DNA from: Brevibacterium picturae
GTDB lineage: Bacteria; Actinomycetota; Actinomycetes; Actinomycetales; Brevibacteriaceae
Length of the DNA: 64,000 nt
NCBI RefSeq assembly: GCF_900105045.1
Contig: NZ_LT629739.1
Location: 1,178,001 to 1,242,000, forward strand
Reading direction: 5' to 3'
Of the stretch, positions 1-64,000 are shown in pieces. Made by a program: the position numbers and the translations under genes. The notes under the pieces are model-generated. The model saw only the letters and a list, made by a program, of their open reading frames with translations. It was not told the origin of the DNA and did not search any database. Each line of letters opens with the position of its first letter. The first letter of the stretch is position 1.

Positions 1-2
1 AC

Positions 3-383
3 GCGACCATCCACATCGTCGCCACCGCCCTCATGCCGATGCTCAGCGACGAGCGCAAGGCCCGTGTCCTCGAGGTCGAAGCCGTCGGCGTCAACGAGTC
101 CCTCGAGGCGCGACGCCGAGAGACGATGCGCATGCTCGCCGCCGCCGTCGATGCCGCATTCGAGCGAGTGCAGTCCGTATTCGACCTGCACGGGTCCGAA
201 TCCTCGCTGCGGCCAGACGATGGCGGCCTGACCAGTCTCATCATCGTCGGCGGGATCACCGAGGCCCTGGTCCAACGCGTGCACACCCCCGCCCCAGAGC
301 GCACATCGACCACGGTCTTCCTGACCCGCATCGCCGAGGTGGCCATGCGTGCCCATGGGGTGTCCCCGAACAGCGGTGCATGA
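3..383 (+). CDS. TetR-family transcriptional regulator, C-terminal part (5' truncated)
   Basis: Open frame entering from the left edge; the last 126 codons are present and the start lies outside the window. The residues are helical and rich in Arg/Glu/Ala, with a terminal segment (ITEALVQRV near the end) that resembles the ligand-binding and dimerisation domain of TetR/AcrR repressors; the DNA-binding helix-turn-helix would lie upstream and cannot be seen. It sits 126 bp before an MFS transporter on the same strand, with three palindromes between them, a layout typical of a repressor controlling an efflux gene. The family call is an inference from composition and context. It could be another all-helical regulator. 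Confidence 0.6.
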   Translation, partial: ATIHIVATALMPMLSDERKARVLEVEAVGVNESLEARRRETMRMLAAAVDAAFERVQSVFDLHGSESSLRPDDGGLTSLIIVGGITEALVQRVHTPAPERTSTTVFLTRIAEVAMRAHGVSPNSGA

Positions 384-408
384 CACCATGAGCTGTCATC
401 GCTTCATG

Positions 409-482
409 CGTTCGTCAGCGAATCTGAGTGAGTCACGGGTTCGTCAGGGAACCTGAGCGAAGCACGGGTTCGTCAGCGAACC
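409..482. promoter_or_regulatory. Three tandem 16-bp palindromes, putative operator array
   Basis: Palindromes lie at 409-424, 438-453 and 467-482, each about GGTTCG-TCAG-CGAACC, with exactly 29 bp from one start to the next. The third is perfect in both 6-base arms, the second has perfect 5-base arms, and the first has end mismatches. The 29-bp period is close to three helical turns, so all sites would face the same side of DNA. The array ends 27 bp before the MFS start codon and follows the TetR-type gene. A repressor operator is the simplest reading; a repetitive extragenic element is the alternative. Confidence 0.5.
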
Positions 483-509
483 GGGTAGGCATGATCGTCG
501 AGGGAGACA

Positions 510-1811
510 ATGACTGTTTCGCAATCGCGGGTGGGCCGCGGCACAGGGGCCGCCATCGTGGCCATCGTACTGGCGCAATGGTTCGGAACCTCCCTGTGGT
601 TCAGTCCCAACGGTGCCGTCGACGGCCTCTCCACCTGGCTCGGTTCGACACCGGCGCAGTTCGGGTGGCTGATCGCCGCAACCCAGATCGGCTTCATCGC
701 CGGAACTCTGCTGAGCGCGACGACCGGAATTGCCGACCGATTCCCGCCCGAGCGGATCTTCATCGTCTCCAGCCTCGTCGGCGCTGGACTGAACTTCGTG
801 TGGACGCTGGGCCCTTCGGACCTCGTTCTCGTCTGGATCTCGCGCTTCTTAGTCGGAGTGAGCCTCGCGGGCATCTACCCGATGGGGATGAAGATGATCG
901 TCAAACGGGCTCAGGCGAAGTCCGCGCAGGCTCTGGCCTGGCTCGTGGCCATGCTCACCCTGGGCACCGCGATGCCGCAGTTCCTGTCTGCAGTCGGTGC
1001 CTCTCTGCCCTGGCAATCGATCATGTGGGGTTCGTCGGCTCTGGCGGTCCTGGGAGCCGGACTCGTCGCAACGATCTCCCGTCGCGGTACGGGGCTCTCC
1101 GGTCGCCAGGCGGGACTCTCCGGTCGTGGAGCGGCGCAGGCGAGCGCGCCGACGGTGACCGCGCAAACTGGGGCGACACGTCCCGTGCCGGCGAAGACCG
1201 CCGCGGACTCAGCACTGCGCAGGCTGTTCCGGGACCGGATGTTTCGCGCGGCCGTCTTCGGGTACGTGGGCCACATGTGGGAGCTCTACGCCTTCTGGAC
1301 CGTCGTGCCGACGCTCGTGATCGCGGCTTTGGCCGATCAACACAGCCCCACCGGGCTGGCGACGACGAGTTTCCTCGTCATCGCCGCCGGCGTTGTCGGA
1401 TGCGTGATCGGCGGAATCATCAGTCGCAGGACCGGCGGCGCTGCGGTCGCTGCAGTCGCACTCGCCGGATCAGGTCTGATGTGCCTGATCTACCCGCTGC
1501 TGCCCGACCTCGCCCCACTCCTCATCGCGGCACTCGCGCTCTGGGGCTTCCTCGTCATCGCCGACTCTCCCCAGTTCTCGGATCTCGCCGCCCGATACGC
1601 TCCGGCCGAACTGACGGGAACGGGACTGACGGCGATGAACTCCCTCGGCTTCGCCGTCAGCGTCATCAGCATCGTCATCCTGCAGAGCCTCATTGCCAGC
1701 ATCGGAGTGGCCGCCGTATGGCTGCTCCTGCCGGGTCCGATCCTCGGCCTGATCGCGATGCGACCGCTCTTGGTCAGGCGAAGGGTGCCGAAGCCTGATC
1801 CAGACGAGTGA
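510..1811 (+). CDS. Major facilitator superfamily (MFS) transporter
   Basis: 433 residues with about twelve hydrophobic segments in two six-helix halves, which fits MFS permeases. The halves are joined by a cytoplasmic loop (about residues 190-235) that is Gly/Arg/Ala rich and contains a repeated GLSGR. Conserved-looking features include AQWFGTSLWFSP in helix 1 and FLVGVSLAGIYPMGMK in helices 4-5. The ATG at 510 has GAGGGAG just upstream. Its substrate cannot be told from the sequence. Placement behind a TetR-type gene and palindromic sites suggests ligand-induced transport, possibly efflux. The 3' end overlaps the convergent aldo/keto reductase gene by 38 bp. Confidence 0.85.
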   Translation: MTVSQSRVGRGTGAAIVAIVLAQWFGTSLWFSPNGAVDGLSTWLGSTPAQFGWLIAATQIGFIAGTLLSATTGIADRFPPERIFIVSSLVGAGLNFVWTLGPSDLVLVWISRFLVGVSLAGIYPMGMKMIVKRAQAKSAQALAWLVAMLTLGTAMPQFLSAVGASLPWQSIMWGSSALAVLGAGLVATISRRGTGLSGRQAGLSGRGAAQASAPTVTAQTGATRPVPAKTAADSALRRLFRDRMFRAAVFGYVGHMWELYAFWTVVPTLVIAALADQHSPTGLATTSFLVIAAGVVGCVIGGIISRRTGGAAVAAVALAGSGLMCLIYPLLPDLAPLLIAALALWGFLVIADSPQFSDLAARYAPAELTGTGLTAMNSLGFAVSVISIVILQSLIASIGVAAVWLLLPGPILGLIAMRPLLVRRRVPKPDPDE

Positions 1812-2724
1812 CTTCATCGTGAGTGAGCTCAAGTTCCGGGGCCGCCATCAAGGCATCGAGCTGGTCCGGCGTGCGGGCCGAGACGATCGGGGCGGTCACG
1901 TCCTTGGTCAGCAGCCAGGCGAGGGCAACCGTCGTCGGCTCCACGCCGTGGGCACCGGCCACCGCGACCAGTTCGTCGACGGCTTCGAGTCCCTCGGCGC
2001 TGAAGTAGCCTTGGACCATACCGCCGCGGCTCGCGCCCTCGAGATCGGCCTCGGTGCGGTATTTACCGGTCAGGAATCCGGCGGCGAGGCTGAAATAGGT
2101 GAAGACGCCGAGGCCGTGCTCCAGTGCCAGCGGCTGCAGCTCGACCTCGTAGTCGTGGCGTTTGACGAGGCTGTATTGGGGCTGGATCGCCACGGGCTTG
2201 GCCAGGTTCTCCTGCTCTGCCACGGCCAGCCACTCGGCGAGACGGTCCTTCGAGTAGTTGGATACGGCGACATACCTGGCCTTACCGGCGCGAACGACTT
2301 CGTGGAAGACCCGGGCCACCTCGGCGATGGGTGTCACCTCATCATCGCGGTGGGCGTAGTAGATGTCGACGTGATCGGTCTGGAGGCGTTCGAGGGAAGC
2401 ATCGATGGCGGTGCGGATGTATTCGGGGTCCTGCGTCTTGTGGTCCGGGTGGTCGCCGACCTTCGTGGCGAGGACGACCTTATCGCGGTTCCCGCGGGCG
2501 GCCAGCCAGGTGCCGATGATGGTCTCGGACTCTCGCCCGGTGTTGCCGGGCACCCATGCTGGGTAGGACTCAGCAGTGTCGAGGAAGTTGCCGCCGGCTG
2601 CGAGAAATCCATCGAGGACGGCATGCGATCCCGCTTCGTCGACGGTCCAGCCGAAGGTGTTGGTGCCGAGGTTGATGGGGAAGATGGAGAGATCGGTGCC
2701 GGGGATCTGTACCTGCTGCGTCAT
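1774..2724 (-). CDS. Aldo/keto reductase
   Basis: 316 residues, the usual size for a TIM-barrel NADPH-dependent aldo/keto reductase. The catalytic tetrad can be placed: Asp49 and Tyr54 in NFLDTAESY, Lys88 in LATKVG and His125 in YYAHRDD. The sequence resembles the YghZ/Tas-like group acting on aldehydes or sugars; the physiological substrate is unknown. The ATG at 2724 is preferred over an in-frame upstream codon at 2763 because AGGAG precedes it at good spacing. It is transcribed convergently to the MFS gene and its last codons overlap that gene. Confidence 0.88.
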   Translation of the reverse strand: MTQQVQIPGTDLSIFPINLGTNTFGWTVDEAGSHAVLDGFLAAGGNFLDTAESYPAWVPGNTGRESETIIGTWLAARGNRDKVVLATKVGDHPDHKTQDPEYIRTAIDASLERLQTDHVDIYYAHRDDEVTPIAEVARVFHEVVRAGKARYVAVSNYSKDRLAEWLAVAEQENLAKPVAIQPQYSLVKRHDYEVELQPLALEHGLGVFTYFSLAAGFLTGKYRTEADLEGASRGGMVQGYFSAEGLEAVDELVAVAGAHGVEPTTVALAWLLTKDVTAPIVSARTPDQLDALMAAPELELTHDEVTRLDQASAPFA

Positions 2725-2846
2725 GGTGCTCCTGTGTCGTCTCGGGGTCGGACGCCGGTTCATACGAAGGTTCGCACGTGGTCATCCATGTGGTCCAACG
2801 ACGGGAGCGGAGAAAATAATTCCGAGCTGTGAATGCGAATGAGACG

Positions 2847-3692
2847 CTATTTGAGCAGCCGGTCCATTCTGCGGTCGCTGAGCTTCTTCCCGCTGGTCTG
2901 GCAACCGGGACAGTACTGCAGTGACTTGTCGGCATAGGAGACTTCCGCGATGGTCGAGCCGCAGACCGGGCAGGCCTGGCCGGTGCGACCGTGGACGCGG
3001 AGCCCGCGTTTCTTCGCTGCCTTGACCTTCGCCGGAGGCAGATCGATCAGCGAGTCTCGGGCCTGGCCGAGGACCTCGCGCACCGTCTCGAGGAGCGCCG
3101 GCGCATCGACGCCCTGGGCCGGGGCGAAGGGGGAGATCTGCGCAGTGTGGAGGATCTCGTCGGAGTAGGCGTTACCGATGCCGGATATCAGCGCCTGGTC
3201 CTCGAGGACGGTCTTGATCCGGGACGTCGAACCAGCCAGCGTCGCAGTGAATTGATCTGCGTCGATGGACAAGGCGTCAGGTCCTGCGTTGTCGATGGCG
3301 GCCACCTCGGCGCGGTTGGTCACGAGGGAGACCGAAGCGTTCTTCTTCGTGCCTGCCTCGCTCAGGTCGAAGCCGGCGCCGGAGGCCAAGTGGAGGCGCA
3401 GACCCAGCGGGCCCTTGCCCATCCGGACCGGTCCCGTCGGCACCACGTCATGCCAGACCAACCAGCCGGCGCGGGCGAACCGACAGACCAGGTCGAGCCC
3501 GTCGAACTCGACGATGAGGGCCTTGCCCACCCGGGAGACCCCGCTGATCTCGAGTCCGTTGATCGCCGCCAACGGCGGATGGGCGGTCTTGAGGATGCTC
3601 AGCTCCCCGACATCGGCCCGGGTGATGAAGTCACCGACGACATTTGCGCGCAGGAACCTGACCAGTGCGTCGACCTCGGGCAATTCGGGCAT
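2847..3692 (-). CDS. Fpg/Nei-family DNA glycosylase (AP lyase)
   Basis: 281 residues with the family architecture. The N-terminus MPELPEV carries the catalytic Pro2 and Glu3. A beta-rich N-terminal domain contains a Gly-Lys turn (VGKALIVEF). The helix-two-turn-helix is LISGIGNAYSDEIL, and a C-terminal zinc finger has CPVC and CPGC pairs. Such enzymes excise oxidised bases and cleave the abasic site in base-excision repair. Whether it prefers 8-oxoguanine or oxidised pyrimidines cannot be settled here; it looks like the actinobacterial second Fpg/Nei paralogue rather than a textbook MutM. It is divergent from the aconitase gene, with 131 bp between the starts. Confidence 0.9.
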   Translation of the reverse strand: MPELPEVDALVRFLRANVVGDFITRADVGELSILKTAHPPLAAINGLEISGVSRVGKALIVEFDGLDLVCRFARAGWLVWHDVVPTGPVRMGKGPLGLRLHLASGAGFDLSEAGTKKNASVSLVTNRAEVAAIDNAGPDALSIDADQFTATLAGSTSRIKTVLEDQALISGIGNAYSDEILHTAQISPFAPAQGVDAPALLETVREVLGQARDSLIDLPPAKVKAAKKRGLRVHGRTGQACPVCGSTIAEVSYADKSLQYCPGCQTSGKKLSDRRMDRLLK

Positions 3693-3823
3693 ACGCCCAG
3701 TATGCGCCCTTGGCCATCAAGTGGCACGGCTCTTGTCGGTCCCGGGTTCGGGGGCTAACGTGGACAGACCACGTGGCTGCGTGCGCCGCCATGTTTTTCG
3801 ACCACTGCTGTAGGAGGTTGACG

Positions 3824-5770
3824 ATGGCTGAGAATGTCGCCCAGAAGCTCATCGGCTCGCATCTGGAATCCGGGACGATGACGCCCGGCAACGAGATCGG
3901 GGTCCGCATCGATCAGACACTGACCCAGGATGCGACCGGGACCCTAGTCATGCTCGAGCTCGAGTCCTTGGGCTTGGACCGGATCCGCACCGACACCTCC
4001 GTCCAATACGTCGACCACAACCTGCTGCAGACCGATGAGAAGAACCCCGAGGATCACATGTTCCTCCGTTCGGCCGCGCAGCGCTTCGGCCTCTGGTACT
4101 CCCCCGCCGGCAACGGCGTCTCCCACCCCGTGCACCAGTCACGGTTCGGCAAACCCGGTACCACCCTCATCGGCTCCGACTCCCACACCTGCGCGGCCGG
4201 TGCACTGGGAATGCTGGCCATCGGCGTCGGTGGGCTCGAAGTGGCCATGGCGATGGCCGGCGATCCCCTCTATATCGCCGCACCCGAAGTCATGGGCGTC
4301 GAACTCACGGGCGAACTGCCGCCCTGGGTCTCGGCCAAGGACGTGATCTTGGAGATGCTGCGTCGTCACGGCGTCAAGGGCGGCGTCGGCAAGATCATCG
4401 AATACCACGGCGAGGGGCTGAAATGCCTGACCGCCATGGACCGCCACGTGATTGCGAACATGGGCGCCGAACTCGGTGCCACCGCGACCGTCTTCCCCGC
4501 CGATGACGCCGTCAAGGACTTCCTCGAAGCCAGCGACAGGGGCGAGGACTTCACTCGCATCGTCGCCGACGAGGGGGCCGAATACGACCTCAACGACTCG
4601 ATCGACCTCTCCCAGCTCGAACCACTCATCGCCGCTCCCTCCTCGCCGGGCAATGTCCGGCCGGTGAGGGAATGCACGGATGAGGAGGTCTTCCAGGTCG
4701 TCATCGGTTCATCTGCGAACCCGGGCCTGCGCGACTTCGCCGTCGTCGCCCAGATCCTCGAGGGCAGGCGGCTCGACGGCCGGGTGTCACTCGACGTCAA
4801 CCCGACCTCGCGTGAGATCCTCGCCGATCTCATCGCCGGCGGCTGGCTGACCTCACTGGTCGGATCGGGTGCCCGCATCCACCAATCCGGCTGCATGGGC
4901 TGCATCGGGATGGGCCAGGCACCGGCCGTGGGCCGCAACAGTCTGCGCACCATGCCCCGGAATTTCCCGGGCCGCTCCGGCACCGATGAGGACGCCGTCT
5001 GGCTGTGCTCGCCCGAGACCGCGGCGGCCGCGGCTCTGACCGGGCGCATCACCGACCCGCGGGACCTCGACATGGACTACCCGCAGGTGAGGCTGCCGGA
5101 GAAGTTCTCCGCGAACCGGTCCATGCTGGTGCCGCCGCTTCCGCTCGAGGAGGCGCGGGAGGTCGAGCTGGTCAAGGGCTCGAACATCTCCTCCCTGCCC
5201 GACTTTGAACCGCTTCCCGACGACATCGATCTCGAGATCATGCTCAAGGTCGGCGACAACGTCTCCACCGATGAGATCATGCCCGCCGGATCCAGGGTTC
5301 TGCCGTATCGCAGCAACATTCCCAAAATCTCCGAGTTCGTCTACATCCAGGTCGACGACACCTATCCCACGCGTGCGGTCGCCCACGACGGCGGGCACGC
5401 CATCGTCGGCGGGGAGAACTACGGTCAGGGATCCTCACGTGAGCACGCCGTCATCGCCCCGCGCTACTTGGGGCTGCGCATCGTCGTCGCCAAATCCCTG
5501 GCGAGGATCCACTGGCAGAACCTGGCGAACTTCGGTGTCCTCGCCCTCGAATTCGCCAATGAGGACGACTACGAGGCCCTGTCGCAGGGGAACGTCCTTG
5601 AGTTCCGCGGCCTACGTGACGAGCTCGGTGCCGGTGAGACGATCACCGCCGAGGTGGCCGGACGGAAGTTCGAATTCCGGCACACGCTCTCGCCCCGACA
5701 GGTCGACATGGTCCTCGCCGGAGGTCGCATCGCCCAGCGAAGTCAGCAGGAGAACAGCCGGCAGAGCTGA
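3824..5770 (+). CDS. Aconitate hydratase (Aquifex-type, about 650 residues)
   Basis: 648 residues, shorter than the roughly 900-residue AcnA. The size matches the compact aconitase group sometimes called the putative or Aquifex type. Three cluster-ligating cysteines are visible: one in DSHTCAAGALG and two in SGCMGCIGMG. The C-terminal swivel domain has GGENYGQGSSREHA and the following Arg-rich active-site segment. It interconverts citrate and isocitrate in the TCA cycle; homoaconitase or another isomerase activity is less likely. The frame is open upstream, but ATG 3824 has a strong TAGGAGG nine bases before it. It stands alone, followed by a 219-bp non-coding stretch with a hairpin. Confidence 0.88.
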   Translation: MAENVAQKLIGSHLESGTMTPGNEIGVRIDQTLTQDATGTLVMLELESLGLDRIRTDTSVQYVDHNLLQTDEKNPEDHMFLRSAAQRFGLWYSPAGNGVSHPVHQSRFGKPGTTLIGSDSHTCAAGALGMLAIGVGGLEVAMAMAGDPLYIAAPEVMGVELTGELPPWVSAKDVILEMLRRHGVKGGVGKIIEYHGEGLKCLTAMDRHVIANMGAELGATATVFPADDAVKDFLEASDRGEDFTRIVADEGAEYDLNDSIDLSQLEPLIAAPSSPGNVRPVRECTDEEVFQVVIGSSANPGLRDFAVVAQILEGRRLDGRVSLDVNPTSREILADLIAGGWLTSLVGSGARIHQSGCMGCIGMGQAPAVGRNSLRTMPRNFPGRSGTDEDAVWLCSPETAAAAALTGRITDPRDLDMDYPQVRLPEKFSANRSMLVPPLPLEEAREVELVKGSNISSLPDFEPLPDDIDLEIMLKVGDNVSTDEIMPAGSRVLPYRSNIPKISEFVYIQVDDTYPTRAVAHDGGHAIVGGENYGQGSSREHAVIAPRYLGLRIVVAKSLARIHWQNLANFGVLALEFANEDDYEALSQGNVLEFRGLRDELGAGETITAEVAGRKFEFRHTLSPRQVDMVLAGGRIAQRSQQENSRQS

Positions 5771-5922
5771 CGGGGTCAACTCACGCACTCGGTTTGCCCA
5801 CCTACGCTGGTCGGCGAGCGCGGCAACCCTCCGGCGTTCGCGCGACGACCACTCCTCCAGGCGTTCGCGCGACGGCAACCTGAATGGCGCTGAATAACGC
5901 TCCCGCACAGTGCACACAACGT

Positions 5923-5984
5923 CAGCAACCCTTCGGTCGCTGAGCACCCCGTAGTTGGGTTGCCCAGCGGCCGGAGGGTAGCTG
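5923..5984. terminator. Imperfect inverted repeat between aconitase and GntR genes
   Basis: Two 20-base arms (5923-5942 and 5965-5984) match at 17 of 20 positions and enclose a 22-base loop. The convergent genes on either side make a bidirectional terminator plausible. The short direct repeat GGCGTTCGCGCGACG occurs twice just upstream, near 5833 and 5860, so a repetitive extragenic element is also possible. There is no T-run. The rest of the 219-bp gap shows no gene. Confidence 0.4.
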
Positions 5985-5989
5985 AGATA

Positions 5990-6763
5990 TCAAGGTGCGG
6001 CGAGGAAACCGCGCAGCAGTGCCGCGGTACCGTCGAGATGTTCGGCCATGGCCGAGCGGGCTGCAGTCGAGTCTCCGGCGAGGATCGCGTTGTGGATTCG
6101 CTGATGCTGGTCGTGTGAATGGGCCAGGTTGGGTTCGATCATGGGGATCCGCTCGAGCAGCTTATTCGCCCGAGTCCGACTTTCCACCATGGAGCGCACC
6201 AGGCTCGGCGACCCCGTGACCTGCGCCCAAGTCAGGTGCAGCTGGGAGTCCAGTCGCCGGTACTCGTCCAGGTTCGACTGCCTGCTCGTGTCCATGGCCG
6301 CAGCCAGCTGACCTCGTTGGGGTGCGGTGAGATCCTGCCCGGCTGCCACTTCGGCGACGCCCATCTCGATCACACGGCGCCAGGTCAGGGTGTCTTCGAC
6401 CTCGGCGGGTGAGAACCCGGCAAACTCATCCGCGCCCGAAGCATGAGCGGTGCTGTGCCCCCAGGCCTCGGCCGGATTGCGGGAGACGAACGTTCCTCCG
6501 CCACGACCTCGGCGGACATTGACCCATCCGGCGGTCTGCAGTTCCGAGATCGCCTCGCGCAAGGTCGCCCGGGACACCCGCAACTGCTCCGCGAGCTCAC
6601 GTTCGGGCGGGAAGCGTTGGCCGGGCGGGATGATACCGAGGCGGATGATCTGGAGCAGGCACTCGATCGTCTCCTCGAAGATGTTGCCGGAGCGGGCCGG
6701 AGCGATCGCGCGCAGCGCCGTCACCTGGCTGCTGGGGGCTTGGGCCTCGTTTCCCTGAGTCAC
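5990..6763 (-). CDS. FadR-subfamily GntR transcriptional regulator
   Basis: 257 residues. A winged helix-turn-helix (about residues 25-95) contains PPERELAEQLRVSRATLREA and the wing RRGRGGGTFV. An all-helical FCD effector domain follows (about 105-250). Family members bind a small carboxylate or amine-derived ligand and release a palindromic operator. It is the last gene of a five-gene minus-strand operon for amine catabolism and probably regulates that operon and the divergent permease; candidate sites are described at 11342-11426. The start is a GTG with only a weak purine-rich site upstream, so the first residues are uncertain. Confidence 0.9.
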   Translation of the reverse strand: MTQGNEAQAPSSQVTALRAIAPARSGNIFEETIECLLQIIRLGIIPPGQRFPPERELAEQLRVSRATLREAISELQTAGWVNVRRGRGGGTFVSRNPAEAWGHSTAHASGADEFAGFSPAEVEDTLTWRRVIEMGVAEVAAGQDLTAPQRGQLAAAMDTSRQSNLDEYRRLDSQLHLTWAQVTGSPSLVRSMVESRTRANKLLERIPMIEPNLAHSHDQHQRIHNAILAGDSTAARSAMAEHLDGTAALLRGFLAAP

Positions 6764-6820
6764 TCGGGTTCCCGTCTTCTCATGTCAGTGCCGTGTCCCT
6801 CGACATCATGCCACCCTCAA

Positions 6821-7624
6821 TCACAGCGGGGTCGTGTAGGCGTTGGTCAGGCCGCCGTCGACGGTGAAGGACTGAGCCGTGACGAACGAGGCATCGTCGC
6901 TGGCCAGGAAGGCCACTGCCGCAGCCATCTCGCCAGCCTCGGCGAAACGTCCCATCGGCACATGCACCAGACGACGGGCAGCCATCTCCGGATCCTTGGC
7001 AAACAGTTCCCTCAGCAGCTCGGTGTTGACCGGCCCGGGGCAGAGGGCGTTGACGCGGATGCCTTCCTTCGCGAACTCCACGCCGAGCTCACGCGACAGG
7101 GCGAGCACCCCGCCCTTCGACGCGGTATAGGAGACCTGGGAGGTCGCCGAACCCATCAGCGCTACGAACGAGGCCGTGTTGATGATCGAGCCGTGCCCCT
7201 GTCTGCGCATATGTTTCAGCGCCGCCTGGGAGCACAGGTAGACGGATGTCAGGTTGATGTCCTGGACCTTGCGCCACACGTCGAGGCCGGTCTCCGTGAT
7301 TGAAGCGTCGGCCGGTGGGGAGACTCCCGCATTGTTGAAGGCGATATCCACGCTGCCGTAGGTGTCGAAGGCAGTCTGGAACAGGTTCTCCACCTGGTCC
7401 TGGTCGGTGACGTCGGTGGCGACGAAGAGGCCCCCAACCGCCTCGGCGGCGGCTGCTCCTGCGTCTGCGTTGGTGTCGGCGATGACGATGTTCGCCCCTT
7501 CCGAGGCGAGACGCTTCGCGGTCGCCAGACCGATGCCGCTGGCGCCGCCGGTGACGACGGCGGTGCGCCCGGGAAGACGCCGGCAGATGATCTGGGTCGA
7601 GTCCGTCGCTGCTGTCTCGTTCAT
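6821..7624 (-). CDS. Short-chain dehydrogenase/reductase (SDR)
   Basis: 267 residues of classical SDR. The nucleotide-binding motif TGGASGIG is at 25-32, with Asp50 ending beta-strand 2, which favours NAD over NADP. NNAG is at 97-100, and the catalytic Ser152, Tyr166 and Lys170 (YTASK) are in place. It is 52 bp downstream of the aldehyde dehydrogenase gene in the amine operon, so it may oxidise or reduce a hydroxy- or oxo-intermediate of that route; the substrate is unknown. ATG 7624 was chosen because AAAGGACATCAC precedes it. An in-frame codon at 7672 lacks a site. Confidence 0.9.
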   Translation of the reverse strand: MNETAATDSTQIICRRLPGRTAVVTGGASGIGLATAKRLASEGANIVIADTNADAGAAAAEAVGGLFVATDVTDQDQVENLFQTAFDTYGSVDIAFNNAGVSPPADASITETGLDVWRKVQDINLTSVYLCSQAALKHMRRQGHGSIINTASFVALMGSATSQVSYTASKGGVLALSRELGVEFAKEGIRVNALCPGPVNTELLRELFAKDPEMAARRLVHVPMGRFAEAGEMAAAVAFLASDDASFVTAQSFTVDGGLTNAYTTPL

Positions 7625-7676
7625 GTGATGTCCTTTGCCCGTTGGTGGTGAGAGTGCGTGGGGTGGTTGCAACCGG

Positions 7677-9029
7677 TCAGTCGGTGGCGATGAAGAGGTT
7701 CTTCGTCTCCGTGAACGAGTCCATCGCGTGGGGACCGAGTTCGCGGCCGATGCCGGAGCGTTTGAACCCGCCGAACGGGGTCGAATAGCGCACTGCCGAA
7801 TGGGAGTTCAGCGACAGCGCTCCCGAGTCGACGCCGCGGGCAGCCCGCAGTCCCCGGCCCACGTCGCGGGTCCAGATCGATCCCGACAGACCGTAGGGCG
7901 AATCGTTGGCCATGTTGATCGCCTCGGCCTCGTCGCGGAAGCGCTGCACGGTCACCACGGGCCCGAACACCTCCTCGGTGACGATGCGATCACGCGGTGA
8001 TCTCGGCAGCACGACTGTCGGTGCCATCCAGTAGCCGGCACCGCTGGGGGCGCTGCCGGTGAACGCGATGTCGACGCCGTCGAGGAACCCGGCCACATTC
8101 TCATGGTGGCCGGAGGAGATGAGCGGTCCCATCTCCGCATCCTCGAGGCTGGGATCGGTGACGACGACACCGGAGACCGCGGGTTCGAGGAGTTCCATGA
8201 ACCGGTCGAAGACTGAATCGTGGACGAGGATTCGGGAGCGCGCGCAGCAGTCCTGGCCAGCGTTGTCGAAGACGCCGTAGGGTGCGGTGGCTGCGGCGAG
8301 TTCGAGGTCGGCGTCGTCGAAGACGATGTTCGCGGACTTCCCGCCGAGTTCCAGCGTGGTCCGCTTCATCGTCGTCGCAGCGTCGGCCATGATCTTCTCG
8401 CCCACCGCGCTCGATCCGGTGAACACGATCTTCGCGACCCTGGGATCATCGGTGAACGTCTGTCCGACCACGGACCCCGTGCCCGGGATGACCTGGAAGA
8501 CACCGTCGGGGATCCCGGCCTGCCGGGCCAGCTCGCCGAGGCGGATCGCAGTCAGCGGGGTCAGCTCGGCGGGCTTGAGGACCACGGCGTTGCCCGCGGC
8601 GAGCGCGGGCGCGAAACCCCATCCGGCGATGGGCATGGGGAAGTTCCACGGCACGATGATCCCGACGACCCCGAGGGGTTCGTTGAATGTGACGTTGACT
8701 CCCCCTGCCACGGGAATCTGATCGCCGAGGTGGCGCTCGACCCCGCCGGCGAAGTAGTTGAGGACGTCGCGGACGTTGCCTGCCTCACCGCGTGCGTTGC
8801 CGATCGTGTGCCCTGCCTCGGCGACCTCGAGCTGCGCGAGATTCTCAATATCGTCATCGACGGCGCGGGCGAATGCGCGCAAGAGTTCGGCGCGTTCGGC
8901 CGGATCTGTGGCCCGCCAGCGGGTGAAGGCGTCTGCGGCCCGACCGATTGCGTCCTGCGCCGATTCGACGCTGTGGGCATCGACCGAGGTGATGAGCGCC
9001 TCTGTCGCGGGGTTGATCACTTCGGTCAT
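7677..9029 (-). CDS. NAD(P)-dependent aldehyde dehydrogenase, PuuC-like role
   Basis: 450 residues, a little short for the superfamily (usually 480-500). The motifs are intact: the NPW segment IVPWNFPMPIAGW, Rossmann Gly in FTGSSAVG, general base Glu in LELGGKSAN and nucleophile Cys in NAGQDCCARSR (the first Cys of the pair). It oxidises an aldehyde to the acid. Its ATG overlaps the stop codon of the upstream amidotransferase-type hydrolase gene by 4 bases, so it is probably translationally coupled. In a gamma-glutamyl pathway it would act on gamma-glutamyl-aminoaldehyde. Substrate is inferred from context only. Confidence 0.88.
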   Translation of the reverse strand: MTEVINPATEALITSVDAHSVESAQDAIGRAADAFTRWRATDPAERAELLRAFARAVDDDIENLAQLEVAEAGHTIGNARGEAGNVRDVLNYFAGGVERHLGDQIPVAGGVNVTFNEPLGVVGIIVPWNFPMPIAGWGFAPALAAGNAVVLKPAELTPLTAIRLGELARQAGIPDGVFQVIPGTGSVVGQTFTDDPRVAKIVFTGSSAVGEKIMADAATTMKRTTLELGGKSANIVFDDADLELAAATAPYGVFDNAGQDCCARSRILVHDSVFDRFMELLEPAVSGVVVTDPSLEDAEMGPLISSGHHENVAGFLDGVDIAFTGSAPSGAGYWMAPTVVLPRSPRDRIVTEEVFGPVVTVQRFRDEAEAINMANDSPYGLSGSIWTRDVGRGLRAARGVDSGALSLNSHSAVRYSTPFGGFKRSGIGRELGPHAMDSFTETKNLFIATD

Positions 9030-9859
9030 CGGTGGGCCTCCGCTTTCGTCTCGGGTGTGGGTGCCTCAGTTGTCTGTATCGTCGGCACTGTCTTCGTTGT
9101 CCTCGCGCGCTGGGCGGCGGCCGCGACGAGGCTGGTGAACAGACGCAGATCCTCGAGGGTCTCTTCCGGATGCCACTGCACCGCGAGCATCGAACCGTCC
9201 GGCGTCTCGAAGGCCTCGATGCAGCCGTCCTCGGAGCGCGCGCTGACAATCATTCCCTCACCGAGGTTGTTGATGGCCTGGTGATGATGGCACCGGACCG
9301 TAGTCCCGGTTCCGATCAGGCCGGATACGGCGGTATCGGGTGCGGTCCGCACAGCCACCTCGGCGAATTCGTCCTTCTTCTGCGCCTCGTGGGCACCGTA
9401 GCCCTCGAGGTCGGGAAGGTGCTGGTGCAGGGTTCCACCGTGGACCGTGTTGACGATCTGGGCGCCGCGGCAGATCGCGAACACCGGGACATTCGCGGCC
9501 CGGGCATGCCGGTACAGGGTGGTTTCGAAGATGTCGCGGCGGGTGTTGGGCACCTGGGTGCGGGGGTGGGCCTCGGCGTCGTAGAGGGCCGGGTCGACGT
9601 CATCGCCTCCGGTGAGGATGATGCCATCGAGTTCGGCCACCTCGTTCGGGGTCCAGGGGTCTTCTGGGGGCAGGAGGACGACGCGACCACCGGCGCGGGT
9701 CACGGCGGTGACGTAGACGCTGGGCAGGAACGCCGCGTCCCGATCCCAGACTCCGAACTGGCCGCGGCCGTAGTAGGTGGGCAGGCCGATGAGCGGTCGA
9801 CGGGTACCTGGATCGCGGGTTGGTCGTTCGATGGTCGGGTCAGAGTCGTTCAAAGCCAC
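9026..9859 (-). CDS. Class I glutamine amidotransferase-like gamma-glutamyl hydrolase (PuuD-like)
   Basis: 277 residues of Peptidase_C26/PuuD type. The nucleophile elbow is AICRGAQIVN with its Cys, and the catalytic His/Glu are in VQWHPEET. These enzymes hydrolyse gamma-glutamyl-gamma-aminobutyrate or similar gamma-glutamyl amides to release glutamate. The GTG start at 9859 has GGGAGG upstream and overlaps the end of the glutamine synthetase-like gene by 20 bp; an in-frame upstream extension is not needed. Adjacency to a GS-like ligase and an ALDH is the diagnostic Puu-type context. The specific amide (putrescine or ethanolamine derived) cannot be fixed. Confidence 0.87.
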   Translation of the reverse strand: MALNDSDPTIERPTRDPGTRRPLIGLPTYYGRGQFGVWDRDAAFLPSVYVTAVTRAGGRVVLLPPEDPWTPNEVAELDGIILTGGDDVDPALYDAEAHPRTQVPNTRRDIFETTLYRHARAANVPVFAICRGAQIVNTVHGGTLHQHLPDLEGYGAHEAQKKDEFAEVAVRTAPDTAVSGLIGTGTTVRCHHHQAINNLGEGMIVSARSEDGCIEAFETPDGSMLAVQWHPEETLEDLRLFTSLVAAAAQRARTTKTVPTIQTTEAPTPETKAEAHR

Positions 9860-11204
9860 GCCGGACCTCCCAATCAGTGACTGCTGCATCGAAGGCCGCC
9901 ATCTCCACACGGCCCGCGTGAGTATAGTGGTTCACGACCTCGTCGCCGAATGCCCGGCGGGCGACCTCGGAGGATTCGAAGGCGGCAACGGCGTCGTGGA
10001 GGCGGCGTGGAATGCTCGGCACGTCCTGGGTGTAGGCATTGCCGGCGAGGGCTTCGGGCAGTTCGAGTTTGTTCTCGAGTCCATGGATCCCGGCCGCGAT
10101 GAGGGCTGCGGTCGCGAGGTAGGAGTTGGCGTCGGCGCCGGGGACGCGTTGTTCGAAGCGCAGGCCGGGGCCGTGGCCGACGATGCGTACGGCACAGGTT
10201 CGGTTATCCCAGCCCCAGCCCACCGAGGTGGGAGCGAAGGAGCCGTCGGCGAAGCGTTTGTAGGAGTTCACATTCGGGGCGTAGAGGTAGGTGAAGTCGT
10301 GCTGAGTGGCGACGACGCCGGCGACGAATTGCTTCATCGTCGTCGACATCTCGGTGCCGTGGCCGGTGGGGAAGACCGGTGTTCCGTCCGTGTCGCGCAG
10401 ACTCATATGAATGTGGCAGGAGCTGCCCTCGCGGTCGTTGGGTTTGGCCATGAAGGTCACCGACTTGCCCTCTTGGTCGGCGATTTCCTTCGCGCCGAGT
10501 TTGTAGACGACGTGGTTGTCGCAGGTGGTCAGCATGTCGGTGTAGCGGAAGCCGACCTCGAGCTGGCCGAGGTTGCATTCGCCCTTCGCGCTTTCGGTGT
10601 AGAGGCCTGCTTCGTCCATCTCGTTGCGCAGGCGGCGCAGGTATCCTTCGACCTGGCCGGTGCCGAAGAGCGAGTAGTCGATGTTGTAGGCGCTGGCGGC
10701 CTCGAGGTTGCGGTAGTCGTTCTCCATCGCCTCCCGGTAGCCGGTGTTGTAGAGGGCGAATTCGAGTTCTGTCGCACCGATGGGAAAATAGCCCAGTTCC
10801 TCGAGCCTCTCCAGCTGGGCCTTGAGCACTTGTCGTGGTGAGACGCTCAGTGGCGAGCCGTCGAGGAAAGCGAGGTCGCATTGGACCATGACCGTCGCCG
10901 GGTGCCAGGGGATGCGCCGCAGGGTCGAATAGTCGGGGACGAACATGAGGTCGCCGTAGCCGCGTTCCCAGGAGGTGAGTTCGTAGCCGTCGACGGTGTT
11001 CATCTCGACGTCAGCGGCCATGAGGTAGTTGCAGCCCTCGGTGCCGTGGTCCATCACCTCGTCAAGGAAAAACCGGCCCGTGATCCTTTTGCCTTGGAGC
11101 CGGCCCTGCATATCTGTGGCGGCGATGAGCACGGTGTCGACTCGGCCGGCGGCGATCTCTGCCTTCAGCTGATCCAGGGTCATATCTGATGAAGTCACGC
11201 TCAT
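9840..11204 (-). CDS. Glutamine synthetase-like gamma-glutamyl-amine ligase (PuuA/GlnA3/GlnA4-like)
   Basis: 454 residues with GS fold features: an N-terminal beta-grasp segment (DMQGRLQGKR), and the catalytic metal and ATP regions GATELEFALY, ESAKGECNLGQLEVGF, EGSSCHIHMSL and NRTCAVRIVGHG. The second segment has Ala-Lys-Gly-Glu where true GS has a substrate-ammonium site, typical of GS-like enzymes that join glutamate to an amine. Pathway role: the first step of gamma-glutamylation of putrescine, ethanolamine or a related amine. ATG 11204 has AGAGGAAC upstream; the frame runs on to 11417 but without a better start. It is first in the five-gene operon and divergent from an APC permease. Confidence 0.87.
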   Translation of the reverse strand: MSVTSSDMTLDQLKAEIAAGRVDTVLIAATDMQGRLQGKRITGRFFLDEVMDHGTEGCNYLMAADVEMNTVDGYELTSWERGYGDLMFVPDYSTLRRIPWHPATVMVQCDLAFLDGSPLSVSPRQVLKAQLERLEELGYFPIGATELEFALYNTGYREAMENDYRNLEAASAYNIDYSLFGTGQVEGYLRRLRNEMDEAGLYTESAKGECNLGQLEVGFRYTDMLTTCDNHVVYKLGAKEIADQEGKSVTFMAKPNDREGSSCHIHMSLRDTDGTPVFPTGHGTEMSTTMKQFVAGVVATQHDFTYLYAPNVNSYKRFADGSFAPTSVGWGWDNRTCAVRIVGHGPGLRFEQRVPGADANSYLATAALIAAGIHGLENKLELPEALAGNAYTQDVPSIPRRLHDAVAAFESSEVARRAFGDEVVNHYTHAGRVEMAAFDAAVTDWEVRRGFERL

Positions 11205-11707
11205 GGTTCCTCTTCTCGGTAGTGGCACCGCGTTCGCATCCTTGCGACACTCACGCACAGCCCTGCGGTTCTCACGCATCGTTGCGGCATTGGTGGCTTG
11301 CGGCGGTTCAGGAAGACTTTCCCATTTAAGGTATGTCACCGAACCATTTGCGCGCAATAGGTGGGACGAAATTTGCTGAAACGCCGCCCTGGGGTCTGCA
11401 TAAATACCTATTGACAAACCATTTGCACGGTGACAGGCTCAACGTCAGAACAGAGTTGTGAACCGCGTCACGCACTATTTTCGTGACTTCCGCACACATT
11501 CCACAGCCGCGTTCCACACGGACGTGCACACGCCAGCCCCGGTGTCTGCGCCCGGGCAACGGTCGGATTCCGACGATCCTGATCGGTCACCGACGACCGA
11601 TTCGAATCGCACGGACTGGGCCGTACGGGTTCTGACCGACGGTCCGATTCAGTCGGCCGGGTGGCTGGTCAGCGGAAGCAATCATTTCGAGAAGAACGGT
11701 GTTCTCC
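11205..11707. promoter_or_regulatory. Divergent control region between GS-like operon and permease
   Basis: About 500 bp without a convincing gene. The 10-mer AACCATTTGC occurs twice on the plus strand, at 11342-11351 and 11417-11426, 75 bp apart. The first copy overlaps a perfect 10-bp palindrome TTGCGCGCAA (11348-11357). The second directly abuts a TTGACA hexamer (11411-11416) that could be a plus-strand -35 box, though no good -10 follows at 17 bp. These sites are candidates for the GntR regulator of the operon. A long 5' leader for either gene is also possible. Confidence 0.4.
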
Positions 11708-13315
11708 ATGAGCAATGAAGCCTCTCCACCCAACGATCCGTCATCCGGCCCGCCACCTGACGGCAAAAACACACACGACGCTGCCGGTCCGGCCCTCAGC
11801 GATGACGAAGCCGGTCTTGCCGAGCTCGGATACAAACAGGAACTCAAACGCGGCATGTCGGGCTTCGGCAACTTCGCCGTCTCCTTCTCCATCATCTCGA
11901 TCCTCGCCGGCTGCATCACCTCCTACAGCATTGCGCTGGGATCAGGCGGCCCGGCGGCGATCACGATCGGCTGGCCGCTGGTGGGCATCTTCGTCCTCTG
12001 CGTGGCACTGGCCATGGCAGAGGTCTGCTCGAAGTACCCGACGGCAGGCGGCCTGTACTTCTGGGCCGGGCGCCTGGCCAAACGCAACAAACGGCATTGG
12101 GCCTGGTACGTCGGGTGGTTCAACTTCCTCGGCGAGGTGGCCGTGACCGCCGCCATCGACTACGGCGCGGCCACGACCATGATGGCCTTCGCTGCGCTGA
12201 CCTTCGGCGTCGTGCCCACGGCGCTGAACACGTTCCTGCTGTTCCTCGTCATCATCGTCATCCACGGCCTGCTCAACACCTTCGGCGTCAACCTCGTCAA
12301 TCTGCTGTCCGGTGTCTCAGCCTGGTGGCACATCGTCGGCGTGCTCATCATCGTCGGCGCCCTGTGGATCATGCCCACGAAGCACCAGTCGTTCAGCTGG
12401 ACCATGACGGCCTGGCACAACGAGACTGGCTTCACGTTCATGCCGTTCGTCTTCCTCATGGGCCTGCTCATGGCTCAGTACACGTACACCGGCTATGACG
12501 CCTCGGCCCACGTGGCCGAGGAGACCAGGAACGCCTCGATAGCCGCACCCAAGGGCATAGTCATGAGCGTGCTGATCTCGATCATCGGCGGTTGGATTCT
12601 GCTGTATTCGATCACGGCCGCCATCCAGGACGGCTCGGAAGCAGGACTCACCGCTCTCAATGCCACGGCGACTGGCCTGCCACCGGCTCAGGTCTTCCTC
12701 GATGCCCTGAATAACCCGACGATGGCGAAGTTCCTGCTCTTCATCGTCTGCGGCGCTCAGTTCTTCTGCGGCATGGCCTCGGTGACGGCGAATTCGCGGA
12801 TGAGCTACGCATTCTCCCGCGATGATGCGATCCCCGGATCCAAGCACTGGAAGAAGGTCAACCCGCGCACCGGCACACCCACGAACTCGATCTGGCTGTG
12901 CATCGTGCTGTCCTCGGTCCTGACCGTACCGGCGCTGTTCAACGAAACAGCGTATCTGGCGGTGACGAGCGTGGCGGTGATCGGGCTCTACATCGCCTAT
13001 GTCGCACCCGTCCTGCTGCGACGGCTCAAGGGCGATTCGTTCAAGCCGGGTCCGTGGAATCTGGGTCGCTGGAGCGCGGTCATCGGGTGGGTCGCTGTCG
13101 TCTGGGTGATCCTCATCTGCATCCTGTTCGTCCTCCCGCCCACGTTGCCGATCACGATCTCGACGTTCAACTACTCCCCCATCGCCGTGCTCGCAGTGCT
13201 CGTCATCAGCGTCGTCCTCTGGTACGCCCGAGGCAAGAAGCACTTCATGCAGCACCTCGACAAGGAGCAGCTGGCCATCGACGAGAAGAAGCTCCTCGAC
13301 GAGATCGACGACTGA
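11708..13315 (+). CDS. APC-superfamily amino acid/amine permease
   Basis: 535 residues with about twelve membrane segments and hydrophilic ends. The N-terminal tail is Pro/Asp rich, and GYKQELKRGMSGFGNFAVSFSIISI precedes helix 1, as in the GABA permease/choline (ACT) branch of APC transporters. A consensus-like YTGYDASAHVAEET lies in the middle and SRMSYAFSRDDAIPGS in the second half. It likely imports the amine metabolised by the divergent operon. ATG 11708 is used; a GTG at 11699, four bases after GAGAAG, is an equally credible start that would add three residues. A charged C-terminal tail is cytoplasmic. Confidence 0.85.
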   Translation: MSNEASPPNDPSSGPPPDGKNTHDAAGPALSDDEAGLAELGYKQELKRGMSGFGNFAVSFSIISILAGCITSYSIALGSGGPAAITIGWPLVGIFVLCVALAMAEVCSKYPTAGGLYFWAGRLAKRNKRHWAWYVGWFNFLGEVAVTAAIDYGAATTMMAFAALTFGVVPTALNTFLLFLVIIVIHGLLNTFGVNLVNLLSGVSAWWHIVGVLIIVGALWIMPTKHQSFSWTMTAWHNETGFTFMPFVFLMGLLMAQYTYTGYDASAHVAEETRNASIAAPKGIVMSVLISIIGGWILLYSITAAIQDGSEAGLTALNATATGLPPAQVFLDALNNPTMAKFLLFIVCGAQFFCGMASVTANSRMSYAFSRDDAIPGSKHWKKVNPRTGTPTNSIWLCIVLSSVLTVPALFNETAYLAVTSVAVIGLYIAYVAPVLLRRLKGDSFKPGPWNLGRWSAVIGWVAVVWVILICILFVLPPTLPITISTFNYSPIAVLAVLVISVVLWYARGKKHFMQHLDKEQLAIDEKKLLDEIDD

Positions 13316-13343
13316 GCAAGCTGAGCCCACGACGGGTTTCCTC

Positions 13344-13409
13344 TCGATCAACTCTGCGGTCGAAAAGGTCGTCGCCAGTGACGACTTTTTCGACCGCAGA
13401 GTTGATCGA
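13344..13409. terminator. Very long hairpin (30-bp arms) after the permease gene
   Basis: Arms 13344-13373 and 13380-13409 pair over 30 positions with one G-T exception and a 6-base loop (GCCAGT). This is far longer than a typical intrinsic terminator stem and lacks a distal T-run. It may be a bidirectional terminator or a small repetitive hairpin element. Confidence 0.6.
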
Positions 13410-13532
13410 CGCGGGGAGAGTTCGCCAGAGGAGTGCTCTCTCCACCCGCTCTCCACCCGCTCTCCACCTGTCGCCGGAAGACACAGCTCTCACTCCGGCC
13501 GCCACCGCCACCGCGACTGGGGCCACAGATGC

Positions 13533-13573
13533 AGACGACCCGGTTGCCTCATAGCGAGGCAACCGGGTCGTCT
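13533..13573. terminator. Perfect hairpin, 18-bp arms, between permease and catalase genes
   Basis: Arms 13533-13550 and 13556-13573 are perfectly complementary around a 5-base loop (ATAGC). It lies between convergent genes and probably terminates the catalase transcript, the permease transcript, or both. With the hairpin at 13344 it accounts for most structure in the 340-bp gap 13316-13655; the remaining bases show nothing I can assign. Confidence 0.65.
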
Positions 13574-13655
13574 ACGTGTCTGGCCGCTAGCAGCCGGGTG
13601 AGGGCTTCAGCGTCGCGCCGAAGGTCGCTCCACCCGACTCACACCGACTCTCGAC

Positions 13656-15143
13656 TCACGCGGTCTCGGACTTGTACTTGTCCTCGATTGCGCGGCCGAC
13701 CTCTTCATCGATGTTGCGCCAGTACTTGAATACGTTGGTCAGCACAGGCTCTTCCACGCCGTCCTTCAGAGCACCGACGACCGTTTCGATGAGGCCCTGG
13801 CGCTCCTCTTCGGAGTAGACCTCGCGAACCAGGGTGTGCGCCTGTCCGAAGTCATCATCCTCTGAGTGCAGAGTAGCGGCACTGCGGACCAGCTCACCAT
13901 CGGATTCCCAACGGGCCTCGACCGGAGTCTCTTCGGCCTGGTACGGGCGACCGTAGGAGTTGGGCGCATAGTTCGGAGCATCACCTGAGTGGTGGTACTC
14001 CATCTGACCTTCCTTGTCATAGGAATTGGTCTTCGTGACGGGCGCATTGACCGGCAGCTGGTTGAAGTTCGTGCCGATGCGGTTCCGCTGTGCGTCGGGG
14101 TACGAGAAGACACGACCCATGAGCATCTTGTCCGGCGAGATTCCGGTGCCCGGCACGGTGTTCGAGGGGCTGAAAGCTGCCTGCTCGATCTGGGCGAAGT
14201 GGTTCTTCGGGTTCTCGTTGAGGGTGAACTTACCGACCTCGATGAGCGGGTAGTCCTTCTTCGACCAGGTCTTGGTCAGGTCGAAGGGATTGAAGCGGTA
14301 GGTCTTTGCTTCCTCGTAAGGCATGATCTGGACGTAGACGGTCCAGGACGGGTAGTCGCCGCGCTCGATCGCGTCGAACAGGTCGCGGCGGTGGATGTCC
14401 GCGTCCTCACCGGCCAACTGGCCAGCTTCCTCATTGCTCATGTTCTCCACACCCTGGTCGGTGTGGAAGTGGTACTGGACCCAGAAGCGTTCGCCGGCCT
14501 CGTTGGCCCACATGTAGGTGTGCGAGGAATAGCCGTTCATGTTCCGCCAGGTCTTCGGCAGTCCCCGAGGTCCCATGAGGTAGCTGACCTGGTGTGCTGA
14601 TTCGGGCGAGAGTGACCAGAAGTCCCACTGCATGTTGTTGCTGCGCAGACCCGAATCCGGTGTGCGCTTCTGCGAGTGGATGAAATCAGGGAACTTCATC
14701 GGGTCACGGACGAAGAAGATGGGGGTGTTGTTGCCCACCATGTCGAAGTTTCCGTCTTCGGTGTAGAACTTCAGCGCGAAACCGCGCACGTCGCGCCAGG
14801 AGTCAGGTGAACCGAGCTCACCGGCAACGGTGGAGAACCGAGAGAGCATCGGGGTCTTCTTGCCCTTCTGCAGGAACTTCGCCCGAGTGTACTTGGAGAC
14901 ATCTGCAGTGATCTCGAGTTCGCCGAAGGCACCGGAACCCTTGGCGTGGGGGCTGCGCTCGGGGACGCGTTCGCGGTCGAACCGAGCCAACTTCTCAACG
15001 AGTGCAACGTCGTGGAGGAGAAGTGGGCCGTCGGGGCCGACGCTCAGCGAATGCGCGTCGGACTCTCGAGGGGCACCCGATTCGGTCGTCGAGGGCTTCG
15101 TGCCGTCGAATCCTGGATGTTCATGATCAGCGTGTTTTGTCAT
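13656..15143 (-). CDS. Monofunctional haem catalase
   Basis: 495 residues, the size of a small-subunit catalase. Distal His is in [14 protein letters not shown] and distal Asn in [15 protein letters not shown]; the proximal haem-ligand Tyr is in [15 protein letters not shown]. It converts hydrogen peroxide to water and oxygen in the cytoplasm. The motif [10 protein letters not shown] and the W-D-F-W-S segment are typical. ATG 15143 has GAAGGAG at good spacing. It is monocistronic, with hairpins downstream. The upstream 226 bp shows a short inverted repeat (CCAGG...CCTGG near 15320) but no clear Fur or OxyR site that I can recognise. Confidence 0.96.
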
Positions 15144-15369
15144 AGCTTCTCCTTCAACCGATTGAGCGACAGGGAGTTATCTTCCCGGTCCACTTCATCC
15201 ATCATATGACGAACAACAACCGTCATGGGCGATGCAGCGAAAGGGCGACCGCGACTCCCCTGATATCGAGTTCCTGGCAGCGTGCAGAAGACTGTCGAAA
15301 CCGAATTTCACACTATCCAGGTTCCCTGCCTGGTTCAACCGAGGCGGTCCCTGGAAATATTCCTGGCCC

Positions 15370-16722
15370 TCAGCCTTCGACTGCTGCCCCGCTTCCACCG
15401 CCTGCCGAGCCTGATCCGGACCCGCTGCCCTCACTGCTCGACCCACCGCCCGTACCGCCCGAGCTTGAGCTGCCGGCCCCGGAGCTTCCCGCACCATCCT
15501 GCGAGCCAGAGCTCGCACCTGCGCCCGAGGAGCTCGCTGCCCCGTCGGAGGTGTCCGTTCCGGCACTGCTGGATGAACTCGAATCGCTTCCTCCCCCTGT
15601 GCTCTCGTCGCCGGTGGCAGTGGAAGAGCTGGCATCGGTGCCCTGGTCAGACCCTGTCTGATCAGCCGTCGAAGATGTGGTGGAGCTTCCTTCGCTCGCC
15701 GAGGTGGACTGTCCTTGGCTCGTCGTCGAGCCGTCGTTTCCGCTTCCCGGATTCGAGTTCTGATCGGGCTGTGTCCCCGCCCGCTCTGCACCGGAACCGG
15801 GGTTTGCGCCGCCATCCTGTGACGTGTCGGTTTCATCACCGGTCCCGGAACTTCCGGACACGGATCGTGAGATCTGTGAGGTTCCGGGTGAGATGTCGGC
15901 ATCGGTGAATGATTCGGCCATGACCACGGCACCCAGTCCGATTCCGAATGTCGCCACCCCGATGGTCACCGGGTAGAGCACTCGTTTGCGGCGCAGCCTC
16001 TGCCACCAGGTCTTCTTCACTTCGCTGTCGGTTTTCGTGCGATCGGCCGCTTTGCCAGGCGCCGACTTACTGCTCAGGTGGCCGAATGTTCCAGGTTCCT
16101 GAATCTCGCCGCCTGCGGTGGATCGCTGCGTTGTGGCGCCGAGTGACTTCGCTTTGACGGCCGGGGCGAGTTTCGTGCCGACTTCCCTGATCTTCTCTTT
16201 GCCCTTGTCGAGGCTGCTCGTATACAGGGTCACTGCGAGGCCGGTGATGATGCTGGCGACCCCTGCACCGACGACCGTCCCGGCGACACCCAGTTGTCCG
16301 CCGATGACCGATGAGGTGGCTGCAGCCGCGGCGCCGGCGAGGAGCTGAGTCGCGGAGACCCTGTTTTCGCTCTTCTTTTCGGCCTTGCCATTCTCCTCCC
16401 CACGCTCACCGGGTTCGCCATCGACTGGCATAGCTGCGGACACCGCGGTTGGCTGGTAGTGGTTCGCGGTGCCCTCAGCCTGAACTTCTGGTTCCGGCAC
16501 GGTGTCGCGACGGATGGGATTGGGCGGCATCACTGGCGTGGTCACATGTGTGGCTGCGAGTTCTTCGGTGATCAGTGGAAGAGTCTGCGATGGATACGTC
16601 ACCGCCTCGAACTCACCGTTTCGAGGTGGTGCTGCCTCGTGCTCCGATGCTGTTCGTCCGTGTCCCGACTGTGTGCGATTCTGCTCGTTCGCCACATGTG
16701 TCTCGTTCTGATTCGACGCCAA
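15370..16722 (-). CDS. Hypothetical two-helix membrane protein with Ser/Gly-rich C-terminal tail
   Basis: 450 residues, family not recognised. Residues 1-120 are hydrophilic and charged. A long Ala/Gly/Val-rich hydrophobic stretch (about 125-170, SATQLLAGAAAAAT onwards) is followed by a basic loop ending KKTWWQRLRRKR. A second helix (about 255-275) precedes a roughly 170-residue tail made almost only of Ser, Gly, Thr, Asp and Ala. Topology by the positive-inside rule puts the tail outside, so it may be a wall-spanning or stalk region. The start is a TTG preceded by GGAGGAAC. Low complexity makes the antisense frames open too; this frame is preferred because of the site and clear membrane segments. 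Confidence 0.65.
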   Translation of the reverse strand: MASNQNETHVANEQNRTQSGHGRTASEHEAAPPRNGEFEAVTYPSQTLPLITEELAATHVTTPVMPPNPIRRDTVPEPEVQAEGTANHYQPTAVSAAMPVDGEPGERGEENGKAEKKSENRVSATQLLAGAAAAATSSVIGGQLGVAGTVVGAGVASIITGLAVTLYTSSLDKGKEKIREVGTKLAPAVKAKSLGATTQRSTAGGEIQEPGTFGHLSSKSAPGKAADRTKTDSEVKKTWWQRLRRKRVLYPVTIGVATFGIGLGAVVMAESFTDADISPGTSQISRSVSGSSGTGDETDTSQDGGANPGSGAERAGTQPDQNSNPGSGNDGSTTSQGQSTSASEGSSTTSSTADQTGSDQGTDASSSTATGDESTGGGSDSSSSSSAGTDTSDGAASSSGAGASSGSQDGAGSSGAGSSSSGGTGGGSSSEGSGSGSGSAGGGSGAAVEG

Positions 16723-16766
16723 AGTTCCTCCAGTGACCGCTGCCTGGAATCAGTATCTGACGCGGA

Positions 16767-16790
16767 GGTGCGGGTATCCTGACCCGCACC
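16767..16790. repeat. Hairpin upstream of the Ser/Gly-rich protein gene
   Basis: GGTGCGGGT (16767-16775) and ACCCGCACC (16782-16790) form a perfect 9-bp stem with a 6-base loop, 45 bp upstream of the TTG start on the minus strand. It could be a terminator for the upstream HutD-like gene or a leader structure. I tested it as a tRNA T-arm and rejected that. The rest of the 270-bp gap (16723-16992) holds nothing assignable. Confidence 0.4.
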
Positions 16791-16992
16791 AGCCCAGCCT
16801 GGGACAAAGCTGTGAGCCACACCCTTCACTAACGAACCTGACCTGCGATGATGACCTGTCGTGTGACGCAGCGAACACCCCTGTTGACACCATCTTTTCA
16901 GGAATGAAATCCGGGTCTGCACAGGAGCAAGGCAGGATCCCGCCGTCACCGCAGGGAGCGCCTTCGGGCGGGCACCACCAGGTGGGCATCAC

Positions 16993-17538
16993 TCAGTGCA
17001 GGACGGCTGCATCGAAATGGTCCGGAAGCACTTCTGCTTCGTCGAGTCGAAGCAGCTGGAAGCGAGCATAGCCGGGGACGGAGTTCAGGCTCACCGCGAA
17101 CAGCCCGCGACCGGTGAACCGTGTCGACATCTCCAATGCATCCCGCTCGCCTCCGGCGCCGGTTCCGGCTCCGGTTCCGGCTCCGGCCGCATCATCGACT
17201 TCGACCATGAGGTTGAGAGCAAAGCACGGGTCTTCCAACCCGACGAGAGAGACCTTCTGCTCTCCACGGAATCTCGCCGGCGCTGCCGGCGTCACCGACT
17301 GGACCTGTTCATCAATCTCTAGGACCACCTCGGCACCGATGGGAAGAAATGTGCGGGCCAACCCCGGTAACGGGGAGAACTCGGCCGGGCGGTCAAGGCG
17401 CGCGATGCTCAGACGCCACCGCAGACGGTCCGGAGTCAGGGCCTGGGAACCGGCGAGTGAGACGAGCTCGGTCGTCTCCCCCGCTCCGTTGACCCAGGGA
17501 ACCGGATCGAGGTCGTCGAATGAGGTGATCACGCGCAT
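16993..17538 (-). CDS. HutD/Ves-family cupin protein
   Basis: 181 residues. The N-terminus MRVITSFDDLDPVPWVNGAGETTEL, RWRLSIARLDRPAEFSPLPGLARTFLPI and later strands match the HutD/Ves double-cupin family, which is often linked to histidine utilisation but without an established activity. No hut genes are nearby. A low-complexity insert AGAGTGAGTGAGG (about residues 120-132) comes from a short DNA repeat. ATG 17538 is preferred because it begins exactly at the family N-terminus. The start overlaps a pair of GTGATCAC palindromes at 17525 and 17539 and has no good ribosome-binding site; a GTG at 17568 is an alternative. Confidence 0.75.
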   Translation of the reverse strand: MRVITSFDDLDPVPWVNGAGETTELVSLAGSQALTPDRLRWRLSIARLDRPAEFSPLPGLARTFLPIGAEVVLEIDEQVQSVTPAAPARFRGEQKVSLVGLEDPCFALNLMVEVDDAAGAGTGAGTGAGGERDALEMSTRFTGRGLFAVSLNSVPGYARFQLLRLDEAEVLPDHFDAAVLH

Positions 17539-17598
17539 GTGATCACTGTAGTCGCGGCTCAGCACCACCTGCCAAGAGCATCAATGTCGGTCAGAACA

Positions 17599-17961
17599 TC
17601 AATTCAGGACGAGGCAGAACGGGTGACCTGCCGGGTCGAGGAAGACGCGGAAGGTCTCCCCCGGCTGTTCGGCTGCCTTTCCTGCACCGAGTTCGGCCAC
17701 AGCCGCCTCGGCGACATCGAGATCATCGACGACGACGTCGAGGTGCATCTGCTGCGGGTGGGCCTGACTCGGCCAGCTGGGTGCGTGGTAGTCGTCGACC
17801 TGTTGGAAGCAGATCGGCGGCCAGGAATCGGATGTGATCTCTGCCCAGGTGCCATCGTCATCGACCCTGACCTGCCAGTCAAGGAGTTCACCGTAGAACT
17901 CCGCGAGTTCGCGTGCGTCAGGAGCGTCGAGAACGACGACGGGCTGTTTTGCGATAGCCAT
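17599..17961 (-). CDS. VOC-family (glyoxalase/bleomycin-resistance fold) protein
   Basis: 120 residues, one vicinal-oxygen-chelate domain made of two beta-alpha-beta-beta-beta modules: VVVLDAPDARELAEFYGELLDW, then MHLDVVVDDLDVAEAAV and the terminal FLDPAGHPFCLVL. Such single-domain proteins work as homodimers; many are metal-dependent lyases or binding proteins of unknown substrate. The metal ligand pattern here (His in MHLDV, Glu absent at the C-terminal strand) does not identify an activity. It lies 60 bp upstream of the HutD-like gene on the same strand, possibly cotranscribed. The ribosome-binding site is weak. Confidence 0.82.
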   Translation of the reverse strand: MAIAKQPVVVLDAPDARELAEFYGELLDWQVRVDDDGTWAEITSDSWPPICFQQVDDYHAPSWPSQAHPQQMHLDVVVDDLDVAEAAVAELGAGKAAEQPGETFRVFLDPAGHPFCLVLN

Positions 17962-18071
17962 GGTGGAAGTCTACGCCGCGGGCCTGACACGGTGAAGAAC
18001 GCAGACAGGAGGACCTGTCGACCGTTGGGCCTGCGCCAAGGCCCACACGCCGGTCGGTGCTAGGCTCGAAA

Positions 18072-18160
18072 CACCACAGGGGAGCGCAATGAGATTGGCG
18101 CTGAGAGTGCGCAAGCAGACCCTTCGAACCTGATCCGGTAAGCACCGGCGGAGGAAGTGA
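18072..18160 (+). promoter_or_regulatory. TPP riboswitch (THI element)
   Basis: Conserved aptamer blocks appear in order: CAGGGGAGC near 18077, CTGAGA at 18101-18106, ACCC near 18119 and GAACCTGAT at 18126-18134, then CCGG...CCGG closing P4/P5. It ends 13 bases before the TenA-type start codon. The 3' strand of P1 contains GAGGAAGTGAGG, which overlaps the likely ribosome-binding site, so thiamine pyrophosphate binding probably blocks translation. No separate terminator hairpin is visible. Confidence 0.93.
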
Positions 18161-18172
18161 GGACAGACACCG

Positions 18173-18895
18173 ATGACCGATGTCGACACGAGGCACACCA
18201 CCAACAGCGGCATTCGACTGGCCGCGGATGGACCGGTTGCGAGCCTGAGAGCGGAAACTGCTCCAACCTGGGAGGCCGCAGTCGGGCACAGATTCGTCAC
18301 CGAACTGTTTGCCGGGACAGTCGATGACTCCGTGATGAGTCAGTACCTGATTCAGGACTACCAGTTCTTCGAATCGTTCCTCTCGATGCTCGGTGCGTGC
18401 GTCGCTCACGGCGATGCGCTCGGGTCCAAGCTGCGGTTCGCCAAGCAGCTCGGCTTCCTCGAAGCCGACGAGGATTCGTATTTCCTCATGGCCTTCGCCG
18501 AGGTGGGTGTCCCTGCCGCCGACTACGCTGACCCCCAGCTGGCTGAGCCGACCGAGGGCTTCCGTGACCTCATGGACGAAGCCGTCGACTCGGCCTCCTA
18601 CGCAGAACTGCTCGTCGTGCTCGTCATCGCCGAATGGCTCTACCTCGATTGGGGCGAGCGCTCGGATACGATGCCTCCACGCCGGGTCCATTCCGGGTGG
18701 ATCGAGTTGCACCGCGGTGACGCCTTCCGGGCCTGGGTGCAGTTCCTCGTCGACGAACTTGAGCGGGTATTCCCCACCGGCGAGGACGCAGAATCCGCCG
18801 CGGTGCGAGGCCGACTGACTCACATCTGGCACCGTGGCGTCGACCTCGAGCTGGCCTTCTTCGACGAGGCGTACGCTATGAACGAAACTCGGTGA
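18173..18895 (+). CDS. TenA/thiaminase II-family protein, Cys-less (TenA_E-like)
   Basis: 240 residues, all-helical haem-oxygenase-like fold. Recognisable blocks are AVGHRFVTELFAGTV, FLIQDYQFFESF-type helix (YLIQDYQFFESF), the central ELLVVLVIAEWLYLDWGER and the final HIWHRGVDLELAFFDEAY. TenA enzymes salvage pyrimidine fragments of thiamine. In the classical group a Cys lies in the central helix; here that region has Glu in AEWLY and no Cys, as in the TenA_E group that hydrolyses aminated pyrimidine intermediates. Control by the TPP riboswitch directly upstream supports a thiamine salvage role. It is a single gene: no thi biosynthesis neighbours are visible. Confidence 0.88.
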   Translation: MTDVDTRHTTNSGIRLAADGPVASLRAETAPTWEAAVGHRFVTELFAGTVDDSVMSQYLIQDYQFFESFLSMLGACVAHGDALGSKLRFAKQLGFLEADEDSYFLMAFAEVGVPAADYADPQLAEPTEGFRDLMDEAVDSASYAELLVVLVIAEWLYLDWGERSDTMPPRRVHSGWIELHRGDAFRAWVQFLVDELERVFPTGEDAESAAVRGRLTHIWHRGVDLELAFFDEAYAMNETR

Positions 18896-19029
18896 AGCTG
18901 GAGCACTCGGTTCACATTCTGCATCCCTGGCATAGACGAGGTCGCTCGGATTAGGATTGTTGAGCAGAACGGGTGTGCGGGTGCATCCAGTCACCCCTCG
19001 CCGTCGTTGAAGGATGCGAGGTAATACAG

Positions 19030-20019
19030 ATGAGCACACAGCTGCTTCCCGTAACGGACGTTCCGGCGGTCTACATCATTCATGACAATCCCGAATGGAT
19101 CGCGCCGTTTGCGCGGGCCCTCGAACGTTCAGGCATCAGCTTCGTCGAATGGCTGCTGCCTGAAGCCTCGATCGATCTCACCGCGGAGCCGCCGCAGGGC
19201 CTGTTCTGGTCGCGGTTGTCCGCCTCGGCGCACACTCGCACGGATCCACACGTCAAGGACTACGGGCGTGCGGTGCTCGCCTGGCTCCAGACCGCCGGGC
19301 GCACCGTCATCAACGGCGCAGACGTCTACGAACTCGAAGTGAGCAAAATCCGCCAGCACCGCGAGCTTGCCACTCGCGGCTTCGACACCCCGCGCACCTC
19401 GGCGGTCTTCGGCAGTGCTGCGCTGTCCACGGCGGCGCGCGATTTCGTCCCGCCCTTCATCACCAAGCACAACCAGGGCGGCAAGGGGCTTGGCGTGCGC
19501 CTTTTCGAGTCCCATGCCGAACTCGATGAGGCTGCGGGTGACTTCGCACCAGGTGGTGCGAACGAGCCGATCGACGGGATCACACTGGTCCAGGAGTATG
19601 TGCAGCCGGGGCAGCCGTTCGTCACCCGTGCCGAATTCATCGGTGGCCGGTTCCACTATGCGGTGCGAGTCGATGTCTCCGATGGGTCCTTCGAACTGTG
19701 CCCCGCCGAAGCATGCGAGATCCCCGGCGTTTCTGCCACACCGGTCGACCCGTTCTCCCTGCGTGAGGACATCACCGCGCGCACGCCTCTCATCGGCAGG
19801 CTGGAGACGCTCCTGAGCGAACTGCACATCGACATCGCTGGAATCGAGTTCATCGAGACTGCCGATGACCGCCAGGTCATCTACGACATCAACACCAACA
19901 CGAACTACAACCCGAGCGTCGAAGATAGCCAGCGCGCGGCCGGGCGCACCGCTGCCGCTGACCGGATCGCCGAGTACATAACCGCTGAGGTTGCCGCGTT
20001 GACTGTATCCCGCACTTGA
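19030..20019 (+). CDS. ATP-grasp domain protein of unknown specificity (RimK-like)
   Basis: 329 residues. The central and C-terminal parts are ATP-grasp: FITKHNQGGKGLGVRLF (nucleotide-binding Lys and Gly loop), VQEYVQPGQPFVTRAEFIGG, GIEFIE and the metal-binding DINTNTNYNP. The N-terminal 100 residues form a pre-ATP-grasp Rossmann-like domain. Family members join a carboxylate to an amine or thiol using ATP; RimK-like glutamate ligases are the nearest in style, but no substrate is indicated. ATG 19030 follows GCGAGG. Its stop codon overlaps the start of a short ORF that resembles a broken P-loop kinase, suggesting an operon partner that has been lost. Confidence 0.8.
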   Translation: MSTQLLPVTDVPAVYIIHDNPEWIAPFARALERSGISFVEWLLPEASIDLTAEPPQGLFWSRLSASAHTRTDPHVKDYGRAVLAWLQTAGRTVINGADVYELEVSKIRQHRELATRGFDTPRTSAVFGSAALSTAARDFVPPFITKHNQGGKGLGVRLFESHAELDEAAGDFAPGGANEPIDGITLVQEYVQPGQPFVTRAEFIGGRFHYAVRVDVSDGSFELCPAEACEIPGVSATPVDPFSLREDITARTPLIGRLETLLSELHIDIAGIEFIETADDRQVIYDINTNTNYNPSVEDSQRAAGRTAAADRIAEYITAEVAALTVSRT

Positions 20020-20234
20020 TGCCAGACCGTCGCGTAGTTCTCCACCAACTGCTCTCACTGCTGCGCGAGGTCAATAGTGGCGAACGAGTGCTTGTCGGCA
20101 TTGATGGATCCTCGACAACGAAGATCTGGTTCACCCCGCGATCAGAGGCATCCTCACACCGGGGTAGACCGATTGTGCGTCACGGAGATAGTCCGTCCTC
20201 GCAATGGTCGTGTCACCCCTCTCCCCTAGACTGA
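20019..20234 (+). pseudogene. Truncated P-loop kinase-like ORF (uridine kinase-like N-terminus)
   Basis: 71 codons beginning at an ATG that overlaps the ATP-grasp stop (TGATG). The first 35 residues, MPDRRVVLHQLLSLL then GERVLVGIDGSS, look like the helix and first beta-strand leading to the Walker A loop of uridine kinase-like proteins. The loop breaks off after GIDGSS: no Gly-Lys-Thr follows, and the rest is Arg/Ser/His-rich nonsense-like sequence ending at 20234. A deletion remnant is the likely explanation. The match rests on a short segment and recall of the family. Confidence 0.4.
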
Positions 20235-20238
20235 CCCC

Positions 20239-21717
20239 ATGAGCAACGCTGAGGTAGATGCCGTCGTCGTCGGATCCGGCCCCAACGGCATGGCCGCCGC
20301 GGTCACCATGGCTCGGGCAGGTCTGTCCGTGCAGGTCCATGAGGCCCAGTCGACCATCGGCGGTGGTGCCCGCACCCTTGACCTGGGCCTGGCTCCGGGC
20401 ATCACCCACGACATCTGCTCGGCCGTGCACCCCTTGGCGATCTCGAGCCCGTTCTTCGTCGATTTCGACCTCCGTGCCCGCGGCCTCGAGTTCACCACCC
20501 CGGAGGTCTCCTACGCGCAGCCTCTCGACGATCAGCCGACAGCGCTGGCCTTCCACGATCTCGACGCGACGGTCGACCGCCTCGGCGCGGCCGGACCCGA
20601 ATGGCGACGGTTCTTCGCCCCGCTCCTCGATCGCGTCGATGATGCGATCTGGCTCTCCCTCGGCGACAAACGCTCCGTCCCGGAGACACTGCGCGATGTT
20701 CCCGGCATCGCCAATGTAATGAAGTTCGGACTGCGACTGCTGTCCCAGGCGAGCCCGGCCTGGAACATTCCGCTCTCCCACGAATCCACCCAGTCCCTCT
20801 TCACCGGCGTTGCCGCACATGCGATCGGCGGACTTCCTGGCATGGGCACGGCCGCCACGGCCACCATGCTCTCGACCGTCGCCCACGCGGGTGGCTGGCC
20901 ATCCCCTGTCGGTGGCTCGCAGGCGATCATCGACGCGATGGTCACCGACCTTGAGGCCCATGGCGGGTCCGTGACGACGAATGCGCGCATCGATCACGTC
21001 TCCGATATGCCGGCGGCCCGGGCCTATCTCCTCGACACCTCGGCACTGAATGCCGCACAGATCTTCTCCGGACTCCTGCCAGTCAATGTCGACAAGTCCT
21101 TGCGCCGTTTCAAACAGGGCAACGCCGCTGCGAAGGTCGATTTCGTCCTCAACAGCCCTGTGCCCTGGACTGATCCGGAGACCGCTCGGGCTGGCACCAT
21201 CCACGTCGGCGGAACCCGGCAGCAGATGGCCGCCGCCGAGGCGGATGTGATCGCCGGACGCATGCCTGCCCACCCGGTCAGCCTGGTTTCCGACCCAACC
21301 GTGTTCGACCCATCGCGTGAGGTCAACGGCCTGCGCCCACTCTGGACGTACTGCCACGTCCCCTTCGACTGCCCGATCGACCCGGCCGAATACATCATCA
21401 AGCAGATCGAACGCTTCGCCCCTGGTTTCCGCGACACCATCGTGTCCTACAACTCGATCCCCGCATCGGAGATGGCAGCCCACAATCAGAACTACATCGG
21501 CGGCGACATCGCCACCGGGCTCGTCTCCTTCTACCGGATGATGGCCCGGCCGCGCATGAGCTGGGACAACTACAGCCTCGGCGTCCCCGGCGCCTACCTA
21601 TGTTCGGCGGCGACCCCACCGGCACCCGGCGTGCACGGCATGAACGGCTGGTTCGCCGCTCAGCGAGCGCTGAAGACACGGTTCGGCATCGCCGAGGCAC
21701 CGAGCCTGGCGCCCTGA
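20239..21717 (+). CDS. FAD/NAD(P)-dependent oxidoreductase, phytoene desaturase (CrtI)-like
   Basis: 492 residues. The N-terminal FAD-binding motif is VVVGSGPNGMAAAVTMARAG with a following acidic end (VHEAQSTIGGGART), typical of CrtI-like and amine-oxidase superfamily enzymes. The C-terminus has the closing FAD motif around GAYLCSAATPPAPGVHGMNGWFAA. No other carotenoid gene is present, so it is more likely an uncharacterised member of the NAD(P)/FAD family widespread in actinobacteria than a carotenoid desaturase. ATG 20239 has only a weak site upstream. Its last 320 bp are covered by the antisense tail of the EamA-type gene. Confidence 0.82.
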   Translation: MSNAEVDAVVVGSGPNGMAAAVTMARAGLSVQVHEAQSTIGGGARTLDLGLAPGITHDICSAVHPLAISSPFFVDFDLRARGLEFTTPEVSYAQPLDDQPTALAFHDLDATVDRLGAAGPEWRRFFAPLLDRVDDAIWLSLGDKRSVPETLRDVPGIANVMKFGLRLLSQASPAWNIPLSHESTQSLFTGVAAHAIGGLPGMGTAATATMLSTVAHAGGWPSPVGGSQAIIDAMVTDLEAHGGSVTTNARIDHVSDMPAARAYLLDTSALNAAQIFSGLLPVNVDKSLRRFKQGNAAAKVDFVLNSPVPWTDPETARAGTIHVGGTRQQMAAAEADVIAGRMPAHPVSLVSDPTVFDPSREVNGLRPLWTYCHVPFDCPIDPAEYIIKQIERFAPGFRDTIVSYNSIPASEMAAHNQNYIGGDIATGLVSFYRMMARPRMSWDNYSLGVPGAYLCSAATPPAPGVHGMNGWFAAQRALKTRFGIAEAPSLAP

Positions 21718-22681
21718 GCTCGTCCCCTGAACTCCGAGCAGCGTGGGATTTCCTTCGCCGTCGCCACACCCCGTTGGCTACGGCCACCGCGAGGACAACG
21801 AGGCCTGCACCGATCGCTTGTCCCAGGGTGAGCATTTCGCCGAGGATGAGCGCCGCGAGCACGAGGGCGAGCACGGGTTGGATGAGCAGCAGGCTCGCCG
21901 TCATCGTCGGCACCAATCGGACGCTGCCCCTGTTGATGAGCAGCCACGCCACCACTTGCCCGAGCACGGCCAAGGCAATGAGGTACATCCATGACTTCGG
22001 GCCGATCCCGGCCAGGTGGAGGCCACCGGTGAATTGCGCGATGATTGCCGAGGTCACCGCCGCCGAGGCTGTCGCCCAGGCCAACGGCTGAAGTGTCCCC
22101 TCGGCCTTGCGCCTGGTCCCACGGCGGGTGAGGAACATGTACACCCCACAGCCGATTCCCGCGATCAGACCGAGAACGGTGCCGAGAACGGTGCCGAGGA
22201 CGGCACTGCCGCCCACCTCGGTCAGTGTCACGATGCCTCCCACCAGACCGACGCCGATGAGCATCAGCGGAAGTGCGATGAGGAAACGTGCGCTCACACG
22301 CTCACGATCGACGAGCAGCGCGAGCAATGGCAGGACGATGACTTGGACATTGACGAGCACGGTCGAGACGCCCGCGCCCACGAGGTAGATCGACGCCGTC
22401 CACGCAATGTAATCGATCCCCAGCGCGATGCCGGCCGCGATCGCCCAGAGGATCCCTGCTCGAGAGAGCCCACCGTGGCGTCGGCGTTCGAAGAGCGCCA
22501 GAGGCACGAGGGCGATGACGGCGATCGCGCACCGCAGCACGGCCGTCGTCGCCGCATCGACCCCGGCGAGTTTGACCAGAATCGCGGAGATCGAGAGGCA
22601 CAGAGCACCCGCGAGCACCGCCGAGACGGCGAGCGCGGTCGGCGGCTCCGACGCTGGGGCGCCTTTGGGTGCGGCGGTCAT
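21398..22681 (-). CDS. EamA/DMT-family exporter with unusual antisense C-terminal extension
   Basis: 427 codons from ATG 22681. Residues 1-300 form ten membrane helices with two EamA repeats, as in drug/metabolite transporters (substrate unknown). The family normally ends near VVLAVAVANGVWRRRRK, about codon 302. Here the frame stays open for 125 more codons of Arg/Ser/Cys-rich sequence that run antisense through the 3' end of the oxidoreductase gene. In another minus frame a stop occurs at 21660. Either a small frameshift removed the native stop, or an unusual tail is translated. The upstream codons to 23113 are shadow of the AraC-type gene and were excluded. Confidence 0.75.
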   Translation of the reverse strand: MTAAPKGAPASEPPTALAVSAVLAGALCLSISAILVKLAGVDAATTAVLRCAIAVIALVPLALFERRRHGGLSRAGILWAIAAGIALGIDYIAWTASIYLVGAGVSTVLVNVQVIVLPLLALLVDRERVSARFLIALPLMLIGVGLVGGIVTLTEVGGSAVLGTVLGTVLGLIAGIGCGVYMFLTRRGTRRKAEGTLQPLAWATASAAVTSAIIAQFTGGLHLAGIGPKSWMYLIALAVLGQVVAWLLINRGSVRLVPTMTASLLLIQPVLALVLAALILGEMLTLGQAIGAGLVVLAVAVANGVWRRRRKSHAARSSGDELRAPGSVPRRCRTVSSALAERRTSRSCRARRVPVGSPPNIGRRRGRRGCSCPSSCAAGPSSGRRRRARWRCRRRCSSDCGLPSPMRGSSCRTRWCRGNQGRSVRSA

Positions 22682-22862
22682 ATGTTGACCGTAAGCCCGC
22701 GGAGGCGATCTGGCACCACCCTTGGGGTGAAATGGCCAGTCCCGCAGTCGGGTGCATCGCTGTGCTGACTCACGAACAACGCGCACATGATTGAATCGGG
22801 CAGAGATTGTCGGGCGGTGTACACCGCCTGCGCGGAACCATTGATGAGTGAAGGGAGACACC

Positions 22863-23762
22863 GTGATCGCTGAACTCAATACGCTCATCGACCTCATCGA
22901 GTCGGACCTCGCCGATACCGGCAGCACTGTCGGAGGCGAAGGGGTTTCGCATCTCGATGTCGAATCGTTGGCACGGACACTCGGCACGAGCGAATACCAT
23001 CTGCGGCGCATGTTCTCGTCCCTGGCGGGGATGTCGCTGTCGGAATACGTTCGACGTCGCCGGATGACCGTGGCTGCCGCCGATGTGGCGGCCGGCCGGG
23101 GGCTGTTGGGCATCGCGGTCCGCTTCGGATACGGATCGGCCGAGGCCTTCGGGCGAGCGTTCCACTCCGTCCACGGCGTGAGCCCGTCAGCGGTTCGGCG
23201 CGACGGTGGCCCCCTTCGCAGTCAATCAACCATCAGGTTCCGCCTGACGATCGAAGGGAGTTCTTCCATGGACACTCGAATCACCGACAAACCGGCGTTC
23301 TCACTCATCGGCCACGCCAAGCGCGTGCCCCTCATCCACGAGGGAGAGAACCCGCACATCCGCGAGCACATCGAATCTCTGCCTGCGGATGAGCACGCTC
23401 GCCTCAAATCCCTCAGCGACGCAGAGCCCACCGGACTGCTTCAGGTCACAGCCGATGTCGACCCGGACTACCGGGAGGGCACAGAGCTCACCTACCTGCA
23501 CGGCGTCGCGGTCGGGACACCCGCCTCGGCGCCTGAGGACCTCGACGTCATCGACGTCGTGGCGGGAACTTGGGCGGTCTTCACCACTGCCGGCCGCTTT
23601 CCCGAAGCACTGCAGACGACCTGGGCGGCGACGGCAACTGAGTGGTTTCCGTCGAATCCGTGGCAGCTGCGGCCCGGGCCCTCGATCGTTGCGATCATCG
23701 ACCGGGCAGCGGACTTCAGCACGGCCACCACCGAGCTCTGGCTGCCGATCGAACGCGCGTGA
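22863..23762 (+). CDS. AraC-family regulator with GyrI-like effector domain
   Basis: 299 residues. Residues 1-105 hold two helix-turn-helix motifs (VESLARTLGTSEYHLRRMF and IAVRFGYGSAEAFGRAF). A roughly 160-residue GyrI/Rob-like ligand-binding domain starts near MDTRITDKPAFSLIGHAKRVP. This is the domain order of multidrug sensors such as BmrR/Rob-type and SbmC-like regulators. GTG 22863 is chosen because AAGGGAG lies at good spacing; GTG 22848 is an alternative. It is divergent from the EamA exporter with 181 bp between, so it may control that transporter; this is an inference from position. Confidence 0.87.
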   Translation: MIAELNTLIDLIESDLADTGSTVGGEGVSHLDVESLARTLGTSEYHLRRMFSSLAGMSLSEYVRRRRMTVAAADVAAGRGLLGIAVRFGYGSAEAFGRAFHSVHGVSPSAVRRDGGPLRSQSTIRFRLTIEGSSSMDTRITDKPAFSLIGHAKRVPLIHEGENPHIREHIESLPADEHARLKSLSDAEPTGLLQVTADVDPDYREGTELTYLHGVAVGTPASAPEDLDVIDVVAGTWAVFTTAGRFPEALQTTWAATATEWFPSNPWQLRPGPSIVAIIDRAADFSTATTELWLPIERA

Positions 23763-23768
23763 CACAAT

Positions 23769-23798
23769 GCCTGTGCGTCCCTGCGGGGACGCACAGGC
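23769..23798. terminator. Bidirectional intrinsic terminator-like hairpin
   Basis: Perfect 13-bp arms GCCTGTGCGTCCC (23769-23781) and its complement (23786-23798) around the tetraloop TGCG. It sits between the convergent AraC-type and HTTM-type genes. There is no strong T-run on either side. Confidence 0.7.
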
Positions 23799-23831
23799 GT
23801 CACCACTGGTCAGTCTCAGCAGCGTCCGCCG

Positions 23832-24734
23832 TCACCTCGTGCTCGCGGCGAACCGCTTCGGGATCAGCTTCTCCAAGGGCAGGAACGCGGCCCAGCAGAT
23901 GACCGTCGGCAGGAAGTGGATGCCCAACGCAAAGTAGGTCATGAGGTGGAAGAGGAGGAAGAAGACAACAGCACCGTAGAGCCATCTGCCCTTGAGGAAC
24001 AGCACAATCGGCGAGAGGAACTCGAAGACCAGCGTCGCCCACTGCCCGGCGATGAGCAGGCCCGGCATCTCAAGGAACGGCTTCGACCATTCGGCACCGC
24101 GACGCATGAGCGCCCAGACGATCACGGCCCCGTTGCCCCAGTCGGCGATGTTGCCCGAGGCGATCCACTTCATCACCACCGAGTAGAAATACGTGAGGAC
24201 GACGGAGATCTGCACGACCCGCAGTGCCCACCCTGCCTTCGCCGAGGTGGTTCCCACGTCCCGGAATCGTGCGATCCCGACCGTCGGCAGCACGACGACG
24301 GCGATGACGAGTGCCATGTGATCGTGGGCGACGTAGCCGTATCCCTGGGTGTAGAACATCCACAGCCCGAAGGTGATCACGACCATCCACCCGCTGATTC
24401 GCTGAAGGATTCCGGCGGCCGCCAGCAGTGAGAAGACGATGATCGCGGCGAGCAGGATCTGTGCGCCGAGGACGCTGACCGGTGGGATGTGGAGGAACCT
24501 GGCCAGCCACAGCGGCTGGTAGAGGTCAGGGGTCCATCCGTGTGGGATGACGTCGGCTGAGATCGTGAGCACGTCGATGATGACGAAGACGTAGACGAAG
24601 ACGCGGAAAATCGCGACCCGGGCCAGAGAGATCTGGGGCGTGAACCAGCGGATGATCGGATTGCCGACCTTCGCCTCGGCGGGGGTGCCCGTCAGGGTCT
24701 GGGTCTTCGGTGCGGGTTTCGCGGGCTTGTTCAC
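23832..24734 (-). CDS. HTTM-type multi-pass membrane protein
   Basis: 300 residues with about seven to nine hydrophobic helices. Features such as ISLARVAIFRVFVYVFVIIDV in helix 1, the central FYTQGYGYVAHDHMALVIAVVV, and the later FHLMTYFALGIHFLP match the HTTM (horizontally transferred transmembrane) domain related to vitamin K-dependent gamma-carboxylase. The usual C-terminal extramembrane domain of the carboxylase is absent, so catalysis of carboxylation is unlikely to be inferable. It overlaps by 4 bases with the upstream small membrane protein gene, which suggests coupled translation and a complex. Cellular role unknown. Confidence 0.72.
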   Translation of the reverse strand: MNKPAKPAPKTQTLTGTPAEAKVGNPIIRWFTPQISLARVAIFRVFVYVFVIIDVLTISADVIPHGWTPDLYQPLWLARFLHIPPVSVLGAQILLAAIIVFSLLAAAGILQRISGWMVVITFGLWMFYTQGYGYVAHDHMALVIAVVVLPTVGIARFRDVGTTSAKAGWALRVVQISVVLTYFYSVVMKWIASGNIADWGNGAVIVWALMRRGAEWSKPFLEMPGLLIAGQWATLVFEFLSPIVLFLKGRWLYGAVVFFLLFHLMTYFALGIHFLPTVICWAAFLPLEKLIPKRFAASTR

Positions 24735-25264
24735 TGCACCTCCCAGGTCGCCAGAATCTTGTGTTCGGGCTCGCCGACGCTCTGCCCGTTCTCCAATTGA
24801 GTCACGTTGCGGCAGAGGATCATCGTCTCCGGCTTCGGCTCATCGGGGTGGAGGCGCTCGTAGGAATCGGCCAAGGTCTGCAGGAGTTCGGGATGGGCGA
24901 TGACCCGGTCGAGCTGCGACTCGATGTCACCGCGTTCGATCCCGACCGTGGCCGTGTTGAAGCCGAGTCTGCGCGGTTCGTCCTCGCCGGGGAACTGGGC
25001 TTCGATGCACGTCGAATTCACTTCACCGTCGAGGTCCTTGGCGGTGGCGTACTGCGTCAGCGATCCGAGCGGGAAGAAGTCGTTGGTATTGAGGAACTGC
25101 CCGCAAGTGAGGATCACGAGGGCGATCGCGGTCGCCCCGAGGCGCCACATGATCGACCATTTCGTCATCGGCTTCGGCTTCATCGCGGTCGCTGAGCCCG
25201 CCGAGGCAGCTGCGTCCGCCGGCGGTTTCCTGTTCGTCAGAAGTCGACGCTTCTTCTCATCCAT
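24731..25264 (-). CDS. Small single-pass membrane protein, partner of HTTM gene
   Basis: 177 residues, family not recognised. The N-terminal 35 residues are basic and Ala-rich. One hydrophobic helix (about 37-58, IMWRLGATAIALVILTCGQFL) is followed by an extracytoplasmic domain of about 115 residues with two Cys, STCIEAQFP and MILCRNVTQ, which could form a disulphide. The ATGA overlap with the HTTM gene implies that the two proteins work together. Such two-gene HTTM/partner units are known in actinobacteria to my recollection, but their function is not. Confidence 0.7.
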   Translation of the reverse strand: MDEKKRRLLTNRKPPADAAASAGSATAMKPKPMTKWSIMWRLGATAIALVILTCGQFLNTNDFFPLGSLTQYATAKDLDGEVNSTCIEAQFPGEDEPRRLGFNTATVGIERGDIESQLDRVIAHPELLQTLADSYERLHPDEPKPETMILCRNVTQLENGQSVGEPEHKILATWEVQ

Positions 25265-25359
25265 GCGCTGTGTGGTTCATTCTCTCGACGCCGCGGGTAC
25301 GCAGACCATCGTAGCCGTCCTCCCCTGCTGCGGGACTCAGGCGACGATCTGTTCGGGAC

Positions 25360-26175
25360 TCAGGAACTGCGAGCGTAGAGGTTGAGCTGCTCCCACATCG
25401 CGGCATACTTCTGGAAGGAGGCGACCGCGGACTCCGGATCGTCGTTGCTCAGCGCCGTCGCCCACGAGTCGACGAGTTCCGGCGCCTCGTTGGGCCAGAG
25501 CACATCGCTCATCCCGCCCAGGTCGAGCTCGAGCACGGAGTTCATGTCGAAGCTGTCGACCCACTGCGCCAGAATCGATGTCTGCTCGACCATGTCAACG
25601 ACCTTGGACTTGTCGGCGACGGTCTCCGCCGCCCATTCCATCCTCGCCGAGGCGGCCAAAATATCCGTACGGATGAGCACTCTCAGCCCGGCATCGCTTT
25701 CATTCGTGATGATCTGGTCCTCGCTCAGAGAGAAGAACAGCCACCACGACGGTGGCACGTCCCAGGCCGAGACCCGGGTGAAGACCCGCGTGTCCTTCGC
25801 ATCCTGGAGCCACTCGGCGCGCCGGCTGGCCGCGCGCCGACGAGCGGACTTCGGAGCGATGATGTCCAGGGTCGCCTTCGAGGTGTGCTCGGTGAGAGAT
25901 TCGAGCGCCTCCCACCCGCGGATGTCCTCCTGCGCAGGGCAGTATCGATCCACTCCGTCCGAAGTCTGAGACGCCGGAAGGAAGATCGGTGTGTTGCGAA
26001 ATGACTCGGCCACAGGACTCGGCGGCAGTGAGATCAAGCGCTGATCGGCGTCACTGGAGACCTGCTCCTCGACCCGAGCACGGTTGTCTCCCACCTGCTC
26101 GTCTTGCAATTCGGAATGAACCACTGTGGGTTCGAAAATCCGCAGAGTGACAACATAATCGCGACTGTAGGACAT
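25360..26175 (-). CDS. Conserved hypothetical protein next to DUF3073
   Basis: 271 residues, family not recognised. It is soluble and acidic, with no signal peptide or helix of membrane length. The N-terminal half contains YVVTLRIFEP; the middle has an Ala/Arg block APKSARRRAASRRAEW; the C-terminal half is helical (ELVDSWATALSNDD, FQKYAAMWEQL). I recall similar genes of unknown role near purF/purM in actinobacteria; this is context, not a domain hit. It is divergent from the DUF3073 gene. Confidence 0.65.
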   Translation of the reverse strand: MSYSRDYVVTLRIFEPTVVHSELQDEQVGDNRARVEEQVSSDADQRLISLPPSPVAESFRNTPIFLPASQTSDGVDRYCPAQEDIRGWEALESLTEHTSKATLDIIAPKSARRRAASRRAEWLQDAKDTRVFTRVSAWDVPPSWWLFFSLSEDQIITNESDAGLRVLIRTDILAASARMEWAAETVADKSKVVDMVEQTSILAQWVDSFDMNSVLELDLGGMSDVLWPNEAPELVDSWATALSNDDPESAVASFQKYAAMWEQLNLYARSS

Positions 26176-26262
26176 GGGTTCAGCCTATCCAAGGTCGGGC
26201 CTCAAAATGGAACTTCCCACTACGAACAGGTAGGATTTAAGCGCATAGCAGAGATCTAGTCC

Positions 26263-26277
26263 GGGGCGCTTCGCCCC
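26263..26277. repeat. Small hairpin in the DUF3073 leader
   Basis: GGGGCG (26263-26268), loop CTT and CGCCCC (26272-26277) form a tight 6-bp stem 26 bases before the DUF3073 GTG. A TAGGAT hexamer at 26231-26236 could be the -10 box of this gene, which would put the hairpin in the 5' leader. Confidence 0.35.
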
Positions 26278-26303
26278 ACATGACGACGGAGGGGGTCACG
26301 CCA

Positions 26304-26534
26304 GTGGGTCGCGGCCGCGCAAAGGCAAAGCAGATCAAGGTAGCCCGGAAGCTGAAATACTACAGCCCGGACACCGACCTGAATAGACTCCAGCAGGAAC
26401 TGGGTTCCGAGTCGCCGACGTCCGGTTCGTCAGATCCGTACGACGACGAGACGGACTATTCGGATTACGCCGACAAGTACAACGTCGACGATGATGACGA
26501 CGAAGACGACGACTATACACAGCGCGAATCGTAA
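26304..26534 (+). CDS. DUF3073 family small protein
   Basis: 76 residues with the family hallmark at the N-terminus, MGRGRAKAKQ followed by KLKYYSPDTDLNRLQQEL, then a highly acidic tail with a run of nine Asp/Glu (NVDDDDDEDDDY). DUF3073 is an actinobacterial family of unknown function. The GTG at 26304 is preferred over ATG 26280 because homologues begin at Met-Gly-Arg-Gly-Arg and GGAGGGGG lies about ten bases upstream. The basic head and acidic tail suggest interaction with nucleic acid or a basic partner, but this is not shown. Confidence 0.88.
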   Translation: MGRGRAKAKQIKVARKLKYYSPDTDLNRLQQELGSESPTSGSSDPYDDETDYSDYADKYNVDDDDDEDDDYTQRES

Positions 26535-26951
26535 GCGATCAGCACTGATGTGATCGGAGCTCAGTCAGCTGAGCATCGGATTCGCTAGAGCATGAAGGCG
26601 GAGGCTGCGGCCTCCGCCTTCTGCGTTGCCCGGATGGAATCTTCCGCAAGCTGACGATCCGCGAACGGCAGCTGAGTGCCAACGGCCCGCTGATGTGACG
26701 ACGCGCTGACTTGCTGGAGTGGGGCTTGCTGGCCCGGCTGGCGTTCGCCCTACAGCCAGCGGCATCTCATACCTGTGGCTCCAGCTCCTACAGTTGCTGA
26801 GCCGCCACAGACCCACCACGCCCCCGCAGTTCCACTGACAACCTCTGCAACGAGACGTTTTAGAACTGAGGGGCCTCTTTGGAGCCCGCGAGGCGTTTCA
26901 GAGCTAAGAGGAAATGTCGCGAGCCGCCAATAGCGACGTGCGAGCCACCCC
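26535..26951. other. Non-coding stretch between DUF3073 and purM, with terminator hairpin
   Basis: About 417 bp with no credible gene. A perfect 12-bp hairpin (arms 26594-26605 and 26610-26621, loop TGCG) is a likely terminator for DUF3073. Two degenerate 20-mers, at 26854-26873 and 26892-26911, match at about 15 of 20 positions. A GCTCAG-TCAG-CTGAGC palindrome lies near 26560. The rest is unassigned. Confidence 0.55.
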
Positions 26952-28046
26952 TCAGCCGAGGATGGCGGCTCCGCCGTCGACGCCCTTGGCGCCCTGGACG
27001 TAGTCGAGCTCCGAGGCCAGTGAACCGTCGTCGGTGCTGACGTCACCGAGCACCCATGATCCGGGGCAGGCTGCGAGCACGCTGTCGACGGACGCCGCTG
27101 AGGCGACGAGCACCATGCCGACGCCGAGGTTCCAGGTCCGTTCGCGATCCTCCTGCGGGACTCCGCCGAGATCGCCCAGAGTGGAGAAGACCGGAGGAAT
27201 CTCCCACGAGGTCCGCGACATCTTGGCTACGAGGCCCTTGGGCAGCACGCGCGCCACATTGGCGGACAGTCCCCCGCCGGTGACGTGCGAGACCGCATGC
27301 ACAGCATCCGGCAGGGCGGAGAACAGGGCGTTGAGTTCGCCGGTGTAGACATGAGTGGGGACGAGGAGCTCCTCCCCCAGGGTGCGACCGAATTCGGGCA
27401 CATTCCGGTCCAGACCCCACCCCGCCTCGGCGATGACGTGCCTGACCAGTGAATATCCGTTCGAATGGATGCCAGAAGACGGCAGGCCGATGAGCACGTC
27501 ACCGGCCGAGACCTTCTCAGGTCCCAGCAGTTTGGAGGCTTCGACGACTCCGGTGGCGGCGCCGGCGACGTCGTATTCGTCGACTCCGAGCAGGCCCGGA
27601 TGCTCGGCGGTCTCCCCGCCGACGAGCGCGACATCGGCACTGGCGCACGCCTCGGCGATGCCCCGGACGATATCGGCGATGCGTTCAGCCACGACCTTGC
27701 CGCAGGCGATGTAGTCGGTCATGAACAGCGGTTTCGCACCGCACACGATGATGTCGTCGACGACCATTCCCACCAGGTCGTATCCGATGGTGTCGTGCTT
27801 ATCGAGGGCCTGCGCGATCGCGACCTTCGTGCCCACCCCATCGGTCGACGAGGCCAGCAGCGGACGGTCGAAGTCCTTGAGCACGGAGACGTCGAAGAGT
27901 CCGGCGAAACCGCCCACCTCACCGACGACATTCGCGTTGTGCGTGGCCGCAACTGCGGACTTCATCAGTTCGACGGCGCGGTCACCGGCCTCGACGTCGA
28001 CGCCGGCTGCGGCGTAGGTGGTGGACTTAGCTGGATCGGTGCTCAA
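26952..28046 (-). CDS. purM: Phosphoribosylformylglycinamidine cyclo-ligase (AIR synthetase)
   Basis: 364 residues, full length. Conserved blocks: AAGVDVEAGDRAVELMK near the start, FAGLFDVSVLKDFDRPLL, STDGVGTKVAIAQ, the MVVDDIIVCGAKPLFMTDYIA segment, GGETAEHPGL and HVTGGGLSANVARVLP. It closes FGAM to aminoimidazole ribotide with ATP in step five of purine synthesis. No ATG exists at the right place: the start is a TTG at 28046 preceded by AAAGGA, one base after the purF stop codon. The frame is open further upstream but runs inside purF. It forms an operon with purF. Confidence 0.95.
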   Translation of the reverse strand: MSTDPAKSTTYAAAGVDVEAGDRAVELMKSAVAATHNANVVGEVGGFAGLFDVSVLKDFDRPLLASSTDGVGTKVAIAQALDKHDTIGYDLVGMVVDDIIVCGAKPLFMTDYIACGKVVAERIADIVRGIAEACASADVALVGGETAEHPGLLGVDEYDVAGAATGVVEASKLLGPEKVSAGDVLIGLPSSGIHSNGYSLVRHVIAEAGWGLDRNVPEFGRTLGEELLVPTHVYTGELNALFSALPDAVHAVSHVTGGGLSANVARVLPKGLVAKMSRTSWEIPPVFSTLGDLGGVPQEDRERTWNLGVGMVLVASAASVDSVLAACPGSWVLGDVSTDDGSLASELDYVQGAKGVDGGAAILG

Positions 28047-28047
28047 C

Positions 28048-29529
28048 TCAACATCCTTTGTCGGCGGGGGTGTCGTTGACAGGAATCGGGTACTCGCCCG
28101 AGAAGCAGGCCGTGCACAGCTGACTGCGCTCCTGCTGCGTGGCTTCGACCATCCCGTCCAGCGAGATGTAGCCCAGGGAATCGGCGCCGAGGTTGTCACG
28201 GATCTCGTCCATATTCAGACCGTTGGCGATGAGCTCGGCCCGGGTCGCGAAGTCGATGCCGTAGAAGCAGGGCCACTTGACGGGAGGTGAGGAGATGCGC
28301 ACGTGGATCTCCTTCGCTCCGGCTTCACGCAGCATCCGCACGAGGGCACGCTGGGTGTTGCCGCGCACGATCGAGTCGTCGACGACGACGAGGCGTTTGC
28401 CCTCGATATTCTCCCGCAGCGGATTGAGTTTGAGGCGGATGCCGCGCTGTCGCAGAGTATCCGAGGGCTGGATGAATGTGCGCCCGACATAGGCGTTCTT
28501 CATCAGCCCCTGCCCGAAGGGAATGCCGGACTGTTCGGCATAGCCCACGGCCGCCGGTGTCCCTGATTCCGGGGTGGCGATGACGAGATCCGCGTCAACG
28601 GGGTATTCGTCGGCCAGCTGGCGACCCATCTGGGTTCTGGCCGCATGCACGGTCTTGCCGTTGAGCACGCTGTCGGGCCGGGCCAGGTACACGTACTCGA
28701 ATACACAGCGGGCCTGGTCCTGCTCGGCGAATCGGAAGGAGCGCAGACCGTCCTCGTCGATGGCGATGAGTTCGCCCGGTTCGACGTCGCGCACGAAGGA
28801 AGCACCGACGATGTCGAGGGCCGAGGTCTCTGAGGCCACGACCCAGCCGTTCTCCATGCGACCCAGCGACAGCGGCCGCACACCGTGGCGATCACGCGCT
28901 GCGTAGAGGGTGTTCTCGTCCATGAAGGCCAGTGAGAACGCACCTTCGACCTTGGGCAGGAGGTTGAGTGCTGCCTCCGTGAGGTTCTCGCCTTCTTCGG
29001 TCGCGAACAGCTCAGTGACCAGGGAGGTGTCATTGGAGGAATCGCGGAACGGCCGGGTCCGGCTGTCTTTCTTCGTCGCGTCCTTGACGACCTTGTTCGC
29101 GTCATCGCGGCGGCCGTCGGCCAGGGCCTCGAGCTCGTCGAAGTTCGTCAGATTGCCGTTGTGCGCCAGCGCCACAGTTCCGAACGGCGTGGGCCCCAGC
29201 GTGGGCTGTGCGTTCTCGAATGAAGGTGAGCCCGTCGTCGAGTAGCGGGTGTGCCCGAGCGCGATGTGGCCCTGCAGAAGTTCGAGGTCGCGTTCATGGA
29301 AGACCTGTGAAACCAGGCCCATGTCGCGGTAGATCAGGATCTGTCTGCCGTTGCTGGCCGCGATGCCCGCGGATTCCTGCCCGCGGTGCTGCAGAGCGTA
29401 GAGCCCGAAGTAGGTGAGTTTGGCGATTTCCTCGCCCGGTGCCCAGACTCCGAATACTCCGCAAGCATCCTGAGGTCCGCGGTCCAGGGGGTCGATTTCG
29501 TGCGTTAGTTGCCCGTCTCCTCTTGCCAC
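28048..29529 (-). CDS. purF: Amidophosphoribosyltransferase
   Basis: 493 residues. The N-terminal propeptide precedes the glutaminase nucleophile Cys23 (ACGVFGVWAP), followed by QHRGQESAGIA. The PRPP site is VVVDDSIVRGNTQR, and the C-terminal CTACFSGEYP motif is typical of the Fe-S containing Bacillus-type enzyme. It makes phosphoribosylamine, the committed step of purine synthesis. The GTG start has no Shine-Dalgarno; a -10-like GACAAT on the minus strand (29537-29542) lies only seven bases upstream, so the transcript may be leaderless. purM follows with one base between. Confidence 0.96.
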   Translation of the reverse strand: MARGDGQLTHEIDPLDRGPQDACGVFGVWAPGEEIAKLTYFGLYALQHRGQESAGIAASNGRQILIYRDMGLVSQVFHERDLELLQGHIALGHTRYSTTGSPSFENAQPTLGPTPFGTVALAHNGNLTNFDELEALADGRRDDANKVVKDATKKDSRTRPFRDSSNDTSLVTELFATEEGENLTEAALNLLPKVEGAFSLAFMDENTLYAARDRHGVRPLSLGRMENGWVVASETSALDIVGASFVRDVEPGELIAIDEDGLRSFRFAEQDQARCVFEYVYLARPDSVLNGKTVHAARTQMGRQLADEYPVDADLVIATPESGTPAAVGYAEQSGIPFGQGLMKNAYVGRTFIQPSDTLRQRGIRLKLNPLRENIEGKRLVVVDDSIVRGNTQRALVRMLREAGAKEIHVRISSPPVKWPCFYGIDFATRAELIANGLNMDEIRDNLGADSLGYISLDGMVEATQQERSQLCTACFSGEYPIPVNDTPADKGC

Positions 29530-29598
29530 GTGAAAGATTGTCTCACATCGGTGAGCTCCACTTCACAGGTGGCTCAGACTCCGGTATTCGAAGGAGCT

Positions 29599-30033
29599 TC
29601 AGACTCCGGTACTCGAGGATCCGTTCCGGGGCTCGTCATCGGCACTGCCCTCCACCTCGGCGTCGGTGTCAGGTGGTGTGTCTGAGTCCGCATCGGGATC
29701 TTCGCCGTTGGCTTCGGCGATCCGACGACGTGCGATCTCCTTCGGATCATCGACCATGTCGATCTCCGCGTCGACCCGGTACTTGTGAGACTTCCTCCGG
29801 CCCGTCCAGTCGAGGATCAGTGCCACGACTCCGCCGATGAACAGTCCGCCCACGGCGAGGACGAGGAGCAGAAGCCCCGCCCCCTTGGCCACGGTGTAGC
29901 CAGCGGGCATCGCTTCGGGATCGACGAAGAGCGTGAGCACACCCGCGACGAGGACACCGAGGATCGCGCCGATACCCATGAATACCGAGTACTTGGGGCT
30001 GCGACGAACTGCGACGTCGATCTGGTCCTTCAT
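29599..30033 (-). CDS. Conserved two-helix membrane protein upstream of purF
   Basis: 144 residues. Two membrane helices (about 19-38, YSVFMGIGAILGVLVAGVL, and about 55-77) are joined by a short loop with PEAMPAGY. A hydrophilic C-terminal half then becomes very acidic. It matches the style of small actinobacterial integral membrane proteins found beside purF, of unknown function. ATG 30033 has GAGGAG three bases upstream and is preferred over 30108. A short direct repeat (CAGACTCCGGTA) lies at the 3' end around 29575-29610. Confidence 0.72.
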   Translation of the reverse strand: MKDQIDVAVRRSPKYSVFMGIGAILGVLVAGVLTLFVDPEAMPAGYTVAKGAGLLLLVLAVGGLFIGGVVALILDWTGRRKSHKYRVDAEIDMVDDPKEIARRRIAEANGEDPDADSDTPPDTDAEVEGSADDEPRNGSSSTGV

Positions 30034-30193
30034 GATCTCCTCGGGTATCAGGTTCGGCAGCGGGTCAGTGGTGCCCGCGTTTCGAGTCGCGGACAGTCTA
30101 GTCGACAACTCCTAAACGGGCTCCCAGGCAGTTATCCGGCCGATCCCATAAGCTGGGGTCAGGCACGGAAGGACTTCTCACATAGGGGTGGAC

Positions 30194-31174
30194 ATGTCTC
30201 ATACGATCATCGTCGGAGTCGACGGCTCGGCCAACAGTCAATGCGCGCTGCAGTGGGCGATCAAACATGCGCAGCTGACCATGTCGGAGATTCGCCTCGT
30301 CGCGGCGTACACCGTTCCCGGTGTCAATATGACCCAGGCGGATATCGTCTATCCGGCCGATTTCGACACGGTGATCAAACGGTCGGTGCAGCAGCTCGTC
30401 GACGACAGCGCGAAAACCGTCACCGACGCCTCGGTGCCGGTGTCGACCGTGGTCTTCCCCGGGGACGCCTCCGGTGCGCTGGTCGAGAACTCGAAGAACG
30501 CCGATCTGGCCGTCATCGGTGCCCGCGGTCGCGGAGGTTTCGCCGGCCGACTGCTGGGGTCCGTGGCGCTGGCGATGCCCGCCCACGCGCACTGCCCCAC
30601 CGTGGTCATCCCCAGCACCTGGCCAGACCGCCCGCTGCCCGAGAGGCCGCTGCCGGTCGACCTGCCGGTGCGTTCCTCCGACGCGCAGACGGCCACCGCC
30701 GAGTCGGGCGACAGGCGGCCGGACTTCACCGGTGAGGTCGTGGCCGCGATCGACCCCTTCGAAACCGACGGGCCCGTCCTGCGCGAGGCCGCCGTGCAGG
30801 CCCGAATCTATGGCCTGCCCCTGCACCTGGTCGGCATCACGGCCGCTCATGTCCTCTCGCCGGAATGGATGCCCAGCGAGACCCATCTCGAGAAGATGTA
30901 CGACGAAGCCGTGACCTCGCGGGAGGAAGCGGTGGAGTCACTCAGAGAGGAATTTCCCGAGGTCGAGGTTCGCTGGTCGATCTTCGATGCCCCCGCCACC
31001 GAGGTGCTCATCAGTGCCACCTACACCGCCGAACTCATGATGATCGGCTCCCGCGGCCGCGGCGGCTTCGTCTCCACGATCCTCGGTTCGACCTCCCAGG
31101 CAGTCCTCTCACACGCGGTGTGCCCGACCCGCGTCGTCCGCGTCAACCGCCGGAAGTCGACGAAGAAGCGCTGA
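30194..31174 (+). CDS. Universal stress protein with two UspA domains
   Basis: 326 residues, two tandem Usp domains (about 1-145 and 178-322). Each ends in the ATP-binding signature: GARGRGGFAGRLLGSVA in the first and GSRGRGGFVSTILGSTS in the second. The N-terminal IIVGVDGSANS is the canonical beta-1/alpha-1 junction. Two-domain Usps are typical of actinobacteria and are often induced by dormancy, hypoxia or stress; the target here is unknown. ATG 30194 has AGGGGTGG upstream; GTG 30188 is also possible. A three-copy 8-bp tandem repeat (GCGGGGTT, 31189-31212) follows the stop. Confidence 0.93.
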   Translation: MSHTIIVGVDGSANSQCALQWAIKHAQLTMSEIRLVAAYTVPGVNMTQADIVYPADFDTVIKRSVQQLVDDSAKTVTDASVPVSTVVFPGDASGALVENSKNADLAVIGARGRGGFAGRLLGSVALAMPAHAHCPTVVIPSTWPDRPLPERPLPVDLPVRSSDAQTATAESGDRRPDFTGEVVAAIDPFETDGPVLREAAVQARIYGLPLHLVGITAAHVLSPEWMPSETHLEKMYDEAVTSREEAVESLREEFPEVEVRWSIFDAPATEVLISATYTAELMMIGSRGRGGFVSTILGSTSQAVLSHAVCPTRVVRVNRRKSTKKR

Positions 31175-31188
31175 GTCGCTGGGGCGCT

Positions 31189-31212
31189 GCGGGGTTGCGG
31201 GGTTGCGGGGTT
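31189..31212. repeat. Three tandem copies of an 8-bp unit
   Basis: GCGGGGTT is repeated three times without interruption just after the Usp stop codon, in the 75-bp gap between convergent genes. It is probably slippage-derived and without function. Confidence 0.7.
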
Positions 31213-31249
31213 GCTGTGCCCCGGCTGGAAGTAGTCTCGGGCAGCGGCT

Positions 31250-32212
31250 TCAGCCCAGGGCGATGAGGCTGATTCCGGCGACGACGACCACCGCGCCGGT
31301 GAGCTTCATGCCGATGTTCTTCTCTCCGAAGAACCACCAGGCCAGGAGTGTGCCGACGATGATCGAAGTCTCCCGCACGGGTGCGACGAGGGACACCGGC
31401 GCCTGCTGCATGGCGAAGAGGACGAGCAGGTAGGCCAACGGGGACAGGACGGCGACGGTGACCAGGGCTCGTTTGTGGCCGGCCAGGATCGACATGAAGT
31501 CCGCGCGACGCCCCGCACCGCCGGGGATCGTCACGATGCCCAAGGCCATGATGGCTGCGACGCAGGCCTCGGAGACGGCGAAGTAGAGCAGCGGAGAGTC
31601 GGTGATGTGGTTGACGGAGAAGTCGTCCCACAAGGTGTATGAGGCGATGAAGGTGCCGATCAGCCCGCCCCAGGCCAGACCACGTCCGACGCCGTAGCCG
31701 ATTGTCGCCCGACCGACGCCGTGGCTGACGCCGTGGCTGACGCCGTGGCTGACGCCGTGGCTGCCCCTCGACGCGCCGAAGGCTGCGCCTCGCGGTCGCA
31801 CGGTCACGACGGCGATGCCGGCGAGGACGATGAAGGCGCCGATGGTCTCTGGTGCGCTGGGCCGCTCGCCCAGAAACAGGACGGCGATGATGATCGTGAT
31901 GATCGGCCCGACTCCGCGTGCCGTGGGATAGACGACGCCCAGGGGCGCATGGTCATAGCCGGACTGCAGGGACACCGAGTAGGCGATGTGGAAGATCGCG
32001 CTCAGCGCGGCGGCACCGAGCAGACTCGGGCTGAGCTCATGTGCGCCGGAGACGAGCAGCCAGATCGCGACCGGGGCCAATAGGATCGCCGAGAGCCCGT
32101 GATAGGCCAGCACGAAGGCGTAGCCCTTGCCGGAGACGGACTTCGCAGCAATGTTCCACAGGGCATGGGCCACCGAGGCGACCAGCACCAGCCCGAGGAC
32201 TGTAGGAGTCAT
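31250..32212 (-). CDS. EamA/DMT-family transporter with SHGV repeat
   Basis: 320 residues with ten hydrophobic helices in two halves, typical of EamA permeases. The motif ETSIIVGTLLAWWFFGEK near the end of the second half is a family hallmark. Between the halves lies a tandem Ser-His-Gly-Val repeat (about residues 150-166) produced by a 12-bp minisatellite at 31715-31762. It begins 38 bp after the aldehyde dehydrogenase gene, so it is probably the last gene of the asparaginase-SCP2-ALDH operon. Substrate unknown. Confidence 0.85.
   Translation of the reverse strand: MTPTVLGLVLVASVAHALWNIAAKSVSGKGYAFVLAYHGLSAILLAPVAIWLLVSGAHELSPSLLGAAALSAIFHIAYSVSLQSGYDHAPLGVVYPTARGVGPIITIIIAVLFLGERPSAPETIGAFIVLAGIAVVTVRPRGAAFGASRGSHGVSHGVSHGVSHGVGRATIGYGVGRGLAWGGLIGTFIASYTLWDDFSVNHITDSPLLYFAVSEACVAAIMALGIVTIPGGAGRRADFMSILAGHKRALVTVAVLSPLAYLLVLFAMQQAPVSLVAPVRETSIIVGTLLAWWFFGEKNIGMKLTGAVVVVAGISLIALG
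31715..31762. repeat. 12-bp minisatellite inside the DMT transporter gene
   Basis: Four perfect tandem copies of GACGCCGTGGCT. The unit is a multiple of three, so changes in copy number would keep the reading frame and only lengthen or shorten the inter-domain loop (SHGV units in the protein). Confidence 0.9.
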
Positions 32213-32250
32213 CGACGGCTGCGGCCCGTCCTGCTCACAGCTTCACGACC

Positions 32251-33693
32251 TCACAGCTTCACTGCGACGGTCTTCGTCTGCGTGTACTCGTTGAGGGCTT
32301 CGATGGACTTCTCGCGGCCGTAGCCGGACTTCTTGACCCCGCCGAAGGGCAGCTCCACTCCCCCACCGGCACCGTAGGTGTTGACGAAGATCTGCCCGGC
32401 CTCCACCTCGGCGGCGACTCGATGGGCTCGGGAGAGGTTCTGCGTCCACAGAGCAGAGATCAGGCCGTAGTCGGTGCCGTTGGCCAGGGAGATCGCTTCC
32501 TCCTCATCGCTGAAGGTCATCGCGGCGACGACGGGACCGAAGACCTCCTCCTGCGCGATCGTCGAGCCCGGAGACACGTTGTCCACGAGCGTCGGAGTGA
32601 TGAAGGCGCCACCGGTGAGGTCGTCGGCGAGGCCCTCGGGTCGGGTCCCGCCGGTGATGATCTCGGCGCTGCCGATGTCTGACAGGAATCCTTCGACGCG
32701 GGACTGCTGCTTCGTCGAGATCAGCGGCCCGAGCATCGGGTCCTCGGGGCCGTACCCGATGGTCACCTTCTCCATCGCGGCCGCCAGCTTCTCGACCACC
32801 TCGGCGTGGTTGCTCTGGGCGACGATGAGGCGGGACCCGGCCGAGCAGGTCTGACCGGCGTTCTGGATGATCGAACGGAGCAGGGACGGAATCGCGGCGT
32901 CGACATCGGCGTCGGAGAAGACGATGTTCGCTGATTTTCCGCCGAGTTCGAGCACCGTGGGAATGACCCGGTCGGCGGCGGCGTGGGCGATCTGCGACCC
33001 GGTCTGGGTCGAGCCGACGAAGCCCAGGTGGGCGATGCCCGGGTGGGCTGCCAGCGCCGCACCCGCCTCGGCGCCTAAGCCTGTGACCACGTTGAACGCA
33101 CCTGCGGGGAAACCGACGGAATGGATGAGCTCGGCCAGCCGGACCGTCGAGCGCGGGGTCTCGTCAGCGGGTTTGGCCACGGCGCAGTTGCCGGTCGCCA
33201 GCGAGGTGGCGACGGCGCGGCCGATGAGCTGGAGCGGATAGTTCCAGGCCACGATGTGCCCGGTCACACCGTAGGGTTCGCGTCGCGTGTAGACGTGCAT
33301 GTCCTCGGTCATGGGGATCGCGTGCCCGTAGTAGGACTCGATGGTGTGGCCGTAGAACTCGAAGTAGCGGGCGCAGACATCGACGTCGGCATAGGCCTGG
33401 GTCAGCGGTTTGCCTGTGTCCTCGGACTCGAGGCTGGCCATCTCATCACGGTTGGCCCGAATCACCTCGGCGGTGGTGACCAGCAGTTTCGAGCGCTGCT
33501 CGGTGCTCGAGCGCTTCCACTCCTGCTGTGCCCTCGCCGCTGCCTTGACCGCACGGTCGACCTCATCGGGCCCGCCTCGGGAGACATCGCCGAGGTGGTC
33601 GCCGGTGGCCGGGTCGACGTTGGCGTAGGTGGTCAGTGTGGGGACATGGCGTCCACCGATGAAAGAGGTGGTCTGGGTGATCTGGGCGTTCAT
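32251..33693 (-). CDS. Aldehyde dehydrogenase family protein
   Basis: 480 residues, full-length superfamily member. Motifs: IVAWNYPLQLIGR, FVGSTQTGSQIA, LELGGKSANIVF with the general base Glu, and nucleophile Cys in NAGQTCSAGSR; the C-terminal PFGGVKKSGYGREKS is typical of the betaine/amino-aldehyde group. Substrate cannot be deduced. ATG 33693 has GGAAGG upstream and overlaps the stop of the SCP2-type gene by 4 bases. It is the third gene of the operon starting with the asparaginase. Confidence 0.92.
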   Translation of the reverse strand: MNAQITQTTSFIGGRHVPTLTTYANVDPATGDHLGDVSRGGPDEVDRAVKAAARAQQEWKRSSTEQRSKLLVTTAEVIRANRDEMASLESEDTGKPLTQAYADVDVCARYFEFYGHTIESYYGHAIPMTEDMHVYTRREPYGVTGHIVAWNYPLQLIGRAVATSLATGNCAVAKPADETPRSTVRLAELIHSVGFPAGAFNVVTGLGAEAGAALAAHPGIAHLGFVGSTQTGSQIAHAAADRVIPTVLELGGKSANIVFSDADVDAAIPSLLRSIIQNAGQTCSAGSRLIVAQSNHAEVVEKLAAAMEKVTIGYGPEDPMLGPLISTKQQSRVEGFLSDIGSAEIITGGTRPEGLADDLTGGAFITPTLVDNVSPGSTIAQEEVFGPVVAAMTFSDEEEAISLANGTDYGLISALWTQNLSRAHRVAAEVEAGQIFVNTYGAGGGVELPFGGVKKSGYGREKSIEALNEYTQTKTVAVKL

Positions 33694-34091
33694 CGCCGAC
33701 CTTCCAATTCTGCCGATGTGTACAGGGGAACGAAGTCACTGATGTCGGCGCGGGTGCCGGAGGCGTCGACCAAGCCTTCGGCAAGTGCTGCGGAGAATGC
33801 GGTCTTGCCGGTCACGATCTCCAACCACACCTGCGCCGAGGTTTCCACGACGTTGGGCGGTGTCCCGCGGGTGTGCCGGGGCCCGGGGATGCACTGGGTG
33901 ACGCCGAAGGGCGGGACGCGGACCTCGACGCTGTTGCCCTCTGCCCGCGAAGCGAGCTCTTCGAGTGTGAATCTCACCGCGGTAGCCAGGGTCGACCGGT
34001 CCGCCGGTGCCGCGTCGGCATTCGAATGCGCCGCCCACATCTCGAGGGCGTTGCGGCCCTCGTCGGGGTCGATCCTTCTGCGAATCGCCAT
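33690..34091 (-). CDS. Sterol carrier (SCP2-like) family protein
   Basis: 133 residues, matching a small actinobacterial family annotated as sterol carrier proteins. Key blocks are RRRIDPDEGRNALEMW, VEVRVPPFGVTQCIPGPRHTRGTPPNVVE and WLEIVTGKTAFSAALAEG, followed by ADISDFVPL. This family commonly neighbours purine genes in actinobacteria, as here. Function is unknown; no lipid ligand can be inferred. It is tightly packed: its start overlaps the asparaginase stop by one base and its stop overlaps the ALDH start by four. Confidence 0.82.
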   Translation of the reverse strand: MAIRRRIDPDEGRNALEMWAAHSNADAAPADRSTLATAVRFTLEELASRAEGNSVEVRVPPFGVTQCIPGPRHTRGTPPNVVETSAQVWLEIVTGKTAFSAALAEGLVDASGTRADISDFVPLYTSAELEGRR

Positions 34092-35185
34092 CAGTGACTC
34101 TCCCTCTGCCTGATCTTCGCTATATCTTCACCCACGATGACCCGTCCGACAACCGCCGTCCGCCCCTCGGACTCGGTTCCGCCGGTGACGGGGTCGGTGA
34201 TCGCCTCGATGACCTCGGCGAGGAGTTCCTCGCCGATCTCTGGAATCGCGCCCGCCTTGCGCAGCAGAGTCAGCGCCACGAGTCCCGTCGCCCGGGATGA
34301 TCCGTCGAGGCATTTGACTGCGACCGAGTACCCGGACTTCGTGGACATGACGATGACGCCTTCGGCCCCGCCCTTGGCGAAGACGCCGAGGCGGTCGATG
34401 ACGCTCGTGTTCGGTCTCCCGTGGCCTTCAATCGCCCAGGGTTCGGCGAAAACCGCGTCCACGAGGGTGCGGGCCTCGGACGCATAGGAGGCATAGGGCT
34501 CCGTCGCCGAGGTTGCCGTCGGGTTCTCGTCGCCTGGTGCCTCGACTGCGCTGCCCAGCCGCACCACGCGGCCGATCGCCCGCGCCAGGCCGACGAGGCT
34601 GAGTGCGAACACCGGGGCACCGCAGCCGTCGGTGCCCACGGCCGCCGGCGTCTCGCCGGCGAAGGTTTCGACCACCTCGGCGACCTTCGTCTGCACCGGA
34701 TGAGCGGGATTGAGGTAGCTGTTCGTGTCGGCACCGGAGGCGAGCGCGGCCATGAGGAAGGCTGCGTGCTTGCCGGAGCAGTTGAAGTACAGGGGCGACT
34801 TCGGGTCTGCCTGCAGGCTTCGTCGGAAGGCTCCGTCGGCGGGATGTGCGGAGGGGCATTGCAGGTCGGCGGGGCTGAGACCGACGGATTCGAGCATTCC
34901 GGCGACCGCCTCGGCGTGGCCGGCCTCGCATTTGTGGGATGCGGTGGCAAGCGCCGCCCACGTTCCGGTCACCGCAGCACCCAGATTCATTGCGGCGATG
35001 GCCTGCAGCGGTTTGAGACTGGACCGGGTGAACACGGGGACCTCGGGAGCACCCAGGCTGATCAGCGGTGATCCCTGCGGATCGAGGACGACGGCGGAAC
35101 CGATATGGCGTGATTCGAGAAATCCACTGCGAACGACGGCGGCCAATTCGGCGGCGTCGGCGGAGGCGAATGTGGAACAAGACAC
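34091..35185 (-). CDS. L-asparaginase II-type (PF06089) protein
   Basis: 364 residues. It matches the thermolabile rhizobial-type asparaginase family, which is unrelated to AnsA/AnsB. Blocks include SSLKPLQAIAAM with the active-site Ser-Ser-x-x-Lys, TASHKCEAGHAEAV, the YFNCSGKHAAFL segment containing Cys, TDGCGAPVFALSL and FAKGGAEGVIVM. In this family the Ser-Lys pairs and zinc-binding Cys/Lys form the active site. It hydrolyses asparagine to aspartate and ammonia; aspartate feeds the SAICAR step encoded divergently next door. The GTG at 35185 has no clear Shine-Dalgarno. First gene of a four-gene operon. Confidence 0.88.
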   Translation of the reverse strand: MSCSTFASADAAELAAVVRSGFLESRHIGSAVVLDPQGSPLISLGAPEVPVFTRSSLKPLQAIAAMNLGAAVTGTWAALATASHKCEAGHAEAVAGMLESVGLSPADLQCPSAHPADGAFRRSLQADPKSPLYFNCSGKHAAFLMAALASGADTNSYLNPAHPVQTKVAEVVETFAGETPAAVGTDGCGAPVFALSLVGLARAIGRVVRLGSAVEAPGDENPTATSATEPYASYASEARTLVDAVFAEPWAIEGHGRPNTSVIDRLGVFAKGGAEGVIVMSTKSGYSVAVKCLDGSSRATGLVALTLLRKAGAIPEIGEELLAEVIEAITDPVTGGTESEGRTAVVGRVIVGEDIAKIRQRESH

Positions 35186-35218
35186 GCAGTCAAGCCTACG
35201 ACCTTATAGGCTGGTGGT
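35186..35218. promoter_or_regulatory. Compact bidirectional promoter between asparaginase and purD-purC
   Basis: Only 33 bp separate the two divergent start codons. The near-palindrome CCTTATAGG lies at 35202-35210. It reads TATAGG toward purD-purC (eight bases before its GTG) and TATAAG toward the asparaginase gene (17 bases before its GTG). One shared -10 region could serve both genes, giving a near-leaderless purD-purC mRNA. No convincing -35 box is visible on either side. Confidence 0.4.
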
Positions 35219-37582
35219 GTGAAGGTTCTTGTTATCGGTTCGGGCTCCCGCGAACACGCCCTCGTCCTTGCTCTCAGTCGCGACCCTCAGGTCGACGCCG
35301 TCATCGCCGCGCCCGGCAACCCCGGAATTGCCGCGATCGCGCACACCGAAGCCGTGGATATGAACGATTCCGCAGCGGTCACTGCGCTGGCGGAGACGCT
35401 CGACGTCGACCTCGTCGTCATCGGCCCCGAGGCGCCGCTGGTCGCCGGTGTCGGAGACGCCCTCCGGCAGGCCTCGTTCCCGGTCTTCGGTCCCAGCGCC
35501 GAGGCCGCGGCCCTCGAAGGGTCGAAGGCCTTTGCGAAAGAGGTCATGGAGTCCTCGAATGTGCCCACCGCACGCGCCGTGGTCGCCTACACCCCCGACG
35601 AGGCCGCCGCTGCCCTCGACGACTTCGGTGCCCCCTACGTGGTCAAGGCCGATGGCCTGGCCGCCGGCAAGGGAGTCGTCGTGACCTCCGACCGGGCCGA
35701 GGCGCTGACCCACGCCAGCTCCTGCCTCGAGGTCTCAGACCGTGTCGTCATCGAGGACTACCTCGACGGCCCCGAGGTCTCCCTCTTCGTCCTCTGCGAC
35801 GGGCAGCACACCCTTCCCCTGGCTCCCGCCCAGGACTTCAAGCGCATCGGCGACGGGGACACGGGGCCCAACACCGGTGGCATGGGCGCCTACTCGCCGT
35901 TGCCCTGGATCCCGGCCGGCACCGTCGATGAGATCGTGGACACCGTCGCCCAGCCGGTCGTCGATGAGATGACCCGCCGCGGCACCCCCTTCGTCGGCCT
36001 CCTCTACTGCGGACTCGCCCTGACCTCGAAGGGCCTGCGGGTCGTGGAATTCAATGTGCGCTTCGGTGACCCCGAAACCCAGTCCGTTCTCGCCCGTCTG
36101 CGCAGCCCGCTGGGACAGACCATGCTCGCCGCTGCCGAGGGTCGCCTCGACGAGGTCGGCGAACTCGAGTGGGATCCGCGCACCTCGGTGACCGTGGTCA
36201 TGGCCGCCGAGAACTACCCGGGCACTCCCCGCACCGGCGACATCATCCGCGGCCTCAACACGGCCGACGGGCTCGAGGACGTCCACATCCTCCACGCCGG
36301 GACCGCCCGGGCCACAGACACGGGTGCCGGGTTCGCTCCGGAGGACACCGTCATCTCCGAGGACGTCGCCGAGACCGGAGACATCGTCACCGCCGGCGGC
36401 CGCGTGCTCTCCATCGTCTCGCTGGGCTCGGGCCTCGACGAGGCAAGGGCCAAGGCCTATGCCGCTGCGACCGAGGTCAAATGGGACGGTGAACAGCATA
36501 GGACCGACATCGCCGAGGTGGCTGCTCGCGGTCAGATCACCGTCGCCGACATCTACCCGGCCCCTGATGGTGCGGCCGCTGCGGCGTCGGGAGGGGCGGC
36601 GTCGGGGGATGCCGTGTCGGGGGACGAGCCGACGCTGCCGTTCCCCGTCGAGGAACCGGCACCGAACTCGAACGTCTCAGCGGGACACGATTCCACGGCT
36701 CCCGGGCTCCCGGGCTGGAAGCATGTGTACTCCGGCAAGGTCCGCGACCTCTACATCCCCGGCGATGCCGACGACGCAGCCTCGGCCGAGCAGCTGCTCA
36801 TGGTCGCCTCCGACCGCATCTCCGCCTATGACTGGGTCCTCGATTCCGAGATACCCGACAAGGGCAAGGTCCTGACCGGCTTGAGTCTGTGGTGGTTCGA
36901 CCAGCTCTCCGAGGTCATCGGCAACCACGTCATCAGCTCCGACGTCCCTGAGGCCGTGGCCGGCCGCGGCCTCATCGTGAAGAACCTGTCGATGCTGCCC
37001 ATCGAGTGCGTGGCACGCGGCTATCTCACCGGCTCCGGCATGGCCGACTACAAAGCCACCGGCTCCGTGTGCGGAATCCAGCTGCCGGCAGGTCTCATCG
37101 AAGCCGACCGTCTGGAACCTGCGATCTTCACGCCGGCGACCAAGGCCGAGCTGGGAGACCACGACGAGAACGTCAGCTTTGCCCAGATCACGGAGACCAT
37201 CGGCACCGAGGCGGCTGAGAAGGCCCGTGACCTGACTATCGAGATCTACCAGCGGGCCGAGGCCATCGCCCGTGAGCGCGGCATCATCCTCGCCGACACG
37301 AAGTTCGAGTTCGGGACGCTGCCCGATGGGACGATGGTCCTCGGCGACGAAGTGCTGACCCCGGATTCGTCACGCTTCTGGGACGCGGCGTCCTACGAAT
37401 CGGGTCAGCCGCAGGCGAGCTTCGACAAGCAGTTCGTCCGCGATTGGCTGACTGGTGAGTCCGGCTGGGACAAGTCCTCGGACACTCCCCCGCCAGCCCT
37501 GCCCGCCGAGGTGATCGAAAAGACCCGCGCCCGCTACATCGAGGCCTTCGAGAAGCTCACCGGCCAGAAGTTCCCCGGCTAA
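35219..37582 (+). CDS. Bifunctional PurD-PurC fusion: GAR synthetase plus SAICAR synthetase
   Basis: 787 residues in one frame. Residues 1 to about 443 are GAR synthetase (PurD): IGSGSREHAL, ATP-grasp VVKADGLAAGKGVVV, GPNTGGMGAYSP and EFNVRFGDPETQ. A linker of about 55 residues rich in Ala, Gly, Ser, Pro and Glu follows, without any Met. From about 499 the SAICAR synthetase (PurC) domain runs to the end: YSGKVRDLYI, VASDRISAYDWVL, IECVARGYLTGSGMADY, ADTKFEFG and DSSRFWDAASY. The protein would perform steps two and eight (in the count where SAICAR formation is step eight) of purine synthesis. Both active sites look intact. The GTG start lacks a strong ribosome-binding site. Confidence 0.93.
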   Translation: MKVLVIGSGSREHALVLALSRDPQVDAVIAAPGNPGIAAIAHTEAVDMNDSAAVTALAETLDVDLVVIGPEAPLVAGVGDALRQASFPVFGPSAEAAALEGSKAFAKEVMESSNVPTARAVVAYTPDEAAAALDDFGAPYVVKADGLAAGKGVVVTSDRAEALTHASSCLEVSDRVVIEDYLDGPEVSLFVLCDGQHTLPLAPAQDFKRIGDGDTGPNTGGMGAYSPLPWIPAGTVDEIVDTVAQPVVDEMTRRGTPFVGLLYCGLALTSKGLRVVEFNVRFGDPETQSVLARLRSPLGQTMLAAAEGRLDEVGELEWDPRTSVTVVMAAENYPGTPRTGDIIRGLNTADGLEDVHILHAGTARATDTGAGFAPEDTVISEDVAETGDIVTAGGRVLSIVSLGSGLDEARAKAYAAATEVKWDGEQHRTDIAEVAARGQITVADIYPAPDGAAAAASGGAASGDAVSGDEPTLPFPVEEPAPNSNVSAGHDSTAPGLPGWKHVYSGKVRDLYIPGDADDAASAEQLLMVASDRISAYDWVLDSEIPDKGKVLTGLSLWWFDQLSEVIGNHVISSDVPEAVAGRGLIVKNLSMLPIECVARGYLTGSGMADYKATGSVCGIQLPAGLIEADRLEPAIFTPATKAELGDHDENVSFAQITETIGTEAAEKARDLTIEIYQRAEAIARERGIILADTKFEFGTLPDGTMVLGDEVLTPDSSRFWDAASYESGQPQASFDKQFVRDWLTGESGWDKSSDTPPPALPAEVIEKTRARYIEAFEKLTGQKFPG

Positions 37583-37964
37583 TGAGGCCAATCACAGCCT
37601 GACCTCGTCAGCTCAGCAACACTGCTTCACCGAAACAACGCCGCACCGCCGACACCATTGCGCACGCATGTGTGTCCCGGCGGTGCGGCGTTGTTTCGGT
37701 GCCCATTTGCGCTGGGGTGCTGTGTCACCCACCCAACTTGCTGTATACCAGCCACACGTTCCCGCCCGCGAAATACGCACAGATCAACACTGAATCAGCG
37801 GTCCTCACAATCCTGCACGAGTCTTTCTCAGCGTCAGTTCGTCTCACGCAACGAAATCGGTGGAAACCACTTACTGGTTCCGCTAGGGTGTGGTGAACAG
37901 TGACCGGCGACACATCATGTCGCACAAGCCACACACTGACGTGCAACTCGGTTGGAAGTGACAT
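37583..37964. other. Intergenic region after purD-purC with a long hairpin
   Basis: 382 bp without a gene. A perfect 23-bp inverted repeat, arms 37628-37650 and 37679-37701, encloses a 28-base loop whose ends (GACAC and GTGTC) can extend the stem. It is probably the purD-purC terminator. The following 260 bp should hold the promoter of the polyamine locus. GGAAGTGACAT directly precedes the aldehyde dehydrogenase ATG. Confidence 0.6.
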
Positions 37965-39461
37965 ATGCATTACTGGAACGGCACCTATTACGAAGGCAGC
38001 GGCGAGACCTTCACCCTCGTCAATCCCGCAACTGGGGAGCGAACCGGAGAGTACACGCTCGCGAACGCCGCCGACGTCAACGACGCAGTCGCCTCGGCGA
38101 AGGCCGCCTACCCCGCCTTCAAAGCCTTGACTCCCGGCGAGCGCGCGGAGCTGATGCTGGCACTGGCAACGCAGCTCGAGGCTCGTGCCGATGAGCTCGC
38201 CGAACTCGAATCGCTGCAGACCGGCAAGTCCATCCGCCTGGCCAAGGAATTCGACGTGCCCGGCTCGATCGACAATGCGAAGTTCTTCGCCGGTTCCGCC
38301 CGGCAGCTCACCGGCCTGGCCGCCGGAACCTACTGGGAGAAGTCGACGTCGATGACCCGGCGCGAACCCCTCGGCGTCGTCGGCTCGATCGCACCATGGA
38401 ACTACCCGCTGCAGATGGCCGCGTGGAAGGTCTTCCCCGCCGTCGCAGCCGGCAACACCATCGTGCTCAAGACCTCAGAGATGACTCCCGGGACCTCGCT
38501 GATCCTCGCCGAGGCGGCCACGGCAGCAGGCTTCGCCCCCGGTGTCATCAACGTCATCGCCGGTGACGGCCTTGAAGCAGGCGAAGCACTCATCACCCAC
38601 CCGGACGTGGTGATGTCCTCGTTCACCGGGTCGACGAAGGTTGGACGTCGCATCATGGAACTCGCCTCGGCCAAGGGCTCCCGCGTCCACCTCGAGCTCG
38701 GCGGCAAGGCACCGCTCGTGGTCTTCGACGACGCCGACATCGAGGCCGCCGCACGCGGTGCCGTCGCCGGGTCGCTCATCAACTCCGGCCAGGACTGCAC
38801 CGCGGCCACCCGGGCCATCGTCGCCTGCGAACACTTCGAGGCCTTCACCGACCGGGTCACCGAACTCATGAACGGCGTCCGCGTCGGCACCCCGACCGAT
38901 CCAGCCACAGACATGGGATCCCTGATCTCACTGACCCACCGCTCACGGGTTGCCGCCATGGTCGACCGCGCCCGCGAAGCCGGGGCCACGATCCACTGCG
39001 GAGGTGAGATCCCGACGTCGAACCACCTCGGCGAGGCTCTGCCCGGAGACACCGAGACAACGGCGTACTACGCGCCGACGCTCATCAGCGGAATCGACAC
39101 CGACTCCGAGGTGTGGCGCGAGGAGATCTTCGGTCCCGTTCTCGTCGCTCTCGCCTTCGACACCGATGATGAGGCGATCGAATTGGCCAACGACACCCCC
39201 TACGGGCTGGCGGCGAGCGCCTGGACGACGACCACGAACCGGACGCTGCGTGCCGCTGCCGACATCGAGGCCGGATGCGTGTGGATCAACGAACACATCC
39301 CGATTGTCTCCGATATGCCCCACGGCGGATACAAGGCCTCCGGGTTCGGCAAGGACATGAGCCAGTACTCGTTCGATGAGTACACGCAGGTCAAGCACGT
39401 GTTCATCGATCAGCATGAGGACCCGCACCACGAATGGCAGGACACCGTCTTCACGTCCTGA
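37965..39461 (+). CDS. Aldehyde dehydrogenase, probable gamma-aminobutyraldehyde/betaine-aldehyde type
   Basis: 498 residues. Motifs: SIAPWNYPLQMAAWK, FTGSTKVGRRI, HLELGGKAPLVVF (general base Glu) and nucleophile Cys in NSGQDCTAATR. The N-terminus MHYWNGTYYEGSGE and FEHIPIVSDMPHGG-like end (NEHIPIVSDMPHGGYK) are typical of the group that oxidises gamma-aminobutyraldehyde from putrescine. It is the first gene of a plus-strand locus with a spermidine/putrescine-type ABC importer, which supports this role. Betaine aldehyde is an alternative substrate. The start is supported by GGAAGTG upstream. Confidence 0.88.
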   Translation: MHYWNGTYYEGSGETFTLVNPATGERTGEYTLANAADVNDAVASAKAAYPAFKALTPGERAELMLALATQLEARADELAELESLQTGKSIRLAKEFDVPGSIDNAKFFAGSARQLTGLAAGTYWEKSTSMTRREPLGVVGSIAPWNYPLQMAAWKVFPAVAAGNTIVLKTSEMTPGTSLILAEAATAAGFAPGVINVIAGDGLEAGEALITHPDVVMSSFTGSTKVGRRIMELASAKGSRVHLELGGKAPLVVFDDADIEAAARGAVAGSLINSGQDCTAATRAIVACEHFEAFTDRVTELMNGVRVGTPTDPATDMGSLISLTHRSRVAAMVDRAREAGATIHCGGEIPTSNHLGEALPGDTETTAYYAPTLISGIDTDSEVWREEIFGPVLVALAFDTDDEAIELANDTPYGLAASAWTTTTNRTLRAAADIEAGCVWINEHIPIVSDMPHGGYKASGFGKDMSQYSFDEYTQVKHVFIDQHEDPHHEWQDTVFTS

Positions 39462-39544
39462 GTCCCGGTGCACATACAATGACATCCTGGCGAGCGCGTC
39501 CGGCGCGTTGCCGCCTCACCTTCGACAAAGAAGTCGGGAGGACC

Positions 39545-41215
39545 ATGAACCTCGACGTTCTCGACGTCAGCATCTTCGACGGCCACGCCGTCCTGCCCGC
39601 GAACCGCATCAGCATTCGCGACGGCATCATCACCGAGATCGGCATCGGCGCGGCCGCCGAACCTGCCGAACGCACCATCACGGCCACCGGGAAACTGATC
39701 ACGCCCGGGTTCGTCGACGCCCATGTGCACACGACCTTCGGCGGACAGGAGTCCCTGGCCTGTGACCTCAGCGAAGCGCAGGGGCTCGAGGCCTCACTCG
39801 ACGTGATCCGGGACTACCTAGCCGCGACCGCTCCGGAAGCGGCAGATGACTGGGTCACCGGCGGCGGGTGGTCGATGGCCGACTTCCCCGGCGGTGCACC
39901 CACCGCTGCTATCCTTGACGAGCTGAGTCCCGAGCGCCCCATCATCCTGCTCAGCGCCGACCATCATTCGGCATGGGTGAACTCGAGGGCCATGGACCTC
40001 GCCGGCCTCGACGCCTCCACCCCCACCCCGCCCGGAGGCGTGATCGAGAAGGGCGCGGACGGCGCACCGACAGGGTGCCTGCACGAATCCGCGATGGACA
40101 TCGTCTCCGGGATCGTCCCCGCCGCCTCCGACTCCGCCATTCGCGCCGGACTGCTCGCCGGGCAGTCCTACCTTCAGGGCCTCGGCGTCACCGCATGGAT
40201 GGATGCGATCGTCGGCGACTACTCCGGCCACCGCTCCCCCTTCGACGCCTATGTCGATGCGGAGAACTCCGACGATCTGTCCGCCGAGGTGGTCGGCAGC
40301 CTGTGGTGGCCCCGTGACGTCGAGGACATCGACGCCCAGGTCGCAGCCCTGCTCGAGCAGCGGCGAACCCAGGGACAGTTCCGCACGACCTCGGTGAAGT
40401 TCATGCTCGACGGCATCGTCGAATCCCGGACAGCCGCAATGAGCGCTGAGTACAGCTGCGCCTGCGGCGGATTCGGAACCAGCTACTTCACCCGCGAGCA
40501 CCTCCACCGGTCCTTCGCCGCCCTCGACGCGGCAGGCTTCGACATCCACTGCCATGCGATCGGCGATGCCGCCGTCAAGGCCGCCCTCGACGCATTCGAA
40601 GCCGTCGGAAGCCACAGCGACCGCCGCCATCACATCGCCCACGTCCAGGTCGTCGACCCCGTTGATGTCGACCGCTTCGCGACGCTCGGGATCACCGCGA
40701 ATCTGCAGGCGCTGTGGGCCTGCTACGACCAGCAGCTGCTCGACCTCAACATTCCCTACCTCGGTGCCGAACGCACCGGCTGGCTGTATCCATTCAAGTC
40801 GTTCGCGAAGGCAGGGACCCACCTGGCCATGGGTTCGGACTGGCCGGTCTCGACGCCGAACCCGTGGGAGGCGATCCATGTTGCCGTGAACCGCTCGCAC
40901 CCGGACGCGGGCGACCCGGCACCGCTCCTGCCCGAGCAGGCCATCGACCTGACCACCGCGCTGCGCGCCTACACTTCTGGTTCCGCGCACCTGCTGCGCT
41001 CGAACACCAACGGGACCATCCGCACCGGCCAGGTCGCCAATCTCGCGCTGGCGAGTGCGAACCCCTTCGACATCGCCCCGGGCAGACTCGTCGAGGTGCA
41101 CAACGAACTGACAGTCGCCGGCGGCCGCATCGTCTACGACGGCATCGGCTCAGCCACAGTCGCTGCCACCGCCCCAGAGTCCATTCCAGTCACACATCCT
41201 GAAAGGCAATCATGA
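39545..41215 (+). CDS. Amidohydrolase family 3 (YtcJ-like) protein
   Basis: 556 residues, a metal-dependent TIM-barrel hydrolase. [15 protein letters not shown] supplies the paired His ligands; later metal or catalytic positions lie in [20 protein letters not shown] and [13 protein letters not shown]. Barrels of this type hydrolyse N-substituted amides or formamides; the substrate is not known. Embedding between the ALDH and ABC-importer genes, with its stop overlapping the ATPase start (ATGA), suggests it acts on an N-acylated amine brought in by the transporter. ATG 39545 has GGGAGG at ideal distance; the open frame upstream overlaps the ALDH gene and was excluded. Confidence 0.85.
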
Positions 41216-42372
41216 CCACGACAGTCACGCCAGAGTCATCTGCTCCCCCGCAGGTCGGGCACCTGGAGGTTCGAGGAGTCAAGAAGGTCTTCGGGGACAC
41301 CACTGCGATCGAACGTCTTGATCTGTCCGTGCGCAAGGGCGAGTTCCTGTCCCTCCTCGGCCCCTCGGGCTGCGGAAAGACGACCCTGCTGCGCATGATC
41401 GCAGGCTTCGAGACTCCCACAGACGGGGCGATCCTTCTGTCGGGCAAGGACATCGTCAGCCTCCCGCCGCACCGGCGCCCGGTGAACACGGTGTTCCAGT
41501 CCTACCTGCTCTTCCCCCACATGAACATCGCCGACAACATCGCCTACGGACTCAAACAGGCCAAAGTCCCCAAGCCGGAGATCGCCGAGAGGGTCCGTGA
41601 GGTTCTCGCGCTGGTCCAGATGGAGGACTTCGCGGGGCGCAAACCCGAACAGCTCTCCGGTGGTCAGCAGCAGCGCATCGCCCTCGCCCGCGCCCTGGTG
41701 AACCGCCCACAGGTCCTTCTCCTCGACGAGCCGATGTCGGCTCTCGACCGCAAACTGCGCGAGGAGATGCAGCTCGAGCTCAAGCGCCTGCATGCGAGAC
41801 TCGGCACCACCTTCGTGTTCGTCACCCATGATCAGCAGGAGGCACTGGCGATGAGTGACCGCATCGTCGTCATGTACGAGGGGGTCATCCAGCAGGTCGG
41901 CAGCGGTGAGGAGATCTACGAGGAGCCGGGCAATCGGTTCGTCGCGAGCTTCATCGGCAAACAGAATTTCATCCCGGTCAGCGTGACCGAGGTCGACGAC
42001 GCGGGAGCGACCCTGACGAGTAAGAACTCGGTGATGCACACGAGCGCGATCGAGTCCAAACCTGCCACGGCAGGCTCCTCCGCCGGCGGTGGAGCCCTGC
42101 GCGAAGGTGACACGGTCCGAGCCGCCATCCGTCCCGAGCGGATGCGAGTCGCCGGGGCCGATCCCGCTGCCGGGACGACGCCGAACACTGCCCCGGGCAC
42201 CGTCATCTCCACCTCGTTCCTCGGCGATGTCGTGCAGTACATGGTGCGGTCCGGATCGAATGACGAGGTCCTCGCTCGTGTCCCAGCGGCCGGTGCCCGG
42301 ATCTTCGCGCAGGGCGACGAGGTTGCGCTGTCCTGGGACTCCGATGCGGTGGCGGTGTTCGCCGATGAGTGA
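41212..42372 (+). CDS. ABC transporter ATP-binding protein, polyamine type (PotA-like)
   Basis: 386 residues. Nucleotide-binding domain: Walker [11 protein letters not shown]-loop [11 protein letters not shown], signature LSGGQQQR, Walker [13 protein letters not shown] and switch His in VTHDQQEA. After about residue 250, a TOBE domain ([10 protein letters not shown]) regulates or stabilises the dimer. It contains a short Ala/Gly/Ser linker near 285-300. It energises import with the PotB- and PotC-like permeases. Overlaps with the amidohydrolase (4 bp) and the binding protein (8 bp) show an operon. Confidence 0.92.
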
Positions 42373-43528
42373 GCGCTCCCCGATCAGCGTCCTCGCTCCG
42401 CACAGCAAGGTCGAAAGGATCACAAGACGAGCGGCTCTGGCCGGCTTCGGCGTCCTCGGCCTCGGGGCTCTGACCGCCTGCGGGCGGAATACGAGCATGG
42501 CCGCCTCACCGGCGACCGACGGCGAGCTCGAATCGAAGCTCAACCTCTACACCTGGGGTGATTACGATTCTCCGGATCTGCTGGAGAAGTTCCGCGACGA
42601 CTTCGATGTGCTCCTGCAGGTCGACTCCTACGGATCGAACGAGGAGCTCATCGCCAAGCTGTCCTCCAGCCGCGGAACCTCCGGCTACGATGTCGTCGTC
42701 CCCACCGGCTCCCAGATCGACCGGTTCGCCAGCCATGACCTGCTCCAACCCCTGGATCTGTCCCTGATTCCGAACTTCTCGCACATGGATCCGAACTTCA
42801 TCGACCAGGAGTTCGATCCCGGGAATGAGTACACGATCTGCAAGGCCTGGGGCACAACCGGCTTTGCCTACCGCACCGATGTCATCTCGCGCACGATGAC
42901 CTCCTGGCAGGATTTCATCGATGCTGCCCAGGGTGAGGCTTCGGGACGCACATCGCTGCTCTCCGATCCGTGGGAGGTCACGGCGATCACGCTGGCGACC
43001 CTCGGGCACAGCCTGAACACGACCGATGAGAAGGAGCTCGCCGAGGCGAAGAAGATCATCCTCGACGAGATCGCGCCCAATGTCCGCGCCTATTTCGGCA
43101 GCGCCTCGACGGGAATGATCCAGGGCAGCTTCGACCTCATGCAGTCCTACAACGGCGACGCCCGTCAGGGTTTCAACGAGGTCGACAACCCGGAGGACTG
43201 GGAGTACGTCTTCCCGACCCCCTCGGCGAATCTCTGGATGGACTGCTGGGCGATCGCCACCGGGGCACCGCATCCGGATGCCGCACACGAGTTCATCAAC
43301 TTCATGATCTCTCCCGAGAACACCATGACCCAGATCGAATACATCGGCTATCCGATCGGGGTCAAGGGCACGGAGGAGAAGGCGAAGGAGGCCGAGCTCG
43401 ACTACCTCAATCTCATCTTCCCCGACCAGGAGGTTCTCGATCGACTCGAGGCCAGCATCTTCAATGAGGGAATGGCGGCACGCGTCGACATCCTCACCGA
43501 GGCCAAAAGGAGGTCGGGAGCAGCATGA
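42365..43528 (+). CDS. Polyamine-type substrate-binding lipoprotein (PotD-like)
   Basis: 387 residues. The signal peptide carries twin arginines ([21 protein letters not shown]), a Tat-type leader ending in lipobox LTAC, so the protein is an exported membrane-anchored lipoprotein. The mature part begins [18 protein letters not shown], the standard start of PotD/PotF-like spermidine/putrescine-binding proteins, and shows [12 protein letters not shown] and the Trp/Asp-rich pocket segment [14 protein letters not shown] 42365 overlaps the ATPase gene; the upstream open frame was excluded. The ligand is probably a linear polyamine or a related cation, by family. Confidence 0.92.
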
Positions 43529-44430
43529 TTCCGCTTCGCAACAGAATCTTCGGACCCGCGGCGCTGTCGTTTCCCACGTGGGCCTACGTCATCTTCTTCT
43601 TCGTCATCCCCGTGGCGATGGTGTTCTTCTTCAGCTTCGGCTACAAGCCGGACATCTACACGGCGGTGGCCACCGATGAGCTCAGCTTCGATCGGTTCCC
43701 CGAGGCGCTGAACCCGGCCTTCGTGTCGACGTTCTTCGCCACGCTGCGGATCTCGCTCCTCGGCACGTTCATCTGTCTGCTCATCGCACTGCCCTTCGCC
43801 TATTGGATCGCGGTGAAGATCTCCCCAGCCCGGCGCAGCCTCGCCCTGGCTCTGGTCATGGTGCCGTTCTGGACGAACTTCCTCGTCCGCACGCTCGGTT
43901 GGCAGATCATCCTCTCCCCCACGGGCTTCTTCTCCGAGGGGCTCATGGCGCTGGGGCTGACTCAGGAGAGGATCGACATCCTCTACACGCACACCGCGGT
44001 CCAGATCGGCGTCGTCTACAACTATCTGCCGCTCATGATCCTGCCGCTCTTCGTGGCCATCGACCGGTCGGGCACGAAGCTGCGCGAGGCCAGCTACGAC
44101 CTCGGCGCGAACAAGGTCAAGACCTTCTTCAAGGTGACACTGCCGATGGCGATGCCGGGCGTCATCTCGGGCTGCCTGCTCGTCTTCATCCCACTCAACG
44201 GCGACTACATCACCGCCACCGTGCTCGGCGGGGCGAGCGGGTCGATGATCGGCCAGCTCATCGCCGAACAGTTCAACTCCGCTCAGAACTGGGCGCTGGG
44301 TTCGGCCATGGCCGTCGTCCTCATCGCCTCGACTGTCGTCGTCGTGGGCCTCGGCTTCGCTCTGCTCAAGATCGGGCAGCTCATCGCGGCGAAGGCCAAC
44401 AGTATTCCGATCTCGAACGGGAGGGCATGA
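43525..44430 (+). CDS. ABC transporter permease, PotB-like
   Basis: 301 residues with six membrane helices and the BPD_transp_1 EAA loop: REASYDLGANKVKTFFKVTLPMAMPG. The start ATG overlaps the stop of the binding-protein gene by four bases. It forms the channel with the downstream PotC-like permease. The conserved N-terminal helix is PTWAYVIFFFVIPVAMV. Confidence 0.93.
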   Translation: MIPLRNRIFGPAALSFPTWAYVIFFFVIPVAMVFFFSFGYKPDIYTAVATDELSFDRFPEALNPAFVSTFFATLRISLLGTFICLLIALPFAYWIAVKISPARRSLALALVMVPFWTNFLVRTLGWQIILSPTGFFSEGLMALGLTQERIDILYTHTAVQIGVVYNYLPLMILPLFVAIDRSGTKLREASYDLGANKVKTFFKVTLPMAMPGVISGCLLVFIPLNGDYITATVLGGASGSMIGQLIAEQFNSAQNWALGSAMAVVLIASTVVVVGLGFALLKIGQLIAAKANSIPISNGRA

Positions 44431-44431
44431 C

Positions 44432-45286
44432 ATGGCCCATACGATCCGCAAACCGCTGACCGACAGGCTCCTCAGCGCATGGGGGATCCTCGTCTTCATC
44501 TACCTGTTCCTGCCGATCGCCGTCATCGTCGCCTACTCGTTCAACAACGGCAAGGTGCTCGCGAACTTCTCCGAATTCGGCTTCAATGCCTATGCCAACG
44601 GGCTCGACAACGACGTCATCGTCGCCACCGTGTTCACGAGCCTCCAGGCCGCCGTCGGGTCGGCGATCGTGGCGACCATCTTCGGCACCATCGGCGGCGT
44701 CGCCCTCGCCCGTGCCAAGCGCGGGGTGTGGTGGGCCGTGGGACTCACCGTCGTTCTCGGTGCCACACTGTTCACCCCGGAGATCGTCGACGGCATCGCC
44801 TTCCTGCCGTGGTTCGTCACGCTCGGCGTGGACTGGGGGCTGACCCCGTTCAACGACGGATTGGTTCGCCTGATCGTCTCGCACGCAATGTTCTCGATGG
44901 CCGTCGTGACCTTCATCATCCGGGCGCGAATGGCCGGGATGAACCAGCAGCTCGAGGAGGCCGCAGCCGACCTCGGTGCCAACGCGTGGCAGAGGTTCCG
45001 CGACATCACCCTGCCGATCGCGGCTCCCGGCATCTTTGCCGGCGCCCTCATGTCGTTCACACTCAGCTTGGACAACACGATCCTCTCGAGCTTCGTCCAG
45101 CTGCCGGGTTCGACACCGTGGCCGGTCTACATCTTCGCTGCGGTCAAGGTGGCGCTGCGGCCCGAGATCGCCGCGATCTCGACTCTCATGTTCCTGCTCA
45201 CCCTCATCGCGCTCGGGGTCTGCGCCCTGGCTCTGCGCAAGACTGGGGGAAGCTCGACGGAGATCATCAAGACCATGGCCGGATGA
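44432..45286 (+). CDS. ABC transporter permease, PotC-like
   Basis: 284 residues, six helices, with the EAA loop LEEAAADLGANAWQRFRDITLPIAAPG and a preceding SHAMFSMAVVTFIIRARMAGM. It pairs with the PotB-like subunit. It starts one base after the stop of that gene, with GGGAGGGC just upstream. The motif LSLDNTILSSFV after the EAA loop is typical of PotC/PotI. Confidence 0.93.
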   Translation: MAHTIRKPLTDRLLSAWGILVFIYLFLPIAVIVAYSFNNGKVLANFSEFGFNAYANGLDNDVIVATVFTSLQAAVGSAIVATIFGTIGGVALARAKRGVWWAVGLTVVLGATLFTPEIVDGIAFLPWFVTLGVDWGLTPFNDGLVRLIVSHAMFSMAVVTFIIRARMAGMNQQLEEAAADLGANAWQRFRDITLPIAAPGIFAGALMSFTLSLDNTILSSFVQLPGSTPWPVYIFAAVKVALRPEIAAISTLMFLLTLIALGVCALALRKTGGSSTEIIKTMAG

Positions 45287-45379
45287 TTCCCACCCCCTCG
45301 CCGAGGCGGGCCCGGAGTCCGCGAGGCCCGCACACCTGCACACAGCTGACATTTGCCGCAAGGCAGAAGGAGAAGTGAC

Positions 45380-46795
45380 ATGGACGTCAATGCCGCACTG
45401 GCCGACGCCTCGACCGTTCCGTTCTGGCTCGATTCCGAGCAGCGGCCGGAGCCTCTGCCGCCGCTGACCCGCAATCTCGAGGCCGACCTCGTCATCGTCG
45501 GGGGTGGTTTCACCGGCCTGTGGACGGCTCTGCAGGCAAAGGAGCGCGATCCCGATCGCCACGTCGTCCTGGTTGAGGCGAACACGATCGGGTGGGCCGC
45601 CTCGGGGCGCAATGGCGGGTTCTGTGCCGCCAGCCTCACCCACGGCTATGACAACGGCGAATCGCATCTGCCGGATGAGAACGAGCGACTGGCGCAGCTG
45701 GGGCGGGAGAACCTCGACGCGATCGAGGCCGCCGTGGCCAGGTACGACATGGATGTCGAGTTCGAACGCACCGGTGAACTCGATGTCGCGACCGAGGACT
45801 ACCAGGTTCCGGAGCTGCGCGAAGCACACGACCCCGAGGCTGGTTTCATCTTCTACGATCAGCAGGAATTGGCGCAGATCGTGAAGTCACCGACGTACAA
45901 GGGTGCTCTCTGGGACTCTCGGGAGGTTGCCTTGGTCAACCCCGCCAAGCTGTGTTGGGAACTGCTGCGGGTCATCCGTGAACTCGGCGTCGAGGTCTTC
46001 GAAGGCACGAAGGTCACCGATGTCAGCGACCGGACGTCGACGGTGCAGGTGACGACCCGAGTGAACTCTGCGACCGCGTCCGGACCCGCGAGCTCCTCGA
46101 CGATCACGGCGCAGCGGGTGGCTCTGGCGACGAACGTCTTCCCCTCGCTCCTCAAACGGGTCAGTCTGCATACCGTCCCGGTCTACGACTACGCCCTGAT
46201 GACCGAGCCGCTGAGTGATGAGCAGCTGACATCGATCGGGTGGAACGGCAGACAGGGCATCGGCGACTGCGCGAACCGATTCCACTACTACCGACTCTCG
46301 GCAGACAACCGGATCCTCTTCGGCGGATGGGACGCCGTCTACCACTACGGTCGGCAGGTCTCGTGGAAGTACGATCAGCGGGCCGAGACCTTCGAGACCT
46401 TGGCCGAGCACTTCTACGAGACGTTCCCCCAACTGGACAGAGTGAAGTTCAGCCACAAATGGGGCGGACCCATCGACACCTGTTCGCGGTTCTTCTCCTT
46501 CTTCGCCACGGCCTACGGCAAGAAAGTCGCCATGGCCGCCGGCTTCACCGGACTGGGTGTGGGCGCCTCGCGCTTCGCCGGCACCGTCATGCTCGACCTG
46601 CTGACCGGGCAGGATACGGAACTGACCCAGTTGGAGATGGTGCGCAAGCTGCCCCTGCCCTTCCCTCCTGAGCCGGTGGCCTGGTTGGGCATCCAGATGA
46701 CGACGAATGCGATGATCAAGGCCGATGGCAACGAAGGCCGGCGTGGTCCGCTGCTCAAGGCACTCGACGCGGTGGGTATGGGCTTCGACTCCTGA
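45380..46795 (+). CDS. FAD-dependent oxidase of the DAO family (PuuB-like)
   Basis: 471 residues. The dinucleotide-binding fold is VIVGGGFTGLWTALQAKE, followed by GWAASGRNGGFCAAS, a hallmark of gamma-glutamylputrescine oxidase-like and related DAO-family enzymes; the C-terminal FAD motif is FTGLGVGASRFAG. It probably oxidises a primary or gamma-glutamylated amine to the aldehyde with hydrogen peroxide formation. ATG 45380 follows AGAAGGAGAAG; the codons upstream to 45353 lack this site. It closes the polyamine locus after a 93-bp gap. The activity may complement the GS/GATase/ALDH operon 34 kb away. Confidence 0.88.
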   Translation: MDVNAALADASTVPFWLDSEQRPEPLPPLTRNLEADLVIVGGGFTGLWTALQAKERDPDRHVVLVEANTIGWAASGRNGGFCAASLTHGYDNGESHLPDENERLAQLGRENLDAIEAAVARYDMDVEFERTGELDVATEDYQVPELREAHDPEAGFIFYDQQELAQIVKSPTYKGALWDSREVALVNPAKLCWELLRVIRELGVEVFEGTKVTDVSDRTSTVQVTTRVNSATASGPASSSTITAQRVALATNVFPSLLKRVSLHTVPVYDYALMTEPLSDEQLTSIGWNGRQGIGDCANRFHYYRLSADNRILFGGWDAVYHYGRQVSWKYDQRAETFETLAEHFYETFPQLDRVKFSHKWGGPIDTCSRFFSFFATAYGKKVAMAAGFTGLGVGASRFAGTVMLDLLTGQDTELTQLEMVRKLPLPFPPEPVAWLGIQMTTNAMIKADGNEGRRGPLLKALDAVGMGFDS

Positions 46796-46941
46796 GGCTG
46801 ACTGTGGGGTCCGCGATTCGTGGCGTCCGGTTCGTGGCGTCCGCAGCTCGGACCGAAGGCGGGAGTTCCGTCCGTGCTTGATAGACTTTGAGCGAGCGCG
46901 GGAGGAACTCCCGAACACTTTCTTGAAGGAGCAGAACACGC

Positions 46942-47196
46942 ATGGCACGTGTCGTCGTTGAGGTGATGCCCAAACCCGAGATTCTTGACCCTCAGGGTAA
47001 GGCGATCTCCGGTGGAATGTCCCGACTCGGCTTCACCGGTTTCGGTGAGGTACGACAGGGAAAGCGCTTCGAGCTCGAAGTCGAAGGCGAGGTCACCGAG
47101 GAGGTTCTCGCCCAGGCTCGTGAAGCTGCAGAGAAGCTCCTGTCCAACCCGGTCATCGAGAATGTCGTGGCCGTTCGTGCCATCGAGGAAGCCTGA
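46942..47196 (+). CDS. purS: Phosphoribosylformylglycinamidine synthase subunit PurS
   Basis: 84 residues, the usual length. It begins [22 protein letters not shown], and the helix [20 protein letters not shown] matches the small FGAM synthase subunit that tethers PurQ and PurL. A preceding site GAAGGAG supports the ATG. Its stop codon shares one base with the purQ start. Upstream is a short direct repeat GTTCGTGGCGTCCG (46817-46842) of unknown significance. Confidence 0.95.
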
Positions 47197-47936
47197 TGAC
47201 CGCAGTCGCCACCGACCCCACCATCGCCGAGGCGGGTGCTGAGTCCGGAGCCTCGATCGGTGTTGTGACGTTCCCCGGTACGCTCGATGATCGTGATGCC
47301 GCACGTGCCGTTCGTCTTGCCGGCGCGAAGCCGGTGAACCTCTGGCACGCCGATTCCACGCTTGCCGGTGTCGACGGTGTCATTCTGCCCGGAGGGTTCT
47401 CCTACGGGGACTACCTGCGCTGCGGTGCGATCGCGGGTTTTGCTCCGATCATGGAATCCGTCGTCTCGGCCGCCAACGCCGGCATGCCGGTCCTGGGCAT
47501 CTGCAACGGCTTCCAGATCCTCTGCGAATCGCATCTGCTGCCCGGTGCCCTCATCCGCAATGACCACCAGCATTTCATCTGCCGTGACCAGGAACTGATC
47601 GTAGAGAACACGAATACCGTCTGGACCGGTGACTACTCACAGGGTCAGACCATTCGGATTCCGCTGAAGAACGGTGAGGGCGGGTTCGTCGCCACCGAAG
47701 AGGTCCTCGACGAGCTCGAAGGCACTGGCCGTGTGGCGCTCCGCTACCAGGGCCCCAATCCCAACGGTTCCCTACGCGACATCGCCGGCATCACGAACGA
47801 TGCCGGAAACGTGGTCGGACTCATGCCCCACCCCGAACACGCCGTTGAAGCCGGCTTCGGACCGGAAGACGGTGGCGGCATCGACGGTCAGGGATTCTTC
47901 TCCTCAGCCGTGCGCACCCTCGTCACGGGCCGCTGA
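47196..47936 (+). CDS. purQ: Phosphoribosylformylglycinamidine synthase glutaminase subunit PurQ
   Basis: 246 residues. The class I glutaminase domain has nucleophile Cys in [13 protein letters not shown] and the His/Glu pair in [24 protein letters not shown] is a PurQ signature. It is longer at the N-terminus than typical PurQ by about 20 acidic residues before [13 protein letters not shown]. It supplies ammonia to PurL for FGAR amidation. PurL does not follow: the next gene is convergent and unrelated. Confidence 0.96.
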
Positions 47937-47957
47937 GCCAAGTCACCGGCGCGCTCT

Positions 47958-48452
47958 TCAGCCGTCGGCCCATTTGAGGCCGACGGCTGTCTCAAGCGTC
48001 GCGGATGCGGCGTGCAAGGGCACCGACCAGGTCTCGTCACCGACGATTCCGTCGATGTCGACGTCGCCCCACTTCTGGAACCCTTCGACGGACGTCTTGG
48101 TCGCGGACCCGAATTCGCCGTCGGGCTCCCCGGGTGAGGGCCAGTCTCCCTCAACAGAACCGCTGTGCAGAACTTTCTGCAGGTCCGCTACGGCTCCATG
48201 AGACGAGCCGACCTTGAGCGTGGGCATCGCTCCTCCGTTCGGCAGTGCCTCCCAGGTCTTGTCGCCGACGATGCCGTCGACATCGAGTCCGGCGCCGTCC
48301 TGGAAGTTCTCGACTGCTGTTTCTGTCACGGCTCCGAAGATTCCATCGACTGCCACCGAATGATCCGGCACTCTGCGCAGAGCTCGCTGTGCCCTCCTGA
48401 CGACGTCGCCCTGGGATCCTCGCTTGATGATGGGTTGACCGGGATTGGACAT
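47958..48452 (-). CDS. Protein with two peptidoglycan-binding (PG_binding_1) domains
   Basis: 164 residues, almost fully two tandem PG_binding_1 repeats. The first has GSQGDVVRRAQRAL then VDGIFGAVTETAVENFQ and VDGIVGDKTWEAL. The second has GSSHGAVADLQKVL then DGEFGSATKTSVEGFQ and VDIDGIVGDETW. No signal peptide or membrane helix is seen, so how it reaches the wall is unclear; release by lysis or a non-classical route would be needed. No hydrolase domain is attached. ATG 48452 has AGGAGGAG upstream. Confidence 0.83.
   Translation of the reverse strand: MSNPGQPIIKRGSQGDVVRRAQRALRRVPDHSVAVDGIFGAVTETAVENFQDGAGLDVDGIVGDKTWEALPNGGAMPTLKVGSSHGAVADLQKVLHSGSVEGDWPSPGEPDGEFGSATKTSVEGFQKWGDVDIDGIVGDETWSVPLHAASATLETAVGLKWADG
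47961..47989. terminator. Hairpin between purQ and the PG-binding protein gene
   Basis: Arms AGCCGTCGGCC (47961-47971) and GGCCGACGGCT (47979-47989), loop of seven bases. It overlaps the last codons of the convergent gene (stop at 47958) and follows the purQ stop by 24 bp, so it may end the purSQ transcript. Confidence 0.5.
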
Positions 48453-48759
48453 TTTCTCCTCCTGCTTAGTGCCGGTGCTTCCGGGCCGGAACTCACCGAT
48501 CGTGAATATTCGTGGAAGCAGCCTTGCCGCCACAACCGTCAATCTATGACCGGCGCACAGTTCCCGACGAGGGCTGGACGAGACTCATCCCGCATGCCCG
48601 TGAGATGGTCCTGAAGCACTGGGACGGTCACGGCCTGTGCACGCGCATCGGCCCCGGAGCTCCGGCTCGTGTGGCCGGTGTTCCAGGGCCGAATGCCCTT
48701 TCTCGGTGTCGCTTCGCGCCGTCGGGCCGGGAGTGTTCACCAACCCGACGGGTCACCGA
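48453..48759. other. Gap with a possible gene remnant
   Basis: 307 bp between two minus-strand genes. A plus-strand frame from 48512 encodes VPDEGWTRLIPHAREMVLKH and CTRIGPGAPARV, which look protein-like at first but then drift into the antisense of the surface-protein gene. No start site or family match is recognised. It may be an eroded gene fragment or chance. Confidence 0.3.
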
Positions 48760-50244
48760 TCACGATCCGAACTGTGCGCGACGGCGGGCGGAGATGATTG
48801 TCGCTGCGCCCGCCAGGATGAGGACCGCCCCTGCTCCGAGACCGGTGAGCTCGGCACCGGTGCGCGGCATCGAACCGGCGTTGCCGGAATTCCCTGCCTC
48901 ACCGGAATCATCCGACCCCCCGTCAGGGTCACCGGCTCCGCCTCCGGTCACCACGAACTGGCCTTCCATGCTCTGATCCATGCAGACGGCGATGACCTTG
49001 TATGTGCCGGCATAAGCGTCCGGATTGTTCTCGAGGCCATAGACCTGGACCGATGCAGCGCCGTTCTCGTTGGCCTCGACTGTTCTGTCGTAGAGCTTCT
49101 CGCTGGGCTCATGACCCCAGACTTTGAACTGGACGTCACTACCGGGTTCGCATGCGGTGACGGTCATGGTCACGCCCTTGTCGCGATTGACGAAGTCCTT
49201 CCCGGATACCGTCTCCGGGTCGATGGCGAGCTTGGGGTCGACGGCACTGTCGTCTGCGGTCACTGTGAAGGTTGTCTCGACGCTTTGGTCACCGCATGAA
49301 GCCGTGACGAGGTAGTCGCCGACCCAGTCGGCTCCGCCCTCACCGTCAGGAACGAAAGTGCTGGCTCCCGCAGCGTCCTCGCCGGCCATCTGGGTGTCTT
49401 CCCAGACGGTGGTGTCGGGGTCGGTTTGCGTGCTGATGCGGAAGGTCACCTCTTCGTCGACGACGCAATTGACCAGCATGAGGCTGACTCCGTCGGTGAG
49501 GAACTCATGGAGGCCCTGACTCTGGGGAGACACCGTGAGCTCCGCGCTCGGGGGTTCTTCGTCTTCGTCTTCGTCGTCTGCCGCGACGACCTCGACGCTT
49601 CCGCTGAAGGTCTTCGACTCTTGGCCTTCTCGTTCAACGGTCACCGTGACGTCGAGTGTGTCACCGGTCTTGAGTTCACTATTGCCCATAATGGCTCCGC
49701 TGAAGGTGCCGTCTTCCTCAACTGTGGTGGATGAGTCTTCACCGGGCTCGGCGGTGACGACATCACCTGTTTTGAGGGAGTCGATCGTGTAACGGATCCC
49801 CGTTTCCGGATCACCGATCTCTTCGGCGGTCATTGTGGTCTTCTCGAGCGAGAAGTCCGCCTCGATCGGCTCGGATTCCTCGGCTCCGTCGGAACCGTCA
49901 TCGCTCGCGTCTTCGGTTGCGTCGTCTTTATCGCCGTCCGAGTCGGCAGTGTCTTCGCCGGGAGAGGTCGGTGCGCCGGGGTCGGCCGTCTCAACCCCGT
50001 CGTGACCACCGTTCTGCCCCTGGCCCGCGTCGCCCTGCGCATCGTCGCCACCCTGGTCGGCAGGGCTGCCGTTCTCGCCGGGATCGACAGCGTCGGTGAC
50101 ATTCTCAGCCTCGGCGCCTGGGGACTGTGCATTCTCCTGGGTCGTCAGTTCGGGCGGGGTGTCCAGAGAATTCGCAACCGCCGGGCCGACTCCGATGGTG
50201 GAGACCGCCAATGCGATGCTTGCTGCGAGAGCCAGCCGTTTCAT
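48760..50244 (-). CDS. Cell-wall-anchored surface protein with LPXTG-like sorting signal
   Basis: 494 residues. A Sec signal peptide (MKRLALAASIALAVSTIGVGPAVA) is followed by an acidic, Gly/Asp-rich low-complexity region (about 25-130). Then come beta-rich repeats of Ig-like appearance, each with Cys (LVNCVVDEE, VTASCGDQS, VTACEPGSD, VIAVCMDQS). The C-terminus has MPRTG, a variant of the sortase LPXTG motif, then a hydrophobic helix and RRRAQFGS. It is predicted to be covalently attached to peptidoglycan. Ligand or adhesin role unknown. No sortase gene is adjacent. Confidence 0.82.
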   Translation of the reverse strand: MKRLALAASIALAVSTIGVGPAVANSLDTPPELTTQENAQSPGAEAENVTDAVDPGENGSPADQGGDDAQGDAGQGQNGGHDGVETADPGAPTSPGEDTADSDGDKDDATEDASDDGSDGAEESEPIEADFSLEKTTMTAEEIGDPETGIRYTIDSLKTGDVVTAEPGEDSSTTVEEDGTFSGAIMGNSELKTGDTLDVTVTVEREGQESKTFSGSVEVVAADDEDEDEEPPSAELTVSPQSQGLHEFLTDGVSLMLVNCVVDEEVTFRISTQTDPDTTVWEDTQMAGEDAAGASTFVPDGEGGADWVGDYLVTASCGDQSVETTFTVTADDSAVDPKLAIDPETVSGKDFVNRDKGVTMTVTACEPGSDVQFKVWGHEPSEKLYDRTVEANENGAASVQVYGLENNPDAYAGTYKVIAVCMDQSMEGQFVVTGGGAGDPDGGSDDSGEAGNSGNAGSMPRTGAELTGLGAGAVLILAGAATIISARRRAQFGS

Positions 50245-50666
50245 GATGATCCTTCCAGAGGCCAGAGTGGCTGCCGTGTGCAGTTATGGAAGCGACCATA
50301 CGTTCGCCGTCAGCAAGCGACGACTTTTGGTCTTTTAGTTCATGACGGAAATGTGATTGGGAAACCTCTGAATGGTTACCCCTTTGAGACATCGCGCGTA
50401 CTCGGGAAGCGATCGGTCACTGCTATTCAGGGTTCTGTTCCCCCCAGCCACCATGTCTTTCACTTCTGATCCAGCGACGCGTGACGGTGGCAGAGGCGGG
50501 GATGTCCTATGTCACGATTGCGCAGACTTGGTCGTTGCCACCCGAAAATCGTTACCTTCGACGCACATGGGTTCGGTCCCTGCAACCGAAGCTGCAGGGA
50601 CCGATTCACCCAGTGCGACCGAACAGTCGGCAGCATGGGTTCAGGAGACTGTGACCGTGTCGTCGC
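50245..50666. other. Intergenic region upstream of the surface-protein gene, with terminator hairpin
   Basis: 422 bp without a supported gene. A hairpin with 12-bp arms (50573-50584 and 50593-50604) and an 8-base loop lies 63 bp past the ABC exporter stop and probably terminates that operon. The AT-richer part around 50290-50400 probably carries the surface-protein promoter on the minus strand; no clear hexamers stand out. Confidence 0.5.
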
Positions 50667-52868
50667 TCAGTGCCCGCGTGGGGCCGGAGGAGCGTTGTCG
50701 ACGCCGCGTTCGGCATTGTCCTCTGCGCCGTCAGCGGGGTCAGTCCTGTCAGCGACGTCAACCCCGTCAGCGCCGTCCGCAGTGGTGCGATCCTCGACGA
50801 GGATTCCAGGATCTGCTTCCGACTCGGCAAGCACCTCGGCGGTGAATTGCTCTTCAGCGTCCTCCCCACGGAACTGCGACATGTAGAGACGGTAATACGC
50901 TCCCTCTGCTGCCAGCAGCTGATCGTGGTTGCCGTGTTCGACGATCGCTCCGTCCTCCATCACCAGGATGGTGTGGGCGTCGCGGATCGTTGACAGGCGG
51001 TGCGCGATGACGAACGATGTCCTGTCGGTGCGCAGCGCAGCCATGGCCTGTTGGACGAGCACCTCGGTGCGGGTGTCGACCGAGGAAGTCGCCTCATCGA
51101 GGATGAGCAGCGACGGGTCGGCGAGGAATGCCCGTGCGATTGTGATCAGCTGGCGCTCACCAGCAGAAACGCTTCCACCATCGGAGTCGATGACTGTGTC
51201 ATAGCCCTCGGGAAGTTGCCGCACGAAGCGATCGACCATGGTCGCCTGTGCCGCATCCATGACCTCCTCGTCTGTGGTGCCGAGTCGGCCGTATCGGATG
51301 TTCTCGCGGATGGTGCCTTCGAACAGCCATGCGTCCTGCAGCACCATGCCCACATGCGAGCGCAGATCCGCTCGGGTCAGGTCCCGTGTGTCGGTGCCGT
51401 CGAGGAAGATGTGGCCACCAGTGATCTCGTAGAAGCGCATCACGAGATTGACCAAGGTGGTCTTGCCTGCCCCTGTCGGTCCGACTATGGCAACTGTGTG
51501 GCCGGGCTCGGCAGTGAACGAGACCTTCTCGATGAGCGGAGTGTCTTCGGTGTAGCGGAAGCTGACATCGGAGAACTCGACCCTGCCTGGAGTGCGCTGC
51601 GGCAGCGTCTCCTGGGCGCCATCGGGTTCTTCCTCCTCTGCATCGAGAAGTTCGAAGGTCCTCTCAGCTGAGGCGACGCCGGACTGCAGCATGTTCGCCA
51701 CGCCTGCCATCTCCGAGATCGGCTGGGAGAACTCACGGGAGTACTGGATGAAGGCGGTTGCGTCGCCCAGAGTCATCTGCCCTGAGGCCACCTTCAGGCC
51801 GCCTGCCACGGCGATGAGGACGTAGCTGAGGTAGGACACGAACTGCATTGCGGGCATGATCATGCCCGAAACGAACTGAGCACCCGCCGAGGCTCTGTAC
51901 AGGGACTCGTTGCGACGGTCGAACTCTTCGAGCATGATCTCGTCGCGGCCGAATGCACGGACCACGTCGAGGCCGGAGAACGATTCTTCGACGTGTCCGT
52001 TGACGTCACCGGTGTGTTTCCACTGCGCCTTGAACATCTTCTGCGATCTGGTGCCGATGACGCCGGCGATGACCGCAGACAGTGGGAGCGCGATGAGTGC
52101 CAGCAGCGCCAGCTGCCAGGACACGATGAACATCATCACGCCGATGCCCACGATGGTCAGAGCCGATTGGACGAGTTGAGAGAAGGCCTGCTGCAGTGCC
52201 TGCTGGATGTTGTCGACGTCGTTGGTCACCCGAGACATCACATCACCGCGTTGCCTGGTGTCGAAGTATCGCAACGGGAGCTTGTTTATGGTGCGTTCGA
52301 TGTCTTCGCGCAGCCGGTAGACGACCCGCATGACGAGAGCGTTGAGGATGTACCCCTGCGCCCACATGAGCATCGAGGCCACGAGATACATGAGAAGCAC
52401 GATGATGATGATCTGGCCCAGCGCGGTGAAGTCGATGCCCTGCCCGGGAACAACGTCGGCGGTGGCGAGCATGTTGGCGAAGTCGTCTCTGCCTTCTGCT
52501 CGAGCGCCGGCGATGATGTCGTCGATGTTCGCGCCTGCAGGCAGCTGCGACCCGATGACACCGGAATAGACGATGTCCATGGCCTTGCCCAGCACCTTCG
52601 GGGCGATGACAGTGAGGATCACCGAACCGATGACGAGCAGAACGACGTTGATGAGGCCGAGCTTCTCCGTTGTCATCAGCCCGAACAGTCGTTTGACCGA
52701 GGGCCAGAAGTGCTTCGCCTTCCTGGCTGGGGTGTCGTCGAACATGTCCCCCTCGTCGCCGCGGGGCAGGTATTCCTCGTCGGCCGTCTGCGCCGCATCC
52801 GGGTCGGTCGTCGCAGTTGCCGCCGAGGTGCTCGATGTCGTCGACTCCTTGGACTCCTTGTTCGCCAT
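50667..52868 (-). CDS. ABC exporter half-transporter (consensus Walker B subunit)
   Basis: 733 residues. An unusual N-terminal extension (about 1-55, Ser/Thr/Asp-rich) precedes six membrane helices and an ATPase domain with Walker A GPTGAGKTT, a degenerate signature VSAGERQ and Walker B LILDEATSSVD with the catalytic Glu. A C-terminal acidic tail of about 60 residues follows. It is adjacent to a second half-transporter on the same strand with one base between, so the two form a heterodimer of the TM287/288 or LmrCD kind. Substrate unknown; multidrug or lipid export is the family norm. Confidence 0.92.
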   Translation of the reverse strand: MANKESKESTTSSTSAATATTDPDAAQTADEEYLPRGDEGDMFDDTPARKAKHFWPSVKRLFGLMTTEKLGLINVVLLVIGSVILTVIAPKVLGKAMDIVYSGVIGSQLPAGANIDDIIAGARAEGRDDFANMLATADVVPGQGIDFTALGQIIIIVLLMYLVASMLMWAQGYILNALVMRVVYRLREDIERTINKLPLRYFDTRQRGDVMSRVTNDVDNIQQALQQAFSQLVQSALTIVGIGVMMFIVSWQLALLALIALPLSAVIAGVIGTRSQKMFKAQWKHTGDVNGHVEESFSGLDVVRAFGRDEIMLEEFDRRNESLYRASAGAQFVSGMIMPAMQFVSYLSYVLIAVAGGLKVASGQMTLGDATAFIQYSREFSQPISEMAGVANMLQSGVASAERTFELLDAEEEEPDGAQETLPQRTPGRVEFSDVSFRYTEDTPLIEKVSFTAEPGHTVAIVGPTGAGKTTLVNLVMRFYEITGGHIFLDGTDTRDLTRADLRSHVGMVLQDAWLFEGTIRENIRYGRLGTTDEEVMDAAQATMVDRFVRQLPEGYDTVIDSDGGSVSAGERQLITIARAFLADPSLLILDEATSSVDTRTEVLVQQAMAALRTDRTSFVIAHRLSTIRDAHTILVMEDGAIVEHGNHDQLLAAEGAYYRLYMSQFRGEDAEEQFTAEVLAESEADPGILVEDRTTADGADGVDVADRTDPADGAEDNAERGVDNAPPAPRGH

Positions 52869-52869
52869 G

Positions 52870-54603
52870 TCAGTTCACCCCTTCCGTGGCCAGCTGGGAT
52901 TCGACGATCTCCTGGTAGGTCTCGTTCGAATCGACGAGTTCCTCGTGTGTGCCCCGGCCGACGATTTTGCCTTCGTCGAGGACGATGATCTGATCGGCGT
53001 CTCGAATTGTCGAGACCCGCTGAGCCACGACCACCACCGTCGAATCGCCGGTCGTCGCATTCAAGGCGCTACGCAGGCGCGCGTCAGTGGCCACATCGAG
53101 AGCGGAGAACGAATCGTCGAAGACGAAGATCCTCGGTTTGGCCGCCAGAGCTCTGGCGATGCAGAGTCTCTGCCGCTGTCCGCCCGAGTAGTTGGTGCCA
53201 CCCTGAGCGACGCCTGCCTCGAGCTGATCGGTCTTGTCGGCGACGAAGTCCGCGGCCTGAGCCGTGGTCAGTGCGTCCCACAGTTCCGAGTCATCGGCGA
53301 ACTCGTTTCCGAACCGCAGATTGGAGGCGATCGTGCCGGAGAACAGATACGGCTTCTGCGGCACCAGACCCACCAGCTGCGCCAACTGGTGCCTGTTGAA
53401 CGCACTGACGGGCACACCGTCGATGAGCACCTCACCCGACCGCGGATCGAGCAGACGCGGGATGAGGTTGACGATGGTGGATTTACCAGCACCTGTGGCA
53501 CCGATGATCGCGGTTGTCGTTCCCGGCTGCGCGGTGAAGCTGAGGTTCTCGAGGACGGGAACCTCAGCCCCGGGATAACCGAAGGTGACATTGCGGAACT
53601 CGAGCTCACCTCGGCGAGGGAGTTCGTCGACTCCATCCGGGATGATCATGGACGTGGTCGAGTCGAGGACGTCGGAGATGCGTTCGGCGCAGACGACGGC
53701 GCGGGGAATCATCATCATCATGAACACGCCCATCATGACGGCCACGAGAATCTGCAGGAGGTACTGCAGGAATGCCGTCAGCGATCCGACTTCCATCTGG
53801 CCGGCGTCGACTCGGTGACCGCCGAACCACATCACGGCGGCGGTGGCCAGATGCAGGATCATCATGATCGCAGGAAACATGAGCACGAAGAGGTTGCCGA
53901 CCTTGACGGAGGTTTCTGTCAGCGCGCGGTTGGCGTCTGCATAGCGATCGGTTTCGAAGGGTTCGCGCACGAACGCACGGATGACCCGGATGCCGGTGAT
54001 CTGTTCGCGGAGGACGCCGTTGATGCCGTCGACCTGCTCCTGCATACGACGGAACAGCGGCATCAGCAGGTAGACGATGATGCCGACGACGATGAACAGT
54101 GACGGCACGGAGACCCACACCAGCCATGACAGTCCCACGTCCTCGCGTAGTGCCATGATGATTCCGCCGATGCACATAATCGGAGTGGAGACCATGAAGT
54201 TCAAGGTCATCAGCACCAGCATCTGGACCTGCTGGACGTCGTTGGTGTTGCGGGTGATGAGTGTGGCGCTTCCGAATCCGCCGACTTCGAGCGTCGAGAG
54301 TTCGTCGACCTTGCGGTAGATGGCACGCCGAAGATCCCGGCCTACTCCCATGCCGGTGCGGGCGCCGAAGAAGATCGCGGTCACGGCGGTCACGACCTGG
54401 ACGAGGCAGACGATGATCATCGTCATGCCGGTCGACCAGATGAAGTCGGTATCGCCTTTGGCGACTCCCTGGTCGATGATCTGCGCGTTCAGGCTCGGCA
54501 GAAACAGGGCCGCGATGGTGGCGGCCAACTGCAGGACTATGACGAAGACGATGTAGAGCCAATAGGATTGAGCGTATTTCAGGGACAGGCGTAATAGGGC
54601 CAC
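52870..54603 (-). CDS. ABC exporter half-transporter (degenerate Walker B subunit)
   Basis: 577 residues, six membrane helices and an ATPase domain: Walker A GATGAGKST, canonical signature YSGGQRQR, and Walker B FVFDDSFSALD in which the catalytic Glu is replaced by Asp. With the partner gene this gives one competent and one degenerate ATP site, as in heterodimeric exporters. It is upstream of the 733-residue partner in the operon and begins MALLRLSLKYAQSYW. Role is inferred from family only. Confidence 0.92.
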   Translation of the reverse strand: MALLRLSLKYAQSYWLYIVFVIVLQLAATIAALFLPSLNAQIIDQGVAKGDTDFIWSTGMTMIIVCLVQVVTAVTAIFFGARTGMGVGRDLRRAIYRKVDELSTLEVGGFGSATLITRNTNDVQQVQMLVLMTLNFMVSTPIMCIGGIIMALREDVGLSWLVWVSVPSLFIVVGIIVYLLMPLFRRMQEQVDGINGVLREQITGIRVIRAFVREPFETDRYADANRALTETSVKVGNLFVLMFPAIMMILHLATAAVMWFGGHRVDAGQMEVGSLTAFLQYLLQILVAVMMGVFMMMMIPRAVVCAERISDVLDSTTSMIIPDGVDELPRRGELEFRNVTFGYPGAEVPVLENLSFTAQPGTTTAIIGATGAGKSTIVNLIPRLLDPRSGEVLIDGVPVSAFNRHQLAQLVGLVPQKPYLFSGTIASNLRFGNEFADDSELWDALTTAQAADFVADKTDQLEAGVAQGGTNYSGGQRQRLCIARALAAKPRIFVFDDSFSALDVATDARLRSALNATTGDSTVVVVAQRVSTIRDADQIIVLDEGKIVGRGTHEELVDSNETYQEIVESQLATEGVN

Positions 54604-54833
54604 GGTGGAAGTCCAGTGAGTTCAGTAGTTCGCGAAAACGGCGTTGAATTATACGAAAGCGCAACAGGCAATCTTACATGCGTTGACCTCCCGAGCAATA
54701 GATCTGGACTGCTTCTTCTGTCGTGACAGTTCACCACGCGCCACTGACACGAGCGGCCGAAACCGGGGCCGACCTCACCGGTGGCTGGGCGTGCCTCCTC
54801 GCTAATCGCACGGACACCTCTAGTCTTGAAATC

Positions 54834-55979
54834 ATGAGCACAACTTTGCAGGACCTCGTCAATCGCGCCGTCTTCTTCTCCACCGAGATGCAGACGCACT
54901 TCGGCGCCCTCATCGCCGATGCCGAATGGGAGGTCGACTTCACCTCCGATCCGCATCTGACCTTCACCTCGGCCGAGGGGACCGTCCTGCGTGGTCGTCC
55001 GCACCTGCTCGGCTCGGAGTCGAAGGCGCAGAACACGTGGCTGTGGGGGTGGGAGAACATCAACGAGTTCCCCGAGACCGTCGTCGGTCTCGCCCACGAC
55101 GTTCGCAAGTTCGGTGCCGCCGAGGATGTCGCTGAGCTGGTCACGGAGGAACTCCAGCTCGACGAAGAGCTGGCTCTGCGTCTGACCTTGGCGGCGAAGG
55201 AGGCCACCGGAAAGTGGGCCCACTACCCTGCCGCCGCGGGCGCCGGAACCACTGTCTGGCTGCTTGTTGATGCTCCGGAGCTGACCCTGCCCGAAGCTCA
55301 GGTCAAGACCTCGGTGCGGGCCCTCATGCAGGGGCTGACGCAGACGACTGTGACTGACCATCGCGTCGCGCTCGAGGCGTATGTGGCCAAGCGCGGCATT
55401 CCCACCACAGCATTGCCCGAGGCCGGCCTGCGGCTGCTCTTCGCCGATGGTTCGGCCGACCTGTCCTTTGACGAGCAGAACCGGATCTCCAACTGCGAGA
55501 TTGGGGCACCTCTCGAGGGCGAGGCCGCACAGCAGTATGCACAGGCCACCGGGCCGAGCTCGCCGGCTGCGGCCGCCGCTGGTTCCCCTGCTACGGACTC
55601 GGCTGCCACCGCACAGAGTCCGGTCTCTGAACCGTCCACTGCTGAGCAGGCTGATGTCACCGAACCCGCTGCCGCCGACACGGGAGACGCCGCCTCGACG
55701 CCTTCGCCGTCACCAGTTGAGTCCGCGACGGAAGCGCCTCGTTCGACCACCCCAACAACATCCCCCGCCGAGGCGGCCGCCGGTGACGAACGGGAGTCCG
55801 CTTCCGCTGGCCCCACGTCTGACACCGGGTCCGAACAGCCGACGGGGTCCGAGGAAGAGCCCGCGGCCTCGCCGGCGGCAGAAGCACAGCTCGACGAAGG
55901 CCAGGCGGCTGAAACAGAGCCCAAGTCCGAGGAGCCGAAAAAGAAGAAGGGGCTGTTCTCGAAGCTCTTCGGACGTTGA
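54834..55979 (+). CDS. Uncharacterised protein, DUF6882-like domain with acidic tail
   Basis: 381 residues. Residues 1 to about 225 form a globular region with WLWGWENINEFPETVV, which I associate with the DUF6882 family; this recall is not certain. After that the sequence is Ala/Pro/Ser/Glu/Thr low complexity (about 230-365), ending in a basic amphipathic KKKKGLFSKLFGR that may bind membrane or act as a short targeting motif. ATG 54834 begins the conserved part; the open frame upstream to 54723 is not needed. A perfect hairpin follows the stop. Confidence 0.65.
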   Translation: MSTTLQDLVNRAVFFSTEMQTHFGALIADAEWEVDFTSDPHLTFTSAEGTVLRGRPHLLGSESKAQNTWLWGWENINEFPETVVGLAHDVRKFGAAEDVAELVTEELQLDEELALRLTLAAKEATGKWAHYPAAAGAGTTVWLLVDAPELTLPEAQVKTSVRALMQGLTQTTVTDHRVALEAYVAKRGIPTTALPEAGLRLLFADGSADLSFDEQNRISNCEIGAPLEGEAAQQYAQATGPSSPAAAAAGSPATDSAATAQSPVSEPSTAEQADVTEPAAADTGDAASTPSPSPVESATEAPRSTTPTTSPAEAAAGDERESASAGPTSDTGSEQPTGSEEEPAASPAAEAQLDEGQAAETEPKSEEPKKKKGLFSKLFGR

Positions 55980-55990
55980 TCTGCTCGTGC

Positions 55991-56021
55991 CGCGTACCCA
56001 TCATCGATTGATGGGTACGCG
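55991..56021. terminator. Bidirectional terminator-like hairpin
   Basis: Perfect 13-bp arms CGCGTACCCATCA (55991-56003) and its complement (56009-56021) around loop TCGAT, between two convergent genes. The stop codon of the minus-strand gene (56001-56003) lies inside the stem. Confidence 0.7.
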
Positions 56022-57098
56022 TGGTTCCCAACTGAAGTCGCGGTCGAAGAGGTACCGCCGTTCCGGATCAGGCTTCAGGGTTGTATCAAGGCTCTGGCCG
56101 GTCAATCTGACCTCGCCGGACTCGTCGGTGGACAAGGCGAGAGTCGCTTCGTGCACGTAGTCTCTGTCGAGGCCCTGTGAACCTTCCTGCTTCGCATAGA
56201 GCTTCAGCGTGACCTCGTTGTCGCTGTCCATGCTGTAGGTGCCTTCCTGCAGGCTGCCATCCGAATATCGCAGGCTCACTGCGGCAGTCCCGTCCTTCGT
56301 CAATTGGCCGAAGGCCACCTGGGTGAGTTGGGAGTCGCTGAAGTCCGATCGCCCTTCGCCCGAGACCCTGTAGACGCCTGCAATCTCGCTCGGCTCATCG
56401 AACCTGCCCCAGTCGGTCATGTTTACCAGCACGGCACCCGAGCCGACCAGCATTGCGATCGCCAACAGAGGCGAGGTCCAGCGTGTGATAGCCAGGAAGA
56501 TCCGGTTCCTCGATATCCAGCCTGCAACGGGGGCACCCGTGGGCTTGCCCACCAGGAAGCGGCACAAGCGGGGCAGGTTGGGAATGAGGAGAATGATCCC
56601 CGCCAGCGCCATGATGCCTGAGAGCTGTTTGACGGGCACGTCGAAGGTCAGATTGAGCAGGAACACAACTGCCATGTCGAGCGCGGCGAGGAGGGCTCCC
56701 AGCCACGCGGTGCGCCGGAACAGCAGGAATGCAGCGGCTGCGACCTCCGCAGCACCGGCGAGGATCTGGAGGGCCGGGGAGAAGGCCATGAAACGCCAGA
56801 GCAGTCCCATGGGACTCATCTCGCCGTATTGGATCAGAGCATCAGCGTAGTCCGCCTGTCCCATCTGCATGAGAAAAACTTTCGACCAGCCGTAGATGAG
56901 CAGGTAGCCTGCCAGCCAGAGGCGGAGGAGCCAGTGTCCGGCCCAGAGGACTCGAAGTGCGATCAACCGCGGTTTGCTGGTGCTGCGACCCGCTGGTGTG
57001 CCCGAGTCCGTTGGTGAGGTGTCGTCATCAGTTCGGCTGTACTCATTGTGATTCTGTTCAGCTTCAGGGCTACTTCTATATCGCAGGTTGTCAGGCAT
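56001..57098 (-). CDS. DoxX-like membrane protein with C-terminal extracytoplasmic domain
   Basis: 365 residues. The charged N-terminus is followed by four or five hydrophobic helices starting LIALRVLWAGHWLLRLWLAGYLL and a DoxX-like pattern of helix pairs up to about residue 185. One more helix near 200-225 (RWTSPLLAIAMLVGSGAVLVNM) leads to a soluble domain of about 140 residues with beta-strand alternation. Such proteins are integral membrane components of unknown or redox-linked function. ATG 57098 follows GGTGAGA. It is the first gene past the end of the rrn operon. Confidence 0.68.
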   Translation of the reverse strand: MPDNLRYRSSPEAEQNHNEYSRTDDDTSPTDSGTPAGRSTSKPRLIALRVLWAGHWLLRLWLAGYLLIYGWSKVFLMQMGQADYADALIQYGEMSPMGLLWRFMAFSPALQILAGAAEVAAAAFLLFRRTAWLGALLAALDMAVVFLLNLTFDVPVKQLSGIMALAGIILLIPNLPRLCRFLVGKPTGAPVAGWISRNRIFLAITRWTSPLLAIAMLVGSGAVLVNMTDWGRFDEPSEIAGVYRVSGEGRSDFSDSQLTQVAFGQLTKDGTAAVSLRYSDGSLQEGTYSMDSDNEVTLKLYAKQEGSQGLDRDYVHEATLALSTDESGEVRLTGQSLDTTLKPDPERRYLFDRDFSWEPRVPINR

Positions 57099-57198
57099 AC
57101 TCTCACCGTAGAACGACGGCCCGACGATGTTAATGAGGCAAACTCCCCTGCCGAATAGGGAAAGCCCCCTGCACCGATCCCAGAAACACGATGAATAC

Positions 57199-57246
57199 AA
57201 AAAAGAGGAGAGGACCACCCCGTCAAAACGGAATGACCCTCCCCTC
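57199..57246 (-). terminator. Intrinsic terminator of the rrn operon
   Basis: On the minus-strand transcript, 18 bases (57229-57246) pair with 18 bases (57205-57222) throughout when G-U pairs are allowed, with a 6-base loop. A run of six T (57199-57204) follows the stem. It is the only hairpin in the window with a clear T-run and lies just past the 5S gene. Confidence 0.85.
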
Positions 57247-57256
57247 TCAAAGAATA

Positions 57257-57376
57257 TTGCGGCAGTCACCTACTCTCCCACAACCACCAAGTTGCAGTAC
57301 CATCAGCGCGAATGGGCTTAGCTACCGGGATCGGAACGGTTAACCGGGCGTTTCCCCACCACTATCACCACCGCAA
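57257..57376 (-). rRNA. rrf: 5S ribosomal RNA
   Basis: About 120 nt on the minus strand with the invariant segments: 5' TTGCGG pairing with 3' CCGCAA, GGGAAACGCCCGGTTAACCG, CGAUCCCGGUAGCUAAGCC-type stretch, GATGGTACTGCA and GTGGGAGAGTAGGT. Ends are set by the terminal stem. Confidence 0.93.
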
Positions 57377-57537
57377 AACCAACAAACCACCACCACCCCA
57401 AGACTTCATCAATCTCAAAGGGCAGGTAGCAGTCCAAGAACCGCACAGCGAACGCGAACACCACACATAATGTGACCCGTAAAAACGTCTCGTAAAACCT
57501 ACAGTGTTACCCGCACACACCAACCACCAAAAAAGTG

Positions 57538-62601
<5,064 letters not shown>

Positions 62602-63124
62602 AAATTATGTTGCGTTAAAATCCCAGCAAGACAAGCCAACACCATCACGGGGTGATCAATGCTGACTCAAAAACACAACCAGACATGTTCGGGCCACCCG
62701 GCGAGGGGTGACCAGTCAGTTCTGATTGCTTGATTGTCTTACCAGAAAAAATGTTTCTGGCATCACTATCTGTTCAAACAAACACGCTATTGGATTCTCA
62801 AACCACAAACACTCACCCGTCACCACACCAAAAAAAGAGGCGCGTTCACCAGGGGTGTCAGTTTCACATTTTTTCGCTACCCAACGTTCCTTCGTGTGAA
62901 CCAAACCAAACTGTGTTTGTGCTGGTCACACCCGGTGAAAACCATTCTCGAAGAACTCGTTTTCTGCGGGGCAACGAGATACAACTCTAGACCAGGCCAG
63001 CCACCGGGTGCAACTCGAAACCAGAAAACTGACAGTGACGCCCACCACATGCTCCGGGCACGTCAGGGCTGCGCCCGACAAAGCCCGCGCCATTGCCTGC
63101 TTCCGCCGGTGTTACGGTCGCTTC
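62602..63124. other. rrn leader and promoter region
   Basis: About 520 bp between the 16S 5' end and the divergent epimerase gene. A lower-GC leader of about 380 bp follows the promoter. A hairpin with near-perfect 8-bp arms (62692-62713) is visible in the leader. Divergent expression signals for the epimerase gene probably lie in 63020-63120. Confidence 0.5.
62984..63013 (-). promoter_or_regulatory. Candidate rrn promoter
   Basis: On the minus strand TTGCAC (63008-63013) and TAGAGT (62984-62989) form -35 and -10 hexamers with an 18-bp spacer, about 380 bp before the 16S 5' end. TAGAGT is a weak -10 match, so other promoters in the leader are possible. Confidence 0.4.
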
Positions 63125-64000
63125 ATGACTGCGGAAAAGGCTTCTCACCTTCCCAAGAACGAACCACGACGTGTCGAGAGCGACGCAGCACCCACGGCGG
63201 TCATCGCCGGAGCCTCCGGCTTCATCGGCAGAGCGCTCATCGCTCCCCTCGAGTCGTGGGGATATCGGGTGCGCACCATCGGCCGGGCAGCATCCTCCCG
63301 TCACCACATCTCCTGGAGCGACCCTGCTGGGATCGCCGCGGCGATCGATGGTGCTGATCTGCTCATCAACTTCGCCGGCCGCAGCGTGGGGTGTCGATAC
63401 AGCGATCACAACCGGCAGGAGATCTGGGACTCACGAGTCGCGACGACTCGGACCTTGAACGATGCGGTCAGGGCCGCCTCGGCGCCTCCGCGTTTGTGGA
63501 TCAATTCGAGCACGGCCACGATCTACCGGCATGCCATGGATCGACCACAGACTGAGGCCGATGGTGATATCGGTGAGGGTTTCTCTGTTGACGTAGCCAA
63601 GGGCTGGGAGCGCGAGTTCTTCCGTGGCGACCTGCCGGAGACCAGAAGAGTCGCGATGCGCATGGCGATCGTGCTCGGGGACGGGGCGGCCCTGAACATG
63701 CTCGCGACGGCAGCCAGGTTCGGTGCTGGCGGACCTCAGTTGGAAGGACGGTGGTTCGGCCACACGCGGTATCGAGGTATTGGGCCCGATGCCTCGGGCC
63801 AAAGAATCTGGCGCGGTCATCCACTCAGTCATGGGAAGCAGCGGTTCAGCTGGGTGCATATCGACGATGTGGTGCGTGCGATCCGGTTCATCGATGACCA
63901 TGACGAGGTCGCCGGTCCCCTCAACATCTCAAGCCCCGGGGTTTCGGACAACACCAGGCTGATGGCGGCCCTGCGGCGCGGCGTGCGTATGCCGATCGGG
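63125..64000 (+). CDS. NAD(P)-dependent epimerase, TIGR01777-like (3' truncated by window end)
   Basis: 292 codons, still open at the right edge. The Rossmann motif is AVIAGASGFIGRALIAPL. The segment LLINFAGRSVGCRYSDHNRQEI and the later WINSSTATIYRH (Ser with Tyr) match the SulA/YfcH type of short-chain epimerases, with RFSWVHIDDVVRAI near the C-terminal part. TIGR01777 proteins are about 300 residues or more with a C-terminal DUF1731, so the missing part should be short. ATG 63125 begins the frame; no strong ribosome-binding site is visible. It is divergent from the rrn operon. The substrate is unknown. Confidence 0.85.
   Translation, partial: MTAEKASHLPKNEPRRVESDAAPTAVIAGASGFIGRALIAPLESWGYRVRTIGRAASSRHHISWSDPAGIAAAIDGADLLINFAGRSVGCRYSDHNRQEIWDSRVATTRTLNDAVRAASAPPRLWINSSTATIYRHAMDRPQTEADGDIGEGFSVDVAKGWEREFFRGDLPETRRVAMRMAIVLGDGAALNMLATAARFGAGGPQLEGRWFGHTRYRGIGPDASGQRIWRGHPLSHGKQRFSWVHIDDVVRAIRFIDDHDEVAGPLNISSPGVSDNTRLMAALRRGVRMPIG

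Follow-up and report, generated by a model that had tools for sequence, protein, structure and literature searches.

Fusions among purine biosynthesis enzymes

Several purine enzymes are known to share a polypeptide with another enzyme of the pathway. According to the accessible text of one paper, a single polypeptide combines PurD with other enzymes in the vertebrate trifunctional GART (PurD, PurM and PurN) and in yeast PurDM, and PurC is joined to AIR carboxylase in PAICS (PMC10912719). The partners of PurD in GART and PurDM act at steps 3 and 5, and the partner of PurC in PAICS acts at the preceding step, with PurD absent. Closer to the gene described here is the purCD gene of Francisella, which the available portions of three papers identify as FTT_0894/FTL_0396 (PMC2933595, PMC3796476, PMC3660459) and a fourth names in F. 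novicida as FTN_0420, 'SAICAR synthetase/phosphoribosylamine-glycine ligase' (PMC7862118). Excerpts of other papers give PurCD as one enzyme (PMC13192272) or mention purCD mutants (PMC2675058, PMC5963219). The name purCD by itself is weak evidence of a fusion, because in the parts of the literature at hand a purMCD locus is said to encode three enzymes (PMC2429968) and a paper on Vibrio labels purC as purCD (PMC10930458).

No PurD-PurC fusion appears among the archaeal purine fusions in the accessible part of a dedicated review (PMC3261824), and none of five terms related to fusions occurs in a review of nucleotide-metabolism genomics. In the open-access titles, abstract openings and text passages that we searched, there was no description of a PurD-first fusion or of its repeated origin from neighbouring genes.

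The window analysed here, a stretch of 64,000 nucleotides from Brevibacterium picturae, contains a single gene in which PurD is followed by PurC. Like Francisella purCD it is one locus with both activities, but the Francisella names place PurC first, the reverse of the order in the window, insofar as order and fusion can be read from gene names in the excerpts available. Francisella also belongs to a distant phylum. The fused clade of the window sits in a genus and family that also include split relatives. PurD here shares its polypeptide with PurC, much as it does with other enzymes in GART and PurDM, and as in PAICS, PurC is joined to another purine enzyme. The split purD and purC genes of other Micrococcales, for example Paeniglutamicibacter (L007, L008) and Demequina (L012, L014), match the window in gene order, strand and the homologous enzymes that they encode, but in both of these genera a stop codon separates the two, and none does so in the window.

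A single gene encodes PurD and PurC

The gene and its parts are as follows.

35219-37582, + strand: fused purD-purC gene, from GTG at 35219 to TAA, 787 codons, without internal stops
35219-36526, + strand: PurD (GAR synthetase) domain, residues 1-436, from Pfam, TIGR00877 and solved-chain matches
36527-36706, + strand: interdomain linker, residues 437-496, from translation, composition, pLDDT and start-codon scan
36707-37579, + strand: PurC (SAICAR synthetase) domain, residues 497-787, from Pfam, NF010568 and the match to 6yvq
37580-37582, + strand: TAA stop of the fused gene, from reading the frame

The original prediction of a single PurD-PurC polypeptide of about 80 kDa was borne out by this uninterrupted frame, which passed the domain models for both enzymes and translates to a protein of 787 amino acids with a computed mass of 82.3 kDa. 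Pfam placed GARS_N at residues 2-100, GARS_A at 101-287, GARS_C at 323-433 and SAICAR_synt at 503-754. The purD model TIGR00877 scored 463.6 bits against the whole protein and 469 against the PurD domain alone (cut-off 288), and the PurC model NF010568 scored 409 bits across residues 497-785 (cut-off 251). The PurD half therefore has the N, ATP-grasp and C domains together with an above-cut-off score, and the PurC half has a full-length NF010568 match above its cut-off. The PurD half aligns end to end with the solved PurD chains 5vev and 1gso (about 1e-100) and the PurC half with the solved PurC 6yvq (3.3e-104); none of the 43 distinct matched chains spans both domains.

PurC proteins carry conserved DxKxEFG and PxE..ARGYLTGS stretches as signatures. 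In the PurC half, DTKFEFG (693-699) and PIECVARGYLTGS were both found, aligning with solved PurC chains, and across 30 fused proteins the former was unchanged except for one column. RFGDPETQ (281-288) of the PurD half was unchanged across the same number. The original prediction was right in that the family motifs of both enzymes are intact; the two halves look like ordinary enzymes and, judged by their sequences, would both be expected to be fully active.

The genome (4.44 Mb, one contig) gave one match each to SAICAR_synt and GARS_N, both of them the fused gene, so that by the profile searches run this gene must supply steps 2 and 7 of the pathway, which are non-consecutive and as distant as had been stated. 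A second copy of purD or purC was sought in the genome searches and none was found. The other PurD-like match (L002), with 29% identity across residues 66-283 and situated within a long frame, is probably a different ATP-grasp enzyme.

Fused and split genes in Brevibacterium and its relatives

The family search covered 60 genomes, 57 from Brevibacterium and three from its sister genus. Junctions could be read in all 57 Brevibacterium genomes, of which 48 are fused and nine split (L096, L113, L115, L116, L121, L122, L126, L127 and L133), and the three sister-genus genomes (L139-L141) are all split. Named loci closest to the fused protein were mostly Brevibacterium (L003-L006, L011). One genome (L138) was scored as fused because its frame passes through the linker into PurC before meeting a run of N, and it was kept out of the linker statistics, which thus cover 47 of the 48. 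Two others, L111 with a frame break within PurD and L117 with a contig edge within PurC, were scored as fused at the junction. The frame change in L111 (G033, a 280-contig assembly) leaves two overlapping PurD matches and reflects either sequencing error or decay.

Five groups of the order beyond the genus also showed the fused state: Nesterenkonia and relatives (L010, L147, L158-L161), g225 (L153-L156), g219 (L157), g57 (L191, L193), and g222 plus an Arthrobacter MAG (L152, L036). The pairing had been suspected of being non-standard, a suspicion weakened both by this spread of the D-C order within and beyond the genus and by the one-gene PurC/PurD product named in the available Francisella literature. 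The samples comprised 297 genomes of the order, 394 of the class and 245 of the family of G126, and the fusion counts outside the genus are lower bounds. Among the matches listed, full-length ones free of stops came from at least 11 of the 245 genomes in the family sample; in the class sample they came from two genomes alone, that of the window and G126. In 60 further stretches, all ten full-length stop-free matches were fused (L152-L161). Long open frames were also considered as possible additional fusions and rejected, all 26 stretches chosen for a long frame being split (L162-L187). Fourteen stretches chosen elsewhere (L188-L201) included the two g57 fusions, eight split pairs and four stretches without purC, and another ten (L202-L211) were all split. 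In a plasmid collection three records cover at least 80% of the query; two are from Saprospira and list separate genes, and the third is from Nonomuraea.

In a quick tree built from 152 PurD+PurC rows, 29 of them fused, the fused state required a minimum of eight changes. Incomplete rows (L117, L025, L032, L033, L035, L038, L045 and L079) were removed from this wide tree, and duplicate or partial ones (L003-L006, L011, L016, L046, L066, L073, L081 and L082) did not enter it; 23 of the 57 genus rows were named, and 22 were used once L117 had been dropped. Within the genus tree three changes were most parsimonious. Forcing all fused rows of the genus into one clade cost 10.95 log units (AU p 0.27), and grouping the two smaller fused clades together was likewise not rejected (p 0.25). 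A single origin in the genus is thus not rejected and would bring the overall number to about six. The fusions of the separate groups appear to be independent. In the Micrococcales loci examined, purD and purC are often, but not always, adjacent on the same strand; in L189, for example, the distance is 909 nt. They lie 1.4-1.6 kb apart in 15 of 82 loci, nearly all from other Actinobacteria, and in the one such interval examined with profiles (L053) the intervening gene is purB.

On the evidence of these sequences, the PurD-PurC fusion of the window is confirmed as genuine, functional-looking and recurrent in the order.

The linker

Taken from the domain edges, the linker has about 60 residues (437-496) and is rich in Ala, Pro, Gly and Ser, with Met absent from residues 430-500; the earlier description of a Met-free linker of about 55 residues was a fair one. 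An AlphaFold model made with 30 fused sequences had a mean pLDDT of 85 and a pTM of 0.57, with two confident domains. Residues 450-491 fell below a pLDDT of 50, with blocks of 32-37 across about 451-490, as did short PurD stretches at 148-150, 210-219, 370-374 and 376-379. Linker residues 450-491 are accordingly predicted to be disordered, and the model can be read as two folded domains whose mutual placement is not fixed.

Linkers of the 47 measured fused genomes of the genus range from 19 to 81 amino acids (median 29, window 60) and consist of 28% Ala, 13% Pro, 10% Gly and 9% Ser. The 37 linkers of the main fused clade have 19 lengths and the eight of a smaller clade have seven, every one a multiple of 3, among rows that are related to one another. 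Such frame-preserving length changes point to a linker that is translated. The longest linker (L093, 81 aa) contains a Ser/Ala/Pro/Gly-rich unit repeated near-exactly, which suggests that it grew through duplication.

Transcription and translation signals

Two features flank the gene.

35207-35212, + strand: TAGGCT (TANNNT box), candidate -10 element for leaderless purDC transcription, with its end 6 nt upstream of the GTG
37628-37701, no strand assigned: perfect inverted repeat, arms of 24 nt separated by 26 nt, 3' of the fused gene

A TANNNT box lies 6-8 nt ahead of the purD start in all 60 genomes (L001, L083-L141), fused and split alike, and as a control the motif occurred in at most two of the 60 in every one of eleven intervals farther upstream. 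No Shine-Dalgarno match was found ahead of purD in any of the 60. In L111 and L137 the purD start used for these upstream counts was reassigned by means of the conserved start sequence. A TANNNT box just ahead of the start, with no Shine-Dalgarno sequence, is the pattern of leaderless actinobacterial mRNAs, and the purDC message is probably leaderless with a conserved start. A sigma-70 consensus scan of 34900-38000 returned no promoter. Divergent from purDC is an open frame at 34091-35185 (- strand), with the two starts 33 bases apart; it had no NCBIfam match at 1e-20, and to the eye it resembles L-asparaginase II. Its 5' end would contain or adjoin the purDC promoter.

No terminator with a stem, short loop and T run was found on the + strand of 34900-38000. 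The inverted repeat, which has no T run, is possibly the transcript end, and a 21-nt part of its arm has no other match in the genome within 3 mismatches. Aldehyde dehydrogenase genes lie on both sides, at 32251-33693 (- strand) and 37965-39461 (+ strand); the latter passed the cut-off of the aminobutyraldehyde dehydrogenase subfamily, and the former passed none of the 25 families listed.

In the split genomes PurC has its own start. All nine split Brevibacterium have an ATG preceded by a Shine-Dalgarno match of 5-7 nt, and three have this ATG overlapping the stop codon of purD as ATGA. The three sister-genus genomes have a GTG that overlaps the stop as GTGA, and in one of these, L140, the PurC GTG has no Shine-Dalgarno match.

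Origin of the fusion

We think it very probable that the bifunctional PurD-PurC arose by loss of the stop between co-directional neighbours, giving independent tethered domains with 1:1 output. The starting point would have been the arrangement of the split relatives, in which purC has a start codon to itself that in some cases overlaps the stop of purD; in the lineage of the window this ATG would have been lost together with the stop and the internal ribosome-binding site. The stop would have been lost repeatedly, each time between adjacent, co-translated purD and purC. A single, probably leaderless GTG would then drive both enzymes, fixing their ratio at 1:1, and the domains, joined by a flexible linker that changes quickly, would fold independently and catalyse steps 2 and 7 each on its own. 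Stop loss at the junction of the two genes accounts for the distribution with no need of channelling, which we infer to be absent. Co-regulation, one of two possible benefits put forward in the original prediction, draws indirect support, and no more than that, from the one start site and the lost internal ribosome-binding site; the other, a purinosome-like role, is hypothetical.

The repeated fixation of the fusion could reflect selection for tethering and not mutational opportunity. One proposal of this kind, which we regard as unlikely, is that tethering PurD and PurC builds a bacterial purine metabolon, with channelling or local concentration acting beyond fixed stoichiometry. It would fit the recurrence of the fused state in several groups and its persistence across most of the genus. 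In the available text of a split-YFP study in E. coli, PurD is named as having high interaction propensity, and a figure legend gives PurC a p value of 0.0076, for an effect that may point either way (PMC12583656); PurF-PurD channelling is kinetically supported in the accessible part of a paper cited above, which also relates that attempts to find a stable complex of PurF and PurD were unsuccessful (PMC10912719). By analogy, the E. coli PurD data would keep a metabolon among the possible readings. Yet steps 2 and 7 have no intermediate in common, a predicted disordered linker that varies from 19 to 81 aa is unlike a positioned interface, and nine of the 57 Brevibacterium genomes live without the fusion. 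We are equally doubtful of the wider proposition that tethering has been repeatedly favoured in Micrococcales, through up to eight independent fusions, and that an as yet unrecognised bacterial purine metabolon depends on a fixed stoichiometry or on co-localisation of PurD and PurC.

It is more improbable still that the open frame is real and yet PurD and PurC end up as separate proteins, because translation also starts at an in-frame GTG or because the linker is cleaved. In 36 of the 47 fused genomes, one or more in-frame start codons (ATG, GTG or TTG, mostly GTG) fall in the interval from PurD residue 436 to PurC residue 5, and the linker is long, exposed and predicted to be disordered. A Shine-Dalgarno match of at least 4 nt accompanies such a codon in or near the linker in six of the 47, however, against matches of at least 5 nt in all nine split genomes, and the frame stays open throughout 19 linker lengths. 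The window linker has an in-frame GTG at residue 466 without a Shine-Dalgarno match, and no in-frame start with a 4-nt match was found in it. As PurC of L140 starts without such a match, its lack does not preclude internal initiation in the window, and weak internal initiation is possible in the fused genomes.

That the genes are two normal ones, with the stop or frameshift dividing them masked by a sequencing or assembly error, can be dismissed as having a negligible chance: few errors would be needed, given that in three of the nine split pairs (L096, L115, L121) purC shares the frame of purD and a stop separates the two, but the window genome is a single contig of 99.99% completeness, and the frame is open in 47 further genomes of the genus and so is no sequencing artefact.

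Implications

Because purine fusions are known and a PurC/PurD gene has already been named in Francisella, the enzyme itself is no great surprise, and a recurrent fusion of ordinary enzymes, a known kind of purine fusion, is of modest interest. What appears to be new, as far as the open-access literature searched here shows, is the PurD-first order together with its apparently repeated origin from an adjacent pair within one bacterial order. For annotation, the locus is a warning that a single gene here covers two pathway steps. The split relatives provide built-in controls for a recurrent fusion, and the question of whether it is a cost-free accident or brings a benefit from the linked production of two non-consecutive enzymes becomes testable. 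If tethering has in fact been favoured, the recurrent fusions would amount to a natural replicate experiment on PurD:PurC stoichiometry or co-localisation.
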